IMG/VR virus record: IMGVR_UViG_3300046007_007152 | Span: 1-64,000 of that record | Length of the DNA stretch: 64,000 bases | Reading direction: 5' to 3' (one strand) | DNA from: a virus | Shown here: piece by piece, positions 1 to 64,000 of the stretch | Layout: the number at the start of each line of letters is the position of its first letter | How positions within the stretch are numbered: position 1 is the stretch's first letter | Notes under the pieces: model-generated | The model's input: the letters and a program-made list of their open reading frames with translations, nothing else | Database searches by the model: none | Told to the model about the DNA's origin: nothing | Translations under genes and position numbers: made by a program

Positions 1-639
1 AGTTCCTGCTGAAGAATACCGTTGCAGTTCGTTTAGTGTCCTACGAAAATCAGGAAAATGTTTTATGATTAATTGAGATAGTACTTTCTTATCATAAGTA
101 ATCTTTTCTTGATCCAAAACATATTCACACCGCTTTAAAAATTGTTTTGCTAGTTCTGGTTTTTCTTTTACAGGAATACTAAAATCAATGCAAGTACAAC
201 GGGAGTGAATAGGCTCAATAATTCGATTTTTGTAATTACAAGTAAGAATAAATCGGCAATTCTTTGCAAATTCTTCAATAGCACCGCGCAAAGCCGGTTG
301 AATTGATTGTGCATTTGAGTAATCAAACTCATCAAGAATTACAATTTTTCGAGTATCGGACAGGGAAATAGTAGAAGCAAATTGACGAATCTTAGTTCTA
401 AGCGTGTCAATATTACCGTCCTCTGAGCAATTGATTATAATCCAATCTGCACCAAGTTCATTACAGAGTGCTCTAGCAACGCTTGTTTTACCAGTTCCTG
501 CTTTTCCAGATAGTAAAAGATTTGGACACTCTCCTGCCTCAACGATATCAGTAAATGTTTTCTTCAGAGAGTCTGGAAGAATACACTCATTAATTGTTTT
601 TGGTCGATATTTTTCAACAAATAGATTAATTTCATTCAT
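1..639 (-). CDS. 44: Sliding-clamp loader large subunit gp44 (3' end cut by window edge)
   Basis: AAA+ ATPase that with gp62 loads the gp45 clamp at primer-template junctions. The first 213 residues are visible (T4 gp44 is about 319 aa). Translating the minus strand from the ATG at 639 gives a Walker A motif GKAGTGKT (residues 45-52, K51), Walker B ILDEFD (101-106), sensor-1-like TCN (133-135) and the SRC arginine-finger box (146-148), all typical of clamp loaders. The start is fixed by an SD (GGAG) a few bases upstream. It lies downstream of gene 45, as in T4, but a strong hairpin terminator separates the two. The C-terminal collar domain is outside the window. Confidence 0.93.
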   Translation of the reverse strand, partial: MNEINLFVEKYRPKTINECILPDSLKKTFTDIVEAGECPNLLLSGKAGTGKTSVARALCNELGADWIIINCSEDGNIDTLRTKIRQFASTISLSDTRKIVILDEFDYSNAQSIQPALRGAIEEFAKNCRFILTCNYKNRIIEPIHSRCTCIDFSIPVKEKPELAKQFLKRCEYVLDQEKITYDKKVLSQLIIKHFPDFRRTLNELQRYSSAGT

Positions 640-652
640 ATTATACTCCAAT

Positions 653-686
653 AAAAAAGACGACTGGAAACCCAATCGTCTTTTTA
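653..686 (-). terminator. Strong hairpin terminator/attenuator between 45 and 44
   Basis: A 14-bp stem (654-667 with 672-685, one G-U wobble on the minus strand) closes a 4-nt loop and ends in a run of six T on the minus strand, a classic intrinsic terminator. The arm is A-rich on the other side, so it could also work in the plus direction. Gene 44 begins 14 nt further on with its own SD, so this probably limits read-through from 45 into 44. Confidence 0.85.
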
Positions 687-704
687 AAACTCAAGGTTTC
701 TCAC

Positions 705-1394
705 TCACTTATTGTAGTGACTTGTCGATTCAAGTGCAACCCAATACTTGAGAGAAAGATCCTTATGGCTAAATTGACTAATCACAGACTTTGCAATCTT
801 GACTTCGTATTCGCCAGGCAAGAACTTCAAGTTTTCAATTCTAAAATCAAACGAGAAAGATGAATCATCAGTCTTGTCCGCCAATTCAACAACATATTTG
901 TTGCAAGTTGGATCGTTCTTATCACAAACAACACCCACAATTTTATCTCCTTCAGTTGTAACAGAAAGGTGTGGAAGTTGAAGAACTGAGGAAGAACGAA
1001 CGATTTCATCAAACAATGTTTCTGTCAAATCAAATGTTACAACTGCTTCTGGCATGTTGATTGACTTCGTTGGAACTGTTAGCAATTTTGGTTCTGAATA
1101 GTAGTAAGTAACACTAGAACCATTATTGCCAGAAATAATTACGGACTTTTCACCAAACTCAAAGTCTGGATCTTTGAAGAGAGACACGGTTCCTAGAAAC
1201 TTGTTCATGTCCCAAATACCAAACTCAGTATCAAACTTTTCATCTACCTTTACTTCTGCCATAACATTCTTAGCAGGAGCAACTGTGGAAATCTTAGTTC
1301 CTGGCTTTACCAGCAGATTTGAGTTAATTGAAGTAAAATTCTTTAAAATTGTTAGTGTTTGTTTAGAAATTTTCATAGATGTAGATGTAGTCAT
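705..1394 (-). CDS. 45: DNA polymerase sliding clamp gp45
   Basis: Trimeric ring clamp that tethers the replicative polymerase; in T4 it also activates late transcription as a tracking enhancer. The 229-aa protein matches the size of T4 gp45 (228 aa). Residues 7-20 (MKISKQTLTILKNF) line up with the T4 N-terminus MKLSKDTTALLKNF, and the end (KYWVALESTSHYNK) resembles the T4 end. The start at 1394 is preferred over the internal Met7 because its ATGA overlaps the upstream stop and a GAGG SD lies 7-8 nt upstream, while Met7 has no SD. That gives a six-residue N-terminal extension over T4. Confidence 0.93.
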   Translation of the reverse strand: MTTSTSMKISKQTLTILKNFTSINSNLLVKPGTKISTVAPAKNVMAEVKVDEKFDTEFGIWDMNKFLGTVSLFKDPDFEFGEKSVIISGNNGSSVTYYYSEPKLLTVPTKSINMPEAVVTFDLTETLFDEIVRSSSVLQLPHLSVTTEGDKIVGVVCDKNDPTCNKYVVELADKTDDSSFSFDFRIENLKFLPGEYEVKIAKSVISQFSHKDLSLKYWVALESTSHYNK

Positions 1395-1576
1395 TGGTAA
1401 TCCTCGTCTTCCATTTTATCAGCAATGTCGTCAAAGTCAATATTTCCGTGCTTAATATCATCCATAATACGTCTAGTATCGTGGCGATTTCCTCGGTTCT
1501 TTTTAACGCGAGTCTTCTTTACGGTGCGTTTAAAATCACGATTATCAGGTTCTCTTCCTTTATAGTATTCTGACAT
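1391..1576 (-). CDS. Small hypothetical protein between rnh and 45
   Basis: A 61-aa protein that I do not recognise. It has a strongly basic first half (many Lys/Arg, residues 8-36) and an acidic C-terminal third (from DDIKHGNIDFDDIADKMEDED). It starts immediately after the rnh stop and its own stop overlaps the gene 45 start (ATGA), so it is cotranscribed and probably translationally coupled with both. The charge pattern fits a nucleic-acid or polymerase-associated accessory factor, but this is only inference. No homologue among named T4 genes came to mind. Confidence 0.75.
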   Translation of the reverse strand: MSEYYKGREPDNRDFKRTVKKTRVKKNRGNRHDTRRIMDDIKHGNIDFDDIADKMEDEDYQ

Positions 1577-2416
1577 TTAAAAATCCTCGATATTTTCCAT
1601 TAAATTTTTAAGTTTATTTTGAATCATGTATGACATAACTTTTGTTTTTGAACCATTAATTGGTTTCTCAAACTCTTTAAGGATATTGTTCTCCAAATCA
1701 ACAGGGATAGAAGATAGATCAATAATAGACTTGTTTCTGTCATAGAATGGTAACTCCTGAATACGGTTATTCACGATGTCATCCATAACTTTAGACATAA
1801 CCTTTGTTGTAAGTCTCTTTTGAGATTTATTTTCATTTACGAACGTATCATCATCCGAAAAAATATTTGGAACTCCATCAGAAGCATCGCCGCGAACGAT
1901 GTGTTCCATCAAAAACATTTTTGGATTATCACTCTTGATGTATGCTTTTTTTAGTGGACTGTATTGATATACATTTTCAAATACACCAAGTTGCATAAAA
2001 TCTTTATCATTTGAAAGAATTAAAATTTTATCAGTCTTATGATAATGCTTGGTTAGAACAAAAATGATATCATCTGCTTCAGCAGTATCCATAGTTACGC
2101 TCTTATACGGAAAATTTTCCTTAATTTCAGAACGAATCTTATGGAGACTATTGTAAATAGCATCCCAATCCATGTCAGAATTTGCTTGATTCTTTTTACG
2201 ATTTTGTTTGTATTGGGGAAAGATTTTCTTTCTCCAACAGTTACTAGAATCATTACAGATTACTAATTGACCATACTCAGACCTAAATTCTGAGTTATAT
2301 TTGCGGTAGGTATTCAATACCATATGGCGAATATAATCTTCATTCAGTTCTGGATAATCCTTCATTGTTTGAAAAATACTTGCCAAAATTATTTGATTGT
2401 TATCAAGGAGTATAAT
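1577..2416 (-). CDS. rnh: RNase H / 5'-3' exonuclease (FEN-1 family), probable ATT start
   Basis: Removes RNA primers during lagging-strand synthesis. The family motifs are in order: ILLDNNQ (residues 2-8, catalytic Asp5), ICND..WRK (about 53-63), AEADDI (112-117), SNDKDF (135-140) and RGDASDG (175-181). The C-terminus MENIEDF echoes T4 RNase H. The conserved first beta strand with its Asp lies upstream of the first usual start codon (TTG at 2386), and the frame upstream of it holds no ATG, GTG or TTG. The codon at 2416 is ATT, 6 nt after an AGAGG SD, so I place the start there (279 aa). A good sigma70-type promoter is immediately upstream. Confidence 0.85.
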   Translation of the reverse strand: MILLDNNQIILASIFQTMKDYPELNEDYIRHMVLNTYRKYNSEFRSEYGQLVICNDSSNCWRKKIFPQYKQNRKKNQANSDMDWDAIYNSLHKIRSEIKENFPYKSVTMDTAEADDIIFVLTKHYHKTDKILILSNDKDFMQLGVFENVYQYSPLKKAYIKSDNPKMFLMEHIVRGDASDGVPNIFSDDDTFVNENKSQKRLTTKVMSKVMDDIVNNRIQELPFYDRNKSIIDLSSIPVDLENNILKEFEKPINGSKTKVMSYMIQNKLKNLMENIEDF

Positions 2417-2434
2417 GTTGCACCTCTTTGTTTT

Positions 2435-2462
2435 ATTATAAACAAAGATAATTAAAAGTCAA
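2435..2462 (-). promoter_or_regulatory. Sigma70-like promoter for rnh-(61 aa)-45
   Basis: On the minus strand TTGACT (2462-2457) and TATAAT (2440-2435) are separated by 16 nt. The expected transcript starts near 2428, just before the AGAGG SD of rnh, giving a very short leader. The same hexamers and spacing recur before uvsY. Confidence 0.7.
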
Positions 2463-2785
2463 TAAATATTTACCCATTGCTCACTATTGCCATCGGTTAT
2501 GTACTTATAAAGTTTTCCTGTTGTTGTATCAAACCATTCATCTCCAATGTTTACTTGTAATGGAATTTTTTCGCCCCAATAAAACTGAATTGGGTTTGAA
2601 CCACCACTTACAAGGCTCCAGCCACCACGTTCGCCGTGAGCCGGTGATGTTTCTGTTATGGTTCTATTTGCAATATAAGTTTTGCCTTTATAAAGAACGA
2701 CATCATTTTTCTGATATGTTATAACCATACCATTAGAATCAGTTGCCCTATATGTGCCTTTAAGATTTAAATTATCGAATGTCAT
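2459..2785 (-). CDS. Small carbohydrate-binding-like (CBM5/12-type) protein
   Basis: 108 aa. Residues about 9-58 resemble a chitin-binding-type CBM5/12 module: a YQKNDVVLYKGKTYIA strand pattern followed by a Trp (GGWSLV). The C-terminal part (GDEWFDTTTGKLYKY...QWVNIY) is a short beta motif often seen at the ends of phage fibre and structural proteins. The start overlaps the previous gene by ATGA. It is the last gene of the 55-47-46 operon and is followed by the rnh promoter. Its location in a replication operon is odd for a virion protein. Similarity is from pattern reading only. Confidence 0.7.
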   Translation of the reverse strand: MTFDNLNLKGTYRATDSNGMVITYQKNDVVLYKGKTYIANRTITETSPAHGERGGWSLVSGGSNPIQFYWGEKIPLQVNIGDEWFDTTTGKLYKYITDGNSEQWVNIY

Positions 2786-3909
2786 TTAATTGACCTAAGA
2801 ATAAGAGTATGTGAATTAATTCTTCCCTTTGGAGTCGTTTCTTTGGTCTTTATGCTGCTCCAAAGATTATTTATAGCACGAACCCCATCTTTCTTAATAG
2901 ACTTAATAAATTCATTTGGCTTTCTTATTGTTTTCTCTTTTGATTGAACAATATCAAAACCAATAATTGATGATCCTTTTACAGTAATTCCACCATTAGA
3001 AGGATCAGTAATAAACATTGAAGCCTTTTTGGTTTTAACATTATAGGTATAAACAGTAGAAGCACCAATAATTTGTTCTGGAGAAATAGACTCGGCGCCA
3101 GTACTTGTATCCTTAACAAGATACTTAAGTTTTTTGACAATTTGTTCTGGCTTTTTCTTCTTCTTCTTTCTTGGTTTCCTATTCGTCTTCAAAATAGATT
3201 GACGCAACTTTAAGTAATCACAAATCATCTTATTGAAGTCATAGAACTTTCTTAGTTTTGCTTTGGTAAAATAACTATACCCCTCCATGAGATCTTTATT
3301 TTCTCCAAGAAGGCAAAGCCTAAGTTCTTCTGTTCGTGATTCGAATGTTTGTAGCATAAATTCACAGTGCATTCCACTCGGCTGAACAGATGTAAGCCAA
3401 TCTTCAATACTGAACTGTTTATAGTTTGGAACATTTCCACGAAGATATTCCATATACTCATCAATTGCTTCTTCAAGTTCTGATGCTAGTTCACAAGATT
3501 GATTTCTAACACGATCACGAACTGAGATGGTTTCTTCTGGTTTTTCATCTACTGAGAGAAGTTTGCCGCGCTCAATTAAAGACCTAATTGCATCATCAAC
3601 TTTTTGCTGAAACATTGGAGGAAGAACACAGCCTTTATTTGCTGCTTGGCATTTACCGCCAATCATTCGAAACTCAAATGCATCAGTTCCGGCCTTTTTA
3701 ATAAACTCCCTATCCTTGATCTTCAGCCGATCAGCATATTCACAAACTGCTTGCCTATAATCTCTGTCACTATAGCGAACATTATACCAATTTGCTGCAA
3801 GAGCAATAGACCATGCTACCTTTTCGATATCATCAAAGTCTTCTTTGGTCCAATTCTTCCAGTTCGGTTCTTTTCCGTAAAAAATGTCTTCGACGTTTTG
3901 CTTTATCAT
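2782..3909 (-). CDS. Conserved-looking hypothetical protein, 375 aa
   Basis: I do not recognise a family. The N-terminal ~150 residues are mixed and helix-rich (KNWTKEDFDDIEKVAWSIAL). A very basic linker (RKPRKKKKKKPEQ) sits near residue 255, and a C-terminal domain of about 100 residues looks beta-rich (LKYLVKDTSTGAESISPEQI...). An in-frame upstream codon exists, but the ATG at 3909 overlaps the methyltransferase stop as ATGA, as at every junction of this operon, so I choose it. The stop overlaps the next start in the same way. A nucleic-acid role is possible from the Lys-rich linker and the operon; nothing more can be claimed. Confidence 0.8.
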   Translation of the reverse strand: MIKQNVEDIFYGKEPNWKNWTKEDFDDIEKVAWSIALAANWYNVRYSDRDYRQAVCEYADRLKIKDREFIKKAGTDAFEFRMIGGKCQAANKGCVLPPMFQQKVDDAIRSLIERGKLLSVDEKPEETISVRDRVRNQSCELASELEEAIDEYMEYLRGNVPNYKQFSIEDWLTSVQPSGMHCEFMLQTFESRTEELRLCLLGENKDLMEGYSYFTKAKLRKFYDFNKMICDYLKLRQSILKTNRKPRKKKKKKPEQIVKKLKYLVKDTSTGAESISPEQIIGASTVYTYNVKTKKASMFITDPSNGGITVKGSSIIGFDIVQSKEKTIRKPNEFIKSIKKDGVRAINNLWSSIKTKETTPKGRINSHTLILRSIK

Positions 3910-5483
3910 GGTTTGTAGAATATAAAGATCGGTTCGTATTTTACATAAGTACCGTCTACTTTGCAATAGTTTTTACACTTTGGAACACCATTTTCATCCA
4001 AACGATTCTGCCCAGGCATAGATTCTAGAGCCATTTTTAATACGCCCTTATATTCCATACCTAAACTCTCAAGAATAGTTTTTGAATCTTTTTCTAAAGG
4101 CAAATACTCATCTGCGATTAATAAATCTGCAATATTCCATAATAGATATCTGTCATTTTTTAAATACTCAACACAAGTTTCTAAAGTTGGCTTTAAGAAA
4201 CCATCTCTCCACGATTCATATGTACTAAACTTTTTGTAAGACTGCTCTGGATCTTCTGAATATGCCTCTCTATTAAAATAAGGAGGTGAGGTAAAAACCA
4301 AATCCAATTTACCCTTGTATTTTTGAAAACTTGGATTGTGTTGTATTACTTCTGATCCTTCACAGAAAACTTCATATGTGTTTGTGTGGCTGAAGAATGG
4401 ATTATTTCTGTACGTTTTCTTGTTAAAAAAGTCAGCCAATTTACTATATCTTGACCCCTCCGATAAATGATTATCGGTGTTAGGATCAGTACCAATATAG
4501 TGCAAAACACGATCATCCCTAACAGCCATAGCACCCAAAATCCTACCTCCCCAACCACTCGAAGGATCATAAATGTGTAACGTTTCATTTGTTTTGACAT
4601 GATTTGTAAATCTTTCATAAAGATACTTTGCGGTTAATGGAGGGAAGTTAACTGCGACTTGAATATAGCCAATACGAAATGAGGCAAATCCAGCAGGAAA
4701 AACTTTTTCTCCTTTTTTGTAAATACGAATTGAATACACTCTGTCGTCTTTTAAATTTTCCGAATCAAATGTGGAATAGTGCCTATATGACATTTTTGGT
4801 TTCCATGTTTGAAACTGATCTTTTGTGATCTGTAATATGTCACTCTGTTGTATTTGAAAATAACCACTATTCAATCCTTCACGGACTTTAACTTCCTCCA
4901 GCATAAAATCATATCCTTCAAAGATTGAAGGATTGCTAAAGAATGCATCCAACCACTCTTCACCAGTTTCAACATCTACAATTGCATATTTGGTGCTATG
5001 CTTTATGGCAGATAGTGCATGGCGATAAAAAGAGTCGCGGCGAAGATGCCGCATAGCACCACGGACAACACGATCTTGTAAAGTGTCATCCGCGAACAAG
5101 TCATAAATTGAATATCCATTATCTTTCTCCGTATAGTTAATTCTAGTTTTCATCATATTTGAAAACCATTGATCCGCCTCTCCACCAATTCTTGCTTTAT
5201 TGATGATAACATCATCTATAGTTCCATCAGAATTCAATTGATCGGTGTGCGTAAACTGATTAACAGGATAATTAGTCATCTTGTTAAATTGATCAATTAT
5301 ATCTGATTCATTTTTACCAGTTCGTGGTGGGCAGCCATAAGTATCCCATGAATGTAATATTTCCTTACGCATGTCTTTAACCCAATCAGTAAACTCTGTT
5401 GGTGTCATGCTAAGTAATTCTTCAAAGAGCACATTTACTTTTGAATTAATTACATATTCATTTCGTTCATAAAACTCGTTCAT
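3906..5483 (-). CDS. DNA methyltransferase with large N-terminal domain
   Basis: 525 aa. The C-terminal half carries SAM-dependent DNA methyltransferase motifs: DPSSGWGGR (306-314, motif I glycine loop) and TSPPY (398-402, the catalytic (D/N/S)PPY motif of amino-methyltransferases). Order I then IV is as in the N4-cytosine/N6-adenine groups with motif I first. The first ~290 residues have no recognised motif and might give target recognition or a second activity. ATG 5483 overlaps the PLP-enzyme stop (ATGA); an upstream TTG at 5498 is less likely. No restriction endonuclease is nearby, so it is a solitary phage methylase, perhaps for protecting or marking phage DNA. The methylated base cannot be assigned here. 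Confidence 0.85.
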   Translation of the reverse strand: MNEFYERNEYVINSKVNVLFEELLSMTPTEFTDWVKDMRKEILHSWDTYGCPPRTGKNESDIIDQFNKMTNYPVNQFTHTDQLNSDGTIDDVIINKARIGGEADQWFSNMMKTRINYTEKDNGYSIYDLFADDTLQDRVVRGAMRHLRRDSFYRHALSAIKHSTKYAIVDVETGEEWLDAFFSNPSIFEGYDFMLEEVKVREGLNSGYFQIQQSDILQITKDQFQTWKPKMSYRHYSTFDSENLKDDRVYSIRIYKKGEKVFPAGFASFRIGYIQVAVNFPPLTAKYLYERFTNHVKTNETLHIYDPSSGWGGRILGAMAVRDDRVLHYIGTDPNTDNHLSEGSRYSKLADFFNKKTYRNNPFFSHTNTYEVFCEGSEVIQHNPSFQKYKGKLDLVFTSPPYFNREAYSEDPEQSYKKFSTYESWRDGFLKPTLETCVEYLKNDRYLLWNIADLLIADEYLPLEKDSKTILESLGMEYKGVLKMALESMPGQNRLDENGVPKCKNYCKVDGTYVKYEPIFIFYKP

Positions 5484-6253
5484 GCGCCCACATTCCAAAA
5501 CAGTGTAGTTTTATTTAAATTTGTGTTTTTATGTTTCATTATAAATTCCCATGCCTTTGCATCATATGTTGGTGCAGATGGAAATGGTGGTAAAATGTTT
5601 GTTGGTTTATTAAATGGTATATTGCAATTATAAACCTTTGCTCTACCGTAGTTTCCTTTATGCCCAACACTTACCACATTAAAGTTTGCAGTTGGCCACG
5701 CAAGTTGTAGTCCTCTGGTTAGAGTCCCGCTAGATCCAACACTCCAAACTTCATCTGGAATCATGCCAATATTATAACGAGCAACTTTAACAATACAAGC
5801 CAAAACGTCAACATGATCTCCACCAATAGGAATTAAAACTCTATTAATAGGATCTTCTTTCACATAATCTTTTGCTCTTTTTTCTGTAACACTCAGCATT
5901 CCATTAGGAACCCACCGCATATCGGCACCAGAAGCAATTGCTTCCTGTTGATAAGGATGTAATTTATTCATATCTCGTTGAGCCATAAAAATTACTGCCT
6001 TTTTTCCATATCTTGCGGCTGCTTTTGCAAAACTAATTTGTGCATAACCAGTTGCAGGGGAACTACCATAAACGAATTCTTTGTATGGCCAAGTTTTTAT
6101 CATATAATCAATAAAACGCAGTTTGGAACCACCCCCTAGAAGATCATCACGCACAACAAAAATATTATTGTGTTCAGTAATAATAGGAAGTGGGTTTGGA
6201 TCTTCCCATTCTTCTACAATTTTTAAAAAATCTTCTGGTGTTGATAATATCAT
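5480..6253 (-). CDS. PLP-dependent enzyme, fold type II (ACC deaminase / D-cysteine desulfhydrase-like)
   Basis: 257 aa. The N-terminal part VVRDDLLGGGSKLR carries the Schiff-base Lys (K44) in the position seen in 1-aminocyclopropane-1-carboxylate deaminase/D-cysteine desulfhydrase enzymes. SVGSSGTLTRG (about residues 170-180) is the Gly/Ser loop that holds the PLP phosphate in fold type II. YGSSPATGYAQ takes the place of the usual SNH substrate loop, so the substrate probably differs from either named enzyme. The protein is shorter than typical members (about 330 aa). It sits between gene 46 and a DNA methyltransferase with ATGA overlaps on both sides. Amino acid metabolism or a role in DNA base modification are both possible. 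Confidence 0.85.
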   Translation of the reverse strand: MILSTPEDFLKIVEEWEDPNPLPIITEHNNIFVVRDDLLGGGSKLRFIDYMIKTWPYKEFVYGSSPATGYAQISFAKAAARYGKKAVIFMAQRDMNKLHPYQQEAIASGADMRWVPNGMLSVTEKRAKDYVKEDPINRVLIPIGGDHVDVLACIVKVARYNIGMIPDEVWSVGSSGTLTRGLQLAWPTANFNVVSVGHKGNYGRAKVYNCNIPFNKPTNILPPFPSAPTYDAKAWEFIMKHKNTNLNKTTLFWNVGA

Positions 6254-7971
6254 ACAAAGTTAAGTTTACTAAAATTTTTCTTCTTTTCAAGAGTAATAAT
6301 AGTAGAGAACTTATCTGCCAAAGAATCTGCTCTATGTGAAATTACAAATATATTTGTTTTTGAATCAAGACCAGTCAATAGTTTCATAAATTCTTCTGCG
6401 CCAACAGAATCAAGAGAAGAATCAAATACTTCATCTAGAATAAGCAAATTACAATTTGCACTATTCTTTACACGCGCTACTTCACGCCATGCCAATAGCA
6501 GAGACAAATCAATACGCATTTTTTCACCTTCGCTAAAACTCATGTAACTAAATGTGTCTCGGTTTCTGCTTTTAATAGTTTCGTTAAACTCTTCATCTAA
6601 ATTAAATTGGGCAAAGAAATCCATAGCAGTTAAGAATTTATTCACCGTCTTGTTGATAATTGGTAAATAGTTTTTAATTATTTTTCCTTTAATACCAGAA
6701 TCGCGTAATAAAATAGAACCAATTTCCATACAACGAAGATTCTCTTGTAATTTAATTCGTTCTTCTTTAATTTTTTCTATTTTGTTTTCAAGTTGTTCTA
6801 AATCTTTTGTTTCCGCATCAATTTCAATATTATCACCGGAAGACTGCTCTAGTTCTTTAGTTAAAGACTTTAAATTACTCATTAAATTATCATGAGAGAT
6901 ATTTAATTGGGCAATAGAAAGTTTATAATCTCCAATTTCATTTTGAATTTTTTCAAAAATTTCTAACTGGTTTTCGGATTCCGTTAATTTATTTTCAATT
7001 TCATTAACTGCTTTTGTGTATTCTTCAATTTTTGTTGTCTTAGAACTAGTTTGTTCTTTCTTAAACTCATCAGTAATTTTTTGTTTACACACAGGACAAT
7101 TATCATTGTCATGATAAAATTCAATTTCTTTATTGCAATTATCATGATTTTGTTGAATTTGAGTTTTAAGTTTTTCTAAAGTCTTTATTGAGTTTTCTAT
7201 TTTAACTTTTGCCTTAATATCAAAAGAAATAGAAGACAGTTTTAATTCTTGTTCTTTCTTTTTAACAACTATTGTTTCTATTGAAGAATTTAGTTCCTTT
7301 ATTTTTTCTTTAATTTTGTCTTGTGATTCATTGCTTCTGTTCTTTAGACTTTGAATGAACTTTTTCTTTAGTTGTAATTTTTCGCTCTGAAGATTTAATT
7401 CTGAATCACAACCCTGCAAAATTGCCTTAGTTTCTGTTATTCTAGATTTCAACAAACTATTCATTGTTGTAAAAACATTAATATCAAGAATATCTTCAAT
7501 TACTGCTCTCCTGTCAGCAGCAGGAAGTTGCATGAATGGAACAAAAGAAGAACTTCCAAGTATTACTACTTGTGTAAATGACTTGTAATTCATTCGAATG
7601 ATCTGTTCTTCAAAGTATTGTTGATAATCTTTATTTTTGGCGTCTTGATTCAACAAATCGCCATTTTTAAATATTTCAAAAATTTTTGGAGAAAGACCTC
7701 GACGGATCAGATATTTATCTGACCCTATTTCAAAATCCAATTCAACCAAACAATCTTTTTTGTTAATGGTATTGACTAGTTGTGGTATGTTTATTTTTCT
7801 AAATGGTTTACCAAACAAAGCAAAGGTTATAGAATCCAAAAAGGCAAATGATTTACCATTTCCGTTAGAACCAGATACTAATGTATTTTTTCTAGAATCT
7901 AAATGAAGTTCAGTAAATGTGTTCCCAAATGATCCAAAATTTTTAAAACGAATCTTTTTGAATATGATCAT
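6250..7971 (-). CDS. 46: Recombination endonuclease subunit gp46 (Rad50/SbcC-like)
   Basis: ATPase subunit of the gp46-gp47 complex that resects DNA ends for recombination-dependent replication and degrades host DNA. Visible: Walker A GSNGNGKS (34-41), long coiled coils interrupted near residue 291 by a zinc-hook CPVC, ABC signature FSEGEK (about 475), and Walker B LLILDEVFD (about 508-516) with a downstream SHRAD switch. Length 573 aa is close to T4 gp46 (560). Both ends overlap neighbours by ATGA. Confidence 0.96.
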   Translation of the reverse strand: MIIFKKIRFKNFGSFGNTFTELHLDSRKNTLVSGSNGNGKSFAFLDSITFALFGKPFRKINIPQLVNTINKKDCLVELDFEIGSDKYLIRRGLSPKIFEIFKNGDLLNQDAKNKDYQQYFEEQIIRMNYKSFTQVVILGSSSFVPFMQLPAADRRAVIEDILDINVFTTMNSLLKSRITETKAILQGCDSELNLQSEKLQLKKKFIQSLKNRSNESQDKIKEKIKELNSSIETIVVKKKEQELKLSSISFDIKAKVKIENSIKTLEKLKTQIQQNHDNCNKEIEFYHDNDNCPVCKQKITDEFKKEQTSSKTTKIEEYTKAVNEIENKLTESENQLEIFEKIQNEIGDYKLSIAQLNISHDNLMSNLKSLTKELEQSSGDNIEIDAETKDLEQLENKIEKIKEERIKLQENLRCMEIGSILLRDSGIKGKIIKNYLPIINKTVNKFLTAMDFFAQFNLDEEFNETIKSRNRDTFSYMSFSEGEKMRIDLSLLLAWREVARVKNSANCNLLILDEVFDSSLDSVGAEEFMKLLTGLDSKTNIFVISHRADSLADKFSTIITLEKKKNFSKLNFV

Positions 7972-9014
7972 ACAGAAAGACTTTCAATATAAAGTTCATG
8001 AATTAGAGATTTAATTTTACCTTTATCTTCTGTTATTTCAAGTTTATCAATCTCTTCATTAATGATACTCATAGTGTCCTGAGCAACATCAACCGTGTCT
8101 GAGGATGTCTCTATCGCCTCTTCAACGATGTTTAAATTTATAACACCACCATGCACCATTCTATCTACCCATTGATCAAACTTAACGGCATTTGTTTTCT
8201 TTGAAACAAGAACCTTCACATAAGAATTCTTATAGTAAGAAAAATCATCACCTAGTGGATCATTAGATAAGTTAGAATCATCATAAACAATGATATGATA
8301 CATTCGCTCTGGGTTTTCAATGAATTCTAGTTCTCTAGTATCAGTATCAAACACATGAAACCCTTTAGTTAGTCTGGCATCAGAAAAAGTAATTTGATAT
8401 TGAGTTCCTAGATAATGAACATTTTTCTTGGAATTCTTCCCGTGAAAATGCCCAGATAAAACCATATCGTAGCAGGACAAAATAGAATCATCCATTCCGC
8501 CTTCAAAATTTATACCTTGTATTACTTCATATCCATTTAATTCAAAATGCCCGCAAATTATAGATGCAGGACAAGATTTAATAAATTTATGAAATATTTG
8601 TTCATTTTCTTTATTGATCCACGGGACTAATGCTATTTTTAATCCACCAAATTCCATAATAGTTGGTTCTTCATATAGATGAAGATATTTGTATTTGTTA
8701 TGAAACAGTTCGCGGATAGAGTTTACATGATTTGTATTTTTGTAAAAAGTATCGTGATTGCCTAAAATACAATGAAGTTCTACATTATTATTTTCAAACC
8801 ACTCAATGAATCGTTTTCTAACTTCGGCTAATGTTTGAAAATTTACAAACTTCCGACGATCCATAAGGTCACCCAAATGGAGTACTTTTGTAATATTATT
8901 TTGTTTGCAATAAGGAAAGAATTGTTTCTCAAAAAATGACATAAAGTACTCTAGAAACAATGGTGAATCATTTCGAGCACCAAAATGAGTGTCATTTATA
9001 ATCGCTATTTTCAT
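7968..9014 (-). CDS. 47: Recombination endonuclease subunit gp47 (Mre11/SbcD-like)
   Basis: Nuclease partner of gp46. Metallophosphoesterase motifs in order: NDTHFG (residues 7-12), HLGDLMDR, LGNHDTF, CGHFE and SGHFHG, which supply the Asp, His and Asn ligands of the two-metal site. Length 348 aa agrees with T4 gp47 (339). The C-terminal ~100 residues would bind the gp46 coiled-coil base. Translation is probably coupled to gp55 upstream and gp46 downstream through ATGA overlaps. Confidence 0.96.
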   Translation of the reverse strand: MKIAIINDTHFGARNDSPLFLEYFMSFFEKQFFPYCKQNNITKVLHLGDLMDRRKFVNFQTLAEVRKRFIEWFENNNVELHCILGNHDTFYKNTNHVNSIRELFHNKYKYLHLYEEPTIMEFGGLKIALVPWINKENEQIFHKFIKSCPASIICGHFELNGYEVIQGINFEGGMDDSILSCYDMVLSGHFHGKNSKKNVHYLGTQYQITFSDARLTKGFHVFDTDTRELEFIENPERMYHIIVYDDSNLSNDPLGDDFSYYKNSYVKVLVSKKTNAVKFDQWVDRMVHGGVINLNIVEEAIETSSDTVDVAQDTMSIINEEIDKLEITEDKGKIKSLIHELYIESLSV

Positions 9015-9571
9015 TTTCGCTTTTTCTTTTTCTTTTTAGGTTCAAACTTCTTTATATCATTTTCTGATATTTGAAAATGTTCTGTTAATGCCTCTTGTAC
9101 AGTATCTTTTTCAAAATAATTTTCTTTGAACCATTTATGAAATGAACCATCATCCATTAATTCTGTCATCTTTAATTTAATATAAGCCTGTTTTTTTTCT
9201 TTTTCTATTCGTCTTAAAAAAGCATAATATATGATTTGTGTAAAATACGAAAATGGATTTTTTGATTTTTCTGGATTGAAATTATGTGCATACATTAGGC
9301 AATTTTCAATACCATCAGATATCATTTCTTCTTTATAAGGGTAATTTACAAAGTTGCCTTTTCTTGCAAGATGTTCGGCAATGTTCATAAAACACATTCC
9401 TATGTACTCAGTTACCGGAGGACGTTTTTCGTCGGAGTTTTCTGCCTCCTCGCATAGTTGCTTCCATACAACCATTTCATTGTAGAACAACTTATTGTCT
9501 ATGTAATGATCTTTTGTTTCTTCTATTACTATAGACTCTTCTTTTTTCTTCTTCTTTTTCTTTTTAGCCAT
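9011..9571 (-). CDS. 55: Late-transcription sigma factor gp55
   Basis: Minimal sigma-like factor that directs host RNA polymerase to the late ATAAATA promoters. The region-2-like core is clear: YPYKEEMISDGIENC, then AHNFNPEKSKNPFSYFTQI and AFLRRIEKEKKQ (residues about 85-140). Length 186 aa matches T4 (185). It differs from T4 in having a run of eight Lys at the N-terminus and a polybasic end (KKKKKKRK). The acidic/hydrophobic clamp-binding tail I would expect from T4 is not visible. SD GGAG lies 8 nt before the ATG, and a sigma70-like promoter lies just upstream, so it is transcribed before late genes. Confidence 0.92.
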   Translation of the reverse strand: MAKKKKKKKKEESIVIEETKDHYIDNKLFYNEMVVWKQLCEEAENSDEKRPPVTEYIGMCFMNIAEHLARKGNFVNYPYKEEMISDGIENCLMYAHNFNPEKSKNPFSYFTQIIYYAFLRRIEKEKKQAYIKLKMTELMDDGSFHKWFKENYFEKDTVQEALTEHFQISENDIKKFEPKKKKKKRK

Positions 9572-9592
9572 TATGAAAACTCCTACGGAGAT

Positions 9593-9636
9593 ATTATATA
9601 CAATTCAAAATAAAATCAAGAAAAATCACTTGATTT
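9593..9636 (-). promoter_or_regulatory. Promoter for the 55-47-46 operon, overlapping a hairpin
   Basis: On the minus strand TATAAT (9598-9593) is preceded by TTGATT (9619-9614) with a 15-nt spacer, slightly short. The -35 region overlaps one arm of an AT-rich 8-bp hairpin (9613-9620 with 9629-9636) followed by a T-rich stretch, which may be a weak terminator for the upstream 246-aa gene. The rest of the 139-bp gap (9572-9710) shows nothing further that I can name. Confidence 0.55.
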
Positions 9637-9710
9637 CTCTTGACAGAATCATTACACTTTCTGTGTCAGGTATGGGAAAAGGACTATAGTAATAATATAG
9701 TATATAAGTA

Positions 9711-10451
9711 TTACTTATACTCATCTGAATCCGGATCAGGATTCCAATCAGTCCATTTATTTCCAAAATCTTTTCTTTCGGTTTCGTCCCCAGTGAATTT
9801 TTGATCATTAATAGATTCACGCTTATTTTTTCTTTTTCTTTTGTTCTTATTAGGACCTAAACCAAAGTAATCAATCATATCCATAATTTCTCTTGGATCG
9901 ATCATTCCTTCATTAATCATATGTGCCAATACTTGAGGTGGAAATACCATACTCATATGAACTATTTGTTCTTGAGATGGTTTATTTTTTGATCTTCGTT
10001 TTTTTGGTTTTTCTTGTTCTTCTTCTAATTCTTTGAAGATGGAATCAAACATGTCTGAAATCATTTCTTCATAATCTGCAACAGATTTTTCATGTTTGTT
10101 ATTCATTTTGGGTGGAGTAGGAGATTCATTAGTAAATTCTTGTAATGATTTACTCTCGTAACCAATTTCTTGTCTTGCTTTTTCAATTAAATAATATTGA
10201 ACTACGTCTTGTGTTGGTTCTAGTGTAGTAGCAACAAAGTCCACTGGTATTGTTGTCTTGTGTTCATTTCCAAAGGCTAACCAGTTCTTTAAAATTATGC
10301 CTTCTTTTGGCATACCATACTGATCCGGTAACATGACAGACTTAAAAACCATAGGACGGTTTAATGTCATTTTTCCATTTTCATTTTCAGCCACCTCAGC
10401 AATCAGTTCTTCTCCACTTCTGAGTTTGATTACTTTATAGATTTCTGACAT
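9711..10451 (-). CDS. Hypothetical protein with LSm/Sm-like N-terminal domain
   Basis: 246 aa. The first ~75 residues (YKVIKLRSGEELIAEVAENENGK... then NRPMVF) follow the strand pattern of Sm-like small beta-barrels, as found in RNA-binding LSm/Hfq proteins. A Lys/Arg-rich acidic linker follows, then a short conserved-looking helix segment (VFPPQVLAHMINEGMIDP, about 170-188), then another basic stretch (KNKRKRKNKR). It lies between uvsW and 55 and begins directly next to the uvsW stop. An RNA-binding or RNA polymerase-associated role would fit the fold and the neighbours, but is inference. Confidence 0.78.
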   Translation of the reverse strand: MSEIYKVIKLRSGEELIAEVAENENGKMTLNRPMVFKSVMLPDQYGMPKEGIILKNWLAFGNEHKTTIPVDFVATTLEPTQDVVQYYLIEKARQEIGYESKSLQEFTNESPTPPKMNNKHEKSVADYEEMISDMFDSIFKELEEEQEKPKKRRSKNKPSQEQIVHMSMVFPPQVLAHMINEGMIDPREIMDMIDYFGLGPNKNKRKRKNKRESINDQKFTGDETERKDFGNKWTDWNPDPDSDEYK

Positions 10452-11948
10452 TTAATTCTCCTTTAGTTTCAGAGACACCAACTTATAGTTAAACTTCTCT
10501 TTAGTATATATTCGTATTCGTTCATCCATATGATTGAGAGAGTGATTCCTATATTTTTTGTATTTTAAGTCATCTCCAATATCGTAAACTGCAACAGAAT
10601 TTTTAGTTTCGCTTTTACGAAGTCCTCTACCGATAGATTGTAAAACACGAATTACAGATTTAGAAGGAGAGGCAAAAACAATATTGTGTATATTTCTAAT
10701 ATTAATTCCAGTAGAACAAGTTCCATATGAGGCAAGAAGTATTGAATTATCTTGTTTATCTACTACTTTTCTTATATGTTCTCTTTGTTCTACATCAGTT
10801 CCACCGTGTATAAAAAATATATCTTTATCAGTTATATGATGTTTAAAATTCTCATACAAAGGTTTACCGTGTAATTCTACAAAATTAAACAACACAAGAG
10901 TATTTCCTTTTAAATTAGAACATAAATTTCTAATAAATGCATTTCTTTTGTTATTTGTGATAATCCATTTAATTTCTTCTTTATAAAGCATTCTTTTAGT
11001 TTCTTCTATCTCTTTATCAGAATACTGAAGAAGAATGCATTGTATTGAAAGATTTGATAACAGATTTTTTTCTATTAAATCGGATGTAGTTGTGACATGA
11101 AGAACTCTTCCAAATAATCCTTCTACTACTAATTTATGAGTATGTGTTCCATCTAATGTTCCTGTAGTGCCTATGCGAATAGGACATTCGGTTAATTTTG
11201 ACATCAAAGTAGATAAAGATTTTGCTTTAAATAAATGACATTCATCACCTACTACCATATCAAACTGTTCAAAGAATTCTTTTGGCATTTTATAAATGCT
11301 TTGCCACGTTGATATGACTACTCTTTTATGAGTATCTTTTTCTTTACCTGAAGATATAACGTGACACCATCTCTCAGCAGACCATTTATTTTCTTTTGAA
11401 TAGTCTTTAAAATCGCTGTACATCTGAGAAACAAGACCAACAGTGGGAACAACTACCAATACTTTTTTATCTGGTTTAATTCGGTCTAAAAACAATCGAA
11501 TAAGACAATATATTATTAAAGATTTTCCACTCCCGGTCGGGCACAACAACAAACATCTTTCTTTGTTTAGTGCGTGTGTTATTGCTTTTATTTGGTAGTC
11601 ATGTGCTGTTATTCTTTTTCCCGATGCTGTTGGTTTTATAAATTCTTCAACAAATTTTGCAATTTGTTCTTCTGTGTATGTTTTGTCAATATGATCTAAT
11701 GTTTGAATTGAATAATTTCTATCATTTGCAAATTTAATTAGATAGTCTTGAAGACCAGCATAAATTGTGTGGGTAAACAAATTAAAAAGGCGTATTTGTC
11801 CATCCCATACTTTATTTTTATAAGCAGGAGTAAATTGATAATTTGGTACGGCAAACGTAAAGTACTGATTTAATTCCTTTGCAATACTTCGTTCACAGTT
11901 TACTTTTATAAAAACAGAATTTACAGGTTCAATCACTAAATCGGGCAT
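10452..11948 (-). CDS. uvsW: DNA helicase UvsW
   Basis: Superfamily 2 RecG-like helicase that unwinds branched DNA and R-loops and moves T4 from origin- to recombination-dependent replication. The N-terminal ~100 residues form the UvsW DNA-binding domain (YKNKVWDGQIRLFN). Walker A PTGSGKS (137-143), the DEAH-type box GDECH (about 231-235), TGT motif III and QSIGRGLRK motif VI (about 435) follow. Length 498 aa is close to T4 UvsW (503). It follows uvsY with an 11-nt gap and directly abuts the LSm-like gene. Confidence 0.95.
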   Translation of the reverse strand: MPDLVIEPVNSVFIKVNCERSIAKELNQYFTFAVPNYQFTPAYKNKVWDGQIRLFNLFTHTIYAGLQDYLIKFANDRNYSIQTLDHIDKTYTEEQIAKFVEEFIKPTASGKRITAHDYQIKAITHALNKERCLLLCPTGSGKSLIIYCLIRLFLDRIKPDKKVLVVVPTVGLVSQMYSDFKDYSKENKWSAERWCHVISSGKEKDTHKRVVISTWQSIYKMPKEFFEQFDMVVGDECHLFKAKSLSTLMSKLTECPIRIGTTGTLDGTHTHKLVVEGLFGRVLHVTTTSDLIEKNLLSNLSIQCILLQYSDKEIEETKRMLYKEEIKWIITNNKRNAFIRNLCSNLKGNTLVLFNFVELHGKPLYENFKHHITDKDIFFIHGGTDVEQREHIRKVVDKQDNSILLASYGTCSTGINIRNIHNIVFASPSKSVIRVLQSIGRGLRKSETKNSVAVYDIGDDLKYKKYRNHSLNHMDERIRIYTKEKFNYKLVSLKLKEN

Positions 11949-11959
11949 AACAGTATTTA

Positions 11960-12394
11960 TTACTGCCCGTTAGCAAACTTTGTCCAATCAATTATTGATC
12001 GAATATTCCATTGTCGGTTGTTGATTATCTTTATAATATTTTCAAGATAATTTACTTTTTCTCTCTGGTATTCTACTTTTAATTTTTGACGAATAACTTG
12101 ATCATCGGCTTCGATTAGACGATCCATGTCAGTTCGAATGATGTGAAGATCAAACTGCTCCCATCCGTTTTCCTTGAGTTCTTCTTCAGTCATTTTGCCA
12201 CTAAAGTATAACCATTTCTTTTTACGAAGAACTTCAAGTTCACTTTCTATGCGAGCCAAGGATAGTTTTTCTTCCATGAAAAAAAGAAGATACTTATTGT
12301 GTATTTGTGGTGTACGAACAGATTCTTTGTCGAGTTGTGTCTCATCCAAAGAAATATCTTTTTTGACCATTTCTTTTAGTTCATCAAATGTCAT
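11960..12394 (-). CDS. uvsY: Recombination mediator UvsY
   Basis: Loads the UvsX recombinase on gp32-coated single strands. 144 aa against 137 in T4. The N-terminal pattern MTFDELKEMVKKDISLDET resembles T4 MRLEDLQEELKKDVFIDST, and the middle has YFSGK where T4 has YYSGR. The family is small, so the call rests on these matches plus position next to uvsW. A sigma70-like promoter is located just upstream, inside the end of the preceding tube-like gene. Confidence 0.88.
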   Translation of the reverse strand: MTFDELKEMVKKDISLDETQLDKESVRTPQIHNKYLLFFMEEKLSLARIESELEVLRKKKWLYFSGKMTEEELKENGWEQFDLHIIRTDMDRLIEADDQVIRQKLKVEYQREKVNYLENIIKIINNRQWNIRSIIDWTKFANGQ

Positions 12395-12401
12395 GACAAA
12401 A

Positions 12402-12429
12402 ATTATACATCAATTTAAGATGAAGTCAA
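12402..12429 (-). promoter_or_regulatory. Sigma70-like promoter for uvsY-uvsW
   Basis: TTGACT (12429-12424), 16-nt spacer and TATAAT (12407-12402) on the minus strand, identical hexamers and spacing to the rnh promoter. It lies across the 3' end of the tube-like gene and starts transcription just before uvsY, allowing recombination genes to be expressed apart from the late head genes. Confidence 0.7.
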
Positions 12430-12948
12430 GGCTTCAAACTCAAAGTAGGTGTATCTAAAAGATGCCACGCACGATAATGGAACATTATCTGTATCTTGAA
12501 CACTTAATGCTATTTCTGATAGGTCTACTGGATATGCTTTTCTAAATGTGATTAAAAACTTTTCTTTGTAAGAACTGTTCATCAAATATAGGCTAATGTC
12601 AGAAAATCTATCTTTAAAGTTTATAGTATTTTCTGTTGAAGTTAAATTGGCTATTGAAGTAATCCAATCATAAACTTCTTTCCATCCTCTTAAATTTTCA
12701 TCTACTAAAAATTTAACAGAAAGTGGTTTAAAATCATATTTATTGCCTGGTATGCTTATCGCTGTACTGAGAGTGGTTGGCTGAATTAACTCTTGTAAAG
12801 AAATAGAAGGTATTGCTACTTGTTGTGCAAAATAAGATAGCGTTGGAGCCCGAGATATCATTAACCTAAAGTAATTTGAACTAAGGTAATTATTATTGTC
12901 GGGTCTAGAAATATCCGAAACAAAATCTATATCAGTTTTCTTTGCCAT
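12415..12948 (-). CDS. Tail-tube-like (gp19 family) paralogue
   Basis: 177 aa. The overall layout follows the gp19 tail-tube fold: an early NYFRLMISRAP strand, VAIPSISLQELIQPTTL, then a WKEVYDWITSI helix and a terminal SCVASFRYTYFEFE strand comparable to SYSHYTYEAQSP of the main tube protein at 19777-20331. It lies downstream of gene 23 behind a strong terminator and has no SD. An AATAAATA late-promoter-like box would start the RNA at its ATG. It could be a tube initiator, a terminator-like tube protein or a minor tube component. Confidence 0.78.
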   Translation of the reverse strand: MAKKTDIDFVSDISRPDNNNYLSSNYFRLMISRAPTLSYFAQQVAIPSISLQELIQPTTLSTAISIPGNKYDFKPLSVKFLVDENLRGWKEVYDWITSIANLTSTENTINFKDRFSDISLYLMNSSYKEKFLITFRKAYPVDLSEIALSVQDTDNVPLSCVASFRYTYFEFEALTSS

Positions 12949-12953
12949 AATAT

Positions 12954-12961
12954 TATTTATT
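12954..12961 (-). promoter_or_regulatory. Late-promoter-like box AATAAATA
   Basis: One mismatch to the T4 late box TATAAATA. With T4 geometry (box at -13 to -6) the +1 falls on position 12948, the A of the ATG of the tube-like gene, so the mRNA would be leaderless. It sits right after the gene 23 terminator T-run, where a fresh promoter is needed. Confidence 0.45.
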
Positions 12962-12996
12962 CAAAAAGAAAGGGGAGAGTCTTTCGACTCTCCCCC
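12961..12996 (-). terminator. Intrinsic terminator after gene 23
   Basis: Perfect 10-bp GC-rich stem (12972-12981 with 12986-12995) with a GAAA tetraloop on the minus strand, followed by TTTCTTTTT. It is 26 nt after the gene 23 stop and would end the highly expressed capsid transcript. Confidence 0.95.
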
Positions 12997-13021
12997 ATCC
13001 TCTCCCCAATTAGTTATTTAA

Positions 13022-14470
13022 TTAGAGTCCGAATCCAGTGTTACCGTGTAGGTTAGTGACTTGGAAAATTCGGTAGTATTGGTTTCCACCAAGAGCATTG
13101 ATATCAGTGTTCTCGGAGAATGGATTTGCAACCATTCCGTAACGAGTCTTGAATCCAATCTTTGGTTGGAAAGTGTTTTGATCAACCGCTCTGACCATTT
13201 GTAGTGGAACGTATGGGCAGTAGAAGATACCGGCATCATATGGTGATGTACCACGATATCCAACTACACAGAAGTTAACACCCAACTTGGCATATGGATC
13301 GATATAAACCTTCATCTTGTTGTTTAGAACACCAACAAAGGTATTGCCAGTGTCATCAACGTCGAGGTTAGCAGTCATTGCTGGTGCGAGGTTGAGGAAG
13401 CCACCCATTGTGAGTGCGCTTGCAACGTCGCTTGAGCAAACAAGGAAGTTACCCTTACCACGACGAGTCTCCTTAGCGATTACGTTTGCTTCACGCTCGA
13501 TTTGGAACATGAGGCCACGGAATCTTTCAGCAGACCAACGACCGTCTGAGTCGGTGTTGAGATCGTAGATACCACCAGTTGAGAAATTGGTGAGATCGCT
13601 TTGAGTTGCACCGGTCTTAGCAACACGATAAATTGTAGTGATCAACTCACGGTTGATTTCGTGCAAAATTTCGGTGCTGAGAATATTTGCGAGTTCGCTC
13701 TCGGCGTCAAGACCATGAACAGCCTTGAGGTCTTGTGCGAGTTCTGTGGTGTACTCAGCCTTTAGAGCGCGAGTCTTTGCTTCTACAGCAATACGCTCAA
13801 TGCTGAATGCCATCTCACGGAACTGGGTTCCACCAGACTCACCGAGTTGTTCGGCTGTTGAGGTGAGGAAACCACGGAAAGCATTCATGTCGAATCCGCT
13901 ATCGCGAATACCCCATTGATTGCTTGTGCTTGCATCACCAGAACCGGCGCTAGCACCGATTGGGTTGATACCACCGGTTGCAGAGAATGCTGCGCCGTTT
14001 GATGTGTTTCCGCTACCACCGAACTTAGCGTATGCTTCGTTCCATAGTGCTTCACCATACCGTTTGTCATTGTTATTGACGACACCACCGCGTGATGGTT
14101 CTTGTCGGTCATAACGACTACGCATTGCGAAGATGAGACCGGTTGGTGCAGTCATTGGCTGAACACCAGCGATATCATAAGCAATGAGGTTTGGCATTGA
14201 ACGACGAACGAGGCTGATTAGGATTGGGTCATAACCAGCGAGGTTGCCAGCGGTTCCTGCTGCTTGGGTAACGCTAAAACCACCACCCATGCTGTTGGCT
14301 GGTGTTTCAACGAGATATTGCTCTCTGAGAGCCTTTTCTTGGTTCTCTAAGAGGACAGCGGTTACCTTCTTGCGGTAGCTGTCTCCGATTGATGGAAGTG
14401 CCTCGTGAGAGAGAAGGGGTTCCCACTTCTCAGTTAGCACATCGTAAGATGAGTTGCTTGAAAAATCCAT
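13022..14470 (-). CDS. 23: Major capsid protein gp23
   Basis: Forms the hexamers of the head shell. 482 aa (T4 521). The family block AGYDPILISLVRRSMPNLIA (80-99) followed by DIAGVQPMTAPTGLIFAMRSRY is diagnostic of T4-type capsid proteins. The N-terminal propeptide is expected to be cut by the gp21 protease at an (I/L)xE site; the best candidate is YLVE|T after Glu55 (T4 cuts after 65). SD AAGGAGA precedes the ATG. It is followed by a strong terminator and preceded by the scaffold gene 22. Confidence 0.97.
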   Translation of the reverse strand: MDFSSNSSYDVLTEKWEPLLSHEALPSIGDSYRKKVTAVLLENQEKALREQYLVETPANSMGGGFSVTQAAGTAGNLAGYDPILISLVRRSMPNLIAYDIAGVQPMTAPTGLIFAMRSRYDRQEPSRGGVVNNNDKRYGEALWNEAYAKFGGSGNTSNGAAFSATGGINPIGASAGSGDASTSNQWGIRDSGFDMNAFRGFLTSTAEQLGESGGTQFREMAFSIERIAVEAKTRALKAEYTTELAQDLKAVHGLDAESELANILSTEILHEINRELITTIYRVAKTGATQSDLTNFSTGGIYDLNTDSDGRWSAERFRGLMFQIEREANVIAKETRRGKGNFLVCSSDVASALTMGGFLNLAPAMTANLDVDDTGNTFVGVLNNKMKVYIDPYAKLGVNFCVVGYRGTSPYDAGIFYCPYVPLQMVRAVDQNTFQPKIGFKTRYGMVANPFSENTDINALGGNQYYRIFQVTNLHGNTGFGL

Positions 14471-14499
14471 TTCTTATTCTCCTTAAATGTGTTTAGAAA

Positions 14500-15447
14500 T
14501 TAGAGTTTGTTTGATTTGGCAAGACGATCAAGTGTGCTCAAGTATGCATTCATGCTTGAACCAACTTCTGGTGTGATCTTCTTGTCGGTTGTTTCTTCTA
14601 CCAGATTGTTTACGGTTGGTGCAGAGTTAAAGTAACTCTCTTTGAGTACATTTAATTTCTCTGCATATTGTTCTAGACTTTCGAATTCGACTCCTTCAGC
14701 CAAAGATGCAAATTTCTCAACTTCAACATCGCTTAAACCATTAGCAACGTTTGAGAAAACTTGTGATGCTTGGTAAGCAAGAAGTTCTTTTTCGAGTTCC
14801 ATGTTCTTTTGTAGTTGTTCGTTGAGTGAAGATTCGAGTTCTTCGTTCTCTGAAAAGAGTCCGTCAATGACATCGTACTTTTCTTCTGGAACTTCGATGT
14901 AGTGTGACTCAAAGAGTTCCTTGAGCCCGGACATAAAGTTTTCTGCAATTTCGGTACGAATACCATTTTCGACTGCAAGTTTATTCTCTTCCATCCACTC
15001 CTCAACAACGTAACCAAGATAATCATCGAGTCTTTCAGCAAGTGTATTAACTGCTTCTTCGACTTCCTCTTGAATTACTGTTGCGGCTTCAGAAAGAACT
15101 TGCTCACGAAGGGAATTTACTCTCTCGTTTACTGCGGCTTCGAAAATGGTCTTAGCCTTGTTCATGAATTCTTCAGAAAGAGTTTCACCGTTGAACAAAG
15201 CGTCTAGGTGTTCGTGCATTTCTTTTGCACCATATTCACCCATCTCTTCGTTCTCTTCGTCTTCTTCCCCCTCCTCAGCAACTGCTTTAGTATTGGCTTT
15301 TGCTCCACCTGTTGGGCGAAGAGTAGCCATATTTGCTGCTGCATTTGGATTGAAGTTTGCAAAGGGGTCCCATTGTACTGTTTTACCGTCTGCGGTTTGG
15401 GGGGCTGCACCGTTGGCGGCGTGTGTTGGTGTAGATTGTTTTTCCAT
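14500..15447 (-). CDS. 22: Prohead core scaffolding protein gp22
   Basis: 315 aa, acidic and largely helical, as expected of the main core protein that shapes the prohead and is then degraded by gp21. The N-terminal 70 residues are low-complexity (Ala/Asn/Thr then Glu-rich). From ~80 on it is coiled-coil-like with many Leu heptads, ending LSTLDRLAKSNKL. Position between the protease cluster and 23 matches T4. Residues ~33-46 (NPNAAANMATLRP) share a motif with the C-terminus of the neighbouring internal-protein candidate. Confidence 0.9.
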   Translation of the reverse strand: MEKQSTPTHAANGAAPQTADGKTVQWDPFANFNPNAAANMATLRPTGGAKANTKAVAEEGEEDEENEEMGEYGAKEMHEHLDALFNGETLSEEFMNKAKTIFEAAVNERVNSLREQVLSEAATVIQEEVEEAVNTLAERLDDYLGYVVEEWMEENKLAVENGIRTEIAENFMSGLKELFESHYIEVPEEKYDVIDGLFSENEELESSLNEQLQKNMELEKELLAYQASQVFSNVANGLSDVEVEKFASLAEGVEFESLEQYAEKLNVLKESYFNSAPTVNNLVEETTDKKITPEVGSSMNAYLSTLDRLAKSNKL

Positions 15448-15475
15448 AAATTTCTTGTCCTCTATAAGAACTATT

Positions 15476-15483
15476 GTTATTTA
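15476..15483 (-). promoter_or_regulatory. Possible late promoter for 22-23 (ACTAAATA)
   Basis: Six of eight bases match TATAAATA, including all of the 3' TAAATA. The predicted +1 near 15470 gives a leader holding a GAGGA SD before the gene 22 ATG. Weaker than the other late boxes in this window. Confidence 0.4.
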
Positions 15484-15508
15484 GTAAATTTTGTTTTTTA
15501 AGCCTTAA

Positions 15509-16525
15509 TTAGTGGTCACGCTTCTTTTTGCTTTCCATCAGCGGATTGGGTGCTAGTGTTGCCATTCTTGCATTTGGATTAGGCATATTGCTAAGTGTGG
15601 TTTGTTGTCTTCGTTGTCGTAGAGCGTCGTAAGCAGATTTAGTTTTGGCAAACTGAGGTGTGTTTATTCTATTTCCAAGTAACTCTGCTCTTTTTTGTAA
15701 TTCTGCATCAAAATTTGTGTTTGATGATATTGGTTTTGTTTTTTCAGCATCTGTTGCTGGTCCTAGTTCTGGTCTTCTAATAACAGAACCAGGTCTTGTA
15801 ATTTGTACTGGTAGAGTTGCATTAGTTTGTGCAATTTCTGTTTCTAGTCTTGCTCTATCTCTCTCTGCTTCTTGTTCTGGTGTTAACTTGGTGCTAACAT
15901 TTGGTGGAGATACTGCACCTCTTAGTTTTTGTAATAAACTTCCGGTTCTTGCTACTGCTCCACCAATTCCTCGTTGAACAGAATCAGAACTACCAAGTGC
16001 ATCAACGGCACCAAGAATTCTATTACCACTTGTATCTCTACGTCCCAATCGTGCATTTCTCTTTTCAAATGCAGTTGCTAATGCTCCAACTGCTCCTGCG
16101 ACTACATTAGATCCAATTGCTCCGTAAATCCCACCGAGTCTTTGCTTTGCTGCTTGTCTTGTTACTACTTGACTACCCATTTGCATCGTATTAGGAGGAA
16201 CAGCCGGTGTAAATTCTGGTCTAAATGTTGATGGTGTTCTATTCTGTCTTCCAAGAGAAGGCATTGCTGATGGTTTAGGTAATTGATTAGGATCTAATAC
16301 TCCAGCGCCTACTTTTCTGCTCAAATCACCAGGTCTTAATAAACTTCTTTTAGTATAAGATGTTGGTGGTCTTTCTTGTACTGGTTGTCTTGTTTCTGGA
16401 TTGATTAATGGTTGTCCTGTTCGCGGATCAATACCACCAGCAACAGCCCGACTAGCAGTGGCTGCTGCAAGTGTTCTAGTTGCAGCATTTTGCTGTTCTT
16501 TAAGATATTGCTTAAAACTTAGCAT
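15509..16525 (-). CDS. Candidate capsid internal protein with targeting leader
   Basis: 338 aa, basic, low-complexity (Arg, Pro, Gln, Thr rich) with a Gly/Ala segment near 135-155. The first ten residues MLSFKQYLKE closely follow the T4 internal-protein capsid-targeting sequence MKTYQEFIAE, with the same length, the same aromatic at positions 4 and 7, and an (I/L)xE end that fits cleavage by the gp21 protease. It lies between 21 and 22, where it could be made with the core. By T4 analogy it would be packed in the prohead, trimmed, and injected with the DNA. T4 has no such gene at this location. The function after entry is unknown. Confidence 0.75.
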   Translation of the reverse strand: MLSFKQYLKEQQNAATRTLAAATASRAVAGGIDPRTGQPLINPETRQPVQERPPTSYTKRSLLRPGDLSRKVGAGVLDPNQLPKPSAMPSLGRQNRTPSTFRPEFTPAVPPNTMQMGSQVVTRQAAKQRLGGIYGAIGSNVVAGAVGALATAFEKRNARLGRRDTSGNRILGAVDALGSSDSVQRGIGGAVARTGSLLQKLRGAVSPPNVSTKLTPEQEAERDRARLETEIAQTNATLPVQITRPGSVIRRPELGPATDAEKTKPISSNTNFDAELQKRAELLGNRINTPQFAKTKSAYDALRQRRQQTTLSNMPNPNARMATLAPNPLMESKKKRDH

Positions 16526-17169
16526 TAAAGTTTCTTAAAAAAGTCTTCAAATAATCTTAATGCTTTTTTTTCTATATTTTTGGTTGAAGTCTTTTTCATG
16601 GTTCGTTTTGCTTCCATCAAATCTCTCTCCAACCAAGAACCATTATTCCATACCCATTCTTTTCCTTCCATGATGCCATTTACAAATGCACCCGGAGCAG
16701 ATGGATCAGCAACAATATCAACGGCAGAAAGCATCAAATCTGGTTGAACAATCTTTTTTCCATTTTGCTCAACGAGTGATCCCATTGCTCTTGAACTAAC
16801 ACCAAGTTTTGCACCTTCTCGAATTAGTTCTCCTGCTATCTTTCCCATTGGAGTACTTTCAAGAATTTTGGCTTTTCCATAAACCTTATTCTTTTTGAAT
16901 TCCAACATAACGATTCTGTGACTAACTCTATCAAGGTTTACAGTTGGACCTGTTGGATGTCCTAGTTCACCAAAGGCACGATTGCAATTCACAAATTCGG
17001 TAATATAACGACCAACCTCTTTGTTTAGAGTATCATAAGGATATACTCTACCGTTTCGGTTACATTCATCAGAAACCATGAAGACACCCTCTATAAAGAG
17101 AGACTTTTTATCTTCTGGACCTTCTGTAATGTATTGAATGTCCTCTATAGTTTCTGTGATGAGTTTCAT
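16525..17169 (-). CDS. 21: Prohead maturation protease gp21
   Basis: Serine protease of the herpesvirus-assemblin-like fold that cleaves head proteins at (I/L)xE sites. Motifs: LFIEGVFM then RNGRVYP near the N-terminus, catalytic His in FGELGHP (H71) and Ser in LGVSSRAMGS (S125/S126), with VDIVADPSAPGA downstream; all align with T4 gp21. The start at 17169 (MKLITETIED) is chosen because it overlaps the upstream TAA and begins where T4-like homology does; an in-frame extension upstream is unlikely. 214 aa (T4 212). Confidence 0.94.
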   Translation of the reverse strand: MKLITETIEDIQYITEGPEDKKSLFIEGVFMVSDECNRNGRVYPYDTLNKEVGRYITEFVNCNRAFGELGHPTGPTVNLDRVSHRIVMLEFKKNKVYGKAKILESTPMGKIAGELIREGAKLGVSSRAMGSLVEQNGKKIVQPDLMLSAVDIVADPSAPGAFVNGIMEGKEWVWNNGSWLERDLMEAKRTMKKTSTKNIEKKALRLFEDFFKKL

Positions 17170-17738
17170 TATTCGTCTTTCTTTGCTTTCTTCCATGCAG
17201 TTGCATATTGAACAGACTTACCGCGTTTGCCATATTGTGCTTTAAAGGATTCTCTTGCCTTTTTAGAATGAGTCATGTGTTTCATACCGGAAGGAGAAAC
17301 TTCATCTAGTTGTTCAGTTTCTTCTGAAATTCCAGTGGACTTTTTGAATGCTTTTTGATTCATTTCCGCTGCTTTATTATCTTGATTGCAATTATCGCAA
17401 CCTTCATCTTCATAAACTAAACCATCTTCTCCCATTTTTTCTTCCTCGTCTTCTTCCTCTTCCTCCTCCTCTTCCTCCTCTTCCTCTTCCTCTTTTTTCT
17501 CAAGAAGATCATTTAGTTCTGAACGAAGTTCATTGGCTTCATCAAGTTCAGTTTCTAGTTCTAATTCACCTTCAACCTCTTCCTCTGTAGTTTCATCCAA
17601 GAAAGTCTGTGGTGCATATTCTTCAAACTTGGCTTGAAGTCTCTCGTTGAGTTTTTGCATCAAAAGATCGTGTACGATTCTTTTTGTTTCTACTACGTTC
17701 TCTTGAATTACGTTTTTAATTAGATCGTTGGTGTCCAT
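17169..17738 (-). CDS. Acidic prohead core protein (gp67/68-like by position)
   Basis: 189 aa. The central segment has a run of 14 Glu followed by DEEE (about residues 82-100), encoded by GAG/GAA triplets. The C-terminal ~50 residues are basic (SKKARESFKAQYGKRGKS). T4 has the small core proteins gp67 (very acidic) and gp68 between 20 and 21, so this probably takes that role in the prohead core. I see no residue-level match to either. The stop overlaps the gene 21 start by one base (TAATG). The poly-Glu tract is a microsatellite and may vary in length. Confidence 0.65.
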   Translation of the reverse strand: MDTNDLIKNVIQENVVETKRIVHDLLMQKLNERLQAKFEEYAPQTFLDETTEEEVEGELELETELDEANELRSELNDLLEKKEEEEEEEEEEEEEEDEEEKMGEDGLVYEDEGCDNCNQDNKAAEMNQKAFKKSTGISEETEQLDEVSPSGMKHMTHSKKARESFKAQYGKRGKSVQYATAWKKAKKDE

Positions 17739-17740
17739 TT

Positions 17741-18178
17741 TTATCTCCGGTATAATTTTTCCGCAGTTTTTACTGCTTTCTTGAATCCATGTTCTGATTC
17801 AAGCATGAGGTTTACTAACTTATCCTTATGTGAAGTATTTAGAGTTTTATATAATTCTGCCAAATATTTAGCCATATTTGGAGTTATTTCAAGTAGAGAA
17901 CCATCTTTTGCGGTTGCCCAAGTAGTTCTGTTTGTATTAATTGCAACATTTACTTCATTAATAGGCATATACTCAACAGAAACCTTTTCCTCAAAAATTT
18001 TTATTTCTTTTTTTGGTTTAGGTTTTGTTTGTATGTTTTTTAATATTTTGTTTGCTTCTTTTAGATAAAGATGCGCTAAAGAATCACAGATTTTTTCCTT
18101 AATAAGAGAATATACTTCCTTTTTAAAAAGGTCTTTATTTTCTTCTTTTAAGGCTGAAAACTCTGGACGGTTATTCAT
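17741..18178 (-). CDS. Head-cluster hypothetical protein, 145 aa
   Basis: Unrecognised. Helix-rich N-terminal half (DLFKKEVYSLIKEKICDSL), a Lys/Pro linker, then a compact C-terminal domain with ITPNMAKYLAELYKTLN and a basic end. ATGA overlap with the portal gene upstream shows tight coupling. Its place between 20 and the acidic core protein suggests a prohead core or portal-assembly role, similar in position to T4 gp67; inferred from position only. Confidence 0.7.
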   Translation of the reverse strand: MNNRPEFSALKEENKDLFKKEVYSLIKEKICDSLAHLYLKEANKILKNIQTKPKPKKEIKIFEEKVSVEYMPINEVNVAINTNRTTWATAKDGSLLEITPNMAKYLAELYKTLNTSHKDKLVNLMLESEHGFKKAVKTAEKLYRR

Positions 18179-19755
18179 TGTGGAGCCTGTTCGCCTTCTT
18201 GCTGCTCTGGTTGTATTCCTAATGCAAGCATTTGTTGTTGTTGTTCTACCGATTTAATCAATGCTTCTTGTTGTTCTTTTGCAATCTGTGCATTAATTTC
18301 TATAATTTCTTCATCGGTCTGTTTGAGTATGTTCTTTCGAATATACTCCTCAGAGTAATAACGTCCAACCACTCCTGCCAAATTATTTAGCATATCTAAT
18401 CTGTCACGAAGAATATCATTTTCTTTTAATTCATTGAAATATGAATCTTTGTTGAATTTAAATGCAACATCTTGTTGAATTTTGTTCCACTCATCCTCTG
18501 TCATTATTCCCTTGAGAATAACTTGAGTCTTAATTAGATCTAACAAAAGAGAGGTGAACCTGAGCCTTAGTCTTTCTACAAATTTATAGAATTTAACTTC
18601 ATCTCTTGTAATTTCAGCAGAACGACCCATGTTGAATCCAGTTTCTGCTTCAAGTCGAGAAATAGGAACATTCAGTGCTCTATACAACTTCTTTTGTAAA
18701 TAAAGAACGTCTTCCATTTCTCCTAAATTTTGCCCACCATCTAATGTCTGTATTTCTGTTCCTCTTCCACCTTCTCTTCGTGGCATCCAGAAATCTTCCA
18801 ACATATGCATGTGGTTTCTATCGTCACGAATCTGACCAGTGGCTGAATCATATGTAATTTTATTACGGTAACGATTCATGATCTCTCGTAGATATTGTTC
18901 TGCCTTTTGTTTTGGAAGATTTCCTACGTCGATGTAGAATATTCTTCTCTCTGGTGCGCGAGAAATTCGGTATATTACAACAGCATCTTCAATTTGACGC
19001 AACATGTTAAGTGGTCGTATTGCTTTTTGAAGATAACCAATTACTCTTTTTGTTACTGCATCCACTACACCAGAATGCGAATAAGCAACTGTGTCTATGG
19101 TAAATCTATATCCAGATGGAGTCGTTGGATATAGTGCTTCCTTATCAGTGTCCGTATAGACGTAATACTCATCCACTTTCTTTACAAAAGGAATAATCTG
19201 ACCACCAGATACTTTTGCTCTTTCTTTTTCTACTTTTCTTACCTTTTTGATTTTTACCGGATCAATTGGTATCAAAGAAACTAATCCTTTTTGTGGATTT
19301 GTTTTATCTATTTCTTTGTAGTAAAAAACTTTGCTGTCAATATACCATCTTCTAAAAATTTCATGTCCTTTATTACTAAAGTCTAATAGTTTTAGGATGT
19401 GGTTATATTCAAAGTATATTTTGGTTTTTATTGAGTCTGGAAGATTTACATAATCTAAATTTAGTTTAATGGGTTTTCTGTCTTCTCCCATTACTATACT
19501 TTCATTGACAATATCTTCAATTGCGCTGTCAACTTCTGGGTGAAGAGCCATTCCTCTATATTGCCCAATGAGTTGGTTCTCGTCCCTAATAGAACCGGAG
19601 AAGTCAATGGATGTACCAAAGACTCCTCCAGTTTCAAATGTATAGGTTCCGTCGTAGGGTTCAGGTGTTACCGGAATCTGATTTGTTTCTAGACTCTTTT
19701 CTTCCTGATCTTTTCTTTTTCCAAAACTAAAACCAAATATGTCAGTTATTGCCAT
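18175..19755 (-). CDS. 20: Portal vertex protein gp20
   Basis: Forms the dodecameric DNA-entry portal and starts head assembly. 526 aa (T4 524). Family blocks visible: HPEVDSAIEDIVNE (72-85), RAPERRIFYIDVGNLP (about 270), MLEDFWMPRREGGRGTEIQTL and GGQNLGEMEDVLYLQKKLY (about 318-355), and FNMGRSAEITRDEVKF. The C-terminus is Gln/Glu-rich. Directly downstream of the tail-tube gene. Confidence 0.97.
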   Translation of the reverse strand: MAITDIFGFSFGKRKDQEEKSLETNQIPVTPEPYDGTYTFETGGVFGTSIDFSGSIRDENQLIGQYRGMALHPEVDSAIEDIVNESIVMGEDRKPIKLNLDYVNLPDSIKTKIYFEYNHILKLLDFSNKGHEIFRRWYIDSKVFYYKEIDKTNPQKGLVSLIPIDPVKIKKVRKVEKERAKVSGGQIIPFVKKVDEYYVYTDTDKEALYPTTPSGYRFTIDTVAYSHSGVVDAVTKRVIGYLQKAIRPLNMLRQIEDAVVIYRISRAPERRIFYIDVGNLPKQKAEQYLREIMNRYRNKITYDSATGQIRDDRNHMHMLEDFWMPRREGGRGTEIQTLDGGQNLGEMEDVLYLQKKLYRALNVPISRLEAETGFNMGRSAEITRDEVKFYKFVERLRLRFTSLLLDLIKTQVILKGIMTEDEWNKIQQDVAFKFNKDSYFNELKENDILRDRLDMLNNLAGVVGRYYSEEYIRKNILKQTDEEIIEINAQIAKEQQEALIKSVEQQQQMLALGIQPEQQEGEQAPQ

Positions 19756-19776
19756 AATATAATATCTTTTTTAAAA

Positions 19777-20331
19777 TTAAGAGGTTGGGCTTTGTGCTTC
19801 GTAAGTATAATGACTATAAGAAATAGCGACTTGAAATTGTGCTGTTTGATTTGCTGCTGCCATATCTAGCGAAACTGGTCCAACCTGTGTTGGCCATGCA
19901 TTTCTTAAAATTATTTTCTTTAAGAATGCATCAGACTGATGATCTAAATGTTCAACAGTAAGATCAACGCAGAAATTGCTAACGTGTCTTCTGTCTTGTG
20001 CTACGTTATCTTCATGGCTGTTAAACAACTCTGACCATGCATGGAATGCATCCCAAGTGCTACTTGCACCAGTATCATCCAGTACTGTTACATTCCAGTC
20101 GTTATATACCCTGTCGCCTGGAAATTTGTAAATTCTTCCTCTAAACGGAATTGGTATATTTCCTACTATGCTTTCTGGTAGAGTTGCTGCAACGCAATGT
20201 GTGTCGATGAATAATCCGTTTCCACCAGTTGCTAAATTACTTGGTGGGGTTGCAGTAATTCTAAATCTATTTGGACGAGTACCACCTTGAAACTTGTCCT
20301 GAAACGTGGAAATTGAGTGAATTGTTGCCAT
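19777..20331 (-). CDS. 19: Tail tube protein gp19
   Basis: Main tube subunit inside the contractile sheath. 184 aa (T4 163). Characteristic parts: PNRFRITATPPSN, FRGRIYKFPGDRVYNDWNVTV, WDAFHAWSELFNSHEDN and an ending SYSHYTYEAQ. It follows sheath gene 18 as in T4 and has its own late box and SD. Two more members of the same family occur at 12415-12948 and 57976-58545. Confidence 0.95.
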   Translation of the reverse strand: MATIHSISTFQDKFQGGTRPNRFRITATPPSNLATGGNGLFIDTHCVAATLPESIVGNIPIPFRGRIYKFPGDRVYNDWNVTVLDDTGASSTWDAFHAWSELFNSHEDNVAQDRRHVSNFCVDLTVEHLDHQSDAFLKKIILRNAWPTQVGPVSLDMAAANQTAQFQVAISYSHYTYEAQSPTS

Positions 20332-20351
20332 TTTGTCTCCTGTGTTTTACT

Positions 20352-20359
20352 TATTTATT
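20352..20359 (-). promoter_or_regulatory. Late promoter box AATAAATA before 19
   Basis: Seven of eight match to TATAAATA. T4 geometry gives +1 at 20346 (A) and a 15-nt leader with an AGGAG SD before the gene 19 ATG. It allows extra tube synthesis relative to sheath. Confidence 0.6.
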
Positions 20360-21515
20360 ATAAAACGGCATCAGTATTTAGGTTAGTAATTCTAAGTTTG
20401 ACGAAGTTTACAGACTTTGTTGGTTTGATGAATACATCAGCAACAAATTGATTTGAGTCTATAATTGAGGCTGGATTATTTGATTCATCACATACAACTC
20501 TATAATCAAATATTCCTCTTCCTTCTTTAATTTGCTGTAAGAATCCATTTGCAGAATTAGCAAACAGAGATCGTGTTCCTGCGTCGTTTACTTCGAACAA
20601 AACAGAACGAGCAGATCGTCCCAAAGTTTGTTTAATGTAATTAATTAGACGAACTACATTTACTCTTGTGAGACTTGATGTGCTTGTTGCTTCTCTTGTC
20701 TTATCTCCGAATAGATAAGTTCCCTCGCCAGGAATACCGATTACAGAATTAATTTCAGCATCATCGTAAAGTGCATCTTGTTCAGATGCTTTTGGATTCT
20801 TTACAAGACGAACTACATTTAGTATTCTTCCGCGACGAGTTCCGGCCGGAGATGACCAAAGAGTTGCATCTCTATCGGTTCTAGCAAAACATCCAGCAAC
20901 ATCTGATGCGAGTGGAATTGTAACGAAGTTTTCACCAACAGTTTGATTTGACAAACCAAGCATTACTTTTTCACCACCTACTAAGAATGCTTTGTTATCA
21001 GTGGTTGCATCTGCAACTGATGGGAATGCTGTTACACCAGATACTGCGGTTCCGCTTGCATAACCAGCATAAGTTACACCCACAACACCGATTGTTGTAT
21101 CTCTTTCTGCAATTGTGTTTAGTACTGCCGAGACATGTGTTGTGTTGATTTGAGATGTGAAAACAGTATCTAATTGAATGTTTGTATCAAAAAACGCAGT
21201 TGAAGTTTCTGCAATTCTAAGAACACCACCGTATGAGAGGTAATTATAAGCAGAATACCAATCCTGCTTCCAATCTCCGGTTGGTCCTGGTCCGGTGGCT
21301 CCACCATATGTTGTTCCATTTAGCAAACCAATCCAGTCTGCTAAACTTTCAACTGTCATATAATCATTATCTTTATCTGCTGTTACCCCGAATAGAGTAA
21401 CTAAACTTGGGGTGCTGAGGCTGAACATGCCTGAAATGTGAGCACTTCCTCCCTCTGAACCAGCGACTACGAATGAATTGTCAATTACGGTTACGCTTAC
21501 GTTTGGTCTTGCCAT
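20358..21515 (-). CDS. 18: Tail sheath protein gp18 (short form)
   Basis: Contractile sheath subunit. 385 aa against 659 in T4. The N-terminus (SVTVIDNSFV...) and the C-terminal domain (FEVNDAGTRSLFANSANGFLQQIKEGRGIFDYRVVCDESN... VADVFIKPTKSVNFVKLRI) match the conserved sheath core that interlocks neighbours. YNYLSYGGVLRI is the usual central motif. The missing ~270 residues correspond in T4 to the outer protruding domains, so the sheath surface should be smoother. Own late promoter. Confidence 0.93.
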   Translation of the reverse strand: MARPNVSVTVIDNSFVVAGSEGGSAHISGMFSLSTPSLVTLFGVTADKDNDYMTVESLADWIGLLNGTTYGGATGPGPTGDWKQDWYSAYNYLSYGGVLRIAETSTAFFDTNIQLDTVFTSQINTTHVSAVLNTIAERDTTIGVVGVTYAGYASGTAVSGVTAFPSVADATTDNKAFLVGGEKVMLGLSNQTVGENFVTIPLASDVAGCFARTDRDATLWSSPAGTRRGRILNVVRLVKNPKASEQDALYDDAEINSVIGIPGEGTYLFGDKTREATSTSSLTRVNVVRLINYIKQTLGRSARSVLFEVNDAGTRSLFANSANGFLQQIKEGRGIFDYRVVCDESNNPASIIDSNQFVADVFIKPTKSVNFVKLRITNLNTDAVL

Positions 21516-21545
21516 TTTTATCTCCTAGAGATGCCTTACTAGGGG

Positions 21546-21553
21546 TATTTATT
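21546..21553 (-). promoter_or_regulatory. Late promoter box AATAAATA before 18
   Basis: Seven of eight match, followed by CCCC. T4 geometry gives +1 at 21540 (A) and a 25-nt leader with TAGGAG SD, a good late-promoter layout in the 45-bp gap between 17 and 18. Confidence 0.65.
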
Positions 21554-21560
21554 TAATTCG

Positions 21561-23225
21561 TTATTTCCACTCGTCTGCTTTCCATAAATCCTTTCCGTCT
21601 GAAAATGTCTTCATATCTTCGTCTTCGTAGGAGGAAATAAACCCAAAAGGCGCCAAATCGTCCTCAAGTTGTTTAATTTCATTTTTATATAAAGCAAGTC
21701 TGGTGTCCAGATTAGTTAATTCTTTAAAATAGGGTTGTCTTGATAACCAGGCAAAAAGAACTAGAGACATTACTAAATCGTCCGTATGACCATCTTCCGC
21801 ACCATAAGTCTGTGCTTTACTGACAAATGACATCAATTCTGTCAGAATATCGTAATCTTCCAACATTAATTTGTCTTGTTCAATCATATTCTTTAGTACT
21901 GAACATCCAACTCGTTTTACCTGACTTGTCGTTCTTACTCCAAATACACTCTCTCCTTTTCCGAAACCGCCACTAACAACCTGTCCTTTTCTACCCTTCA
22001 TGCTAGTCATAAGAACATGTTCATATTCAAGTTCACTGTGTAAAATATCAGCAACCTGTCCACCAATGTCATTGATCTCTATAAAGACATATGCTTTATT
22101 GTACTTGTAAGCGGCTTTTTCGATAACAGTAGGAAATAACATGGGTGATATAATATTATTTCTAAATTTACATACCAGTTTATACGGAGAAGTTGTGGCA
22201 TCTATTACCGTAAATGCACTATAGTCTTTTCCCTGTCCTCTGGCAGTATCTACAGTTATAAAGTACAAATGATCTTCTATTGGTTGTTCATAAACAGTAA
22301 GACCATCTTTAGTAACATATTCTGGTTCTTTCCATGACATTGTATTTAATTTTGATGTAGAAATTAATGTGTTTGAAGATCCCAAAAAGTTACATTCAAA
22401 TTCGGATTCGAACTGCTTTTCCGAAGTTTGTTTGATCATTTCCTCTTTCCACTTTTGATCTCTTAATTTTCCTCCAGATGTTACTGGAACTTGAGACCAG
22501 TGTACTTCAATTGGAACATATTCATTTTTTGTTGGATCTCCCTCTTTTCGAGTCGCACCCTTCCAAAGTTTATAAAACATATTAAGACCATTAGGTGTAG
22601 AGATAATTAAAACTTTGGTGCTAACACCAGAAGTAATTGTTGGAAACACAGAACTAAAGAATTCTTCTGCAATATTTTGGGGAACGAACGCAAACTCATC
22701 AAGAAATAACATGTTAAATGATCCACCACGCACAGCGGATGCTGACGTAGAAGATGCTAAAATTTTAGAACCATTTTCTAATTGAATAGATCCTTTATTC
22801 CATTCTAAAATTCCTTGTTGAATCCATTTAGGTAAATACTCATATGCTAATTTTAGACGAGACAACATTTCTCTTGCCGTGGATTGTTTGTTTGCAAGAA
22901 TTGCAACACTCATGTTTTGATTAAACAAAATATAATGTAGAATATAACCAATAACAGTTGTAGATTTTCCAGACTGACGAGGTAGTTTTGCTATGATATA
23001 TCGGTTATCATGAAATTTTCGAACCATGTCCTGTTGGTAATCATAAAGATCAAAAGGAACAAGACCCTTATCAAGAGTTACGATTTTTATGTAATTTTTA
23101 ATAAAGTAAACAGGATCGTTCGCACATTTAAGATATTCATCAATCTGTTCTTTAGTAAATTCAATTTTTACCCCAGGTCCTTTTAGGTTGGGATTTCCAA
23201 GATAACTTTTATCTTTGCTCGTCAT
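21561..23225 (-). CDS. 17: Terminase large subunit gp17
   Basis: DNA-packaging motor with ATPase and headful nuclease. Walker A LPRQSGKST (K87), Walker B MLFLDEFAF (about 171-179, Asp-Glu) and coupling motif ISTPNG. The nuclease domain has ITVDTARGQGKD (about 330), a second acidic site EINDIGG, and HTDDLVMSL (about 489). 554 aa (T4 610). The start overlaps the gene 16 end by 17 bp. Confidence 0.97.
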   Translation of the reverse strand: MTSKDKSYLGNPNLKGPGVKIEFTKEQIDEYLKCANDPVYFIKNYIKIVTLDKGLVPFDLYDYQQDMVRKFHDNRYIIAKLPRQSGKSTTVIGYILHYILFNQNMSVAILANKQSTAREMLSRLKLAYEYLPKWIQQGILEWNKGSIQLENGSKILASSTSASAVRGGSFNMLFLDEFAFVPQNIAEEFFSSVFPTITSGVSTKVLIISTPNGLNMFYKLWKGATRKEGDPTKNEYVPIEVHWSQVPVTSGGKLRDQKWKEEMIKQTSEKQFESEFECNFLGSSNTLISTSKLNTMSWKEPEYVTKDGLTVYEQPIEDHLYFITVDTARGQGKDYSAFTVIDATTSPYKLVCKFRNNIISPMLFPTVIEKAAYKYNKAYVFIEINDIGGQVADILHSELEYEHVLMTSMKGRKGQVVSGGFGKGESVFGVRTTSQVKRVGCSVLKNMIEQDKLMLEDYDILTELMSFVSKAQTYGAEDGHTDDLVMSLVLFAWLSRQPYFKELTNLDTRLALYKNEIKQLEDDLAPFGFISSYEDEDMKTFSDGKDLWKADEWK

Positions 23226-23661
23226 TATCTAAAGCCTTTTTTCTACTTCTGGACTGATTCACTATGTCCTGAAGATCACTTGTTGAACCAACATAAATTG
23301 CATTGGTTGTTTTATTATTTACCGTAATTTCTTCTTTTTGAATATTTTTCTTTTGCTGATGCAGATCAATTAAATCTTTATTCATTTCAGCAAGTTGTTT
23401 TGCAAAATTAGAAACTACTTCGAATCCTCTGGGAGAGTCTAAACTTTCTGCCAAAGATATGGCATTTTCAAGACTATCTTTTCCCTTTTCTATGAGTTCT
23501 TTTAAATTCTGTCTAGCATATTCAAAATCTGAATCAATTTTTTTAGTATCTTGTGGTTCTTTTGGTTGAACTGGAACAAGAACTTCTTTTGGGTTTGATT
23601 TAAAATCTACACCTAGACTTTGAGATATAGAATTAAAAACATTTGGAACATCATCTGTCAT
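23209..23661 (-). CDS. 16: Terminase small subunit gp16
   Basis: Recognises DNA and regulates gp17. 150 aa (T4 164). Predicted central coiled coil (YARQNLKELIEKGKDSLENA... then SPRGFEVVSNFAKQLAEMNKDLIDLHQQKK), the family pattern of gp16 oligomerisation helices with the SPR(A/G)xEV turn. It overlaps both gp15 upstream (ATGA) and gp17 downstream. Confidence 0.92.
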   Translation of the reverse strand: MTDDVPNVFNSISQSLGVDFKSNPKEVLVPVQPKEPQDTKKIDSDFEYARQNLKELIEKGKDSLENAISLAESLDSPRGFEVVSNFAKQLAEMNKDLIDLHQQKKNIQKEEITVNNKTTNAIYVGSTSDLQDIVNQSRSRKKALDNDEQR

Positions 23662-24326
23662 AGTGTGTCATCCTCCAAGATATCGATATTCATTTCTTTA
23701 ATAATTCCAGAATCACTTTCTTTAATCTTGGAATATATGTAAGCCTTTGCGGTAAATTGTAAACTAGTATATAATTCTCTTCTTGTAGAAAAATCACCAG
23801 TGGTAAACTGATCATTAAATGATACGTTGTTCAATACAATAGGAACGTCTATTTTTGTATCCAATTCATTCATCTTTAAAGTAACAACAAACTCTGGAGA
23901 AAAATAAGGTATAACTTGCTCAACTATTTGAAGACTGTCATCAACGTTTCTTGCAAAAACATGTAAGTAATATTGAACGTTATATGGAACTTCAACAAAA
24001 GATTGATATGTGGTGGCTTCTGCTCCAGTTCCAACCGTTTTGACTTTTTTGTTTATTTTGTTAACTTTTCGCTGAGGATCATATTGAATAGTAGTTAATT
24101 CAAATGCTAATCTTGGAAGCATTGTTTCAATTTTTACATTATTTGAAATAGAACTTGCTTCAGTTAATCTTCTAACAAATTTTTCTTTTCCAGAGTAAGT
24201 TAAAGGGACACGCTTTCTCTCTTCCATCCCGGTGGATGTTTCTTTTGATACATAAATTTCATCAAATAAACCACCAAACGCTAATGTTAGTTTTTTAAGT
24301 GTATGATTGTAAAAATATTGAAACAT
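23658..24326 (-). CDS. 15: Tail terminator / proximal sheath stabiliser gp15
   Basis: Caps the tube and sheath and connects the tail to the neck. 222 aa (T4 272). N-terminal YFYNHTLKKLTLAFGGLFDEI and VPLTYSGKEKFVRRL plus PRLAFELTTIQYDPQRKVNK are standard family blocks. Followed by 16 and preceded by 14, exactly the T4 order. Confidence 0.94.
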   Translation of the reverse strand: MFQYFYNHTLKKLTLAFGGLFDEIYVSKETSTGMEERKRVPLTYSGKEKFVRRLTEASSISNNVKIETMLPRLAFELTTIQYDPQRKVNKINKKVKTVGTGAEATTYQSFVEVPYNVQYYLHVFARNVDDSLQIVEQVIPYFSPEFVVTLKMNELDTKIDVPIVLNNVSFNDQFTTGDFSTRRELYTSLQFTAKAYIYSKIKESDSGIIKEMNIDILEDDTL

Positions 24327-25240
24327 TAATAAGTTCCTTCAGAGAATGGATCTATTTCGGTAAAATCATAAATCTTCATAGAATCACCTTCACTCTTAAT
24401 ATCTTCATTATCTCCTACTTCAAACGTTGTGACCGGTGTAATTGGAATAATCAAATTACTTCCAGTAATTCCTGAAACATAGTATTCTGCTCCGGAATCT
24501 TTTCCTCGTATAGACTGAGATCCATATAAGAATGAGCCACTAATTCCATATATTTCCATTGTATCGGTGCTGCTGTAGAATTTAACTACCTTTGCTTCTG
24601 CGGTTGCATTAGCATAATTACCTCCAGTAACACCAGCCACCTGAAACACGGTTTCTCCATCGTAAAATATTTTACCGGATGATATTTCACTAGAGAATGT
24701 AAATATGGAAATAGATGCTTTATTTTCTGTTTCTACAACATCAATATCAGTATCACCAGTTTCAAATTCATCATTATCAATTGTTGTAAGTTCACATGTT
24801 AATGCATAAGTGTATAACTTTCCTGCTTGATAAAATGGATTTTCATGTTCAACGAAGTTAATTTCAAATAAACCTTTTGTCAGAGGAAAATAAATTAAAT
24901 CACCTTCTCTTGGTCTGGTTATCGTGTCATAATGATCGGATACTTCTTGTTTAAATCTTTTTCTGGAAAGAATAATAATTGCTTTATCTCTAACTTCTAA
25001 ACCAAATTTAGAAACTATATCTCCCTCGCCTTCAAAGCCATTAACAGTAGCAATATACATTTCTATAGGAAATGATTTACTAAACTTATAACGAGCCTCA
25101 CCGAACTCTTCTTCGATGTTGTACTGTTCTCTTGGAATATAAAGCATATCTCTGCCCATCGTTTTGATGATCTCTATTGAGAGATCTTCGATGACATTTT
25201 GCTCTCCAGAATAATCTTTGAAGTATGGATTTCTTGCCAT
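24326..25240 (-). CDS. 14: Neck protein gp14
   Basis: Neck component between portal-side gp13 and the tail terminator. 304 aa (T4 256). N-terminus NPYFKDYSGEQNVIEDLSIEIIK and RPREGDLIYFPLTKGLFEINFVEHENPFYQ-type blocks match the family. The C-terminal ~110 residues (from about 190) form a beta-rich insertion with Gly/Ser that lengthens it relative to T4. Confidence 0.92.
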   Translation of the reverse strand: MARNPYFKDYSGEQNVIEDLSIEIIKTMGRDMLYIPREQYNIEEEFGEARYKFSKSFPIEMYIATVNGFEGEGDIVSKFGLEVRDKAIIILSRKRFKQEVSDHYDTITRPREGDLIYFPLTKGLFEINFVEHENPFYQAGKLYTYALTCELTTIDNDEFETGDTDIDVVETENKASISIFTFSSEISSGKIFYDGETVFQVAGVTGGNYANATAEAKVVKFYSSTDTMEIYGISGSFLYGSQSIRGKDSGAEYYVSGITGSNLIIPITPVTTFEVGDNEDIKSEGDSMKIYDFTEIDPFSEGTY

Positions 25241-25241
25241 A

Positions 25242-26048
25242 TTATCCCATCATGAAGTTTATTGGTAGTTCGTATTCAAGTTGAACTTGTTGTTCTATTA
25301 GTTCGATTTCCTGCATTGCTTCTTGAACAATTTCAGGACCACGAAGAGTTACACCACCCGGAAGTTGAACACCACCAAACTTAGACATATTCATGCCCCA
25401 TTGTCTTTTTATGAGAGCAGTTAAATATTTCTTTAGAAGTCGATCATTGTATATCTCAGTAAATTTGTCTGGGCTTAAATTAACATATGCTTCGATCATC
25501 AAATTAGAACCAGCAATTAATTCTTGTTGCCAATTCATTTCTATATGAAGTTTATTTGTGACTTTACTAAACCGAATTGTCTTCTCTGGTTGAAATAGAT
25601 CTTGAATTAAATTAATATAACGTTTGGTGCTGTCATACTGACCAAGACCCATATTTCGACTCGACATCAGATTAGTATTAATACCGAAGTAATCTGTTAA
25701 AGCCATTTGATAACGAATATCAAACATTGAAATATTACTGAAGGGTCCAAATTGAAACACTTTTACTATGGATAAAATGTCTGCTCCGGTTGGACCATCT
25801 CCACCAAATCCATTTACAGGACCTAAAGCATCAGTATCAATATACTGATTGGTTATATCTTGTGCTGTAACTGGATATAGAAAGAATGCTTTTTCAACAC
25901 CATCAAAGTGTCTCTCTGAGAAATACTGCAAAGCATCATCTAATCTATCCTCACACTGTTGCCAATCAACGTTGATATCCACAACTGGTGCGCCCAGTTG
26001 ACGTAAACTATACTCAATTAAAGTTTGTCTTGAGTTTGGTGCAGCCAT
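25242..26048 (-). CDS. 13: Neck protein gp13
   Basis: Head-completion/neck protein attached to the portal. 268 aa (T4 309). RQTLIEYSLRQLGAPVVDINV and QCEDRLDDALQYFSERHFDGV at the N-terminus, and KKYLTALIKRQWGMNMSKF in the C-terminal part, are hallmark sequences. A late box and an AAGGAG SD precede it, making it the first gene of the 13-14-15-16-17 block. Confidence 0.94.
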   Translation of the reverse strand: MAAPNSRQTLIEYSLRQLGAPVVDINVDWQQCEDRLDDALQYFSERHFDGVEKAFFLYPVTAQDITNQYIDTDALGPVNGFGGDGPTGADILSIVKVFQFGPFSNISMFDIRYQMALTDYFGINTNLMSSRNMGLGQYDSTKRYINLIQDLFQPEKTIRFSKVTNKLHIEMNWQQELIAGSNLMIEAYVNLSPDKFTEIYNDRLLKKYLTALIKRQWGMNMSKFGGVQLPGGVTLRGPEIVQEAMQEIELIEQQVQLEYELPINFMMG

Positions 26049-26064
26049 AAATTCTCCTTAAAGG

Positions 26065-26072
26065 TATTTATG
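26065..26072 (-). promoter_or_regulatory. Late promoter box CATAAATA before 13
   Basis: Seven of eight match. The predicted +1 (26059) makes an mRNA that begins with AAGGAG, the SD itself, 11 nt before the ATG. The same very short arrangement is seen before gene 26. Confidence 0.65.
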
Positions 26073-26084
26073 GCTTTTACTTTA

Positions 26085-26675
26085 TTACTGCAAGGGTTCT
26101 GTGTTGAGTTGTTGCTGTTTTTGTTCAGCCATTTTTGCTTCGCGTTCTTCCATAGCCTTTTTCATTGCTTCGGGCATTTCTGGAAGAGTGACGGGCAATT
26201 TGTTTAAATCCTCAAACGAGATATTTTCAATGTAATATTTTCTCGTAATTGGAGAAATGGCTTCATCTGGTTTACTTGCTGAATAGTTTGTAAACCCAGG
26301 CATGGTAATTGGGCAGTTCAACTTTGGATAATCCAATTTACTGTAATCATTACCATTTGCAACCAACCAAGTTCCTTGTCTATCACCGCATCCACAACCA
26401 CCGCAGTAATATTGTCCTTGTGTCTTACTTTCTTTGAGATGTTCGCATGGGGGCAAAACTCCACCCAAATGCTTGTCACCAAAGCAACTCAAAACACGAA
26501 GTTGTTTTGTCGCTTTGTTTATCTTTTTCTCATTTAGACCACGAGAAGTCAAAGACATGGCAAAACTTTGAATCATGCCTATTTTCTTTGAAATTACTGA
26601 TTTCCCATCTGGGACTGCTACGCTACGAAACTCAATAGGATTTGGTTTATTAGAACAGGTATTTTCTTCACTCAT
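26085..26675 (-). CDS. Hypothetical protein with CxxCxC metal-site-like cluster
   Basis: 196 aa, not recognised. The middle has PPCEHL then YYCGGCGCGDRQG (about residues 95-107), with further Cys nearby (LSCFGD, KLNCPIT); together these could bind zinc or an Fe-S cluster. The C-terminal part is Pro/Glu/Met-rich and probably helical (LPEMPEAMKKAMEEREAKM). It lies between the last adhesin gene and neck gene 13, the position of fibritin (wac) in T4, but has no fibritin-like coiled coil. Role unknown. Confidence 0.75.
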   Translation of the reverse strand: MSEENTCSNKPNPIEFRSVAVPDGKSVISKKIGMIQSFAMSLTSRGLNEKKINKATKQLRVLSCFGDKHLGGVLPPCEHLKESKTQGQYYCGGCGCGDRQGTWLVANGNDYSKLDYPKLNCPITMPGFTNYSASKPDEAISPITRKYYIENISFEDLNKLPVTLPEMPEAMKKAMEEREAKMAEQKQQQLNTEPLQ

Positions 26676-26680
26676 AATAA

Positions 26681-29251
26681 TTACTCCAATTCAATTCTTC
26701 TTATTAGTCGAACATTTACTTTATCTGTTCGTGGTACTAAGTATATAGACCCGTAATCTACCTTCTTAAAACTTTGTCCGTACATAAAGGCTTTATCATT
26801 AAATATTTGATCATCTATGTTATAGGTTGTATCTGTATTTACTCTGAAGAATGGGGTAGAAGTTAAGTATACCGCACTATTCATGGATTTAAACACTTCT
26901 GGAATAAAGAAACCGTGATTGATTTTTAAATTAATAAATTCTAATTCATTTTTAGATGGAAGATACCAGCCAGAAAGACGAGAACGGTCTCTTAGGTTCT
27001 CCATTGCCTTTCCTTGTATACCGTAATAAACTTCATTATCACCATAAGTATTCCATAAACCATCATACAGAGATGCAGGAATTGTTTCTAATTGTTCTCT
27101 TTTTCCTTTTATGGCTTCTAATTCAAAATCAAATGGTGCTACTATAATTGCCCATTTTTTGGCAGTTGTTCCATATCCAACAATACTTGGTTTGTAGTTT
27201 ACTGCCGGTCCTGTGAATGGTCTTCCATTTACAGTTGATCCTTCATAGTTTAGTGGAGAACCAGGCTCAAATATTCCAACATATAACCCATCTTGATAAT
27301 ATGTTAATTCTGAATCTGGTAGAGTATCCTGTACTTGAACCGATCTTAAAGGAGCATTTCTTTCGCAATTTGCGTCTGTACAATCATCACATGTTTCTAG
27401 ACCCGGATTTTCAGAACAACATATACCTCCACTTCTGAATCTTCCATCTAGATTTTGACAATTACCTTGTGTAGTTTGTATGCAAGATCCTTGATCGACA
27501 CATGTACAACAACTTCCGGGTATTTGATTGTTGCATACATCAATATCTGGAACAACAGTTGCTTGACATGAGCCATTGACACAGGACAATGAAGTTACAT
27601 CTGTTATTGAATATGCTGGTTGATTATTAAAATCATCAATAGATCCTAGTTTTTCAAATTTATTTTCAAAATCAACAGCAAAACAATAATCGTTTGATGG
27701 GTCTAAAGGACCAGCACCTTTTATATTACTACAAGAAACTAATTTATATTTCTTAGAGCGCACATATGAATTTGGTATTTCATCGTTTAATGAAACACAA
27801 GTCATGATTCCATCTTGTTCTATCCCACAGAATGTGTGAACACCGAAAGATGCATTTACATATTCTTTAGGTGGCAAACTTCTAATCATGTCTCGAATTT
27901 GTTGTAATTCACTAGATTCATCCATGAATGGTGAATAATAATCAAATGTATTATCTAACTTTTGACCAGCAAAACCAATTGTTGAATAGTCTTTATCATA
28001 AAAATCAAATCCAATTGGAGCAGAATTATGTTGATATAATTTTTTTAATTTTAGAGCAGGAGAATAAGTTTTGTATTGTTCTGTATCTGGGTTGTAAAAT
28101 CTTCCTTGAATTTTTACATTTGGATTTGTGGTATTTGTTGATGCCCATGCACTAAATGTTCTTGTAGCAATTAAATCTAAAACTGCACCAAGCACATCCC
28201 CAACAGGAGATTCTGAAGAATTTTCGAATCTAGAAAAAAATCCAGTAGATGCGTAAAATACACCAGTGTTATTTTCAGTTATACCACCAAAATAACCATC
28301 ATAATATCTTCGTGGTTCTTCTATTTCATTTGTATATGATAAACTTCCCGGGCACACTTTTTTAAGTTTAATGTCTCCGGATTTAGCCAAATTTAGTAAA
28401 TTTGGTACTTCGTTTTCTGGCCAAAAAAAGCCAGGAAGTAAATAATTTTGCTCACCAGAGATGTTTTGTGTGTTTTGTATAGTTGCAACATAATGAGTAA
28501 TTTTGTTTAAAAATTTTCCAGAAAAATATTTATCATAAAAATCTTCTTTAGCAGAACATCTTTGTGTTGTGCCTGCTCCATACACCCAACAAAATAAATT
28601 TGTACCATTATCACATGAATTTAAAACATTTAAATTAGTTTCATTCAATTGACATTCAAGAGAAACCGGAATTGTTCCGCCAACAGACTCATCGCACTTT
28701 CTTCCATTATTATAGAAAGTAGAAATATATGGAAATATTGTTTTTTCAGCACATTCTTTTTCGTTGCAAACGTCAGTACACTCCGAAGAAATTGTTCCAT
28801 CATCTTGAACTTCTGGATGACAACATGCTTTTTTAGGTCTAAAATCAATAACATTGGATTGTTCTGGTGTTCCAGTTTTACACAGAGCATCTATTTGTGT
28901 TGGTGTTTGTGTAGAACTGCAATCATAATTAAGAGTCCATAATCCACCAATAGATTCACATTCGCACAATGTTGTATTTTTGACATATGTAGAGGTATCT
29001 GGGGGAGTAAACAAAGAACATGCACAACAACACCCAGTAGATGCCGGAGTAATTGTATTATTTGGATCACATGCTCCGGACATAAAATAACCATTTAACT
29101 GATTGCATTGAGATAATGTTGTATCTACAAATTGACCTACAGTATTTGTATCAGCATCAAAAACATAACAACAACCAGTGACATTAGTAGTTTGAATATA
29201 ACTGCTATAATCTACTATTGTTTGAGATCTTGTTCTAAAGTTTATAGACAT
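26681..29251 (-). CDS. Giant Cys-rich tail adhesin-like protein A (Lcl/DUF1566-like C-terminus)
   Basis: 856 aa with several dozen Cys in two clusters (about 25-220 and 565-685) built from CC-x-C-x-C repeats such as GSCCTCVDQGSCIQTTQGNC. The C-terminal ~150 residues carry the Lcl/DUF1566-type pattern WYLPSKNELEFIN ... YLTSTPFF ... VRLIRR, a C-type-lectin-like fold in bacterial adhesins. No collagen-like N-terminus, unlike the next three. Location equals the T4 fibre/whisker region, so a receptor-binding role is inferred. It starts 1 nt after the preceding gene's stop. Confidence 0.8.
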   Translation of the reverse strand: MSINFRTRSQTIVDYSSYIQTTNVTGCCYVFDADTNTVGQFVDTTLSQCNQLNGYFMSGACDPNNTITPASTGCCCACSLFTPPDTSTYVKNTTLCECESIGGLWTLNYDCSSTQTPTQIDALCKTGTPEQSNVIDFRPKKACCHPEVQDDGTISSECTDVCNEKECAEKTIFPYISTFYNNGRKCDESVGGTIPVSLECQLNETNLNVLNSCDNGTNLFCWVYGAGTTQRCSAKEDFYDKYFSGKFLNKITHYVATIQNTQNISGEQNYLLPGFFWPENEVPNLLNLAKSGDIKLKKVCPGSLSYTNEIEEPRRYYDGYFGGITENNTGVFYASTGFFSRFENSSESPVGDVLGAVLDLIATRTFSAWASTNTTNPNVKIQGRFYNPDTEQYKTYSPALKLKKLYQHNSAPIGFDFYDKDYSTIGFAGQKLDNTFDYYSPFMDESSELQQIRDMIRSLPPKEYVNASFGVHTFCGIEQDGIMTCVSLNDEIPNSYVRSKKYKLVSCSNIKGAGPLDPSNDYCFAVDFENKFEKLGSIDDFNNQPAYSITDVTSLSCVNGSCQATVVPDIDVCNNQIPGSCCTCVDQGSCIQTTQGNCQNLDGRFRSGGICCSENPGLETCDDCTDANCERNAPLRSVQVQDTLPDSELTYYQDGLYVGIFEPGSPLNYEGSTVNGRPFTGPAVNYKPSIVGYGTTAKKWAIIVAPFDFELEAIKGKREQLETIPASLYDGLWNTYGDNEVYYGIQGKAMENLRDRSRLSGWYLPSKNELEFINLKINHGFFIPEVFKSMNSAVYLTSTPFFRVNTDTTYNIDDQIFNDKAFMYGQSFKKVDYGSIYLVPRTDKVNVRLIRRIELE

Positions 29252-29252
29252 A

Positions 29253-32200
29253 TTAACAACTCTCGTATAAATTGCATTCTGGACATATTATATGTACACA
29301 TAGTCCTTCATCAAGTTTTACATATTTTGTTTTTTCACCAGTTTTTATTCTTGTTAATGGTTCAGTTTGACCAACTGTTGATGGTGAAACTATGTAAGCA
29401 TTTATCCATTGTGCCTCAGTTGGTCCATCCTCACATGATTCACTATTGCTACCACCGGAGCCACCACCGGAGCCGCTGCCGCCTCCGCGTCCTCCACTGA
29501 TAACTGTACCACCACACTCATCCTCCGTCCATGTTCCATAGAATGAACAAGAGTCGAGGCATGCATCTACACAACAACATACATTCTTACAGTCACATAA
29601 AGCTTCAACACCAGCGCCACATGATTTTTGCCAATATGCACCTTGTATAAAAATAATAGGAACTGCGGTTCTTTCTGCTTGAGAAAGTGATTTTGCATTT
29701 GAACCATTTAAATGGGTTGTTTGTGATCTATTATAAAAAACAGAATATGTTCTATATGCTTCTAAATTATATCGAAGGTTTCTTCCTAAAATTCCCCTTG
29801 GTATGCCTCCATATAATTGATCGGTTGTGCCGTTCCCCGGTGATTGAAGCAATGACTCACAGAAATCATTCAGAGGATCTCCTGTCGTAGATGAGATGCC
29901 AGCAGCCCAGGCTGGGGGAAATGCATCTTGAGAAAAACCAATGTTGTCCCTAATTGGATCTTGATACTCTCCGTTTTCATCGGTATCAGTAGTACATTTT
30001 AATTTTCCTCCAGTACCAGGCACCTCAAACCACAATTCTCCAGTTGAATAAAGAAAATCCCCATGAAGTAACGTTTGTTTTCTAGGATAAAATAAAGTAA
30101 CACTGGTGCTCGATATGCCTTCACCATCAAATGTAGAGCATAGTGAGGTATACCCGTCTTCACACAATCTATTAATAGGATCACCATAAAATCCGTGTCT
30201 GTAGTAATTCACAAAAGTATTAACCCTAAATGTCCATAAAGGATCGCTTGTTCCTGCTTCTGGAATATCATTCGATCCTGGATTATTAAAATCAAAAATA
30301 TCATTACAGTTGTTCAAAAAACCACAATTGTCTGCTATTGAAGACCAATATGACCATTGTATTCCAGCGCCCTTATAACTTTTGCTATTACACAACATAT
30401 ATGGATCATATTGTAAATAACCTTCTTGAACACATCCCGCTCCAAATAGTTTTTTACCACGGAATGGGCTATCTATCCATTCTGTCCAAAAAAATTCTGG
30501 CGTTTGATCCTCGAATACATAATCACCAAGAAGTCTATTATAATAAGTATTTCTACTATTAAAATTCTGTATTTGTAATAACTCTAAAGGCGACGGATCT
30601 GGATTAGGAGAATTGACAGTGGCATTTATGCTTTCTGGTACTCCCATAGACTCTTTAATTCCACGAACCATATTTTTAACAACTTTCAATTTACCAGACG
30701 CCGCTCCGTTTTCAATATCAATATAATCTGTATGCAACAAATCCATAAAATATTTTAATTCACCATTAAACGTTGCTAAACACATGTCAGTTATTGTTTT
30801 GTAATTTAACAAACGAAGATTGTGTGTAACCCTAGCATGTCTGTTACTACCACAAACCCGTCTGTCAAATTTATAAGTTATTCTTCCCCACAGTGGAGGA
30901 AATGGTGCTAATATTCCATTTTCAATTTCTTCTTGATATGGTTCAAGCTTTTCAAATGTTGTTTGAAAATTTGATGGTGGTTGACTTAGATTAGTAAAAC
31001 CGTACTCAATCGGAGGAATTGGATCACATAGTTTGCAGTCTGTTTGTTGATCTGGTGTATAACCAAATCGCGTTAAACATCTTGCTCGTGTTATAGAAGG
31101 ATTACTAGTTTTATTATATGATCCAACATAATAACATTTAAATTTACCGCGAACTCCTAGTACATCAGCAGATGTTCTAGTATCAATCTTTAACTTATCT
31201 ACTGGATAAGATGGACTATTAGTATTATCTGGCCATTCTTCTATAAAGTATGGAATTTGAACTGGTGTAAATAGATCTGTTTCTGAATCTAATTGAATTT
31301 GTTTTACTCCAGTTTTAGTATTAATAGTAACATCATCGATTTGTTTACTGTTTAATTTATTTGCAATATTTTCATCTATTAATGCTACTGCTCTGTATGG
31401 TGCTTGAGATTGTTTAATAAATTTTTCTTTCCATACACTCTGATCAGCAACTAATTCTGCAACTCTTTTACTACCAATTGATTCTAAGTATTCTCCTAGA
31501 GTAGAAATACCAGCATCTATATCATCTGGTGTTGGATTGGTTATGGATAAATTATCCACACCAGGAACCAGGTCTGGTTGAATTCGCAACCATTGTCCAG
31601 GATCGTTTGGTGCAATATTTGGGTTACGGAATCTTCCGTCATATAGTCCTTGATATTTAATATAACCACCCATCATTCCACCATTTGGTTCTAGAACAAT
31701 TGGACTCAATAATGAATCAGTGATACCATTATTTTCAATATGAGCAAAGCACCAGAAACATGCAACAGTTTGTTCTTCCCCAGAACCACCACAATCATTA
31801 GAACAATCACATGAGTCGTTAGGATGTGTTTGTGGGCACGTTTGTGTTATTGGAACTTGAGTAGAAAGACATTGACATATTTCGTTAGTACATGGTTTAA
31901 AGCATGTTCTTAAATTACAGTCGTAATTGGTGCAATTTCCGTCATTAAATATTCCTTGGCCGGGAACTTGACCACACCCACCGCATAATTGTTTATCTAT
32001 ACACTGACCGTCTTGTTGGCATTTAGAGCATTCTACGGGACTGCAAAAACCAACACATTGTTCCTGAGTTGTAAAATAGTTACTACTACCAATCGTAGAA
32101 TATTCCTCACAAGTTTCACCTGGTCTTAAATTAACAGAAACTTGCTGACAATTGCATTGATTATTTTCTGGAAGAGTATTGCATCTGTAACAAGTGGATG

Positions 32201-33809
32201 GGACGGTATTGCAGTCACATTTAGTTGTATCACAGTTTGTATTTTTACCCATGTAAATACCATTTAGTGTGGTATTGCATTCATATGGTGTTTGTACCTC
32301 TTGACAAGAATATCCATCTTCTACTGGAATACAGCAAGCACCCGGAGCAGATACTGAATCGCAGCATTTTGCTTCAGAGCAACTGTTAACATTTTTTACT
32401 GTTTTTCCACCAAGATATTTACAATATTCTTCTGTTAATTGCCCAAGGCACTCTCCATCTTTACAGCAATAAACTGATGTATCTTTGCAGTTATTATAGC
32501 ATAGACCAGATTCAACAAGTACACTTCCATCTGAATTATATGTTGTATAATTTTGTGCATCGTTGTCTGGAAAAATACCAACATCACCACATGTTATTCC
32601 TGAAATAAATTGACCATTAATTGCTTGACAAAAACTTGGATCAATATCAGATATACATCTTCCTTCTGAACAGCAAACACCATCATAAGTTTTTTGTGCA
32701 GTATCAGTTATGCATTTATTTTTTGTACAAGGAACCATAGGTTCAAATGTACCATCTCTCTCATCACAATACGTTTGAGTTACATAATCTTCACAGTGTT
32801 TTTCATCATCCACATCAAAATAGCAGCATGATCCTCTTAAGCCTGGATTTATGGCTTCATTAACTCCAAACCCTCTTGCTGTAAAATGTGCTCTCCATTT
32901 ATCATCTTGGTTAGTTCTCCACATGTGAAGAATATTCATGCCTGGATAGAATATGGGTTTGCTTGCCTCATCAAAAACCACATCTGATGGAAAATTCCAA
33001 ACATCTTCACCATCAATAAACAATGTAACAGACATTACTTGACCGTCTGGGATTGCATCGTATTTGAATCCCTTAATACCAATTGGAGTTATTAACTGAT
33101 AAACTGTTGCCCTTGAAACATCTAAAGTAATTCCTTCTGGGCTGCCCTGGTCAAAGAAAGTATCTGTAGTGACAATTCTTTCTCCACGCTCTATTGGACC
33201 CAAGGTAAATAAAGTGTCTCGAATATCAGTTACTACATTTCTTCCGCTAGATTCTGTACCAAAATTAATATATCCATAATCATTATCACCAACTCTGATT
33301 GATGAATTTGCTCTTTGTGGAGCAAGATCAGTAGACATTACATAGTTTCTTTGTTTAAAATAAACTATTCTATTGTTTTCTGTAGAAGCAGATATACCTC
33401 CACCAATATTTTGATCTAAGATAGTAAACTTTAGATTGTCAAAAGACGAATAAGTGACACCCAAAATACCGCCAGATCTAAAGTTATAAAATTCTAAAGT
33501 TATTCCACCACATACGCCTTTTAGAACTGGGATTCCTGTTCCAATTGTTGTTGCAGTAATTCCCGCATAAATTCCAGTAGCACCTTTAAAAATGCCAGGA
33601 GAAACAACTGTTCCATCAGATAAAGTAAACTCCACTTGTCCGGTTGGAGTTACATTTACTAAAGTAATGTAATTTGAATTTATTCCAGTTGATCCAGTGG
33701 GACCGGGAACTGTTTGGTTTGCTCCTGTGGGTCCGGTTGGACCAATAGATCCTGCTGCACCTAAACCAGTACTTGGAAATATAGAACTATGACCAATATT
33801 ATTTGACAT
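29253..33809 (-). CDS. Giant Cys-rich tail protein B with collagen-like N-terminus
   Basis: 1518 aa, the largest of four tandem paralogues. Residues ~18-42 contain GPTGPTG/GPTGSTG collagen-like triplets. An N-terminal beta domain (to ~320) resembles that of the two following paralogues. Residues ~325-715 hold about ten Cys modules (for example GVCCSEGRCISDIDPSFC, GACCIPVEDGYSCQEV). The C-terminal half has more scattered Cys and a Gly/Ser linker (GGRGGGSGSGGGSGG, about 1445) before a short terminal domain; no Lcl pattern. Probably a fibre or baseplate-attached adhesin. Disulfides would form only after lysis, since assembly is in the cytoplasm. Confidence 0.8.
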   Translation of the reverse strand: MSNNIGHSSIFPSTGLGAAGSIGPTGPTGANQTVPGPTGSTGINSNYITLVNVTPTGQVEFTLSDGTVVSPGIFKGATGIYAGITATTIGTGIPVLKGVCGGITLEFYNFRSGGILGVTYSSFDNLKFTILDQNIGGGISASTENNRIVYFKQRNYVMSTDLAPQRANSSIRVGDNDYGYINFGTESSGRNVVTDIRDTLFTLGPIERGERIVTTDTFFDQGSPEGITLDVSRATVYQLITPIGIKGFKYDAIPDGQVMSVTLFIDGEDVWNFPSDVVFDEASKPIFYPGMNILHMWRTNQDDKWRAHFTARGFGVNEAINPGLRGSCCYFDVDDEKHCEDYVTQTYCDERDGTFEPMVPCTKNKCITDTAQKTYDGVCCSEGRCISDIDPSFCQAINGQFISGITCGDVGIFPDNDAQNYTTYNSDGSVLVESGLCYNNCKDTSVYCCKDGECLGQLTEEYCKYLGGKTVKNVNSCSEAKCCDSVSAPGACCIPVEDGYSCQEVQTPYECNTTLNGIYMGKNTNCDTTKCDCNTVPSTCYRCNTLPENNQCNCQQVSVNLRPGETCEEYSTIGSSNYFTTQEQCVGFCSPVECSKCQQDGQCIDKQLCGGCGQVPGQGIFNDGNCTNYDCNLRTCFKPCTNEICQCLSTQVPITQTCPQTHPNDSCDCSNDCGGSGEEQTVACFWCFAHIENNGITDSLLSPIVLEPNGGMMGGYIKYQGLYDGRFRNPNIAPNDPGQWLRIQPDLVPGVDNLSITNPTPDDIDAGISTLGEYLESIGSKRVAELVADQSVWKEKFIKQSQAPYRAVALIDENIANKLNSKQIDDVTINTKTGVKQIQLDSETDLFTPVQIPYFIEEWPDNTNSPSYPVDKLKIDTRTSADVLGVRGKFKCYYVGSYNKTSNPSITRARCLTRFGYTPDQQTDCKLCDPIPPIEYGFTNLSQPPSNFQTTFEKLEPYQEEIENGILAPFPPLWGRITYKFDRRVCGSNRHARVTHNLRLLNYKTITDMCLATFNGELKYFMDLLHTDYIDIENGAASGKLKVVKNMVRGIKESMGVPESINATVNSPNPDPSPLELLQIQNFNSRNTYYNRLLGDYVFEDQTPEFFWTEWIDSPFRGKKLFGAGCVQEGYLQYDPYMLCNSKSYKGAGIQWSYWSSIADNCGFLNNCNDIFDFNNPGSNDIPEAGTSDPLWTFRVNTFVNYYRHGFYGDPINRLCEDGYTSLCSTFDGEGISSTSVTLFYPRKQTLLHGDFLYSTGELWFEVPGTGGKLKCTTDTDENGEYQDPIRDNIGFSQDAFPPAWAAGISSTTGDPLNDFCESLLQSPGNGTTDQLYGGIPRGILGRNLRYNLEAYRTYSVFYNRSQTTHLNGSNAKSLSQAERTAVPIIFIQGAYWQKSCGAGVEALCDCKNVCCCVDACLDSCSFYGTWTEDECGGTVISGGRGGGSGSGGGSGGSNSESCEDGPTEAQWINAYIVSPSTVGQTEPLTRIKTGEKTKYVKLDEGLCVHIICPECNLYESC

Positions 33810-33820
33810 TATTTACTTTC

Positions 33821-36769
33821 TTATCTACAGGAGGAACATGTATTCATCGTTTTAAAACTATATTCAAATTGATTTTCATAATTTTTAGTTTTAAAGTATA
33901 TAGGAATCATTCTACATGCCCTTAATTTAGCCTGTTGAGAAGATTTTAACAATGAAACCATTTTTCCAGTTGAGAAATCCTGAGTATAGGCTCGGTGTGC
34001 CTGTGTTGTTTTATATTTTTTCCAAGTATCTAACAGTCCGTCTGGTGAAGACAGAGGATCTTCTAATGAAAAATTATAGTTTTCATAATTTTTTACACCG
34101 AAAGAACCAGATTCTGCCGATTTAATTTCAATGACTTTTCCGCCAGTAGTAGAAGACCAATATTTATTTTGATTTGATATTGTTTTCCAAGAAGAACTAT
34201 TTGAATTATAAATTATTCCTTGATTGATTGCATCTAAGTTGTGATACATCATGTTTAGTTCTAAAGCACTTGGTATGTACCAATCAGAATAACCGTTATA
34301 CATCTGTTTATTTTTAGAACTAATTTGATATAAAGCCGTTGTTTGATTGTTTACGGCATACCACATTTCTTTATACTTTTCTTTGAAGTATGTTTCGTTT
34401 GTTGTGATTAAATTTTCATCAATTGCTGATTGCCAATAATTTGCTTTGCTATGTTTAAATCTTAACATAGCAAGAGGATCTATGGTTTTAGGGGTTCCAT
34501 CGATAATATAATTGTTTCGTATGAACCAAGTATTTCTTTCGATTGTGGTTTCATCAAATAGTCTGGTATTTAATAACCCATCAAATACTGTTGTTCCATA
34601 GGGTGTCAATACATTATTTTGCCATAAACTGTCTGTGTAATTTTTCATGTAACTTGGTACACTGAAACCGGAAACAGACATACTCATACCAAACGACAAT
34701 GTATCACCAAAATCTTCTGGAGCAACAACAAGAACCCATGCATTTGGTATATTTTCGCCGTGAATGTGTTTTGCAAATTGTTTGTATGCTAATATAGAAT
34801 TAAAACCATATTTTTTGTTTGTTCCACCACCATCGTTGCAAGATTTACTATCTTCAGTGAAGCAAACATCACTTAGTCTATTGTAGAATGTTAGTTTATA
34901 CTTATCTGGATATCCAGAAAGGGATTTAATATCCTTTATTAATATTTTTCCGCTGCTGTCGCCTAAGTTTTTAGAAGTTACATACCTAGAAGGAGAAAAA
35001 TTAGAGCAGTTACAATTTAATCTTGAATTAAACACACCATTTACTGCAATATAATTTTTTATTCCAGTGCCTTTAGCATTTTCTATTTCTGATATAACTT
35101 CGCCTCTTGCAAAATAACCAGAAGTATCAAAACCGGATGGTGGAGGATAGCCAACAAATCCTGCGACGATTCCTCCTTCAAAATAATCTCCAATTTGTAA
35201 ACTATTTGTTATTTCAATATTTGCATCCGTTAAAACTCTAGTTGAAGCAATTCTATTTTCTAGCGTATCTGTACAGCAAGATGAATTGGCGCAAACACTT
35301 GTTGGTCCTTGATAAATGCCACCTTGTTCCATACATTCTTTTGGTGTTAAGTTATCAATGCATTCTGTTTTTCCAAAACAGCAAGCACCATAAATGCCAT
35401 CAATGCAACAATTTCTTTCTTCACATGGAACTTCTGCGTAAATCCCGTTTAATCCCCTACAAATATCTTGAGATGCGTCGCTTAAAGGCAAACTATAACA
35501 CGTTCCACTTACGCAGCACGATGCATCATTATCTGAAACAGTACAAGTATCCGGGCATCCACCTTTTATGTTTAGTTCTGAGCATCTTATATTTTGGAAA
35601 AATGTTCCAAAGACCTTATTACAAACTTCTTTATTGGTTTCTATACAAATTCCATTTACACAACAAACACCACCAGAATAACAATCTCCTGTTAAATATC
35701 TTTCGTTACATGATTTAAAACTAAAGTTTCCTTTTATATTTTCACAAAATGCTTTATTAACGTAATCAATACAAGTTCTGCTAACAATTGAGCCTGTTCC
35801 TTCTGGATCATTTGTGCAGTAACAGCAAGAACCAATTATTGAAGAAGAATATGTTTGATTGGAATATGTTATTCCTTTTCCAATCATGTCTATTTGAATA
35901 GGACCAGTTAGTGCAACACCAATAAATTCGGGGGTATCAATAAAAGTAATTCCTTCTACTCTAAATGACATTTTAGGATAAAGATTACCATCTTCATCTT
36001 TTACTGTTATAAAAATTCCCTGATCTGTTCTATTAAATATTCCAGATGAATTTGAAGTTAATGCGTATGATACGTCAACTTGGTTTAATACTTCATTGAC
36101 TTTATCGTTTTCAACATTTATCCAGTTTAAATTGCCTGTATAACCAACTTTAAACTGAGTTGTGTAGTCTTGATTTATTTTAAAAGTAAAATTATCTAAA
36201 GTTAGTCCAAGTAAACTTCCAGAAACCGGAGATGTAATATCTCTATTATATCTTGTTGTTGAATCTCTTGTAGGAACTGCGGAAAGATCACCGGGACCAG
36301 TTCCTGAATCTAAGTATAACAACCCACCAGTTCTTCCAAATATAGAACTGGGTGCTGAGGGACTTTCGATATAAAAAGAATCAAAACTAATTCCGGCAGT
36401 TGCTTCTCCTTCTACCTTTAATGATTTAAACAATAAATGGTATGGATTATTCCCGGAAAAACCAGCAAATAAACTAAAGTGTGTTGAGTTTCCAGTTTCT
36501 TGTATTTTTAAATTTGGATTTGCTACACGAAGTATTGATCCACTGGGTGCAGTAACTCCAAAAGAAACAAATGTGTTATTTGTATATGTTATACCAAAGA
36601 CATAATTTTCTATAGACGAAATAACATATGAGGCACCACTTGCGCCTGTTGGTCCAGTTATTGAAAAACCAGTAATACCAATAGGACCAGTTGGTCCTGT
36701 AGCACCACGAATATAAGTTACACCAGAGACTACTAAGTTACTTGGTATTGTCGAAGAATAAAAGGGCAT
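33821..36769 (-). CDS. Giant Cys-rich tail protein C (collagen-like plus Lcl/DUF1566-like)
   Basis: 982 aa. Collagen-like segment GATGPTGPIG...GPTGASGAS at ~21-46, beta domain to ~315, five or so Cys modules at ~315-500 (GVCCVNGICIETNKEVC, GACCFGKTECIDNLTPKEC), then a domain ending in the Lcl/DUF1566 pattern DWYIPSALELNMMYHNLD ... YWSSTTGG ... LRACRMIPIY. The arrangement collagen tract plus Lcl C-domain recalls the Legionella collagen-like adhesin Lcl. The start overlaps the previous stop by one base. Confidence 0.82.
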   Translation of the reverse strand: MPFYSSTIPSNLVVSGVTYIRGATGPTGPIGITGFSITGPTGASGASYVISSIENYVFGITYTNNTFVSFGVTAPSGSILRVANPNLKIQETGNSTHFSLFAGFSGNNPYHLLFKSLKVEGEATAGISFDSFYIESPSAPSSIFGRTGGLLYLDSGTGPGDLSAVPTRDSTTRYNRDITSPVSGSLLGLTLDNFTFKINQDYTTQFKVGYTGNLNWINVENDKVNEVLNQVDVSYALTSNSSGIFNRTDQGIFITVKDEDGNLYPKMSFRVEGITFIDTPEFIGVALTGPIQIDMIGKGITYSNQTYSSSIIGSCCYCTNDPEGTGSIVSRTCIDYVNKAFCENIKGNFSFKSCNERYLTGDCYSGGVCCVNGICIETNKEVCNKVFGTFFQNIRCSELNIKGGCPDTCTVSDNDASCCVSGTCYSLPLSDASQDICRGLNGIYAEVPCEERNCCIDGIYGACCFGKTECIDNLTPKECMEQGGIYQGPTSVCANSSCCTDTLENRIASTRVLTDANIEITNSLQIGDYFEGGIVAGFVGYPPPSGFDTSGYFARGEVISEIENAKGTGIKNYIAVNGVFNSRLNCNCSNFSPSRYVTSKNLGDSSGKILIKDIKSLSGYPDKYKLTFYNRLSDVCFTEDSKSCNDGGGTNKKYGFNSILAYKQFAKHIHGENIPNAWVLVVAPEDFGDTLSFGMSMSVSGFSVPSYMKNYTDSLWQNNVLTPYGTTVFDGLLNTRLFDETTIERNTWFIRNNYIIDGTPKTIDPLAMLRFKHSKANYWQSAIDENLITTNETYFKEKYKEMWYAVNNQTTALYQISSKNKQMYNGYSDWYIPSALELNMMYHNLDAINQGIIYNSNSSSWKTISNQNKYWSSTTGGKVIEIKSAESGSFGVKNYENYNFSLEDPLSSPDGLLDTWKKYKTTQAHRAYTQDFSTGKMVSLLKSSQQAKLRACRMIPIYFKTKNYENQFEYSFKTMNTCSSCR

Positions 36770-39576
36770 TATAGAATATTCCTTAGTAAGTCAGGTACTT
36801 TCCATAATTTATATGAATCACTTGTTGAATCTGGATATAATCCATCACATCGCATTGCTCGAATTGGTCTAATTTTTAATTCTTCTGTTCTATTTTCTTT
36901 TTTAACCTTATAGTTTTCTATTTGTCCAGAAGAATCAAAATACATTCCCCAAGCAACAGAACCATGTTCTGGTTTTCCTGATGTATAAATTCCTTCTCCG
37001 GTGATACCAGTGTCGAATGAACCAGTCGAAGACCAGTGCCATCCATATAAAGGAATACCATTGTTTGCAAGAAGATATTGATTCACGTTAAAACCATAAT
37101 ATTTATTTGTTGAATCATTTACCGTATTAGCCGCAATAAATGCTAGTTCATCGTGACTAGGAATGTACCAATCGCTTAGTTGCTCTGGATTTGCGGTTAA
37201 ACCATGAGAGTTTTGATAATCATTATTATCAAATAGTTTTAGCGCCCACAAAGAGTTCATTGTTATACCGGCGGCAAATTCATCATATGTGAAAATAGAA
37301 CTACTATTAATCTTTAAGTAATTTGCATTATCTGCACATAACATTCGAATAGTATTGTAGAGTCCCCAATTTCTGTGCCATAATCCATTTGAAGTTTTTA
37401 TATTTCTTGCAAAAAGTCTAGCAATTGGATCTGTACCATTTTTTCTAGTAGAATAGCAAGTTTGGAAAGTGTTTGTTTTTATGTTATCTAAACTCTCTCC
37501 AGTTATTCCATAAAATCCTTCACCATATTGTAAATATTCTTTTTCATAAGTTTTATCTAAGAATGTAAAATCACTATAAGAATTATAAATTGGAGACAAC
37601 ATTGGACCCCATGCAATACCACTGCCATACCATGCAAATTCTTCTTTGAATACTTCCTCTTGAGTTGGATTTACTCCATTTAGATCTCTGTCTACCGATG
37701 CAGGGTAAAGAGAAACTATTATGTAATATGAGTCTGTATCTTTTCTTCTTAACGCGGCACATGTTTCTCCGGTAAATCCATATCCGATGTAATCACACTC
37801 GCTTTGATAATAATGACTCGTTGTTTCTCCACCAAACATAAAATCTGCGGTGCTTCCGTGCCGCGAGAATGCATGTCTTGCTCCTAATATTTTTGATTTG
37901 TTTGGACTATACACACCAACCACCATTCCACCACCAAACAAATCTCCAGGTTTTAGTGGTGTCTCTAAAAATCCTCCACAACGTAAAGATGAATTACATG
38001 TAATACCGGAGCAAGATGAATTTGTTCCAAAATAGTAACCACCATTTTCGAAACAAGTTTCTGCTGTAGAATTTGTGCATGTTCCTGTTGAAGTGCAACA
38101 TGCACCGGTTCCAGTTGAACACACAGGATCTTTAGAATTTGCAACACATGAAATTGCTTTTCCTAAGAAATTTCCGCCGCTTAAAATACAATCAATTTGT
38201 GTCTTAGAGGTGCAATTTCCTTTTCCATCACAACATGCCCCTCTATCTTCAAAACATTCAGAACAATCCACGGTTGAACATATAGTTTCAATTCCATTAA
38301 AAACTGCTTGTGTTGAATTATTATTCAAAGCCAAACAATCATCTACTGATATATTTTCTAAGCAGTATGTGTTTACTTTTCCATCTATAGTATTTTTTAC
38401 GCAGCAAGAACCATTTTGTTGAGAACACAAATACGATCCAGTTATTCCACAAGTAGTTCCTGCTCCCGCAAAGAAGCCATCACAGAATTCGTATGTTGTA
38501 TATGTGCAACCACTAACGCCAGTGCAGCAAGCACCTGTCATTCCATTATAACTTTGTAATATTCTTTGTGCTTGTAATGGTAATTGCTGATTTAAATCTG
38601 CACAGAAAAAATCATCCACATTACTATTTTTTCCAAAAATATAACCATAATATTGTGAATTTATATTAACAAAGTGTATTACTATATTTTGATTTTGTAA
38701 TGGGCATGGAATTTTATTAAAAGGAAACACGACAGGTATACCAGAACCGTATTCAAATTCTGGAGGTATAAAAGTAGTTAACCAGTTTCCGTTTTGAAGA
38801 TGCAACGAAAAAGAATTAATTATACTGCTGTCTTGTATACTAATAGTATTAACACCTTCGAAAGACTGATTACGGAAATTTTCTAAATCAGCAGAAAGTA
38901 TTTTAGATCTACTAGATCTTTCTGATGTGGTTGGGTATATAAACCAAAGAGGTGTTTGAGTAATATTAAATGGTTTATCATTAGTACCATAAATTGGAGA
39001 TTCTGTTTTTTCAAATACATTTGCTTTATTGATTTTAATAGACTGTGCTAGTTTTCCGTATTTTGCAGAACCTAATGTTGCACCCACTAAATTTCCACCA
39101 CCATCAGTTGCCAAAATATCTGTAAGTTCACCATAAAGATGGGTATATGTTCCATCATAGCGATCAACATTAACCAAAATTTCTCTGTTTGAATTTTGAT
39201 TCGTAAGTTCTATTGAAGAACGAATTCCAGTAGTTCCCTCTAATTTTCTTATTACTACTGTTTGTTGTGATGGAATGCTACTTTTAAAAATGTAACCAGT
39301 TCCTGTTGAACCAGTTTTTCCATCCATTAATATGGAAGTATTTCCAGTTATGCCTTTAAATAAACCAGTTGCAGCAAAAGTAATTCCATTTTGAAATGTG
39401 CTTATGAGCGTATAACCAGATAAAGTTATGCTAGCAAATCTTAAAAATGCAGTTGCACCAGTTGGCCCTGCTAGATCATTTCCTCTTGGGCCCTGAGGAC
39501 CAGTGCTTCCGGTTGCACCATAAACCGTGATGCCTTTTATGGATTTAAACTGGCTACTACCACGAATTGATGGCAT
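36769..39576 (-). CDS. Giant Cys-rich tail protein D (collagen-like plus Lcl/DUF1566-like)
   Basis: 935 aa, sister of protein C. N-terminal GATGSTGPQGPRG and GPTGAT collagen-like triplets, beta domain, then four clear Cys modules at ~347-540 (GACCTGVSGCTYTTYEFC, GACCDGKGNCTSKTQIDC, GACCTSTGTCTNSTAETC). The C-terminus has SDWYIPSHDELAFIA ... HWSSTGSF ... RPIRAMRC, the Lcl/DUF1566 pattern. Probable receptor-binding tail protein, first transcribed of the four paralogues. Confidence 0.82.
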   Translation of the reverse strand: MPSIRGSSQFKSIKGITVYGATGSTGPQGPRGNDLAGPTGATAFLRFASITLSGYTLISTFQNGITFAATGLFKGITGNTSILMDGKTGSTGTGYIFKSSIPSQQTVVIRKLEGTTGIRSSIELTNQNSNREILVNVDRYDGTYTHLYGELTDILATDGGGNLVGATLGSAKYGKLAQSIKINKANVFEKTESPIYGTNDKPFNITQTPLWFIYPTTSERSSRSKILSADLENFRNQSFEGVNTISIQDSSIINSFSLHLQNGNWLTTFIPPEFEYGSGIPVVFPFNKIPCPLQNQNIVIHFVNINSQYYGYIFGKNSNVDDFFCADLNQQLPLQAQRILQSYNGMTGACCTGVSGCTYTTYEFCDGFFAGAGTTCGITGSYLCSQQNGSCCVKNTIDGKVNTYCLENISVDDCLALNNNSTQAVFNGIETICSTVDCSECFEDRGACCDGKGNCTSKTQIDCILSGGNFLGKAISCVANSKDPVCSTGTGACCTSTGTCTNSTAETCFENGGYYFGTNSSCSGITCNSSLRCGGFLETPLKPGDLFGGGMVVGVYSPNKSKILGARHAFSRHGSTADFMFGGETTSHYYQSECDYIGYGFTGETCAALRRKDTDSYYIIVSLYPASVDRDLNGVNPTQEEVFKEEFAWYGSGIAWGPMLSPIYNSYSDFTFLDKTYEKEYLQYGEGFYGITGESLDNIKTNTFQTCYSTRKNGTDPIARLFARNIKTSNGLWHRNWGLYNTIRMLCADNANYLKINSSSIFTYDEFAAGITMNSLWALKLFDNNDYQNSHGLTANPEQLSDWYIPSHDELAFIAANTVNDSTNKYYGFNVNQYLLANNGIPLYGWHWSSTGSFDTGITGEGIYTSGKPEHGSVAWGMYFDSSGQIENYKVKKENRTEELKIRPIRAMRCDGLYPDSTSDSYKLWKVPDLLRNIL

Positions 39577-39577
39577 T

Positions 39578-40777
39578 TTAGATTCCTAATTTTTGTTCTA
39601 GAACTTGTATTCTTGCTTCAAGATCCACCAATTTAGAATCTACGTTTGCGATATTTTCCGTTGACATCGTACCACCAATCACTAGATTATTAAAATTTAC
39701 ATTTTCTGGTAGATATGAGACTACTGTATCTGGTTTGACACGAAGTAAAGTTTTAGTGGAAAAATCTAAAACTTGAGTAGATGTTCCGACTTTTGCATCA
39801 ACATTTAGTGAAATTTTTGGTGTTTTAAAATGTGTAATTTCACCAGAAGTTACAGTTACTTTTGTGAGATTTGCAACTGGTTCTGATATCTCATATGTTG
39901 AATAAAAAGAACTCCATAAAATTTCATTTGTAGAATTGTGTTCTACAATTATGTAATTTTCAACAGTGTTTGCACTTATAACCAATGCGTATGCTCCAAC
40001 TCCTCTTTTTGTTGTAGGATTAAGTGGTCTTATTGATTTTCCAACCAATCCTGATACAAAAGAAACAGATCCATTTACAGATAATTTTTCGTAAGAGCCA
40101 TAACTAGTTCCATAAAGTGCATACGCAGAAGAGTATTCGGAGACTGATAAAAACTGAGGAATACTTGTATCAACCCATCCCTCTGGAACAGAAGAACCAG
40201 AATCTACAACTTTTATGTCTCCAATTGTCGATTCAGAACTTCTTACTGTAAAATCTGATGCTTCCGATGACTCGTATCCAAGATAATTAATTACAACCGA
40301 GTTATAGTTTGTTCCGGCAACTGGACACACCTGTAAAACTGGTTTTACTATAAATCCTCTTTGCTCAACTAACTCAAATGTTATTCCGCCTGGAACCGAT
40401 GGGCTTAAAAAGAAAACATCTGTTCCACCAATACCACCAGATGACGCTGAAATTCCTGCTATAGTAGAAGTTAGATTTGGATAAACCATAAGTCCCGAAG
40501 TTACAATTGTGGCATATGTAACACCAGATACTTGTTCGATTTTTTCAACAATTCCTATAACTTCAGCATTTGACAATCCATTATCATCATAGTCTGGATC
40601 TGCAATAGATCTTGTAAATTCTTTGTCATCTACGTCATAACGAATAACATCACCGGCGGCAATACTGGAATCCCAGTTCACATTTGTTTGTTGTTGAAAT
40701 GCTATACGAAGACCGCTGGTTGCTTCAGTTGTGTTTATTGATATTGAATTAATAGTCGAGTTTGAGCAAGATGACAT
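39578..40777 (-). CDS. Structural protein with tail-collar-like segment and coiled-coil end
   Basis: 399 aa, beta-rich, Ser/Thr/Val-rich. Residues ~200-235 (SVPEGWVDTSIPQFLSVSEY followed by YALYGTSYGSY) resemble the phage tail-collar domain pattern P-x-GW ... Y..L....G..YG. The last ~22 residues (DSKLVDLEARIQVLEQKLG) form a trimeric coiled-coil-like heptad. Probably a trimeric fibre or collar-domain protein of the baseplate periphery. Confidence 0.72.
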   Translation of the reverse strand: MSSCSNSTINSISINTTEATSGLRIAFQQQTNVNWDSSIAAGDVIRYDVDDKEFTRSIADPDYDDNGLSNAEVIGIVEKIEQVSGVTYATIVTSGLMVYPNLTSTIAGISASSGGIGGTDVFFLSPSVPGGITFELVEQRGFIVKPVLQVCPVAGTNYNSVVINYLGYESSEASDFTVRSSESTIGDIKVVDSGSSVPEGWVDTSIPQFLSVSEYSSAYALYGTSYGSYEKLSVNGSVSFVSGLVGKSIRPLNPTTKRGVGAYALVISANTVENYIIVEHNSTNEILWSSFYSTYEISEPVANLTKVTVTSGEITHFKTPKISLNVDAKVGTSTQVLDFSTKTLLRVKPDTVVSYLPENVNFNNLVIGGTMSTENIANVDSKLVDLEARIQVLEQKLGI

Positions 40778-40792
40778 CTTCTATCCTTATGT

Positions 40793-41908
40793 TTATGGAG
40801 TTTCAGGAGTTTCATATTCTATAGGTTCTGATGGACCTCTATCGTATGGACTTGGATCTATATCTGCATCAGCAATTATATGGACTAAAATATCATCAAA
40901 AATCACTGCACCAGTGTTTACAGTAAAAGCCACACCATATGTATTTCCGGCTGCTGTAAGTGTTGATGCCCCTGTTGGAGAAAATCTTGTAATTTGATTC
41001 CATCCACGAGTACCGGAAGTTAATCTCATATCTTTTTCAGCGGATTTGTTATAACCATCATTTTGTGTTCCGCTTTTTGGTGAATACACAGTAATTTGGG
41101 GTGCTTTTATTTGTTCAACTGGTAGTTTAAAATTATAAGAATAACTTGGTGTTACTGTGAAATTCAAAGCAGTTAAATCGTTTCCATTTTGAAGTGTAAC
41201 GTCACCCGTATTATATTCAAGAGGATATGATCTATAATAATATTTGTTTTGTTTATTTTTTTCCTCAATAGGATCTGAAACAAAATTAGTGGATATTTTA
41301 GATTGTGTTTGTTGAAGTAAAACATTTGAAATGCTAATATTACATTCTGGTAATATTTTAAATCCAATAGAAAAATAATGATCGCCACTTATTCCATTAT
41401 AATTTACACTGGAAGGAGTAAAATTTAAAGAATATTTTTGCCAATATGGTTGTACTGATAACTCTGTGGGCAAAACTGTGCTAAATTCTGTGGTGTTTGG
41501 ATTTACTGCTTGTCTATAATAGCAAGATAAAGTTCCTCCAGTTATTCCAGACAATATTTTTGCAGAAAAACTTAAAGTTAATGGTACATTTTGGAATGAA
41601 TTTGCACCAAATTGTTTATTTTCAAAATAACAAAAACCAGAAGTTACTCCTGTTATTTGATTAGTTATTGTTACATAGTTTCCATAACCATGAATTGTTC
41701 CTATGTTAAATTTTTCTTTATAGACTTGAATTTGTCCGGTACTTCCACTAATTCTTTGTTGACTATCTATTAAATACCAACGATCTGCTGTTTTTCTGAG
41801 AGGCGCAGTCAACGTATTACCGGCATCTACATCGTTCCATAAAATAGAAAATGTGATTCCTCTTTGCCATAAATCAAAATTTCCATTTATGATTAAATTA
41901 TTAGTCAT
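40793..41908 (-). CDS. Fibre-associated protein with jelly-roll (CBM-like) domain
   Basis: 371 aa. It opens with NLIINGNFDLWQRG ... ADRWYLID, a frequent start of phage tail/fibre modules with a carbohydrate-binding-like beta sandwich. The C-terminal tail is acidic and Pro-rich. It lies among other fibre-like genes in the late transcript. A receptor or glycan-contact role is inferred from the motif only. Confidence 0.7.
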   Translation of the reverse strand: MTNNLIINGNFDLWQRGITFSILWNDVDAGNTLTAPLRKTADRWYLIDSQQRISGSTGQIQVYKEKFNIGTIHGYGNYVTITNQITGVTSGFCYFENKQFGANSFQNVPLTLSFSAKILSGITGGTLSCYYRQAVNPNTTEFSTVLPTELSVQPYWQKYSLNFTPSSVNYNGISGDHYFSIGFKILPECNISISNVLLQQTQSKISTNFVSDPIEEKNKQNKYYYRSYPLEYNTGDVTLQNGNDLTALNFTVTPSYSYNFKLPVEQIKAPQITVYSPKSGTQNDGYNKSAEKDMRLTSGTRGWNQITRFSPTGASTLTAAGNTYGVAFTVNTGAVIFDDILVHIIADADIDPSPYDRGPSEPIEYETPETP

Positions 41909-41922
41909 TTGTGTTTCCTAGT

Positions 41923-42456
41923 TTAAGACTGAACATTTTTATCACCAAGATAACGATAGTAAATTTGATCCGCATTTAATATTTGATTACCGGAAAATAT
42001 ACCTTTACCAAAAGTAATTCCCGTAATAGCATCAGCAGTAGCACCACCACCGGCACTAGTTAAAAATGCTTGTTTATTTGTTTGAATATAAAATGCTTCA
42101 AATTTATCATCAGATGTAGCAGTTATTGATGGATTTGCGGTAGAAAAATCTACAGATGTTGTAGCATATTTCCATGCTATGTTTATTTCATTTGGGGCCG
42201 CGATATAAAAATCAGGCATAAATGCACATGTAATTGTTCTATTTGTACTCACAAAGTCAGAACTGTTCAAATAAATTGTAGAAAATCCAGCTAATGTAGT
42301 TCCTCCAGATTTTGCAACACTAGGTGTTTTTGTAAATATTTCAGATTCAAAAGCATTACTATAGTCTGGGGCGGTAAACCCCGCTTTTGGTAAAGCATTT
42401 GCTGTAGAAAGAGTTCTTGGAACAATTGCACCTGTTATGAATGTTGGTAATGGCAT
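41923..42456 (-). CDS. Small structural hypothetical protein, 177 aa
   Basis: Not recognised. Beta-strand-like, Ala/Thr/Ser-rich, with few charges. The central part (ITCAFMPDFYIAAPNEINIAWKY) and a Gly-rich loop (SAGGGATADAITG) look like a virion surface or fibre-tip protein. It stands between the jelly-roll protein and the trypsin-like protein in the same late operon. Confidence 0.65.
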   Translation of the reverse strand: MPLPTFITGAIVPRTLSTANALPKAGFTAPDYSNAFESEIFTKTPSVAKSGGTTLAGFSTIYLNSSDFVSTNRTITCAFMPDFYIAAPNEINIAWKYATTSVDFSTANPSITATSDDKFEAFYIQTNKQAFLTSAGGGATADAITGITFGKGIFSGNQILNADQIYYRYLGDKNVQS

Positions 42457-42460
42457 AAAT

Positions 42461-43831
42461 TTATCCTACTAAATTTTGATAAGCATTTTGAATTTTTGTC
42501 AATGTTGATGTTAATTTTTCCTGTAAAACATCAAATTGTTTTTTTGTTGCTACTTGTTTTTCATCTGTGTTTGAATAGTAATATGTAATTGGTATTTCTT
42601 GATCTATTAAATATTGCATTAATGGGTATACTTCATTATTTAACGAAGTATTCGAAATACCTCCACCGGTTAACATTCCTAATCCAAATATTTCATTGTC
42701 TATTACCCTACAAAGTAAACCCGAAGAATCTCCTCCCACCGTGGCCGCCCTCCCCTTTATGTCGATTCCAAGCGGTAAAAAACTAGTATAAGTTAATGGA
42801 TTTTTAGCTACAAGTGTACTAGAATAATAAACATAACCATTTTTTGGTATTTTAAAAACTGTTTGATTTGCTCCTATGAAACAATATGTATCATTTTGTT
42901 TAACTGGAACTATTAACTTATTTAAACTTATAAAATAATCATTAAATCTTGTTTTTGGTTTTCTTTGTGTTTCTAAAGTAAAATTAGCAACTGTGGTCAT
43001 ATCATTTGGTAGGTTTCTTACAATATAGTTTTTAATATTTTTTCGTTCTTCTTTATTTAAACATGAGTATAGACTTAGAGTTCTCATGTATGGTGGATCG
43101 CGAGGTTGAAGTGGAGCTTGACCAGGATTTTCATAGAATTTAATCAATCCAAAATCCCATCGATTTGTAACTCTATAAAATGTTGTACCGGGAACTAAAG
43201 TTTCTTCTATAAAAGAATCTGATAAAACTGGACAATTACTTGTATTTACACCAGAATACACTTGTTTTTCTGTGCTATGTTCATATGGTGTTTCTACAAA
43301 CTCATACGGTCTTCCAGCGTATAGACTATAATCAATAGTTTCAGAAAAAGAACTATTTGTGTCCCAAAAAGAAAGCCAGCCAGCAACTGGTAGTTCTACA
43401 CTTCCCTGCGTGGATGCATAATTTGCAAATAGTTTATCAATTTGAAATTGAATTTGATTACCAGAATAAGATGGTCCAAATGTGTTTACACATGTTGTGT
43501 CATTTCCAGTTATTGTTATATCCTGAATATGAGTTGCAGTACAAACATGATAAGGACCTATCCAATAGGTTTTAACTCCATGTGACTGGTAATAATTAGG
43601 AAAAAGACCGGGAGTTAATCCGGGTGGAATTCCTGCCAATCCCCCAGGCTGTCCTGCCGCTTCGTCAAAGTCACCGTAATATGTTCTTTCTATTATATTT
43701 TGAAATTTGTAGGATTCTCTTGCATTGTATAAAATACAATTCGGATTTATACCAGTTGGTGCTCCCATGCCGGAAACTCCACCGTATAAATACATGTCAT
43801 GTAAGTTTGGATTGTATGTTGAAAAATACAT
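42461..43831 (-). CDS. Trypsin-like (S1-fold) protein in the tail-fibre cluster
   Basis: 456 aa. Three motifs in chymotrypsin order: YHVCTATHI with His101 (cf. VLTAAHC), RWDFGLIKF with Asp226 (cf. DIALLKL), and VGGDSSGLLC with Ser369 (cf. GDSGGPLVC), followed by FGLGMLTGG (cf. LVGIVSWG). This is a complete candidate catalytic triad. Spacings are longer than in trypsin (insertions), and the N-terminus MYFSTYNPNLHDMYLYGG has no signal peptide. C-terminal ~40 residues are coiled-coil-like. Located among adhesin genes, it could trim adhesins, cut host surface proteins, or be an inactive structural relative. Confidence 0.7.
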   Translation of the reverse strand: MYFSTYNPNLHDMYLYGGVSGMGAPTGINPNCILYNARESYKFQNIIERTYYGDFDEAAGQPGGLAGIPPGLTPGLFPNYYQSHGVKTYWIGPYHVCTATHIQDITITGNDTTCVNTFGPSYSGNQIQFQIDKLFANYASTQGSVELPVAGWLSFWDTNSSFSETIDYSLYAGRPYEFVETPYEHSTEKQVYSGVNTSNCPVLSDSFIEETLVPGTTFYRVTNRWDFGLIKFYENPGQAPLQPRDPPYMRTLSLYSCLNKEERKNIKNYIVRNLPNDMTTVANFTLETQRKPKTRFNDYFISLNKLIVPVKQNDTYCFIGANQTVFKIPKNGYVYYSSTLVAKNPLTYTSFLPLGIDIKGRAATVGGDSSGLLCRVIDNEIFGLGMLTGGGISNTSLNNEVYPLMQYLIDQEIPITYYYSNTDEKQVATKKQFDVLQEKLTSTLTKIQNAYQNLVG

Positions 43832-44830
43832 TTAAAATTGTATCCAACCAGTGTTTCCAATTACAGTGTAATTACCATAAACTACTGCTCTAGAAAGATC
43901 ATCTAATTGATCTTGCATTGTTACTAACGCAGAAAGAGCCGAAAGCATAGTAGATTCTCTGGGAAAATCTATCGAGGTATCAATAGAACTTGCAACATAT
44001 ACTTCGACATCATTGTTTTCTTTTGCTGAAACTTCAACACCTGGACCTTTAAATATTAAATTGTTTAATGAAGTCGTTATAGTTTCTTGATTAATTCCAT
44101 TATCAAATAAAACTGTTATCGGAGAACCAGAACCACCAACTGAGGTTGAACTAGAACCGGATACACCACCAATGAATCCTCTATGAACTATAAACAGTCC
44201 GTCATTTCCAGTTATACCAATTACAACTGGTTTTGAAACATATTGTACTGAATCTGGTTCTAATGTTGTTCCTGCTCCAGACACTCCAGCACTCAAAAAG
44301 TAGACGGCACCTTTTATTAATGTTGCTCCAGCAGTTCCTATAAAATTTTCCACAAGGGAAGAACCAGAAAATTTACCTGAAGTGCATACTTGTGCGTTTG
44401 CTCCAGTAAATCCTACAACAATTCCTGCAACTTCGGCTGTGCATTCATCATCTGCTTTTGCTTTTTGTGCTTTTCCGGTAGAATCAATATAGACTAGATT
44501 TCCTAAAGTCACTCCAGTATTAAATGGTAATGACAATACAGTGCCAGAAACATCATTTGTAATTGAATAGTTTAAAACACCACTTACTGTTAAATTTCCA
44601 TTAATGTTTACGTTGTTTCCAAATGTTACAGTTTTAGAAACCGTACTTGCAATAGCTAAAGTATAACCACCAGTAACAGATGGGTGTGGTGTGACTATAA
44701 TTCCATCACCGCCAGTAATGCTAGCAACTTTTCTATAATTTAGGCCAGCAATAATATCATTTGTGCGTTTATACCACGCACCAAAAGTATTTCCTAAACT
44801 TAATGAACTAATATTTGTTATGTCTGCCAT
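43832..44830 (-). CDS. Tail fibre / baseplate structural protein (gp10-12 region)
   Basis: 332 aa. The start (LGNTFGAWYKRTNDII) is a common opening of short fibre and structural proteins of marine T4-like phages. Repeating beta segments (VTFGNNVNINGNLTVSG) suggest a trimeric beta-helical shaft. The C-terminal part has a short helix (MLSALSALVTMQDQLDDLS) and a compact end NTGWIQF. Synteny puts it where T4 has genes 9-12, but I see no residue-level match to any of them. Confidence 0.7.
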   Translation of the reverse strand: MADITNISSLSLGNTFGAWYKRTNDIIAGLNYRKVASITGGDGIIVTPHPSVTGGYTLAIASTVSKTVTFGNNVNINGNLTVSGVLNYSITNDVSGTVLSLPFNTGVTLGNLVYIDSTGKAQKAKADDECTAEVAGIVVGFTGANAQVCTSGKFSGSSLVENFIGTAGATLIKGAVYFLSAGVSGAGTTLEPDSVQYVSKPVVIGITGNDGLFIVHRGFIGGVSGSSSTSVGGSGSPITVLFDNGINQETITTSLNNLIFKGPGVEVSAKENNDVEVYVASSIDTSIDFPRESTMLSALSALVTMQDQLDDLSRAVVYGNYTVIGNTGWIQF

Positions 44831-44831
44831 A

Positions 44832-45554
44832 TTATGCTTCCGATACTTTAATATTATTTATGAAGTAAAACCCATCAGATCTTCGCTGTGCTATTGCAAC
44901 AAATGAATTTGTTATTTGTTGGGTGGAAGTAACAACATCGGTTATTTTTAAGTAATATCTGGAAGATCCACATGCAGAGGAATTTGCAACACTAAGCGGA
45001 TGTATTCCTGAGAGTCCAGATGTATTACAAGTGGCAATTTCTCCAGTATATTCTCCGCTTCCACTTGTGTTTAGACTAAAACCAACATATGAATTTAGTG
45101 GGATATCTGTAAGTGAAAGAAAATTATCAACGCTGGTTGGGGCATCTGTAACGAAATATAACCAAAAATACAAACCACTAGAATTTGCCTTACAAAGATA
45201 CCAAGAATAATTTTTTAATAAAATAGAGGAACTGCTAGCCTTGACATTATCGGGTGTAATTGGAGTTGCGCCATCCCACCCTGGTCCAAAAGTCTCAGCA
45301 GAACCAGAGGTTAATATTTCTGTCATCCAATTTGATATCATCTCCATTGTCAATGTTTGATGAACATTCATTCTAAATTGGAGTTCATTTAATTCTTGTG
45401 CCTGTAATATTTTACCTGGCTCAAATGCGATCATTTTATAACCAGCCGAATAAGATCCTGCTGCTGCCTGACCATAATCAACTGCACCACCGAAACTAAG
45501 TGGGCTGAAATCCGGTAATGAAGAAAGTTGTTCTGTTGTTATGTTTATTGCCAT
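44832..45554 (-). CDS. Baseplate-associated structural protein, 240 aa
   Basis: Contains FEPGKILQAQELNELQ (about 44-59), a motif recurrent near the N-terminus of phage baseplate and fibre-attachment proteins (F-x-PG-x-x-LQA-x-ELN-x-x-Q). The remainder is a beta-rich domain with a few Cys. Adjacent to the gp8-like wedge gene and thus in the gp9-like position (fibre socket); function inferred from location. Confidence 0.65.
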   Translation of the reverse strand: MAINITTEQLSSLPDFSPLSFGGAVDYGQAAAGSYSAGYKMIAFEPGKILQAQELNELQFRMNVHQTLTMEMISNWMTEILTSGSAETFGPGWDGATPITPDNVKASSSSILLKNYSWYLCKANSSGLYFWLYFVTDAPTSVDNFLSLTDIPLNSYVGFSLNTSGSGEYTGEIATCNTSGLSGIHPLSVANSSACGSSRYYLKITDVVTSTQQITNSFVAIAQRRSDGFYFINNIKVSEA

Positions 45555-45555
45555 T

Positions 45556-47292
45556 TTATATTAGGAATGAAAGTTTTGTTGATGCTATTGAACCAGTTTT
45601 TTCAAATTTAATATTTGTTGGAAGACTTCTGGTTGTGACGTAATTTACATTATCTAATTTATAATTAGGTGTATTTACATTTGTTATTGTGTATTCTACT
45701 GAATTTATTGACATTTTAGATTTTGGCTGAAGCACTTCTTGTGCAAGTTCGTCTACTCCGGCAATTTCTAAAATAGCATTAATTGCACTTCCACCAGATG
45801 TATAATTTTCTTTATATGCAGTTAATTTTGAACCATAATCTAAAGAATTTCTTGTTGAATCCGTTGAAGATTTAATAGTAACTGTTGTTGAATCTTTATT
45901 GTTAACATATATTTCTTTTTCATTCTCAAGACTGCTTGGTAAAGATCCACTAACTGGAGATAGTGTTATTTTTGTTGTAGTTCTTGCTTTTATTGATTTA
46001 TTTAACGTTGTATCGTCAGTTGGATTTAAATTTTCTAATGTTTTTATGTTTTTAACAATTCCTATTTTTGAAAAAATAGTTTGTTCTGTTTGTGTTTCTG
46101 TTAAATCACTACTTGATACAGTTTTTACTACAGAAATTCTAGGATTTGGTAAAAATGTAGAGGGATCTATTATATCTGGTAGAACTACTGCTTTAATTGC
46201 GTTTTCTAAATTAGTTGTTCCTTGTGTAACTTTAAACGAAGGATTTATATAATTTTGTCCTGGTGTCTTTAAAGTAATTCCATTTGCTATAAAAACATTT
46301 CTTCTTATATCATAATAAGTTTCAATATTTGCTGTTGCTTCAAATCCAAGCGCATCTAAAACTATTACTTCTGGAGAAGCAACGGAGCAAATCCTGTCCT
46401 CTATCGAGAGAGAACTTACATCTAATTGTAAACTTTGAATTCCGTTATTTAAATTTTGAACATATTCATAATTTTTATACTGAATATAAAAGCGATCATT
46501 TACATCTAATTTATCTGAAAGTATTGAAGATTCTAATTCATCAACAGAATTTCTATTAACTGTTGAATTTCCATTGTTACTGTAAAATGCACTTTTATAA
46601 CCTAATTTTTCACCAACCTCATGACAAGCCCAACACTCCCAGTCTACAGTTGGAATTCCCTTGGTAATTTGATCACCATTTTCATAAATCTCATATCCGG
46701 CATCTGTTACTGGTTCTTTTGTTTTTGTAACATAGTAAAAATAACACGATCCCTGGTCATCCGCGCCGCCCGGACACAAAGAATTATATTTTGAGAGTAG
46801 TGTTGAACCATTTTCTATACTAGTGGTATAATCATTAATATTGCTAACTGGCATAAAACTTTCAGTTAAAAATTTACTTAGTTCAAAATCTATTCTATAC
46901 ATGGCAAGCCAGGAGTAACCATCTGTGTATGTTTGAACCCCGTTTTCGTGAGTTGGTGATTCCGTACTAGGAAATGCAGTTTCTCCTAATAGACCAGTTG
47001 GTTGATTTTTACCAACACAGAGATATACTATGTCAGTAACATCATTATAACAGTATGTGGAAGAACTCGTTGAGGTTAAATAATAAGGCTCAAAGTTTGT
47101 TCCATAAGACCAATTTACTCTAGGAACTACGGTTGAAACTTCATCTTTTGTGATTCTGCTAACATAAGAAATATCAGTTTCGTCTACTAAATTACTTCCA
47201 CCAGAAATACCACCAAGAAACACAAAAAAGTTTGTCATTTCTTTTTTTGTAACGTTTGCTGTGAAAGATTTTACTTGATTTTTAATACTCAT
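45556..47292 (-). CDS. 8: Baseplate wedge protein gp8-like
   Basis: 578 aa (T4 334). N-terminal third follows the gp8 pattern: NFFVFLGG, VPRVNWSYGT, YNDVTDIVYLCVGKN, TDGYSWLAMYRID and FLTESFMPV, comparable to T4 VIPRRDW, NDIVVCN and GDGYVWEYLFEI. The C-terminal extension of ~250 residues is beta-rich and absent in T4. Position after 6 and the 7-like gene agrees with T4. The gene lacks an SD and has a perfect TATAAATA immediately upstream, suggesting a nearly leaderless late mRNA. Confidence 0.82.
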   Translation of the reverse strand: MSIKNQVKSFTANVTKKEMTNFFVFLGGISGGSNLVDETDISYVSRITKDEVSTVVPRVNWSYGTNFEPYYLTSTSSSTYCYNDVTDIVYLCVGKNQPTGLLGETAFPSTESPTHENGVQTYTDGYSWLAMYRIDFELSKFLTESFMPVSNINDYTTSIENGSTLLSKYNSLCPGGADDQGSCYFYYVTKTKEPVTDAGYEIYENGDQITKGIPTVDWECWACHEVGEKLGYKSAFYSNNGNSTVNRNSVDELESSILSDKLDVNDRFYIQYKNYEYVQNLNNGIQSLQLDVSSLSIEDRICSVASPEVIVLDALGFEATANIETYYDIRRNVFIANGITLKTPGQNYINPSFKVTQGTTNLENAIKAVVLPDIIDPSTFLPNPRISVVKTVSSSDLTETQTEQTIFSKIGIVKNIKTLENLNPTDDTTLNKSIKARTTTKITLSPVSGSLPSSLENEKEIYVNNKDSTTVTIKSSTDSTRNSLDYGSKLTAYKENYTSGGSAINAILEIAGVDELAQEVLQPKSKMSINSVEYTITNVNTPNYKLDNVNYVTTRSLPTNIKFEKTGSIASTKLSFLI

Positions 47293-47299
47293 GGCTTTT

Positions 47300-47307
47300 T
47301 ATTTATA
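47300..47307 (-). promoter_or_regulatory. Perfect late box TATAAATA before gp8-like gene
   Basis: Exact T4 late consensus in the 17-bp gap. With T4 spacing the +1 lies at 47294, two nt before the ATG, and no SD can be seen, so initiation would be near-leaderless. It may also be a chance match, since the gap is AT-rich. Confidence 0.5.
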
Positions 47308-47309
47308 TG

Positions 47310-48728
47310 TTAAACACCAGTTGTAGTACAAAGAGCACAGTCTTGACCGTTTGTGTTTTCTGCTATTGATTCTTCACAGGTAGAACCAGTTCCTATATTT
47401 GGTGATAAATATGTGTTTGAGTACAAATCAGTAAAACTTCCAATTTTTACTTTTGAAAACGGGACAGTATCTGAAGACTCTTCAATTGGAACATTTGAAC
47501 CATTTAAATCAATCCTGACATTATCTGCCCAGTCAGGCCACCAATGTTGTGGATAATAACCAGTAACTCCAGTTGGATCACAGTCATTAGTACAACAGTA
47601 ACAGAAATAACCATTTGGTGTGACACAATTAGGACTAACAAATCCAATAGTGACTAAATTGTCTTCTGTTCTGTCTGGAGAAAATAGCAAATAATGAGAA
47701 ATAACTGGTTGTTCTGTTGAACCAGTTGACACTGGATCTGTATCTTCATCATTTACTTCATCTGGTCCTGCGTCTTCTTCTTCCAAAGGAACATACTGTT
47801 CAAAGAAACCCAACATTCCAGCAGGGTGTGCTCCTGCTAAAATTGTAGATTTATACGTTTCTGCCTCCTGAACATCCGCGCTAGATGTCAGTAAATATGA
47901 GTGTTCTTGCCAAAAATAATCATCAGGCAAAACCGCTTCATTTAGAGCAGCACCAAACAAATTTGGTCTTATAGAAGCATCATAACCACCTAATGGGGAT
48001 TGTGTAGCAGTTGGATTTCTTACATCAAAATCTTGTGGTAAATCTATTATTGTGTTATTTGTAACGTCCCATTGAAAATCAATATATTTCCCACCATTTA
48101 ATCTCATTAAATATTTTTTTGGATATTGAAATTGAACATTTGTTATATTAAATAATGTTTTCAAAATATATCGATATGAGTCTTCCGTTCCTTTGGTTAT
48201 TAAGAAATTACTTTTTAATGATTTTAGAAAAGATCTGACATATTGCCTGTCTGTTGGGGTTATATCAGAAAGATTTATGAATGGAGCATATGTTTTGACG
48301 TAGTTATTTAAAAATGCGTCTGGTACTCGTTCAATATCTAAAAGTTCTTCAATATCATATGGAGTTAATTGAATTTCTTCTTTTTTAAATCCACAATAAA
48401 TCCAGTTGTAATATTCCTTTAAAAATAAAGTAAAATAATTATTAGAATCGGATGCACCGTAATTTTGTTTCATCCAAAACGGTATTTGTCCATCAATAAA
48501 GGAAGGTGCTTCGCAATAAATGTCTTGTATTGGGTTTGTTGCATTTTCTATTACTACTAGATCTTTAAGATATAACGACGATGACGCCCCAGAATTTGAG
48601 ACTGGTTGAAGTGATTGTTCAAATTCTCGTTCAATTTGTGATACAAAATTCCTAAAACTTAAAGCCTGAGAAGCAACTGCAATTGGGGGCTCTGTTTGAG
48701 GTTTCTTTAATAGAGTTATAATACTCAT
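47310..48728 (-). CDS. 7: Baseplate wedge protein, gp7-like by position
   Basis: 472 aa, half the T4 gp7 length (1032). The N-terminal half is helical (FRNFVSQIEREFEQ, YFTLFLKEYYNWIY, and ITKGTEDSYRYILKTLFNI), a pattern I associate with wedge proteins of T4-like marine phages. The C-terminal half has a Cys/Trp-rich patch (YFCYCCTNDCD ... QHWWPDWADN). It lies between 8 and 6 exactly as gene 7 in T4; the assignment leans on this order. Confidence 0.65.
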   Translation of the reverse strand: MSIITLLKKPQTEPPIAVASQALSFRNFVSQIEREFEQSLQPVSNSGASSSLYLKDLVVIENATNPIQDIYCEAPSFIDGQIPFWMKQNYGASDSNNYFTLFLKEYYNWIYCGFKKEEIQLTPYDIEELLDIERVPDAFLNNYVKTYAPFINLSDITPTDRQYVRSFLKSLKSNFLITKGTEDSYRYILKTLFNITNVQFQYPKKYLMRLNGGKYIDFQWDVTNNTIIDLPQDFDVRNPTATQSPLGGYDASIRPNLFGAALNEAVLPDDYFWQEHSYLLTSSADVQEAETYKSTILAGAHPAGMLGFFEQYVPLEEEDAGPDEVNDEDTDPVSTGSTEQPVISHYLLFSPDRTEDNLVTIGFVSPNCVTPNGYFCYCCTNDCDPTGVTGYYPQHWWPDWADNVRIDLNGSNVPIEESSDTVPFSKVKIGSFTDLYSNTYLSPNIGTGSTCEESIAENTNGQDCALCTTTGV

Positions 48729-50467
48729 ACTCTTTGAACCTGTGTTGTTATATTTGGACGAAGGTATACTTCATCTTTGGCTGTTATTTGATTGGTATTA
48801 TATGGCGCAGCAAGAATTTCAAACGACGAATTAGATAAATTTGGACTTAAAGTAACAACTCCAGTTTTATAGTTTATATCACCAACTGTTGCATTTATTG
48901 CAAGAGTTACAACACCTTCTTGATTAACTGAGTATAGTTTTAATTTTCCAATTTCTGGTGGATTTTCGCTGTTTTGAAATAAAATAGGAACATCTCTTAT
49001 TTGAACCTGGCTCTGTGAATAACTTGTAGAAGTAAAAAGAGAAGAAACTAAACTATAACCATTTTGTGTTGCTTGTGTTGGTGTTCTAAGTCTATTTTTA
49101 AAATTTAATGTTTTGATTCTTGTGCTAGGAGAAACCGTATATTGCAACGTTACGTTACTAAATGAATCTAAATTAAATCCTTCATATTGTTCAACAATTT
49201 CTCTTGTATCTGACAGGGTTAATGATGTCGAATATGCTCCTACTGGATATTTGTTCAGTATTTCTTGTTTAATCAACGCAACAGCAACATCTGGTTGAAC
49301 TGTGGCACTGTCGTTATAAGAAATGTTTGCGGTTAGATTTAAACGAAGAGAAACCGGATTTACATATTCTGGCAAAACTGTCACAACAGATCTTTCTTTG
49401 AGTTTAGTAACAACGTCACGAATGATGCTATTATCACTTGTGTTTATTCCACTTATCGAAAACAATAATCTTCCATAAATTGGGGGTGAATTGTCTTCTC
49501 CTCCCCAGACATACGCATTTGGATAACCAAGTTGAGCAAGATAACCTTTGTAATCTGATTTTGTTACTAACCTTTGTTGGGCTGCAAATATAAGAGGAGC
49601 CACAGTTTTTGCTTCTTCTAAATCGGGACTATTTAAACCACCCTGAGATGGTTGTAGTGTTCTCACAATTGAACCAGATGGTGTTATTGACGATCTAAAA
49701 GATCCACATCTATTGCCATTTGCTCCATTTGATGCCAAATATTGGATTTTGACCAAATCTCCTGCTACTAAATTTGTAGTAACAGCGGCAGTAGTTCTAA
49801 ACTTTACCACAAAACCGCCGCTTGTTCTTTCTAGAGCATACAAATTATTAGTTGGTTCTATAAATTGTCCGCTGTAAGTATCAACTAAGGTCCAGTACTT
49901 ATAATCAGTATCTGTGGTTCTTTTAACACTTATTCTAATAGTGTTGATATCCATAGTTAAATCTGGTATTAGTATTTTTTGATCTGGGTAATCAAAACCA
50001 TTTCCACCGTATGTTAAAGTATTTAATGTTCCCTCATAGGCTGTAAAATAATTTGTACTATTATTTGTTACTGGTATTTGTTCTATATTCCAGAAATTGT
50101 ATTGAAGACCTTCTGGTGTTGTCCCTATTACATTTACAGTAAAAGGATCAATTATTGTTGCAGTGCTTACATTTTCTAATTTAATTCTTGCCTTTGAACT
50201 TATTCTTGTTGGAAGAACATACCCTAGTGGTTTTACTAAAGAAACAATTGATCTTTCAAGTTGTGCAGAATCAAGAAACGCCTCACCAGATATCATGTTT
50301 GCAAAGTGAGCATAATACAATGTATTGTACGCTAACAAGTCAAGCAAAAAATTAACAGCAGATCCCTCAAAATTAAAATCTTTGACGGTATCTTGCTTTT
50401 TTAAATAATTAACCAAAGATTGTCGGATATTATCAAAATCTAGTTCTGATAAGTTTACTTGCGTCAT
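48725..50467 (-). CDS. 6: Baseplate wedge protein gp6
   Basis: Central wedge (J-like) subunit forming the inner ring. 580 aa (T4 660). N-terminal SELDFDNIRQSLVNYLKKQ, FNFEGSAVNFLLDLLAYNTLYYAHFANM and ERSIVSLVKPLGYVLP are family hallmarks, and APLIFAAQQRLVTKSDYKGYL is the J-like core motif. ATGA overlaps with gp25 upstream and the 7-like gene downstream. Confidence 0.95.
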   Translation of the reverse strand: MTQVNLSELDFDNIRQSLVNYLKKQDTVKDFNFEGSAVNFLLDLLAYNTLYYAHFANMISGEAFLDSAQLERSIVSLVKPLGYVLPTRISSKARIKLENVSTATIIDPFTVNVIGTTPEGLQYNFWNIEQIPVTNNSTNYFTAYEGTLNTLTYGGNGFDYPDQKILIPDLTMDINTIRISVKRTTDTDYKYWTLVDTYSGQFIEPTNNLYALERTSGGFVVKFRTTAAVTTNLVAGDLVKIQYLASNGANGNRCGSFRSSITPSGSIVRTLQPSQGGLNSPDLEEAKTVAPLIFAAQQRLVTKSDYKGYLAQLGYPNAYVWGGEDNSPPIYGRLLFSISGINTSDNSIIRDVVTKLKERSVVTVLPEYVNPVSLRLNLTANISYNDSATVQPDVAVALIKQEILNKYPVGAYSTSLTLSDTREIVEQYEGFNLDSFSNVTLQYTVSPSTRIKTLNFKNRLRTPTQATQNGYSLVSSLFTSTSYSQSQVQIRDVPILFQNSENPPEIGKLKLYSVNQEGVVTLAINATVGDINYKTGVVTLSPNLSNSSFEILAAPYNTNQITAKDEVYLRPNITTQVQRV

Positions 50468-50856
50468 AGTTGATTTACCGTTAGTATGAGGGTTTGACTG
50501 TTATTATTTTGCTGACTATTATTTAACTTATATTTAATATCTATAGTCAAGTCTTCTGTAGCACTATTTTCAGATGGGTATCTTATTTCTACAGAATCTA
50601 CTATAATTCTAGGTTCCAACTGATCTAAAATGTCTTTAATATCTTGAGACAAAAAAGCCATTTCAGCAGTGGTTGGTTGCTCAAACATCACATTAACCGC
50701 ATCAGTACCAAAATAATTATTAAAAGGTCTTTCTCCTTTTTTTGTTAGTACTATATTCTTAATAGACTGAACAATAGAAGAATTATTTGATACAAATGAT
50801 ATATCAGAGTTGTCTACATTTTTCTTGAAGAAAATTTCTAAATCTCTGTATTTCAT
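50464..50856 (-). CDS. 25: Baseplate wedge protein gp25
   Basis: Sheath-initiating wedge protein with a lysozyme-like fold but no lytic activity. 130 aa (T4 132). IKNIVLTKKGERPFNNYFGT and LEPRIIVDSVEIRY (EPR motif) are diagnostic. Overlaps gp6 by ATGA. Confidence 0.95.
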   Translation of the reverse strand: MKYRDLEIFFKKNVDNSDISFVSNNSSIVQSIKNIVLTKKGERPFNNYFGTDAVNVMFEQPTTAEMAFLSQDIKDILDQLEPRIIVDSVEIRYPSENSATEDLTIDIKYKLNNSQQNNNSQTLILTVNQL

Positions 50857-50863
50857 TGATGCC

Positions 50864-53800
50864 TTATTCAGTATTTAGCGTAAGTTTTTTTGCTTTCTTG
50901 TTTGGATCTTTGTATTCCGTATCCCGAATCAAAATTACATCCATTAAGTGCTTTGTCTTAGCAAAGTCATGTAAAATACTAGAAACTAACCATTTGCCCG
51001 AGTAGCGTTTATCTCCAAGATCTAAAGTTACTACATTACCTGGTCTGAGGGTAAGATCTCCGTTTAGTTTTACTAAAATTTTGTTTGACAGCAATTGCAT
51101 CATTTGAGCGTTTCTCAATAAGGGTCTTTCTGGTGGGGTTTGCCAGAAAGTACAATAAGTTTGGGAATATCTCAAATAATCCATATAACGCTCACCGATA
51201 CATGGACAATTACAATTAAGTGGGTTTTTGGGATCATTCCAAGCACATCCTAACCAATCTTCACCCAATTTCTCCTCAATCAAAGTACATTCTTTAATTT
51301 CTTTTTCTAAATCTTTTAGTTCCTTGTAAGTTGGTTCGGAACCAGTAACTCCAACTAAAAGTCTATCAGGTCTGAGTTCTTGACATGGGCAATTACACAA
51401 TGGATTGTCGTCTGGGCAAGGTGCATTATTTACTGGGTTTGGATTTGAACAGTTATAATCACCACATGGTCCTTCTATGTCAATTGTTTGACGAGTCATC
51501 ACCACAAACTGAGCGGCAAAATTGCGATCAAAAACAGAGAATTCTTCTTCTAGTTCTGGTGAAACTAAACCATACTCTGTTTCTCCTGTATAATCATTTT
51601 TCCAAACTAATTTTTCTAAATTATCTGCTAGTTCGTGTTTCCATATGGAGGAACCATAATAATAACCATAAAATGATGTTTCATCCTCTGGTTCTACTCT
51701 TTCGTTTCTATTTTTTAAATAATTTTCCCCCAAAATTGTCCAAGAGGAAGTAATTCTATCACTAGTACTTGGTGGAAGTGGAGTTGTGCTTTTAAAATAA
51801 TTTACATCAATTGGAACTGGTTCATTTGCATGTATACGAATAGCTGTAGTATTTGAGAGTACAGGAATAGCGTTCATGAAGTCAGTGTCATTAAAATCTT
51901 TAAACGCATCCACGGCGTTTAAACTTGTCCAAGAAGAAACCTCTGCATCTACATATACCTGTGTATAATTTCCGGCCGCGACCTCATATCTCGTAGTGCG
52001 ATATCGCGCTTTTGGTATTTTAGTATTCCAAGAACCTCCCTCATAATAAGGAGTACTAAGATTATAATAAGATGAAGGCAGAGCAGTTCTTGCACTTATT
52101 GATCTTGGTCTAATATTTGAAAACTCATAATAAGATTGTGCCAATGATAGAGGGTTTTTTCTAGTAGTTCTTTGAATCATATCATAGTATAAAATTTCTG
52201 TTGTAGTTGTATTGATATTATTAGACGATCTCATATAAAAATTAGAAAAATCATCTTGAACTAATCTTTTATTATCGGAATCAGACGAAAAAACATCTCC
52301 GATTGAATAACCATATGTTCTCGATTTTTGATCTAATACTTCTTGTGGTGGATAAAACCGTTTTTCATATAATGGAAAATTATCATTACTGTTATAAATC
52401 TTTGAGGCGGAATTAAACCTATTTAATGGTCTCCTAAAATAATTATCATACCCCCTCACGCCAATCGTGTATAGGCCATTATATGTTGTTGCAATACTAG
52501 GCAAATAACCGTAAGTTGCTTCATAAGTTTCATTAGCAGGTCTCTCATAATATGATTGTGGAAAATGAGAATAACCAGTTTCTATAATATGATTGTCTTT
52601 ATGATTAGTTAATGCTTTTTTACCAGTATTTAAGTTTTGTTTTTTCTTTTTTATTCGTTTAACTGCAACATCAAACCCAAAAGGATCTTGACCAATTACA
52701 GATATATTATAGTCTACAGATTTAGTACCAAATGGACCTGGTGTTATTAAAACATTATATGGTAAATAATATTCCGAGCCTGGTGTATCATAAAACCCTT
52801 GAGGAAAATCATACAAAGTATTAACGCCAATTGGTGTTTGAAATTCAATTCGCACAAAACTTTCTATTTCTTCTAAAATATTTTCTGTTGGTCTTACTGG
52901 TTCTTCATTGCCTTCTATATTTACAAAATTTCTAGAATTCAAATAATCGATTGGATTAAAATCAGTAATTCTTTCTAACCCATAAGGAGCAGCAACACAA
53001 ATTGCAGAATTAAACTGAGATAAATAAGGATTTCCTTTGTTATTACTAGCCGCCTCTACAAATTCAATTGTAAATGTATAATCGCTAAAATGGTTATTAC
53101 ATGATGATGTTACATCATACCGCCTCCTAAAACTTATGGAATTATTTGTTTTATTTGTTATACTAAGATCGTCATTATATACAGAATAATAATAAAAATC
53201 ATAAAAATAATCTGCGAAACCAGATTCTGAATAAGTAAGAGTTCGAATGTCATCCCACTTTTGTACTTCTAAATTTTGTATTGTTCTTTTTATAATATTA
53301 TCTGGGGTTAATTCACTGGGATCAGTTCCAGTAGCAATACGATAATACTCATAAGTCTCTGTAAAAGAATCTTGCCTTGAATCGCAGGTAGGGGAACCAG
53401 CAACTGGATACGATCTTTTAATGTCAACAGTCATTTTAAACAAATATTGTGCATAATAAGTAAAAACACTATAAGGATTTCTATCTAATGGTCCACCAGA
53501 ATCTGGACCACCAAAATCTTCAAATAGAGAAAAAGAAGGATTTGCATTATATCCAATATTTAAATTATATTGTGAATCATAGTGTGGGTGTTTTATTGAA
53601 GGATCTATCGAAGAGTCATTATCATAATATATTTCATATGGATAATATGAAGTTGCTCCAACAGGAAATCCTTTAAAAGCAAAATCATTAGACTGCAATT
53701 GTTCTTCAGACAATGCTGCTATCCAATTATCTACTACTGATTTTTTTGCAAGTTTCTCATATTTACTTCCTCGTATTGGAACTCTTTTAATTGTTTTTAT

Positions 53801-55792
53801 ATTAAAAAGATTTAATTTAGAATTATCAGCAGTAAAACCTATTTCTTTTGATATAAAGAAGGCTTTTCTGTCTTTAAATTTTTCATAAACTTCTAAAAAG
53901 TTCTGTTTTTCCTCTGAAATAATGTTTTTTAACTTAGAAAAATAATTAGAATTTAAAATTTGTTGTCTATTGGCAATCGCCCGATCACAGTCTCTAAGGT
54001 GACGGTTATATCTTGCCTCACTTATGCTGCCCTCGCCATACGATTCAAAGAAATCACAATCAGGGTTTATTGAACATTCTGATACAAGTCTATTCCAACG
54101 TTCAATCATCATTTGTTTGATGTTTTGAATTCTAGTTATAGAGGCTTGTAAAAGATCTCTTGCAATATCTACTCTTTTTTCTTCTAAATCATAAAGATAT
54201 TTTGTTTGCAACGTAGGAGTGTCTACTAGATGAAACAAATCACCAATTGTTTTATTATAAGGATCACTATCTAGTTCATAACTTAATGTTAGACCCATCG
54301 GAAACTGTCTTCCTAAAGTCGAACCATCTGCAATATCAAAATTAACCATATCACTGAAAGAACCAGCAGCAACAACGCCGTATTCGGGGGTAAATACTGG
54401 TTCATTTTCAAGTTGTTCAGTGGGATCTCTATATCGTGTATCGCAACAAATACTGCAACGATATAATTTCCATTTTTCTTTTAAGTTTTTCTTATTTGCA
54501 TATTCAATTTTTTTGTCTTTTATTTTTTGTTTTATTTCTTTTTGAATTATTTGGCATATTTTTCCATCTAATTCAGTTTGATCAAACATTGGTTGCCAAG
54601 TTTCAAAACCATCGCGGTTTGAAAAAGTATAACCATAATGATCCCACTCTACCGTTTTATCTCTATTGCTATAACTCGGTGAAAAATAACCAGAAATATT
54701 GTCATTAATTACATTAGCAACTGTTGGTTTTGTATCAACACCAGTTTCTAAAAGAGGGTATTTTTCTACTTTTAACCACTTATTGTAATCTTTAAAATAA
54801 TCAAATGATATTTCTTTTACAGAATGAGATTCATTATAGTCTAGTATTTCTCTATATGGATGATCCCATTTTGGTTCAACAAGATAATACTTTGCAGAAA
54901 ATGCGTTTGATTCAAGTAGTCTTAAATAATTTGATTCATTAATTATCTGTAGTTGACGAATATTTCCAGTTTTGGTTGAAACGGTCGATGCAACATACTT
55001 TTTATCAGTTTTTTCTTTTAGTAGAGACTCAACGCTTCTAAAATTCCAACGATCAATATCTTGCCAAAACATGTAATTACAAGCATATTGATTGCTTTCT
55101 GCTACAGAATGTTCGGCTAAAAACTGTAGAAGTTGAGTTGCTTTAACTGGTCTATTTAATTTACCCCAAGGATACAAAGATTGGTTCTGTTTATACCAAA
55201 CCCAATTATAAGTGGGTTCGATAAACATTGGTTTTTGAGTTGTTCCTTGTTGTTTATTTCCTGATTTAAAGAAATTATTATTAATTACATTTACTAAACC
55301 AAGATTATCTTCTCCATCTTTTGATGCTATTTTTGTAATAATATCAGCACCAGTAGATCCCGTCAATTCTGAAAATTCTTTATATGAAAGAAGATAATGT
55401 TCATAAGAAATAAATTGTATTTCTAATTTGACAGAAGATATATTTACATCTTGATTTAGTTTGTTATTTTTAATCTGATCTTCTGTTGCCTTTACATTAT
55501 AAATTTTATAGCGTAAAGATTTATACGAGTTTGGAATATCTGGATTTTCTATTTTTATAACAACATCTTCAAATCCTGAAAAATTTATTTGTTCTGCTGT
55601 AGAATTTAAATCTCGTATTACTAATTTACCAACAACGGAAGCTTCAAACATTCCTTCCAATAATTCAAGTGAAACATAAGAAAGTTTTGATGCGTCTGGA
55701 AAAATTTGGTAAACTTGACCATCTTTTCCTATAATTTTTAAATCATGTATTGTTAAATTAATAAGTTCTTGTACAATTTCGCTATTTGACAT
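50864..55792 (-). CDS. Giant baseplate hub protein, gp27-like ends
   Basis: 1642 aa. The first ~160 residues (LTIHDLKIIGKDGQ... LEGMFEASVVGKLVIRD) follow the gp27/VgrG-type hub start. The last ~90 (LNGDLTLRPGNVVTLDLGDKRYSGKWLVSSILHDF...MDVILIRD) fit the hub C-terminal barrel. Between lies a huge Tyr/Asn/Ser/Arg-rich region with helical stretches near 530-620. Around 1460-1560 there are two CNCPC motifs plus more Cys, possibly metal-binding. T4 gp27 is 391 aa, so >1000 residues are extra. It stands between 53 and 25. No lysozyme (gp5) motif was found. Confidence 0.75.
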   Translation of the reverse strand: MSNSEIVQELINLTIHDLKIIGKDGQVYQIFPDASKLSYVSLELLEGMFEASVVGKLVIRDLNSTAEQINFSGFEDVVIKIENPDIPNSYKSLRYKIYNVKATEDQIKNNKLNQDVNISSVKLEIQFISYEHYLLSYKEFSELTGSTGADIITKIASKDGEDNLGLVNVINNNFFKSGNKQQGTTQKPMFIEPTYNWVWYKQNQSLYPWGKLNRPVKATQLLQFLAEHSVAESNQYACNYMFWQDIDRWNFRSVESLLKEKTDKKYVASTVSTKTGNIRQLQIINESNYLRLLESNAFSAKYYLVEPKWDHPYREILDYNESHSVKEISFDYFKDYNKWLKVEKYPLLETGVDTKPTVANVINDNISGYFSPSYSNRDKTVEWDHYGYTFSNRDGFETWQPMFDQTELDGKICQIIQKEIKQKIKDKKIEYANKKNLKEKWKLYRCSICCDTRYRDPTEQLENEPVFTPEYGVVAAGSFSDMVNFDIADGSTLGRQFPMGLTLSYELDSDPYNKTIGDLFHLVDTPTLQTKYLYDLEEKRVDIARDLLQASITRIQNIKQMMIERWNRLVSECSINPDCDFFESYGEGSISEARYNRHLRDCDRAIANRQQILNSNYFSKLKNIISEEKQNFLEVYEKFKDRKAFFISKEIGFTADNSKLNLFNIKTIKRVPIRGSKYEKLAKKSVVDNWIAALSEEQLQSNDFAFKGFPVGATSYYPYEIYYDNDSSIDPSIKHPHYDSQYNLNIGYNANPSFSLFEDFGGPDSGGPLDRNPYSVFTYYAQYLFKMTVDIKRSYPVAGSPTCDSRQDSFTETYEYYRIATGTDPSELTPDNIIKRTIQNLEVQKWDDIRTLTYSESGFADYFYDFYYYSVYNDDLSITNKTNNSISFRRRYDVTSSCNNHFSDYTFTIEFVEAASNNKGNPYLSQFNSAICVAAPYGLERITDFNPIDYLNSRNFVNIEGNEEPVRPTENILEEIESFVRIEFQTPIGVNTLYDFPQGFYDTPGSEYYLPYNVLITPGPFGTKSVDYNISVIGQDPFGFDVAVKRIKKKKQNLNTGKKALTNHKDNHIIETGYSHFPQSYYERPANETYEATYGYLPSIATTYNGLYTIGVRGYDNYFRRPLNRFNSASKIYNSNDNFPLYEKRFYPPQEVLDQKSRTYGYSIGDVFSSDSDNKRLVQDDFSNFYMRSSNNINTTTTEILYYDMIQRTTRKNPLSLAQSYYEFSNIRPRSISARTALPSSYYNLSTPYYEGGSWNTKIPKARYRTTRYEVAAGNYTQVYVDAEVSSWTSLNAVDAFKDFNDTDFMNAIPVLSNTTAIRIHANEPVPIDVNYFKSTTPLPPSTSDRITSSWTILGENYLKNRNERVEPEDETSFYGYYYGSSIWKHELADNLEKLVWKNDYTGETEYGLVSPELEEEFSVFDRNFAAQFVVMTRQTIDIEGPCGDYNCSNPNPVNNAPCPDDNPLCNCPCQELRPDRLLVGVTGSEPTYKELKDLEKEIKECTLIEEKLGEDWLGCAWNDPKNPLNCNCPCIGERYMDYLRYSQTYCTFWQTPPERPLLRNAQMMQLLSNKILVKLNGDLTLRPGNVVTLDLGDKRYSGKWLVSSILHDFAKTKHLMDVILIRDTEYKDPNKKAKKLTLNTE

Positions 55793-55794
55793 AA

Positions 55795-56712
55795 TTATGG
55801 AGTTCTAAAAAGTGAGGTTGAAGTAACAGTTGGGTCATTAAATAAAAGTTTTGCTTTATCTTCGATGAGAGGAACTATACGAGTACTAATTACATTTAAT
55901 TTTACTTTATCAACATACTCGGATACAGTTTTTTGTTCATATGTTCGTACTTTAATACCAGTAACAGATAAATTATTTATTACTCTGTAAATTAATGTTT
56001 TTTGAAAAGCAGTTTTATCTGATGGACTGCAAGTATCAACTATAATTTTACTTTCCGATAAAGTTCCGCCTTCGGCTGAAATTAGTGGATTTAAAACTTT
56101 GCCGTTATTTGCAAAAATTTGATAAGGAGAAGAGGCGTAATTTGAATAGCCAAATAAAGTAAAGTCTGTGGATGGTGTTGTACAGAAATTTGTCAAATTA
56201 ACTTCTTCAATCTGCGAAGAATTTGTCAATCTAGACAACCGTTTTATTTTAAATGTTGAAGAAGACAGTCCGGTGGTTGGAAGATTATAATTTTCTTTCA
56301 ATACGATTTGTTTATAAAAAGGATTCCAAGATTCTATAATTCCATATGAATTTTCATTTAAATAAAGTATATCATTTGGCAAAATTTCTGCGTTTTCATA
56401 CACATAAAAAGTTGCTTTTCTCGAATAATTGTCTAATAACGTTCCAAGTTCTTCTTGCTGTGATGGCCAATCGCGATTTACATCATATACTTTATTTGCA
56501 AGCATCATAATCCAATAATAATCAAACGTTCCATACTTTGAAAATGATAATCGTTCTGGTCTTAAGATTTTATCAGAGTATTCTTCATAAAATAAATCAG
56601 GATTTTGAAAAAAAGAATCCTTTATTCCAACTTTAATAAACAAATCTGGAACGGTAAATACTCCATTCGAAAAAGTATATTCCATTTTTGGTAACTGTTC
56701 AAAGTAACGCAT
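55795..56712 (-). CDS. 53: Baseplate wedge protein gp53
   Basis: Joins wedges into the ring. 305 aa (T4 196). RPERLSFSKYGTFDYYWIMMLANKVYD-type block (about 52-77) with DWPSQQEEL follows T4 RPEQLSYRLYGTTDFYWIIL. A LysM-like segment is present (DILYLNENSYGIIESWNP). The C-terminal ~110 residues are extra relative to T4. Its stop lies just before the hub start. Confidence 0.93.
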   Translation of the reverse strand: MRYFEQLPKMEYTFSNGVFTVPDLFIKVGIKDSFFQNPDLFYEEYSDKILRPERLSFSKYGTFDYYWIMMLANKVYDVNRDWPSQQEELGTLLDNYSRKATFYVYENAEILPNDILYLNENSYGIIESWNPFYKQIVLKENYNLPTTGLSSSTFKIKRLSRLTNSSQIEEVNLTNFCTTPSTDFTLFGYSNYASSPYQIFANNGKVLNPLISAEGGTLSESKIIVDTCSPSDKTAFQKTLIYRVINNLSVTGIKVRTYEQKTVSEYVDKVKLNVISTRIVPLIEDKAKLLFNDPTVTSTSLFRTP

Positions 56713-57524
56713 TAAATGATGTCTCCGTATCCAGCCGCGGCCCTGCTCATTATTTTTTCTGAGTTTGTGGCATCTCTATACGCTGGTTCTATTTCTAGAA
56801 ATGCTAATTGAAGATCCAATCCCATATAATAATTATTGGTTGTTAAAATAGGAGAAGATGGATCTAATCGATTAACTGTGTAATTCACCAAAAGAGATGG
56901 TTGTATTTGGTTCGACAAAACAAATGATTTATTTGGTCCAGCGCCTGGAACAATGCTTATTTTCCACATTGCTGGAGGTGTAATTTTATTAAATGTTCTG
57001 GATTCTAGTGTCGGATACATTCTGGACTGAAATCCGTTTGCAATTGCATCAATTATATCCGCATCTTTTCCGTTTTTTGCATATAAACTGAAACCAAAGG
57101 AGTGAGCACGTTTTGCCATATTTTTAAAAGACAAATCACTAAAAGAAACGTCCTGAATAGCAGAACCATTAATTCCGCCCAAAGCACCCATTACATCATT
57201 TGGGGAAAATCCCTTCAGTATTGGCAAATCCAACACTAATGTTGAAAGTTTACCAACTCCACCACCCGTAAATAAATCTCGAACTCCCTGAAGAGCCATA
57301 TCTACATTTGATGGTTCTACGTCTTGGTAATTTGCTGTGTTTGGTGAATTATATCTCTGAAGTGGTAGTATGTAAGAACCAGAATTACCTACAAGTTTTG
57401 CTTCTACTCTTTTATCAGGTCTAGTACTAAAATCTTGTGGTTGAAAACGAACCCAAGCAGCAACTCTTCTTTGATAAGTACTACTGGAGGGATATTGTTC
57501 GTTTACTGGTATTGATGTTGGCAT
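56712..57524 (-). CDS. 48: Baseplate tail-tube cap protein gp48
   Basis: Caps the hub and supports tube initiation by gp54. 270 aa (T4 364). The sequence LESRTFNKITPPAMWKISIVPG (about 183-204) and AFLEIEPAYRD near the C-terminus correspond to the tube-like domain of gp48. The N-terminus includes TYQRRVAAWVRF. It is divergent to gene 4 with only 11 bp between the two start codons, so each promoter must lie inside the other gene or be absent. Confidence 0.88.
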   Translation of the reverse strand: MPTSIPVNEQYPSSSTYQRRVAAWVRFQPQDFSTRPDKRVEAKLVGNSGSYILPLQRYNSPNTANYQDVEPSNVDMALQGVRDLFTGGGVGKLSTLVLDLPILKGFSPNDVMGALGGINGSAIQDVSFSDLSFKNMAKRAHSFGFSLYAKNGKDADIIDAIANGFQSRMYPTLESRTFNKITPPAMWKISIVPGAGPNKSFVLSNQIQPSLLVNYTVNRLDPSSPILTTNNYYMGLDLQLAFLEIEPAYRDATNSEKIMSRAAAGYGDII

Positions 57525-57535
57525 ATCTATTTCCT

Positions 57536-57979
57536 ATGGCGTATAAAAGTAAATATAAACCAAAAAATCCACAAAAATACGTTGGCAACCCAAACAACAT
57601 AATATGTAGATCCTTATGGGAAAGAACCTTCTGTAAGTATTTAGACGAAAATGCCAATATTATTCGTTGGTCTAGTGAAGAACTACAAATTCCTTATATT
57701 TCTCCAGTCGATAACCAAGTTCACATGTACTATCCTGACTTTTTATTTGAAATGAAAAAAGAAAGGGAAGTAGAAACAGTGGTTGTGGAAATAAAACCAG
57801 AAAAACAAACAAAACAACCAATTAAAGGCAAAAAAAGTAGTAAAACATTTTTAACTGAAACTATTCAATATGAGATAAATAAGTCTAAATGGCATTCTGC
57901 TAAAAATTTTTGTGATAAAAACGGATGGAAGTTTATGGTTTTGACAGAAAACAACCTTTTTAGAGGAACCACCAAATGA
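57536..57979 (+). CDS. 4: Head completion protein gp4
   Basis: Small nuclease-like head completion protein (gp4/gp50). 147 aa (T4 150). MAYKSKYKPKNPQKYVGNP aligns with T4 MAYSGKWVPKNISKYRGDP, and RSLWERTFCKYLDEN, VVEIKPEKQTKQP and SKWHSAKNFCDKNGWKFMVLTE with the T4 blocks. Catalytic-type residues of the PD-(D/E)xK kind (YPDFLFE ... VEIKP) are visible. The ATG at 57536 is chosen by this alignment over a 33-codon upstream extension. First gene of the plus-strand block. Confidence 0.94.
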   Translation: MAYKSKYKPKNPQKYVGNPNNIICRSLWERTFCKYLDENANIIRWSSEELQIPYISPVDNQVHMYYPDFLFEMKKEREVETVVVEIKPEKQTKQPIKGKKSSKTFLTETIQYEINKSKWHSAKNFCDKNGWKFMVLTENNLFRGTTK

Positions 57980-58545
57980 GTCTTTACGAACACTCAATCT
58001 CCACTCTTCAAAACTATATAAATTCTCAAGGTGGGATACAACTCCCAAACAGATATCATGTAACAATAAAGAGAAAAGATCAAGATCAACAAGGTGAATT
58101 TATCTGTAGTATGTCTCAACTACCATCAAGAAGAGTTAAAGCATATGCAGATATGTTATCTGGTGTTGCCTCACCAATTGGTATGCCTTATGGGGTTGAA
58201 TATGTAAATAATCTCATGGAATTTGTAATTGAGGAATCTTTTGCGAGCAGAAAATACTTTGAAGATTGGATTTCTTCACTTTTTACTGATGAATTTGGAC
58301 ATTCTGATTCAGATTATGTAAATAGAATAAATTTTGTTGAAAATGCAACCGGAGAGATAAAGATAGAAGCATTATCTGTTCAGAATAGAGGAAATTCACC
58401 AAAAGTAAATGCTAGATACAAATTGTATGAATGTTTTCCTTTAGAATTAATACCAACTAAATTCGATGAAACAATGATGAACTCTACAATGAAATTTACT
58501 GTTAATATGTTCTATTCACGTTACACATATGACATGCTTGCATAA
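57976..58545 (+). CDS. 54: Tail-tube-fold protein, probable tube initiator gp54
   Basis: 189 aa, gp19 family. LPNRYHVTIKRKDQ, FICSMSQLPSRRV, FEDWISSLFTDEFG and a terminal MKFTVNMFYSRYTYDM follow the tube-protein strand pattern. Position with 48, 26 and the tape measure supports the tube initiator gp54, although T4 gp54 is longer (320 aa). ATGA overlap with gene 4. The alternative is a second tube paralogue unrelated to 54. Confidence 0.68.
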   Translation: MSLYEHSISTLQNYINSQGGIQLPNRYHVTIKRKDQDQQGEFICSMSQLPSRRVKAYADMLSGVASPIGMPYGVEYVNNLMEFVIEESFASRKYFEDWISSLFTDEFGHSDSDYVNRINFVENATGEIKIEALSVQNRGNSPKVNARYKLYECFPLELIPTKFDETMMNSTMKFTVNMFYSRYTYDMLA

Positions 58546-58547
58546 CT

Positions 58548-58555
58548 AATAAATA
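58548..58555 (+). promoter_or_regulatory. Late promoter box AATAAATA before 26
   Basis: Seven of eight match. The +1 would be G58561, so the mRNA begins GAGGTAATTATG with the SD at its very 5' end, 9 nt before the ATG. Mirrors the layout before gene 13. Confidence 0.6.
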
Positions 58556-58569
58556 TTATTGAGGTAATT

Positions 58570-59307
58570 ATGCTTAAAGAATTATTGATTGAAAAAACAC
58601 CAAAATATACTGAAATTTTACCAGTAACCCAAAAAAGAGTAACATTTAGACCATTTGTTGTTAGAGAAGAAAAAAATCTCATGATAGCAAAGGAAACTTC
58701 ATCATTTGATAATTTAATGACAACGGTTCAAGAAGTAATCAACTCTTGTACCACTGGCATTCCAAATGATGACTGTAAATCTCTACCATTTTGTGATTTA
58801 GAATATTTGTTTTTAAAAATAAGAGAAAAATCGCTAGGAGAAATTGTTGAATGTTATCTAACTTGCCCAGAAACACAGGAACGAGTTGTTTCTTCTATTA
58901 ATTTACAAAACGTAAAAATATCAAATAAAAAAATAAATGACAAGATAAAGTTAGATTCGAATATTACAGTTGTAATGAAACAACCAACTCTTGACACTTA
59001 TTTAAAGTTAAATAAATTCGAATTTAAAGAAGAAGAAGAGGGAGTGTTAGAATTACTAGCATTGTGTGTTTCTGAAATACATGCAAAAGAAGAAGTTTAT
59101 TACACAAAAGATGTACCTCACGAAGAAGTTCAACAGTTTATTGAGTCATTAACTGCAAAACAATTCAAAATATTAGTTTCTTTTTTGAAAGAAATACCAA
59201 CAATTGAATACACCATACCGTATAAAACAAAAGATGGGGTTGAAAGAACACTAACAATAAGAGGATTTTCTGATTTTTTAGAATTATTCTTGGTTATGCC
59301 GATTTAA
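58570..59307 (+). CDS. 26: Baseplate hub / tape-measure chaperone gp26
   Basis: 245 aa (T4 208). VTFRPFVVREEKNLMIAKE, CDLEYLFLKIREKSLGEIVE and a Cys pair CYLTCPETQE match the T4 baseplate gp26 family. The domain helps hub and tape-measure assembly. Near its 3' end the codons GAT TTT TTA form a U_UUU_UUA slippery heptamer. The -1 frame there is open for 58 more codons (see frameshift entries), so two products are likely: the short 245-aa form and a longer form. Confidence 0.88.
   Translation: MLKELLIEKTPKYTEILPVTQKRVTFRPFVVREEKNLMIAKETSSFDNLMTTVQEVINSCTTGIPNDDCKSLPFCDLEYLFLKIREKSLGEIVECYLTCPETQERVVSSINLQNVKISNKKINDKIKLDSNITVVMKQPTLDTYLKLNKFEFKEEEEGVLELLALCVSEIHAKEEVYYTKDVPHEEVQQFIESLTAKQFKILVSFLKEIPTIEYTIPYKTKDGVERTLTIRGFSDFLELFLVMPI
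59274..59280 (+). promoter_or_regulatory. Candidate -1 ribosomal frameshift site T_TTT_TTA
   Basis: The heptamer lies in the correct phase: last base of GAT (59272-59274), then TTT and TTA in the gene 26 frame. Tandem slippage lets both tRNAs re-pair one base back. The -1 frame is closed just before it (TGA 59271-59273) and open after it, so the site lies at the very beginning of the overlap, as expected of a functional site. I did not identify a firm stimulatory hairpin downstream. Confidence 0.75.
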
Positions 59308-59453
59308 TCTCTATTTTTAAAATAAATTTTCAAATATTTTTTGAACATAAAGTGCCAATAGATCAAATAGAGAGAATGCTACCGTGGGAGAGAAATTTAT
59401 TCGTGGACATGATGAGAAAACATATAGAAAATCTAAACGAAGAATTAAAATAA
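59280..59453 (+). CDS. -1 frame extension of gp26 (GT-like chaperone C-terminus)
   Basis: Fifty-seven codons plus a stop (TAA 59451-59453) in the -1 frame of 26. After RIILGYADLISIFKINF it holds IERMLPWERNLFVDMM and a Lys/Glu helix end (ENLNEELK). The LPWER(E/D) helix is typical of the T half of G-GT tape-measure chaperones and of small downstream hub-assembly proteins. There is an internal ATG at 59376, but without an SD, so translation by frameshift from gp26 is favoured (fusion of about 302 aa). The next gene is the tape measure, again as in lambda G-GT-H. Confidence 0.72.
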   Translation, partial: RIILGYADLISIFKINFQIFFEHKVPIDQIERMLPWERNLFVDMMRKHIENLNEELK

Positions 59454-59465
59454 TCATCAAAAGCC

Positions 59466-60932
59466 ATGAAGCCTACAAAAAAAGAACAAATTAAAAAAAT
59501 TATAAGAAAACAAGCGAATAAAATTAACATACCTTTCTTTAATTTTGACAACGCAAAGAAAACTGTTGATATTTCTCCATCCACTACTCTAAAAATTCTT
59601 CCAGATTTAATTGAAAAAGAAAAAAATGAGGAAACTAATGAAAAGTTTTCTCATTTTTTAATAAAACCCACTCCTGTTTTACCAAAAACAGCAAAACTAA
59701 GTTCAATTACACAACCAATTTTGTTTAATTCCGTAAAAAATGAACAAAAATTGACAGCAAACTATAATAAAAATACACTGCAACCAAAATTATTAGTTAA
59801 TAGTGCAGTTAACTCTGCAATTAAACCAAAATTATTAGTTAATAGTGGAGTTAACTCTGCAATTAAACCAAAATTAAAAGAAAATAATACTAAAAATTCA
59901 TTAATTTCATCAATATTAGTAAATAAACAGACAACTTCTCTTCCATCTATAGAGGCAAAACTAGAACCAAATGCAACGAGTGCTGGTGGGTTTGAGCAAG
60001 CAAAATTAATAACAATTAAAAAACCGAATGCCACCAAAAAAGAATTAGTTTTAGTGGGGGAACGGGGAAAAGAAACTATTAATCAAATAGACAATTCCAT
60101 AGTTCCTGTAGATTTAATAAAACACATAAAAACAAAAACTAATCTTATCACAACCACAGATACTAAACCAAAAACAGAACTAAAAAAAGAAATAAAACCA
60201 ATTCAAATAAAAGCAAAAGATGATCTTGGAACCATAACAAATGTTTTAGTAGCAAAACATGACGCCAAATCTATTCTTTCTATGGTAAAAAATCAATCAA
60301 TTGCAAACAGAATTGAACGTAAATCTGACGGTGGATTTGAACTTCAAGCATCCGCACATTTCTTAGGAATGTTATCAAAAATAGGAAAAGCAACTAGTGC
60401 AATTAGTAAATCTGGCTTAGGATCAACCGCAAAAAATATGGCAAAAAATGCTGCTGGAAATATTAAATCTGGAGCTACATCTATAGCATCTAAATCTTCT
60501 GGATTGGCTGGTGTTGGTAGCCAGCCAGGTACTTCTGCGACAGTTGCTGTCCCATCTACTGCATCTGAACCACTCCCGGTTGCGGATCAGCCTCAAGCAG
60601 AAGAAGGAGGTTCTGGTGGATCGGCCGGCGGTGGAATTGCGTCTGCTGTGGGGGGGATAATGGGTGGTGCAGGAGCAGCATTAGGTGGTATCGCTTCTGG
60701 TTTAGGTGCAGGATTAGGTGCAATGAGTGCATTGAATCCTGCTTCAATGATTGGAAAGGGAATAAAAGGATTATTAGGTGGTAGCGATGAACAAAAACCG
60801 GTTCTTCCAATTGTTCAAAGTAATTCGGCAAATCCAACAACAGTTACCACAATATTACATCAATATGATATCTACAGAAAAACAGCAGATGATTCATTTA
60901 TGCTGCCAAATTATAGAAGAGAATATGGTTAA
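59466..60932 (+). CDS. 29: Probable tape measure protein (gp29-like)
   Basis: 488 aa (T4 gp29 590). ELVLVGERGKETI (about 195-207) fits the VGE-x-G-x-E motif often found in tape measure proteins. The N-terminal 190 residues are Lys/Asn/Thr-rich and helical. Residues ~325-450 are Gly/Ala/Ser-rich and hydrophobic, as in the membrane-active part of tape measures, and the end (YDIYRKTADDSFMLPNYRREYG) is aromatic and charged. A 14-residue tandem repeat is at ~107-134. It follows the chaperone pair directly and converges on gene 32 at a shared terminator. The family call is tentative. Confidence 0.65.
   Translation: MKPTKKEQIKKIIRKQANKINIPFFNFDNAKKTVDISPSTTLKILPDLIEKEKNEETNEKFSHFLIKPTPVLPKTAKLSSITQPILFNSVKNEQKLTANYNKNTLQPKLLVNSAVNSAIKPKLLVNSGVNSAIKPKLKENNTKNSLISSILVNKQTTSLPSIEAKLEPNATSAGGFEQAKLITIKKPNATKKELVLVGERGKETINQIDNSIVPVDLIKHIKTKTNLITTTDTKPKTELKKEIKPIQIKAKDDLGTITNVLVAKHDAKSILSMVKNQSIANRIERKSDGGFELQASAHFLGMLSKIGKATSAISKSGLGSTAKNMAKNAAGNIKSGATSIASKSSGLAGVGSQPGTSATVAVPSTASEPLPVADQPQAEEGGSGGSAGGGIASAVGGIMGGAGAALGGIASGLGAGLGAMSALNPASMIGKGIKGLLGGSDEQKPVLPIVQSNSANPTTVTTILHQYDIYRKTADDSFMLPNYRREYG
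59784..59867 (+). repeat. Two 42-nt tandem repeats in the tape measure gene
   Basis: Units 59784-59825 and 59826-59867 differ by one base and encode PKLLVNSAVNSAIK and PKLLVNSGVNSAIK. A partial third copy (PKL) follows. In-frame, so copy number changes would alter tape length by 14 residues. Confidence 0.9.
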
Positions 60933-60941
60933 AAAGAAAAA

Positions 60942-60959
60942 CCCCCGATTTCTCGGGGG
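60942..60959. terminator. Bidirectional terminator between tape measure and 32
   Basis: Perfect 7-bp stem CCCCCGA/TCGGGGG with a 4-nt loop (GAAA on the minus strand). On the minus strand it is followed by GTTTTTCTTTTT (strong, for gene 32); on the plus strand by AATTTCTTATT (weaker, for the tape measure gene). It lies in the 33-bp gap between convergent stops. Confidence 0.9.
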
Positions 60960-60965
60960 AATTTC

Positions 60966-61877
60966 TTATTGTTCAGCCAACTTTTGGAAGTAAGACAGAG
61001 AATCCATCTCCTCTTCCGGCTCATCTGTTGGAGCCGGTTCTTTCTTCTTTGGAGCAGGCTTGCTGCGACTGGGAGCATCAAAAGGTGTTTCGGTTTCGTC
61101 TTCGGCTCTTGACTGATTTTCCATTGTGTTAGAACGAATGTCATCACCAAGAGTTTCATACAACTTAGTCTTGAGAGCAGCATACTCCTTGAAATTCTTT
61201 GCTGAAACAAACTCTTGGAGAGAGTATTGCTTATTCCAAAGAGTCTCTAGTTTAGCATCATCGCCACCGAAGAGTGGAGATGCAGGAGCAAATTCAGACT
61301 TGTCATAGTTTGTATAACCAGCAACTTTTCGAATCTTCAACTTAAAGTCTGCTCCAGACCAAAAATTAAAGGGATCAATTGCGGCTTCATCTTTAAATTC
61401 AGGATACATTGCTTCCTTGAGTTTATCAAAGATCTTTACGCCATACTTGAATAGGAAAACTTTTCCCTCATTTTGAGGATTTGCTTCATCCTTAATAACA
61501 AGAATATTTGAGATATAAGTCAATTTACGCTTTCTATCTCGCGCAATATTCTTATCATCTTCAATTCCGCTATTCCATAGTTCGTTATTCAATTCACACA
61601 CAGGGCATTTGCCACCATTAGTAGTAAGGCAGTTTTCAATAAACCAACCATTCTTTCCCTGAAATGCATGTGAATATACTTTTACAAATGGTAGTTCTTC
61701 GTCCTTTGGTGATGGTAGAAATCGAAGAACTGCATATCCGTTTCCAGACTTGTCTGGCTCAGGACGCCAAAAACGGTCATCCTTATAATCCTTCTTACCT
61801 TCTAGAGTTTCTAGTGCCTTAGTAAGATCGCTAATACTTGTTTTTGACTTCTTCTTAAAATCGTTAAATGATGACAT
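60966..61877 (-). CDS. 32: Single-stranded DNA-binding protein gp32
   Basis: Coats ssDNA in replication, recombination and repair. 303 aa (T4 301). The OB-fold core has GNGYAVLRFLPSP, the zinc site NGGKCPVC with preceding ENC, ISNILVIKD, NEGKVFLFKYGVKIFDK and YTNYDKSEF, all matching T4. The C-terminal ~70 residues are acidic with a KKKEPAP linker and contact partner proteins. The start at 61877 has an AAAGGA SD at good distance; the in-frame ATG at 61904 has none and lies in a leader hairpin. The leader holds two hairpins that may serve autoregulation. Confidence 0.95.
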   Translation of the reverse strand: MSSFNDFKKKSKTSISDLTKALETLEGKKDYKDDRFWRPEPDKSGNGYAVLRFLPSPKDEELPFVKVYSHAFQGKNGWFIENCLTTNGGKCPVCELNNELWNSGIEDDKNIARDRKRKLTYISNILVIKDEANPQNEGKVFLFKYGVKIFDKLKEAMYPEFKDEAAIDPFNFWSGADFKLKIRKVAGYTNYDKSEFAPASPLFGGDDAKLETLWNKQYSLQEFVSAKNFKEYAALKTKLYETLGDDIRSNTMENQSRAEDETETPFDAPSRSKPAPKKKEPAPTDEPEEEMDSLSYFQKLAEQ

Positions 61878-61889
61878 TTTTTTTCCTTT

Positions 61890-61934
61890 ATGGGATCTAC
61901 CCATTGCTAATGTTTAAGACGGGAACTACCCGCC
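61890..61934 (-). promoter_or_regulatory. Twin hairpins in gene 32 leader (candidate operator)
   Basis: Hairpin 1: GGCGGG/CCCGTC stem (61934-61929 with 61923-61918, one G-U) with loop UAGUU. Hairpin 2: perfect AUGGG/CCCAU stem (61904-61900 with 61894-61890) with loop UAGAU. Both present the core GGGUAG(U/A)UCCC, 13 nt apart, and an A-rich SD region follows. T4 gp32 represses its own mRNA from a folded leader element, so these may be the equivalent site. Confidence 0.65.
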
Positions 61935-61947
61935 ACGAACATATGTA

Positions 61948-61956
61948 ATTATAACA
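61948..61956 (-). promoter_or_regulatory. Extended -10 promoter for gene 32
   Basis: TGTTATAAT is an exact extended -10 (TGnTATAAT). The -35 region is poor (TTCCAA at 16 nt). The predicted start near 61941 gives a leader of about 64 nt that contains both hairpins. Confidence 0.6.
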
Positions 61957-61964
61957 AATAAAGT

Positions 61965-62192
61965 TTAGATTGGAAGTTTATTTTTTATTTTTGGGAGAAG
62001 ATTTATTTGCCGTCCCTCTTCTTGAATCTTCTCTACGATTGGTTTGGTGAGAAATTTGGCTGCAACTTCAGGTTCAATATTCATATCTTCCGTAACTGCA
62101 ACTATGGCTTCGAGATATGTTACATTCCATCGTTTTACATGATTTTCTATTTTTTTACAAAACTGTTGTTGTTTTTCGGTATCAAATATCAT
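61965..62192 (-). CDS. 33: Late-promoter transcription co-activator gp33
   Basis: Bridges RNA polymerase and the gp45 clamp in late transcription. 75 aa (T4 112). VTYLEAIVAVTEDMNIEPEV then AAKFLTKPIVEKIQEEG align well with T4 MSYLEATTAFLEENSIPET and AKFIPSGIIEKIQSEA, and INLL matches ENLL. It lacks ~30 N-terminal residues and the acidic/hydrophobic T4 C-terminus (LDFLL), ending KIKNKLPI instead. SD AGGA precedes the ATG. Adjacent to 32, close to its T4 neighbourhood. Confidence 0.85.
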   Translation of the reverse strand: MIFDTEKQQQFCKKIENHVKRWNVTYLEAIVAVTEDMNIEPEVAAKFLTKPIVEKIQEEGRQINLLPKIKNKLPI

Positions 62193-62213
62193 TTATATTC
62201 CTGTTTTCATAGT

Positions 62214-62221
62214 TATACATA
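62214..62221 (+). promoter_or_regulatory. Late-promoter-like box TATACATA
   Basis: Seven of eight match to TATAAATA. The +1 would be A62227, giving a 19-nt leader with a CGGAG SD before the ATG at 62246. It sits in the 53-bp divergent gap with gene 33. Confidence 0.45.
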
Positions 62222-62245
62222 CTTTTATCAATACGGAGAATACGG

Positions 62246-63505
62246 ATGGCAGACACAGACAAAGATCTGACAATTGACGTTTCTGGTAACACCGCAAGTA
62301 TAGCAACTGACTATCTATATGTCAATGGGCTAAGCGGTGACGCAGCACACGTTCAAATCATGAAAATGATGTGGGGAACCAGCGGCGAAGCATTTAGAGT
62401 TTCCCAATCAACACCACTTCCAGTTAATATTTATTCGACCAACCCGAGCACTGTTTTGGGTATTTCTGGTTCTGTTTCTGGAACTGTAACAGTCACAAAC
62501 ACAGGAACTGGATCTAGTTTTGTTTATGTACGAGGGAGCACTGGGTATCAACTTCCAGTAACTGGTAATATTCAAGGTGTTACAAATGGCGTTCCTGTTG
62601 CCATCACGGGAAGTGTCAGCCTTCGTCAACCAGTAATCGTTGGAGGTGCTGGATCAACCGGAATAACCATACAACCAATTACAGTTACTGGTGGTAGATA
62701 TCTTTCATCATCAAACGATAGTGTAAGTGTTACTGGTTCTGTAACAATCAGTGGTGGTAGATATCTTAATTCAGTAACCGACACTGTTTCTGTGTTGGGT
62801 TCTGACCTTGGAAGTAAAGTACTAACCAGATTGTATGACTCATCTGGTGCAACATTAAATTCAACATCAAATGCATTAAATGTTTATTTGACAAATTCAG
62901 GATTTACTGCCACAATAAATGTTGGAGCAAGTACTGGTGTATTTAATCATAACAATTTACCGCTTGTTGTTGCTGGATCTACTTCAGGTGCTGCTATCGT
63001 AGTAAAAGGAGAAAATGGAGATGCGATTGAAGTTACCGCAACAACTCCACTTGATGTTAATGTAACTAACGATCTAAGTATTGATGACACTGAAATAGTA
63101 AATGCAATAACTCTTGAAACAACTCCGTTAATTTCTAAACTTTCTGATATTAAAACGAATACTGCTGTTTTGTCATCTATAAAAACAGACATAACTGGCG
63201 GAAATATCAGAGCAAAGGTATCAGAGATTATAAGACCATCAAAAGTAACAAGCGCAACTAAAACAATTGCTGCAACAGCCACTCAATTGAATTCAAACTT
63301 TCCATTGCTTGTGGGTGTCACAGTAAAGGCAAATAGCACAAATACTGCGCTCGTTTACATTGGTGGTCCACAACTACTTACAAATCCAAGAGATGGTTAT
63401 CCACTAGAGGCGGGAGAGAGCATTTATATAGAATGTAATAATTTGAGTGCTCTATATGCAAGATCGGCAGAAGGTTCTCAACTAATAAGTTATATTGGTT
63501 CGTAA
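62246..63505 (+). CDS. Repetitive beta-rich virion protein (fibre-like), 419 aa
   Basis: Rich in Thr/Ser/Val/Gly. It has short repeated strands such as VTGGRYLSSSNDSVSVTGS and VTISGGRYLNSVTDTVSV (about 147-185), suggesting a beta-helix or stacked beta-prism shaft. The C-terminal ~75 residues (AATATQLNSNFPLLVGVTVK ... GYPLEAGESIYIECNNLSALYARS) form a compact beta sandwich like those seen in phage surface or fibre proteins. A late box and SD precede it. The exact virion location is not known. Confidence 0.75.
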   Translation: MADTDKDLTIDVSGNTASIATDYLYVNGLSGDAAHVQIMKMMWGTSGEAFRVSQSTPLPVNIYSTNPSTVLGISGSVSGTVTVTNTGTGSSFVYVRGSTGYQLPVTGNIQGVTNGVPVAITGSVSLRQPVIVGGAGSTGITIQPITVTGGRYLSSSNDSVSVTGSVTISGGRYLNSVTDTVSVLGSDLGSKVLTRLYDSSGATLNSTSNALNVYLTNSGFTATINVGASTGVFNHNNLPLVVAGSTSGAAIVVKGENGDAIEVTATTPLDVNVTNDLSIDDTEIVNAITLETTPLISKLSDIKTNTAVLSSIKTDITGGNIRAKVSEIIRPSKVTSATKTIAATATQLNSNFPLLVGVTVKANSTNTALVYIGGPQLLTNPRDGYPLEAGESIYIECNNLSALYARSAEGSQLISYIGS

Positions 63506-63508
63506 TGC

Positions 63509-64000
63509 ATGTCAGGAACTAGAAGAAATACTAAAAGAGTATACACTCAAAAAGATACAAGATCATTTTATCTTGTAGCAAACGATGTGTTTTATGGTTT
63601 GATTTTTTCTTCTACTCAAGAATTCTATTTTAAGAAAAATAGAAATTTATTGAGCATTCCGTCTTTGCTTTTTTATGATAATCAAAATAAAGTAATAATA
63701 GATTACAGTAATTCTAAAAACGAAGATGATTTATCTTATGTTAGTTCGTTTTTTAATTCACTAACTCCTGGCATAACATTCACAATACAAGATGCTTTGT
63801 ATGTTGATGATAAGTCACAGATTCAGGCAAATTTAAGTGGTACTTTTTCGTTTACCTCATTCGATCAAGGAAAAATAATAAGAGCCGAAGTTGTTTCTAC
63901 CTCAAGACTGATAGAAAGTAACGATTCATATTTTTCTAAATTTTTTACACAAGTTCCTCAATTATTTAAGAGTTCTTCAACACTATCTTCTAAACAACAA
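63509..64000 (+). CDS. Structural hypothetical protein (3' end beyond window)
   Basis: 164 codons visible, starting MSGTRRNTKRVYTQKD three bases after the previous stop, so cotranscribed. The start codon is the second ATG; the one at 63505 meets a stop after five codons. Beta-rich with many Phe/Ser/Asn (ANDVFYGLIFSSTQEFYFKK). No family recognised. Probably a virion protein partnered with the preceding fibre-like gene. Confidence 0.7.
   Translation, partial: MSGTRRNTKRVYTQKDTRSFYLVANDVFYGLIFSSTQEFYFKKNRNLLSIPSLLFYDNQNKVIIDYSNSKNEDDLSYVSSFFNSLTPGITFTIQDALYVDDKSQIQANLSGTFSFTSFDQGKIIRAEVVSTSRLIESNDSYFSKFFTQVPQLFKSSSTLSSKQQ

Follow-up and report, generated by a model that had tools for sequence, protein, structure and literature searches.

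We analyzed the gene 26 region of a 64,000-nt stretch of virus DNA (IMG/VR record IMGVR_UViG_3300046007_007152, positions 1 to 64,000, one strand), referred to here as the window. The product of the gene 26 homologue matched the Pfam family T4_baseplate (PF12322) with an E-value of 5e-50 over residues 11-237 of 245 (score 170.6, cutoff 24.5) and PHROG 150 with an E-value of 7e-51. On the basis of this full-length profile match we assign the product to the T4_baseplate/gp26 family. The features of the locus are as follows.

57437 to 57979, + strand: gp4-like head closure gene (PHROG 218, E 4e-53)
57976 to 58545, + strand: tail tube-like gene just upstream of gene 26 (PHROG 45, E 4e-17)
58561 to 58564, + strand: GAGG, ribosome-binding-like sequence of gene 26 (sequence inspection)
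58570 to 59307, + strand: gene 26 homologue, G-type short product of 245 aa, 28.5 kDa (PF12322 and PHROG 150 matches; AlphaFold2 model)
59260 to 59265, + strand: AGAGGA, SD-like candidate stimulator of frameshifting, 8 nt before the heptamer (anti-SD pairing)
59271 to 59273, + strand: TGA shutting the -1 frame directly upstream of the slip site (-1 frame translation)
59274 to 59280, + strand: slippery heptamer T_TTT_TTA (in phase; T_TTT_TTN invariant in relatives)
59280 to 59453, + strand: putative T-type extension in the -1 frame, 57 aa plus stop (open frame; PHROG 634; dN/dS; profile match to the T4 gp51 C-terminus)
59466 to 60932, + strand: next gene, of 488 aa, occupying the tape measure gene position (assigned by position only)

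Near its end the 0-frame of gene 26 reads GAT TTT TTA, which places T_TTT_TTA in phase for tandem -1 slippage, and past the heptamer eight sense codons are followed by TAA. The -1 frame is shut by TGA just before the heptamer and can therefore be entered only between 59274 and the 0-frame stop; it then runs to a TAA at 59451-59453. An earlier note on this DNA had described an in-phase heptamer close to the gene 26 stop and a -1 frame closed just upstream and open to 59453, and both descriptions were accurate. The predicted fusion has 294 aa (34.5 kDa) and ends ...GFSDFLRIILGYADLISIFK...MLPWER..., with MLPWER lying in a helical segment. Its predicted junction peptide is the tryptic GFSDFLR, after which the fusion reads IILGYADLISIFK; the unshifted end reads GFSDFLELFLVMPI. 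We counted 13 in-phase T_TTT_TTN sites in the 21,845 ORF codons of the window, and the site at 59274 was the only one to open at least 40 codons beyond the 0-frame stop, confirming that the combination of the gene 26 heptamer and an open -1 frame is far beyond chance. An identical junction was present on three separate contigs (L001-L003), which makes a sequencing or assembly error very unlikely, and more divergent contigs also kept both frames.

The earlier note had proposed aligning gene 26 loci from related phages and examining the conservation of the heptamer and the -1 frame. Loci were gathered in two independent ways, via gene 26 and via the extension alone, using search patterns downstream of the heptamer. 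T_TTT_TTN was found exactly at the junction in 65/65 of the analyzed loci found via gene 26 and in 125/125 of those found only via the extension; with annotated isolates included, the count was 214/214 (137 after dereplication). Position Z of the heptamer among the 214 loci was C in 96, T in 70, A in 45 and G in 3, and the codon before the TTT of the heptamer ended in T in every one of them. Elsewhere in the genes of these loci T_TTT_TTN occurred in phase at 19 of 32,369 other codon positions. On codon usage alone, the invariance of the junction would have a probability of ~10^-55, a figure that assumes independent representatives and is overstated since they are not fully independent. The gene 26 site has the X_XXY_YYZ form of the slippery heptamers of programmed -1 frameshifting, lies in phase and is conserved in relatives. 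In the window's own clade, where it could be computed, the dN/dS of the extension was 0.07-0.19 in the -1 frame and at least about 0.5 in both of the others, and changes by codon position numbered 19/4/33. Judged by these substitution patterns, the -1 frame downstream of the slip site is under purifying selection at the protein level. Contigs L188-L232, which had been binned into bacterial and archaeal MAGs, also encode the gene 26 phage locus and are probably mis-binned phage contigs.

The extension matched PHROG 634, annotated as 'baseplate hub assembly catalyst' (gp51), with an E-value of 2.5e-6. In a profile-profile comparison with the C-termini of T4-type gp51 the E-value was 1.6e-11, with an ancestral FF junction at the fusion point. 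By these matches the extension is the C-terminus of gp51. In T4 itself, gp26 consists of the PF12322 G domain only and is homologous to the short form, while gp51 carries a full G domain (PF12322, E 4e-52) and the extension (PHROG 634, E 1e-23) in a single frame and is homologous to the full fusion, including a C-terminal MIPxER helix. The profile matches thus identify gp51 of T4 and its near kin as a complete gp26 paralogue that continues in frame into the extension. The window G form (pLDDT 90, pTM 0.84) and T4-type gp51 (pLDDT 92) were both modeled confidently by AlphaFold2, gp51 serving as a natural in-frame fusion in place of the window fusion. The predicted secondary structures of the two models were collinear, and gp51 added three C-terminal helices corresponding to the extension. 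A Foldseek search of both models against the PDB gave no match at E<=0.001, and sequence searches gave no homologue of solved structure. The gp51 model matched with confidence only other gp26/gp51-like viral models.

The two arrangements, two genes in T4 and one frameshifted gene here, divided the relatives cleanly. Among 18 complete-genome records, 11 had one PF12322 gene with the -1 arrangement and seven, of the T4 type, had two. All of the T4-type loci from viral contigs (10/10) carried both genes 26 and 51, divergently arranged; in RB43 they were in tandem. Gene 26 of the two-gene phages, T4 included, lacked T_TTT_TTN, and its -1 frame ran into gene 25 in all but RB43. In an unrooted tree with long branches (RB43), gp26 and gp51 of the T4 clade grouped together (96/93) apart from all -1 types, and the -1 types outside this group included the same-family KVP40-like and Aeromonas AS-zj phages. 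Among the genomes compared, T4-superfamily phages other than T4 and its near kin usually have the -1 arrangement, and phage T4 appears to make the same protein pair (G and GT) from two duplicated genes, 26 and 51. The proposal of the earlier note that gp26 of T4-like phages is the G counterpart of a frameshifted pair therefore applies to the -1 types and fails for T4 and its near kin, which use two genes and have lost the slip site. We infer the direction of the change, and consider it likely that duplication replaced frameshifting: an ancestral gene with the T_TTT_TTN slip site would have been duplicated in the T4 lineage, after which gene 26 lost the site and gene 51 fused G and T. A single such duplication is the simplest history, to be taken with caution since its direction is read from an unrooted tree with long branches.

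Two further observations were made in these genomes. The product of T4 gene 28 (L080:10349-10882) showed weak, collinear similarity to the G domain by profile (E 0.0027, probability 11%), and T4 gp26 matched the gp28 PHROG with an E-value of 9e-4, which is only suggestive that gp28 may be a third, diverged G-domain paralogue. In Aeromonas phage AS-zj (L088:4200-6228), the ~2 kb that follow gene 26 carry no annotation; the -1 extension lies there, as does, probably, the tape measure gene.

Taken as a whole, we regard it as very probable that gene 26 encodes a two-form tail assembly chaperone made by -1 slippage, and that T4's kin make the pair by gene duplication. The ribosome almost certainly slips by -1 near the end of gene 26 and adds the extension to some copies of the protein, as judged from the sequence comparisons. 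Most ribosomes would stop at 59307 and give gp26, the 245-aa G form. We infer that in a minority, at GAT TTT TTA, two tRNAs would slip back by one base and both re-pair with UUU; the slipped ribosomes would read on to 59453 and produce the 294-aa GT fusion with its predicted three-helix C-terminal domain. If the pair acts as lambda G/GT does, the waiting tape measure protein would be coated by both forms, with the T domain recruiting tail tube subunits or the hub. For T4 and its near relatives, gene 26 would keep G and gene 51 would supply G fused in frame to T.

The role proposed for the pair depends in part on the neighboring genes. The earlier note had described the next gene as tape-measure-like. 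In the window this held by position, Pfam and PHROG profile searches giving no tape-measure family match for the 488-aa product; it held by profile for the equivalent gene in several relatives, which matched tape-measure PHROGs (L073, E 4.9e-11; L107, E 1.1e-8; L016, E 5.7e-7; phiM12, E 1.8e-5). A profile comparison detected no homology between the next gene and T4 gp29 (E 0.61). Inspection by eye showed a direct tandem repeat of ~42 bases (AAATTATTAGTTAATAGTG...AATTAAACC) at 59780-59875 within the 488-aa gene. These results leave some room for a different role, in which gp26 and GT are structural or catalytic factors of the baseplate hub that do not act on the tape measure, so that the frameshift is real and the likeness to G/GT mechanistic only. 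The historical assignment of the T4 proteins to the hub (PMC3004832), the lack of a detectable fold match to lambda-type chaperones and the nature of the window's next gene are all in keeping with such a role. Nevertheless we consider it unlikely, since in relatives the gene 26 locus precedes tape-measure-like genes and gp29, the T4 tape measure, belongs to the hub, so that a defect in a tape-measure chaperone would resemble a hub defect. Moreover, Leiman 2010 (PMC3004832), which gives the function of gp51 as unknown, classes gp26 and gp51 as chaperones of hub assembly and gp51 as needed for assembly yet absent from the particle; this classification fits a G/GT pair.

If the extension were instead a separate small gene (gp51), with its own start or a stop-and-restart at the gene 26 stop, the run of T bases would be incidental. 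Many records do annotate a separate gp51 ORF: among the isolate records, the extension was filed as a separate small gp51 gene or, in several, left unannotated, and gene 26 was joined to it in none of those examined. The extension, described in the earlier note as hidden and missed by ordinary gene callers, belongs to the known gp51 family and is often annotated as a small gene of its own. An ATG overlaps the gene 26 stop in EniLVp02, V09, Rhizobium I1_9 and Cygsa01, and in 23/137 representatives an ATG lies no more than 8 codons from the heptamer; in such relatives a separately started T peptide, also in addition to the fusion, is possible. However, a start-codon scan of the 137 representatives indicated that an independent start is not viable at most loci. 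In 84/137, including the window, no ATG, GTG or TTG occurred before residue 9 of the extension and none upstream, and the first start codon in the window's extension was at T codon 24 or later with no SD nearby. A separate gene would also leave unexplained both the invariant in-phase T_TTT_TTN and the conservation of the extension residues adjoining the heptamer, and in T4's kin this domain continues the G domain in one reading frame. We therefore consider a separate gene highly improbable.

The earlier note had named, as an arrangement that would count against a frameshift, related phages without the heptamer that encode LPWER in a gene of its own with its own SD. This was not found in that form among the relatives. 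The nearest cases were the in-frame full-length paralogue of T4's kin and the extension without a canonical heptamer in the Ackermannviridae and in Pseudomonas phage Cygsa01. In the Ackermannviridae (L086, L094, L234-L248) the -1 extension is kept with MPWH replacing PWER, and the junction reads ATT TTC ATT TAA with no X_XXY_YYZ heptamer. Cygsa01 (L091) likewise keeps the -1 extension with MPWH replacing PWER, its junction containing ACC TAA, again with no such heptamer. Since the extension is kept in these phages without the canonical heptamer, they must use a different recoding signal or restart.

We also analyzed the flanks of the heptamer for possible stimulators of slippage. Upstream regions of the 137 representatives paired more strongly with the anti-SD than did their synonymous codon shuffles (mean -5.76 vs -4.69 kcal/mol, Wilcoxon p 8e-7). 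The SD-like sequence upstream of the site is built from conserved Glu/Lys/Arg-Gly codons, and in the window the anti-SD pairing of AGAGGA was no better than that of the window's own synonymous shuffles. Just downstream of the heptamer there was an excess of RNA structure across the family, with z < -1.5 in 31% of loci vs 7-11% in most other segments scanned; about 20% was reached in one upstream segment and in the segment that follows downstream. A strong stem was found just downstream of the heptamer in P-SSM2 and none of note at this position in the virus DNA under study (z 0.14). Slippage of the RNA polymerase on the T-run (transcriptional -1 or +2) would yield the same fusion, and polymerases can slip on runs such as these 6-7 T. 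Against this route, Z is C at 96/214 loci, leaving a run of only 6 T, the site always lets two tandem codons re-pair, and an SD-like element upstream is in keeping with slippage of the ribosome; we consider polymerase slippage highly improbable. The view in the earlier note that gene 26 makes a G-type/GT-type pair by -1 frameshifting is strongly supported by comparison, through the invariant slip site, the purifying selection on the -1 frame, the lack of a usable independent start at most loci and, in relatives, the synteny with tape-measure-like genes.

Lambda-type G/GT frameshifting is already well known. Like lambda gpG/gpGT, P2 gpE/E+E' and HK97 gp13/14, gene 26 would give a short product and a -1-frameshifted long product from one gene, and as in lambda-type systems it is placed before the tape measure gene, here in relatives. 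The slip site differs, being T_TTT_TTN here and G_GGA_AAG in lambda. The G domain here is ~240 aa and of predicted mixed alpha/beta structure, and it had no sequence or solved-structure match to the lambda-type chaperones. By analogy the gp26/gp51 pair would work like lambda G/GT; we do not file it as a member of the lambda gpG family and found no fold link to lambda gpG or HK97 gp13. Neither lambda gpG nor gpGT is found in the virion (PMC5009743), and the same holds for gp51 by its listing (PMC3004832). A two-gene form has been published for Bacillus phage 0305phi8-36, in which gp143/gp144 provide G and GT from two paralogous genes without a frameshift (Hardies 2007, PMC2147016), as we propose for T4. 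That phage differs in belonging to an unrelated lineage, and no frameshifting close relatives were shown there (PMC2147016). The GenBank record of Meroveus labels gp26, gp51 and gp28 as tape measure assembly chaperones. The record of Citrobacter phage Moon (L233:11607-13245) joins gp27 and gp28 into one product labeled a GT-like tape measure chaperone; our analysis points to gp26/gp51, rather than gp27/gp28, as the GT-like pair. In the openly readable literature, subscription papers aside, we found no paper that names gp26/gp51 as a frameshifted pair or explains the T4 exception by duplication.

If this reading is correct, annotation would be corrected in cyanophage and related genomes, in which the extension is now absent or filed as a stand-alone gene, and a long-standing question would become testable with T4 amber mutants. 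A recoding review describes G/GT frameshifting as conserved 'except T4' (PMC5009743). Phages of the T4 superfamily would follow the frameshift rule, T4 having replaced the frameshift with two genes; its status as an exception would thereby be explained, and gp51 would gain a likely identity as the GT protein.
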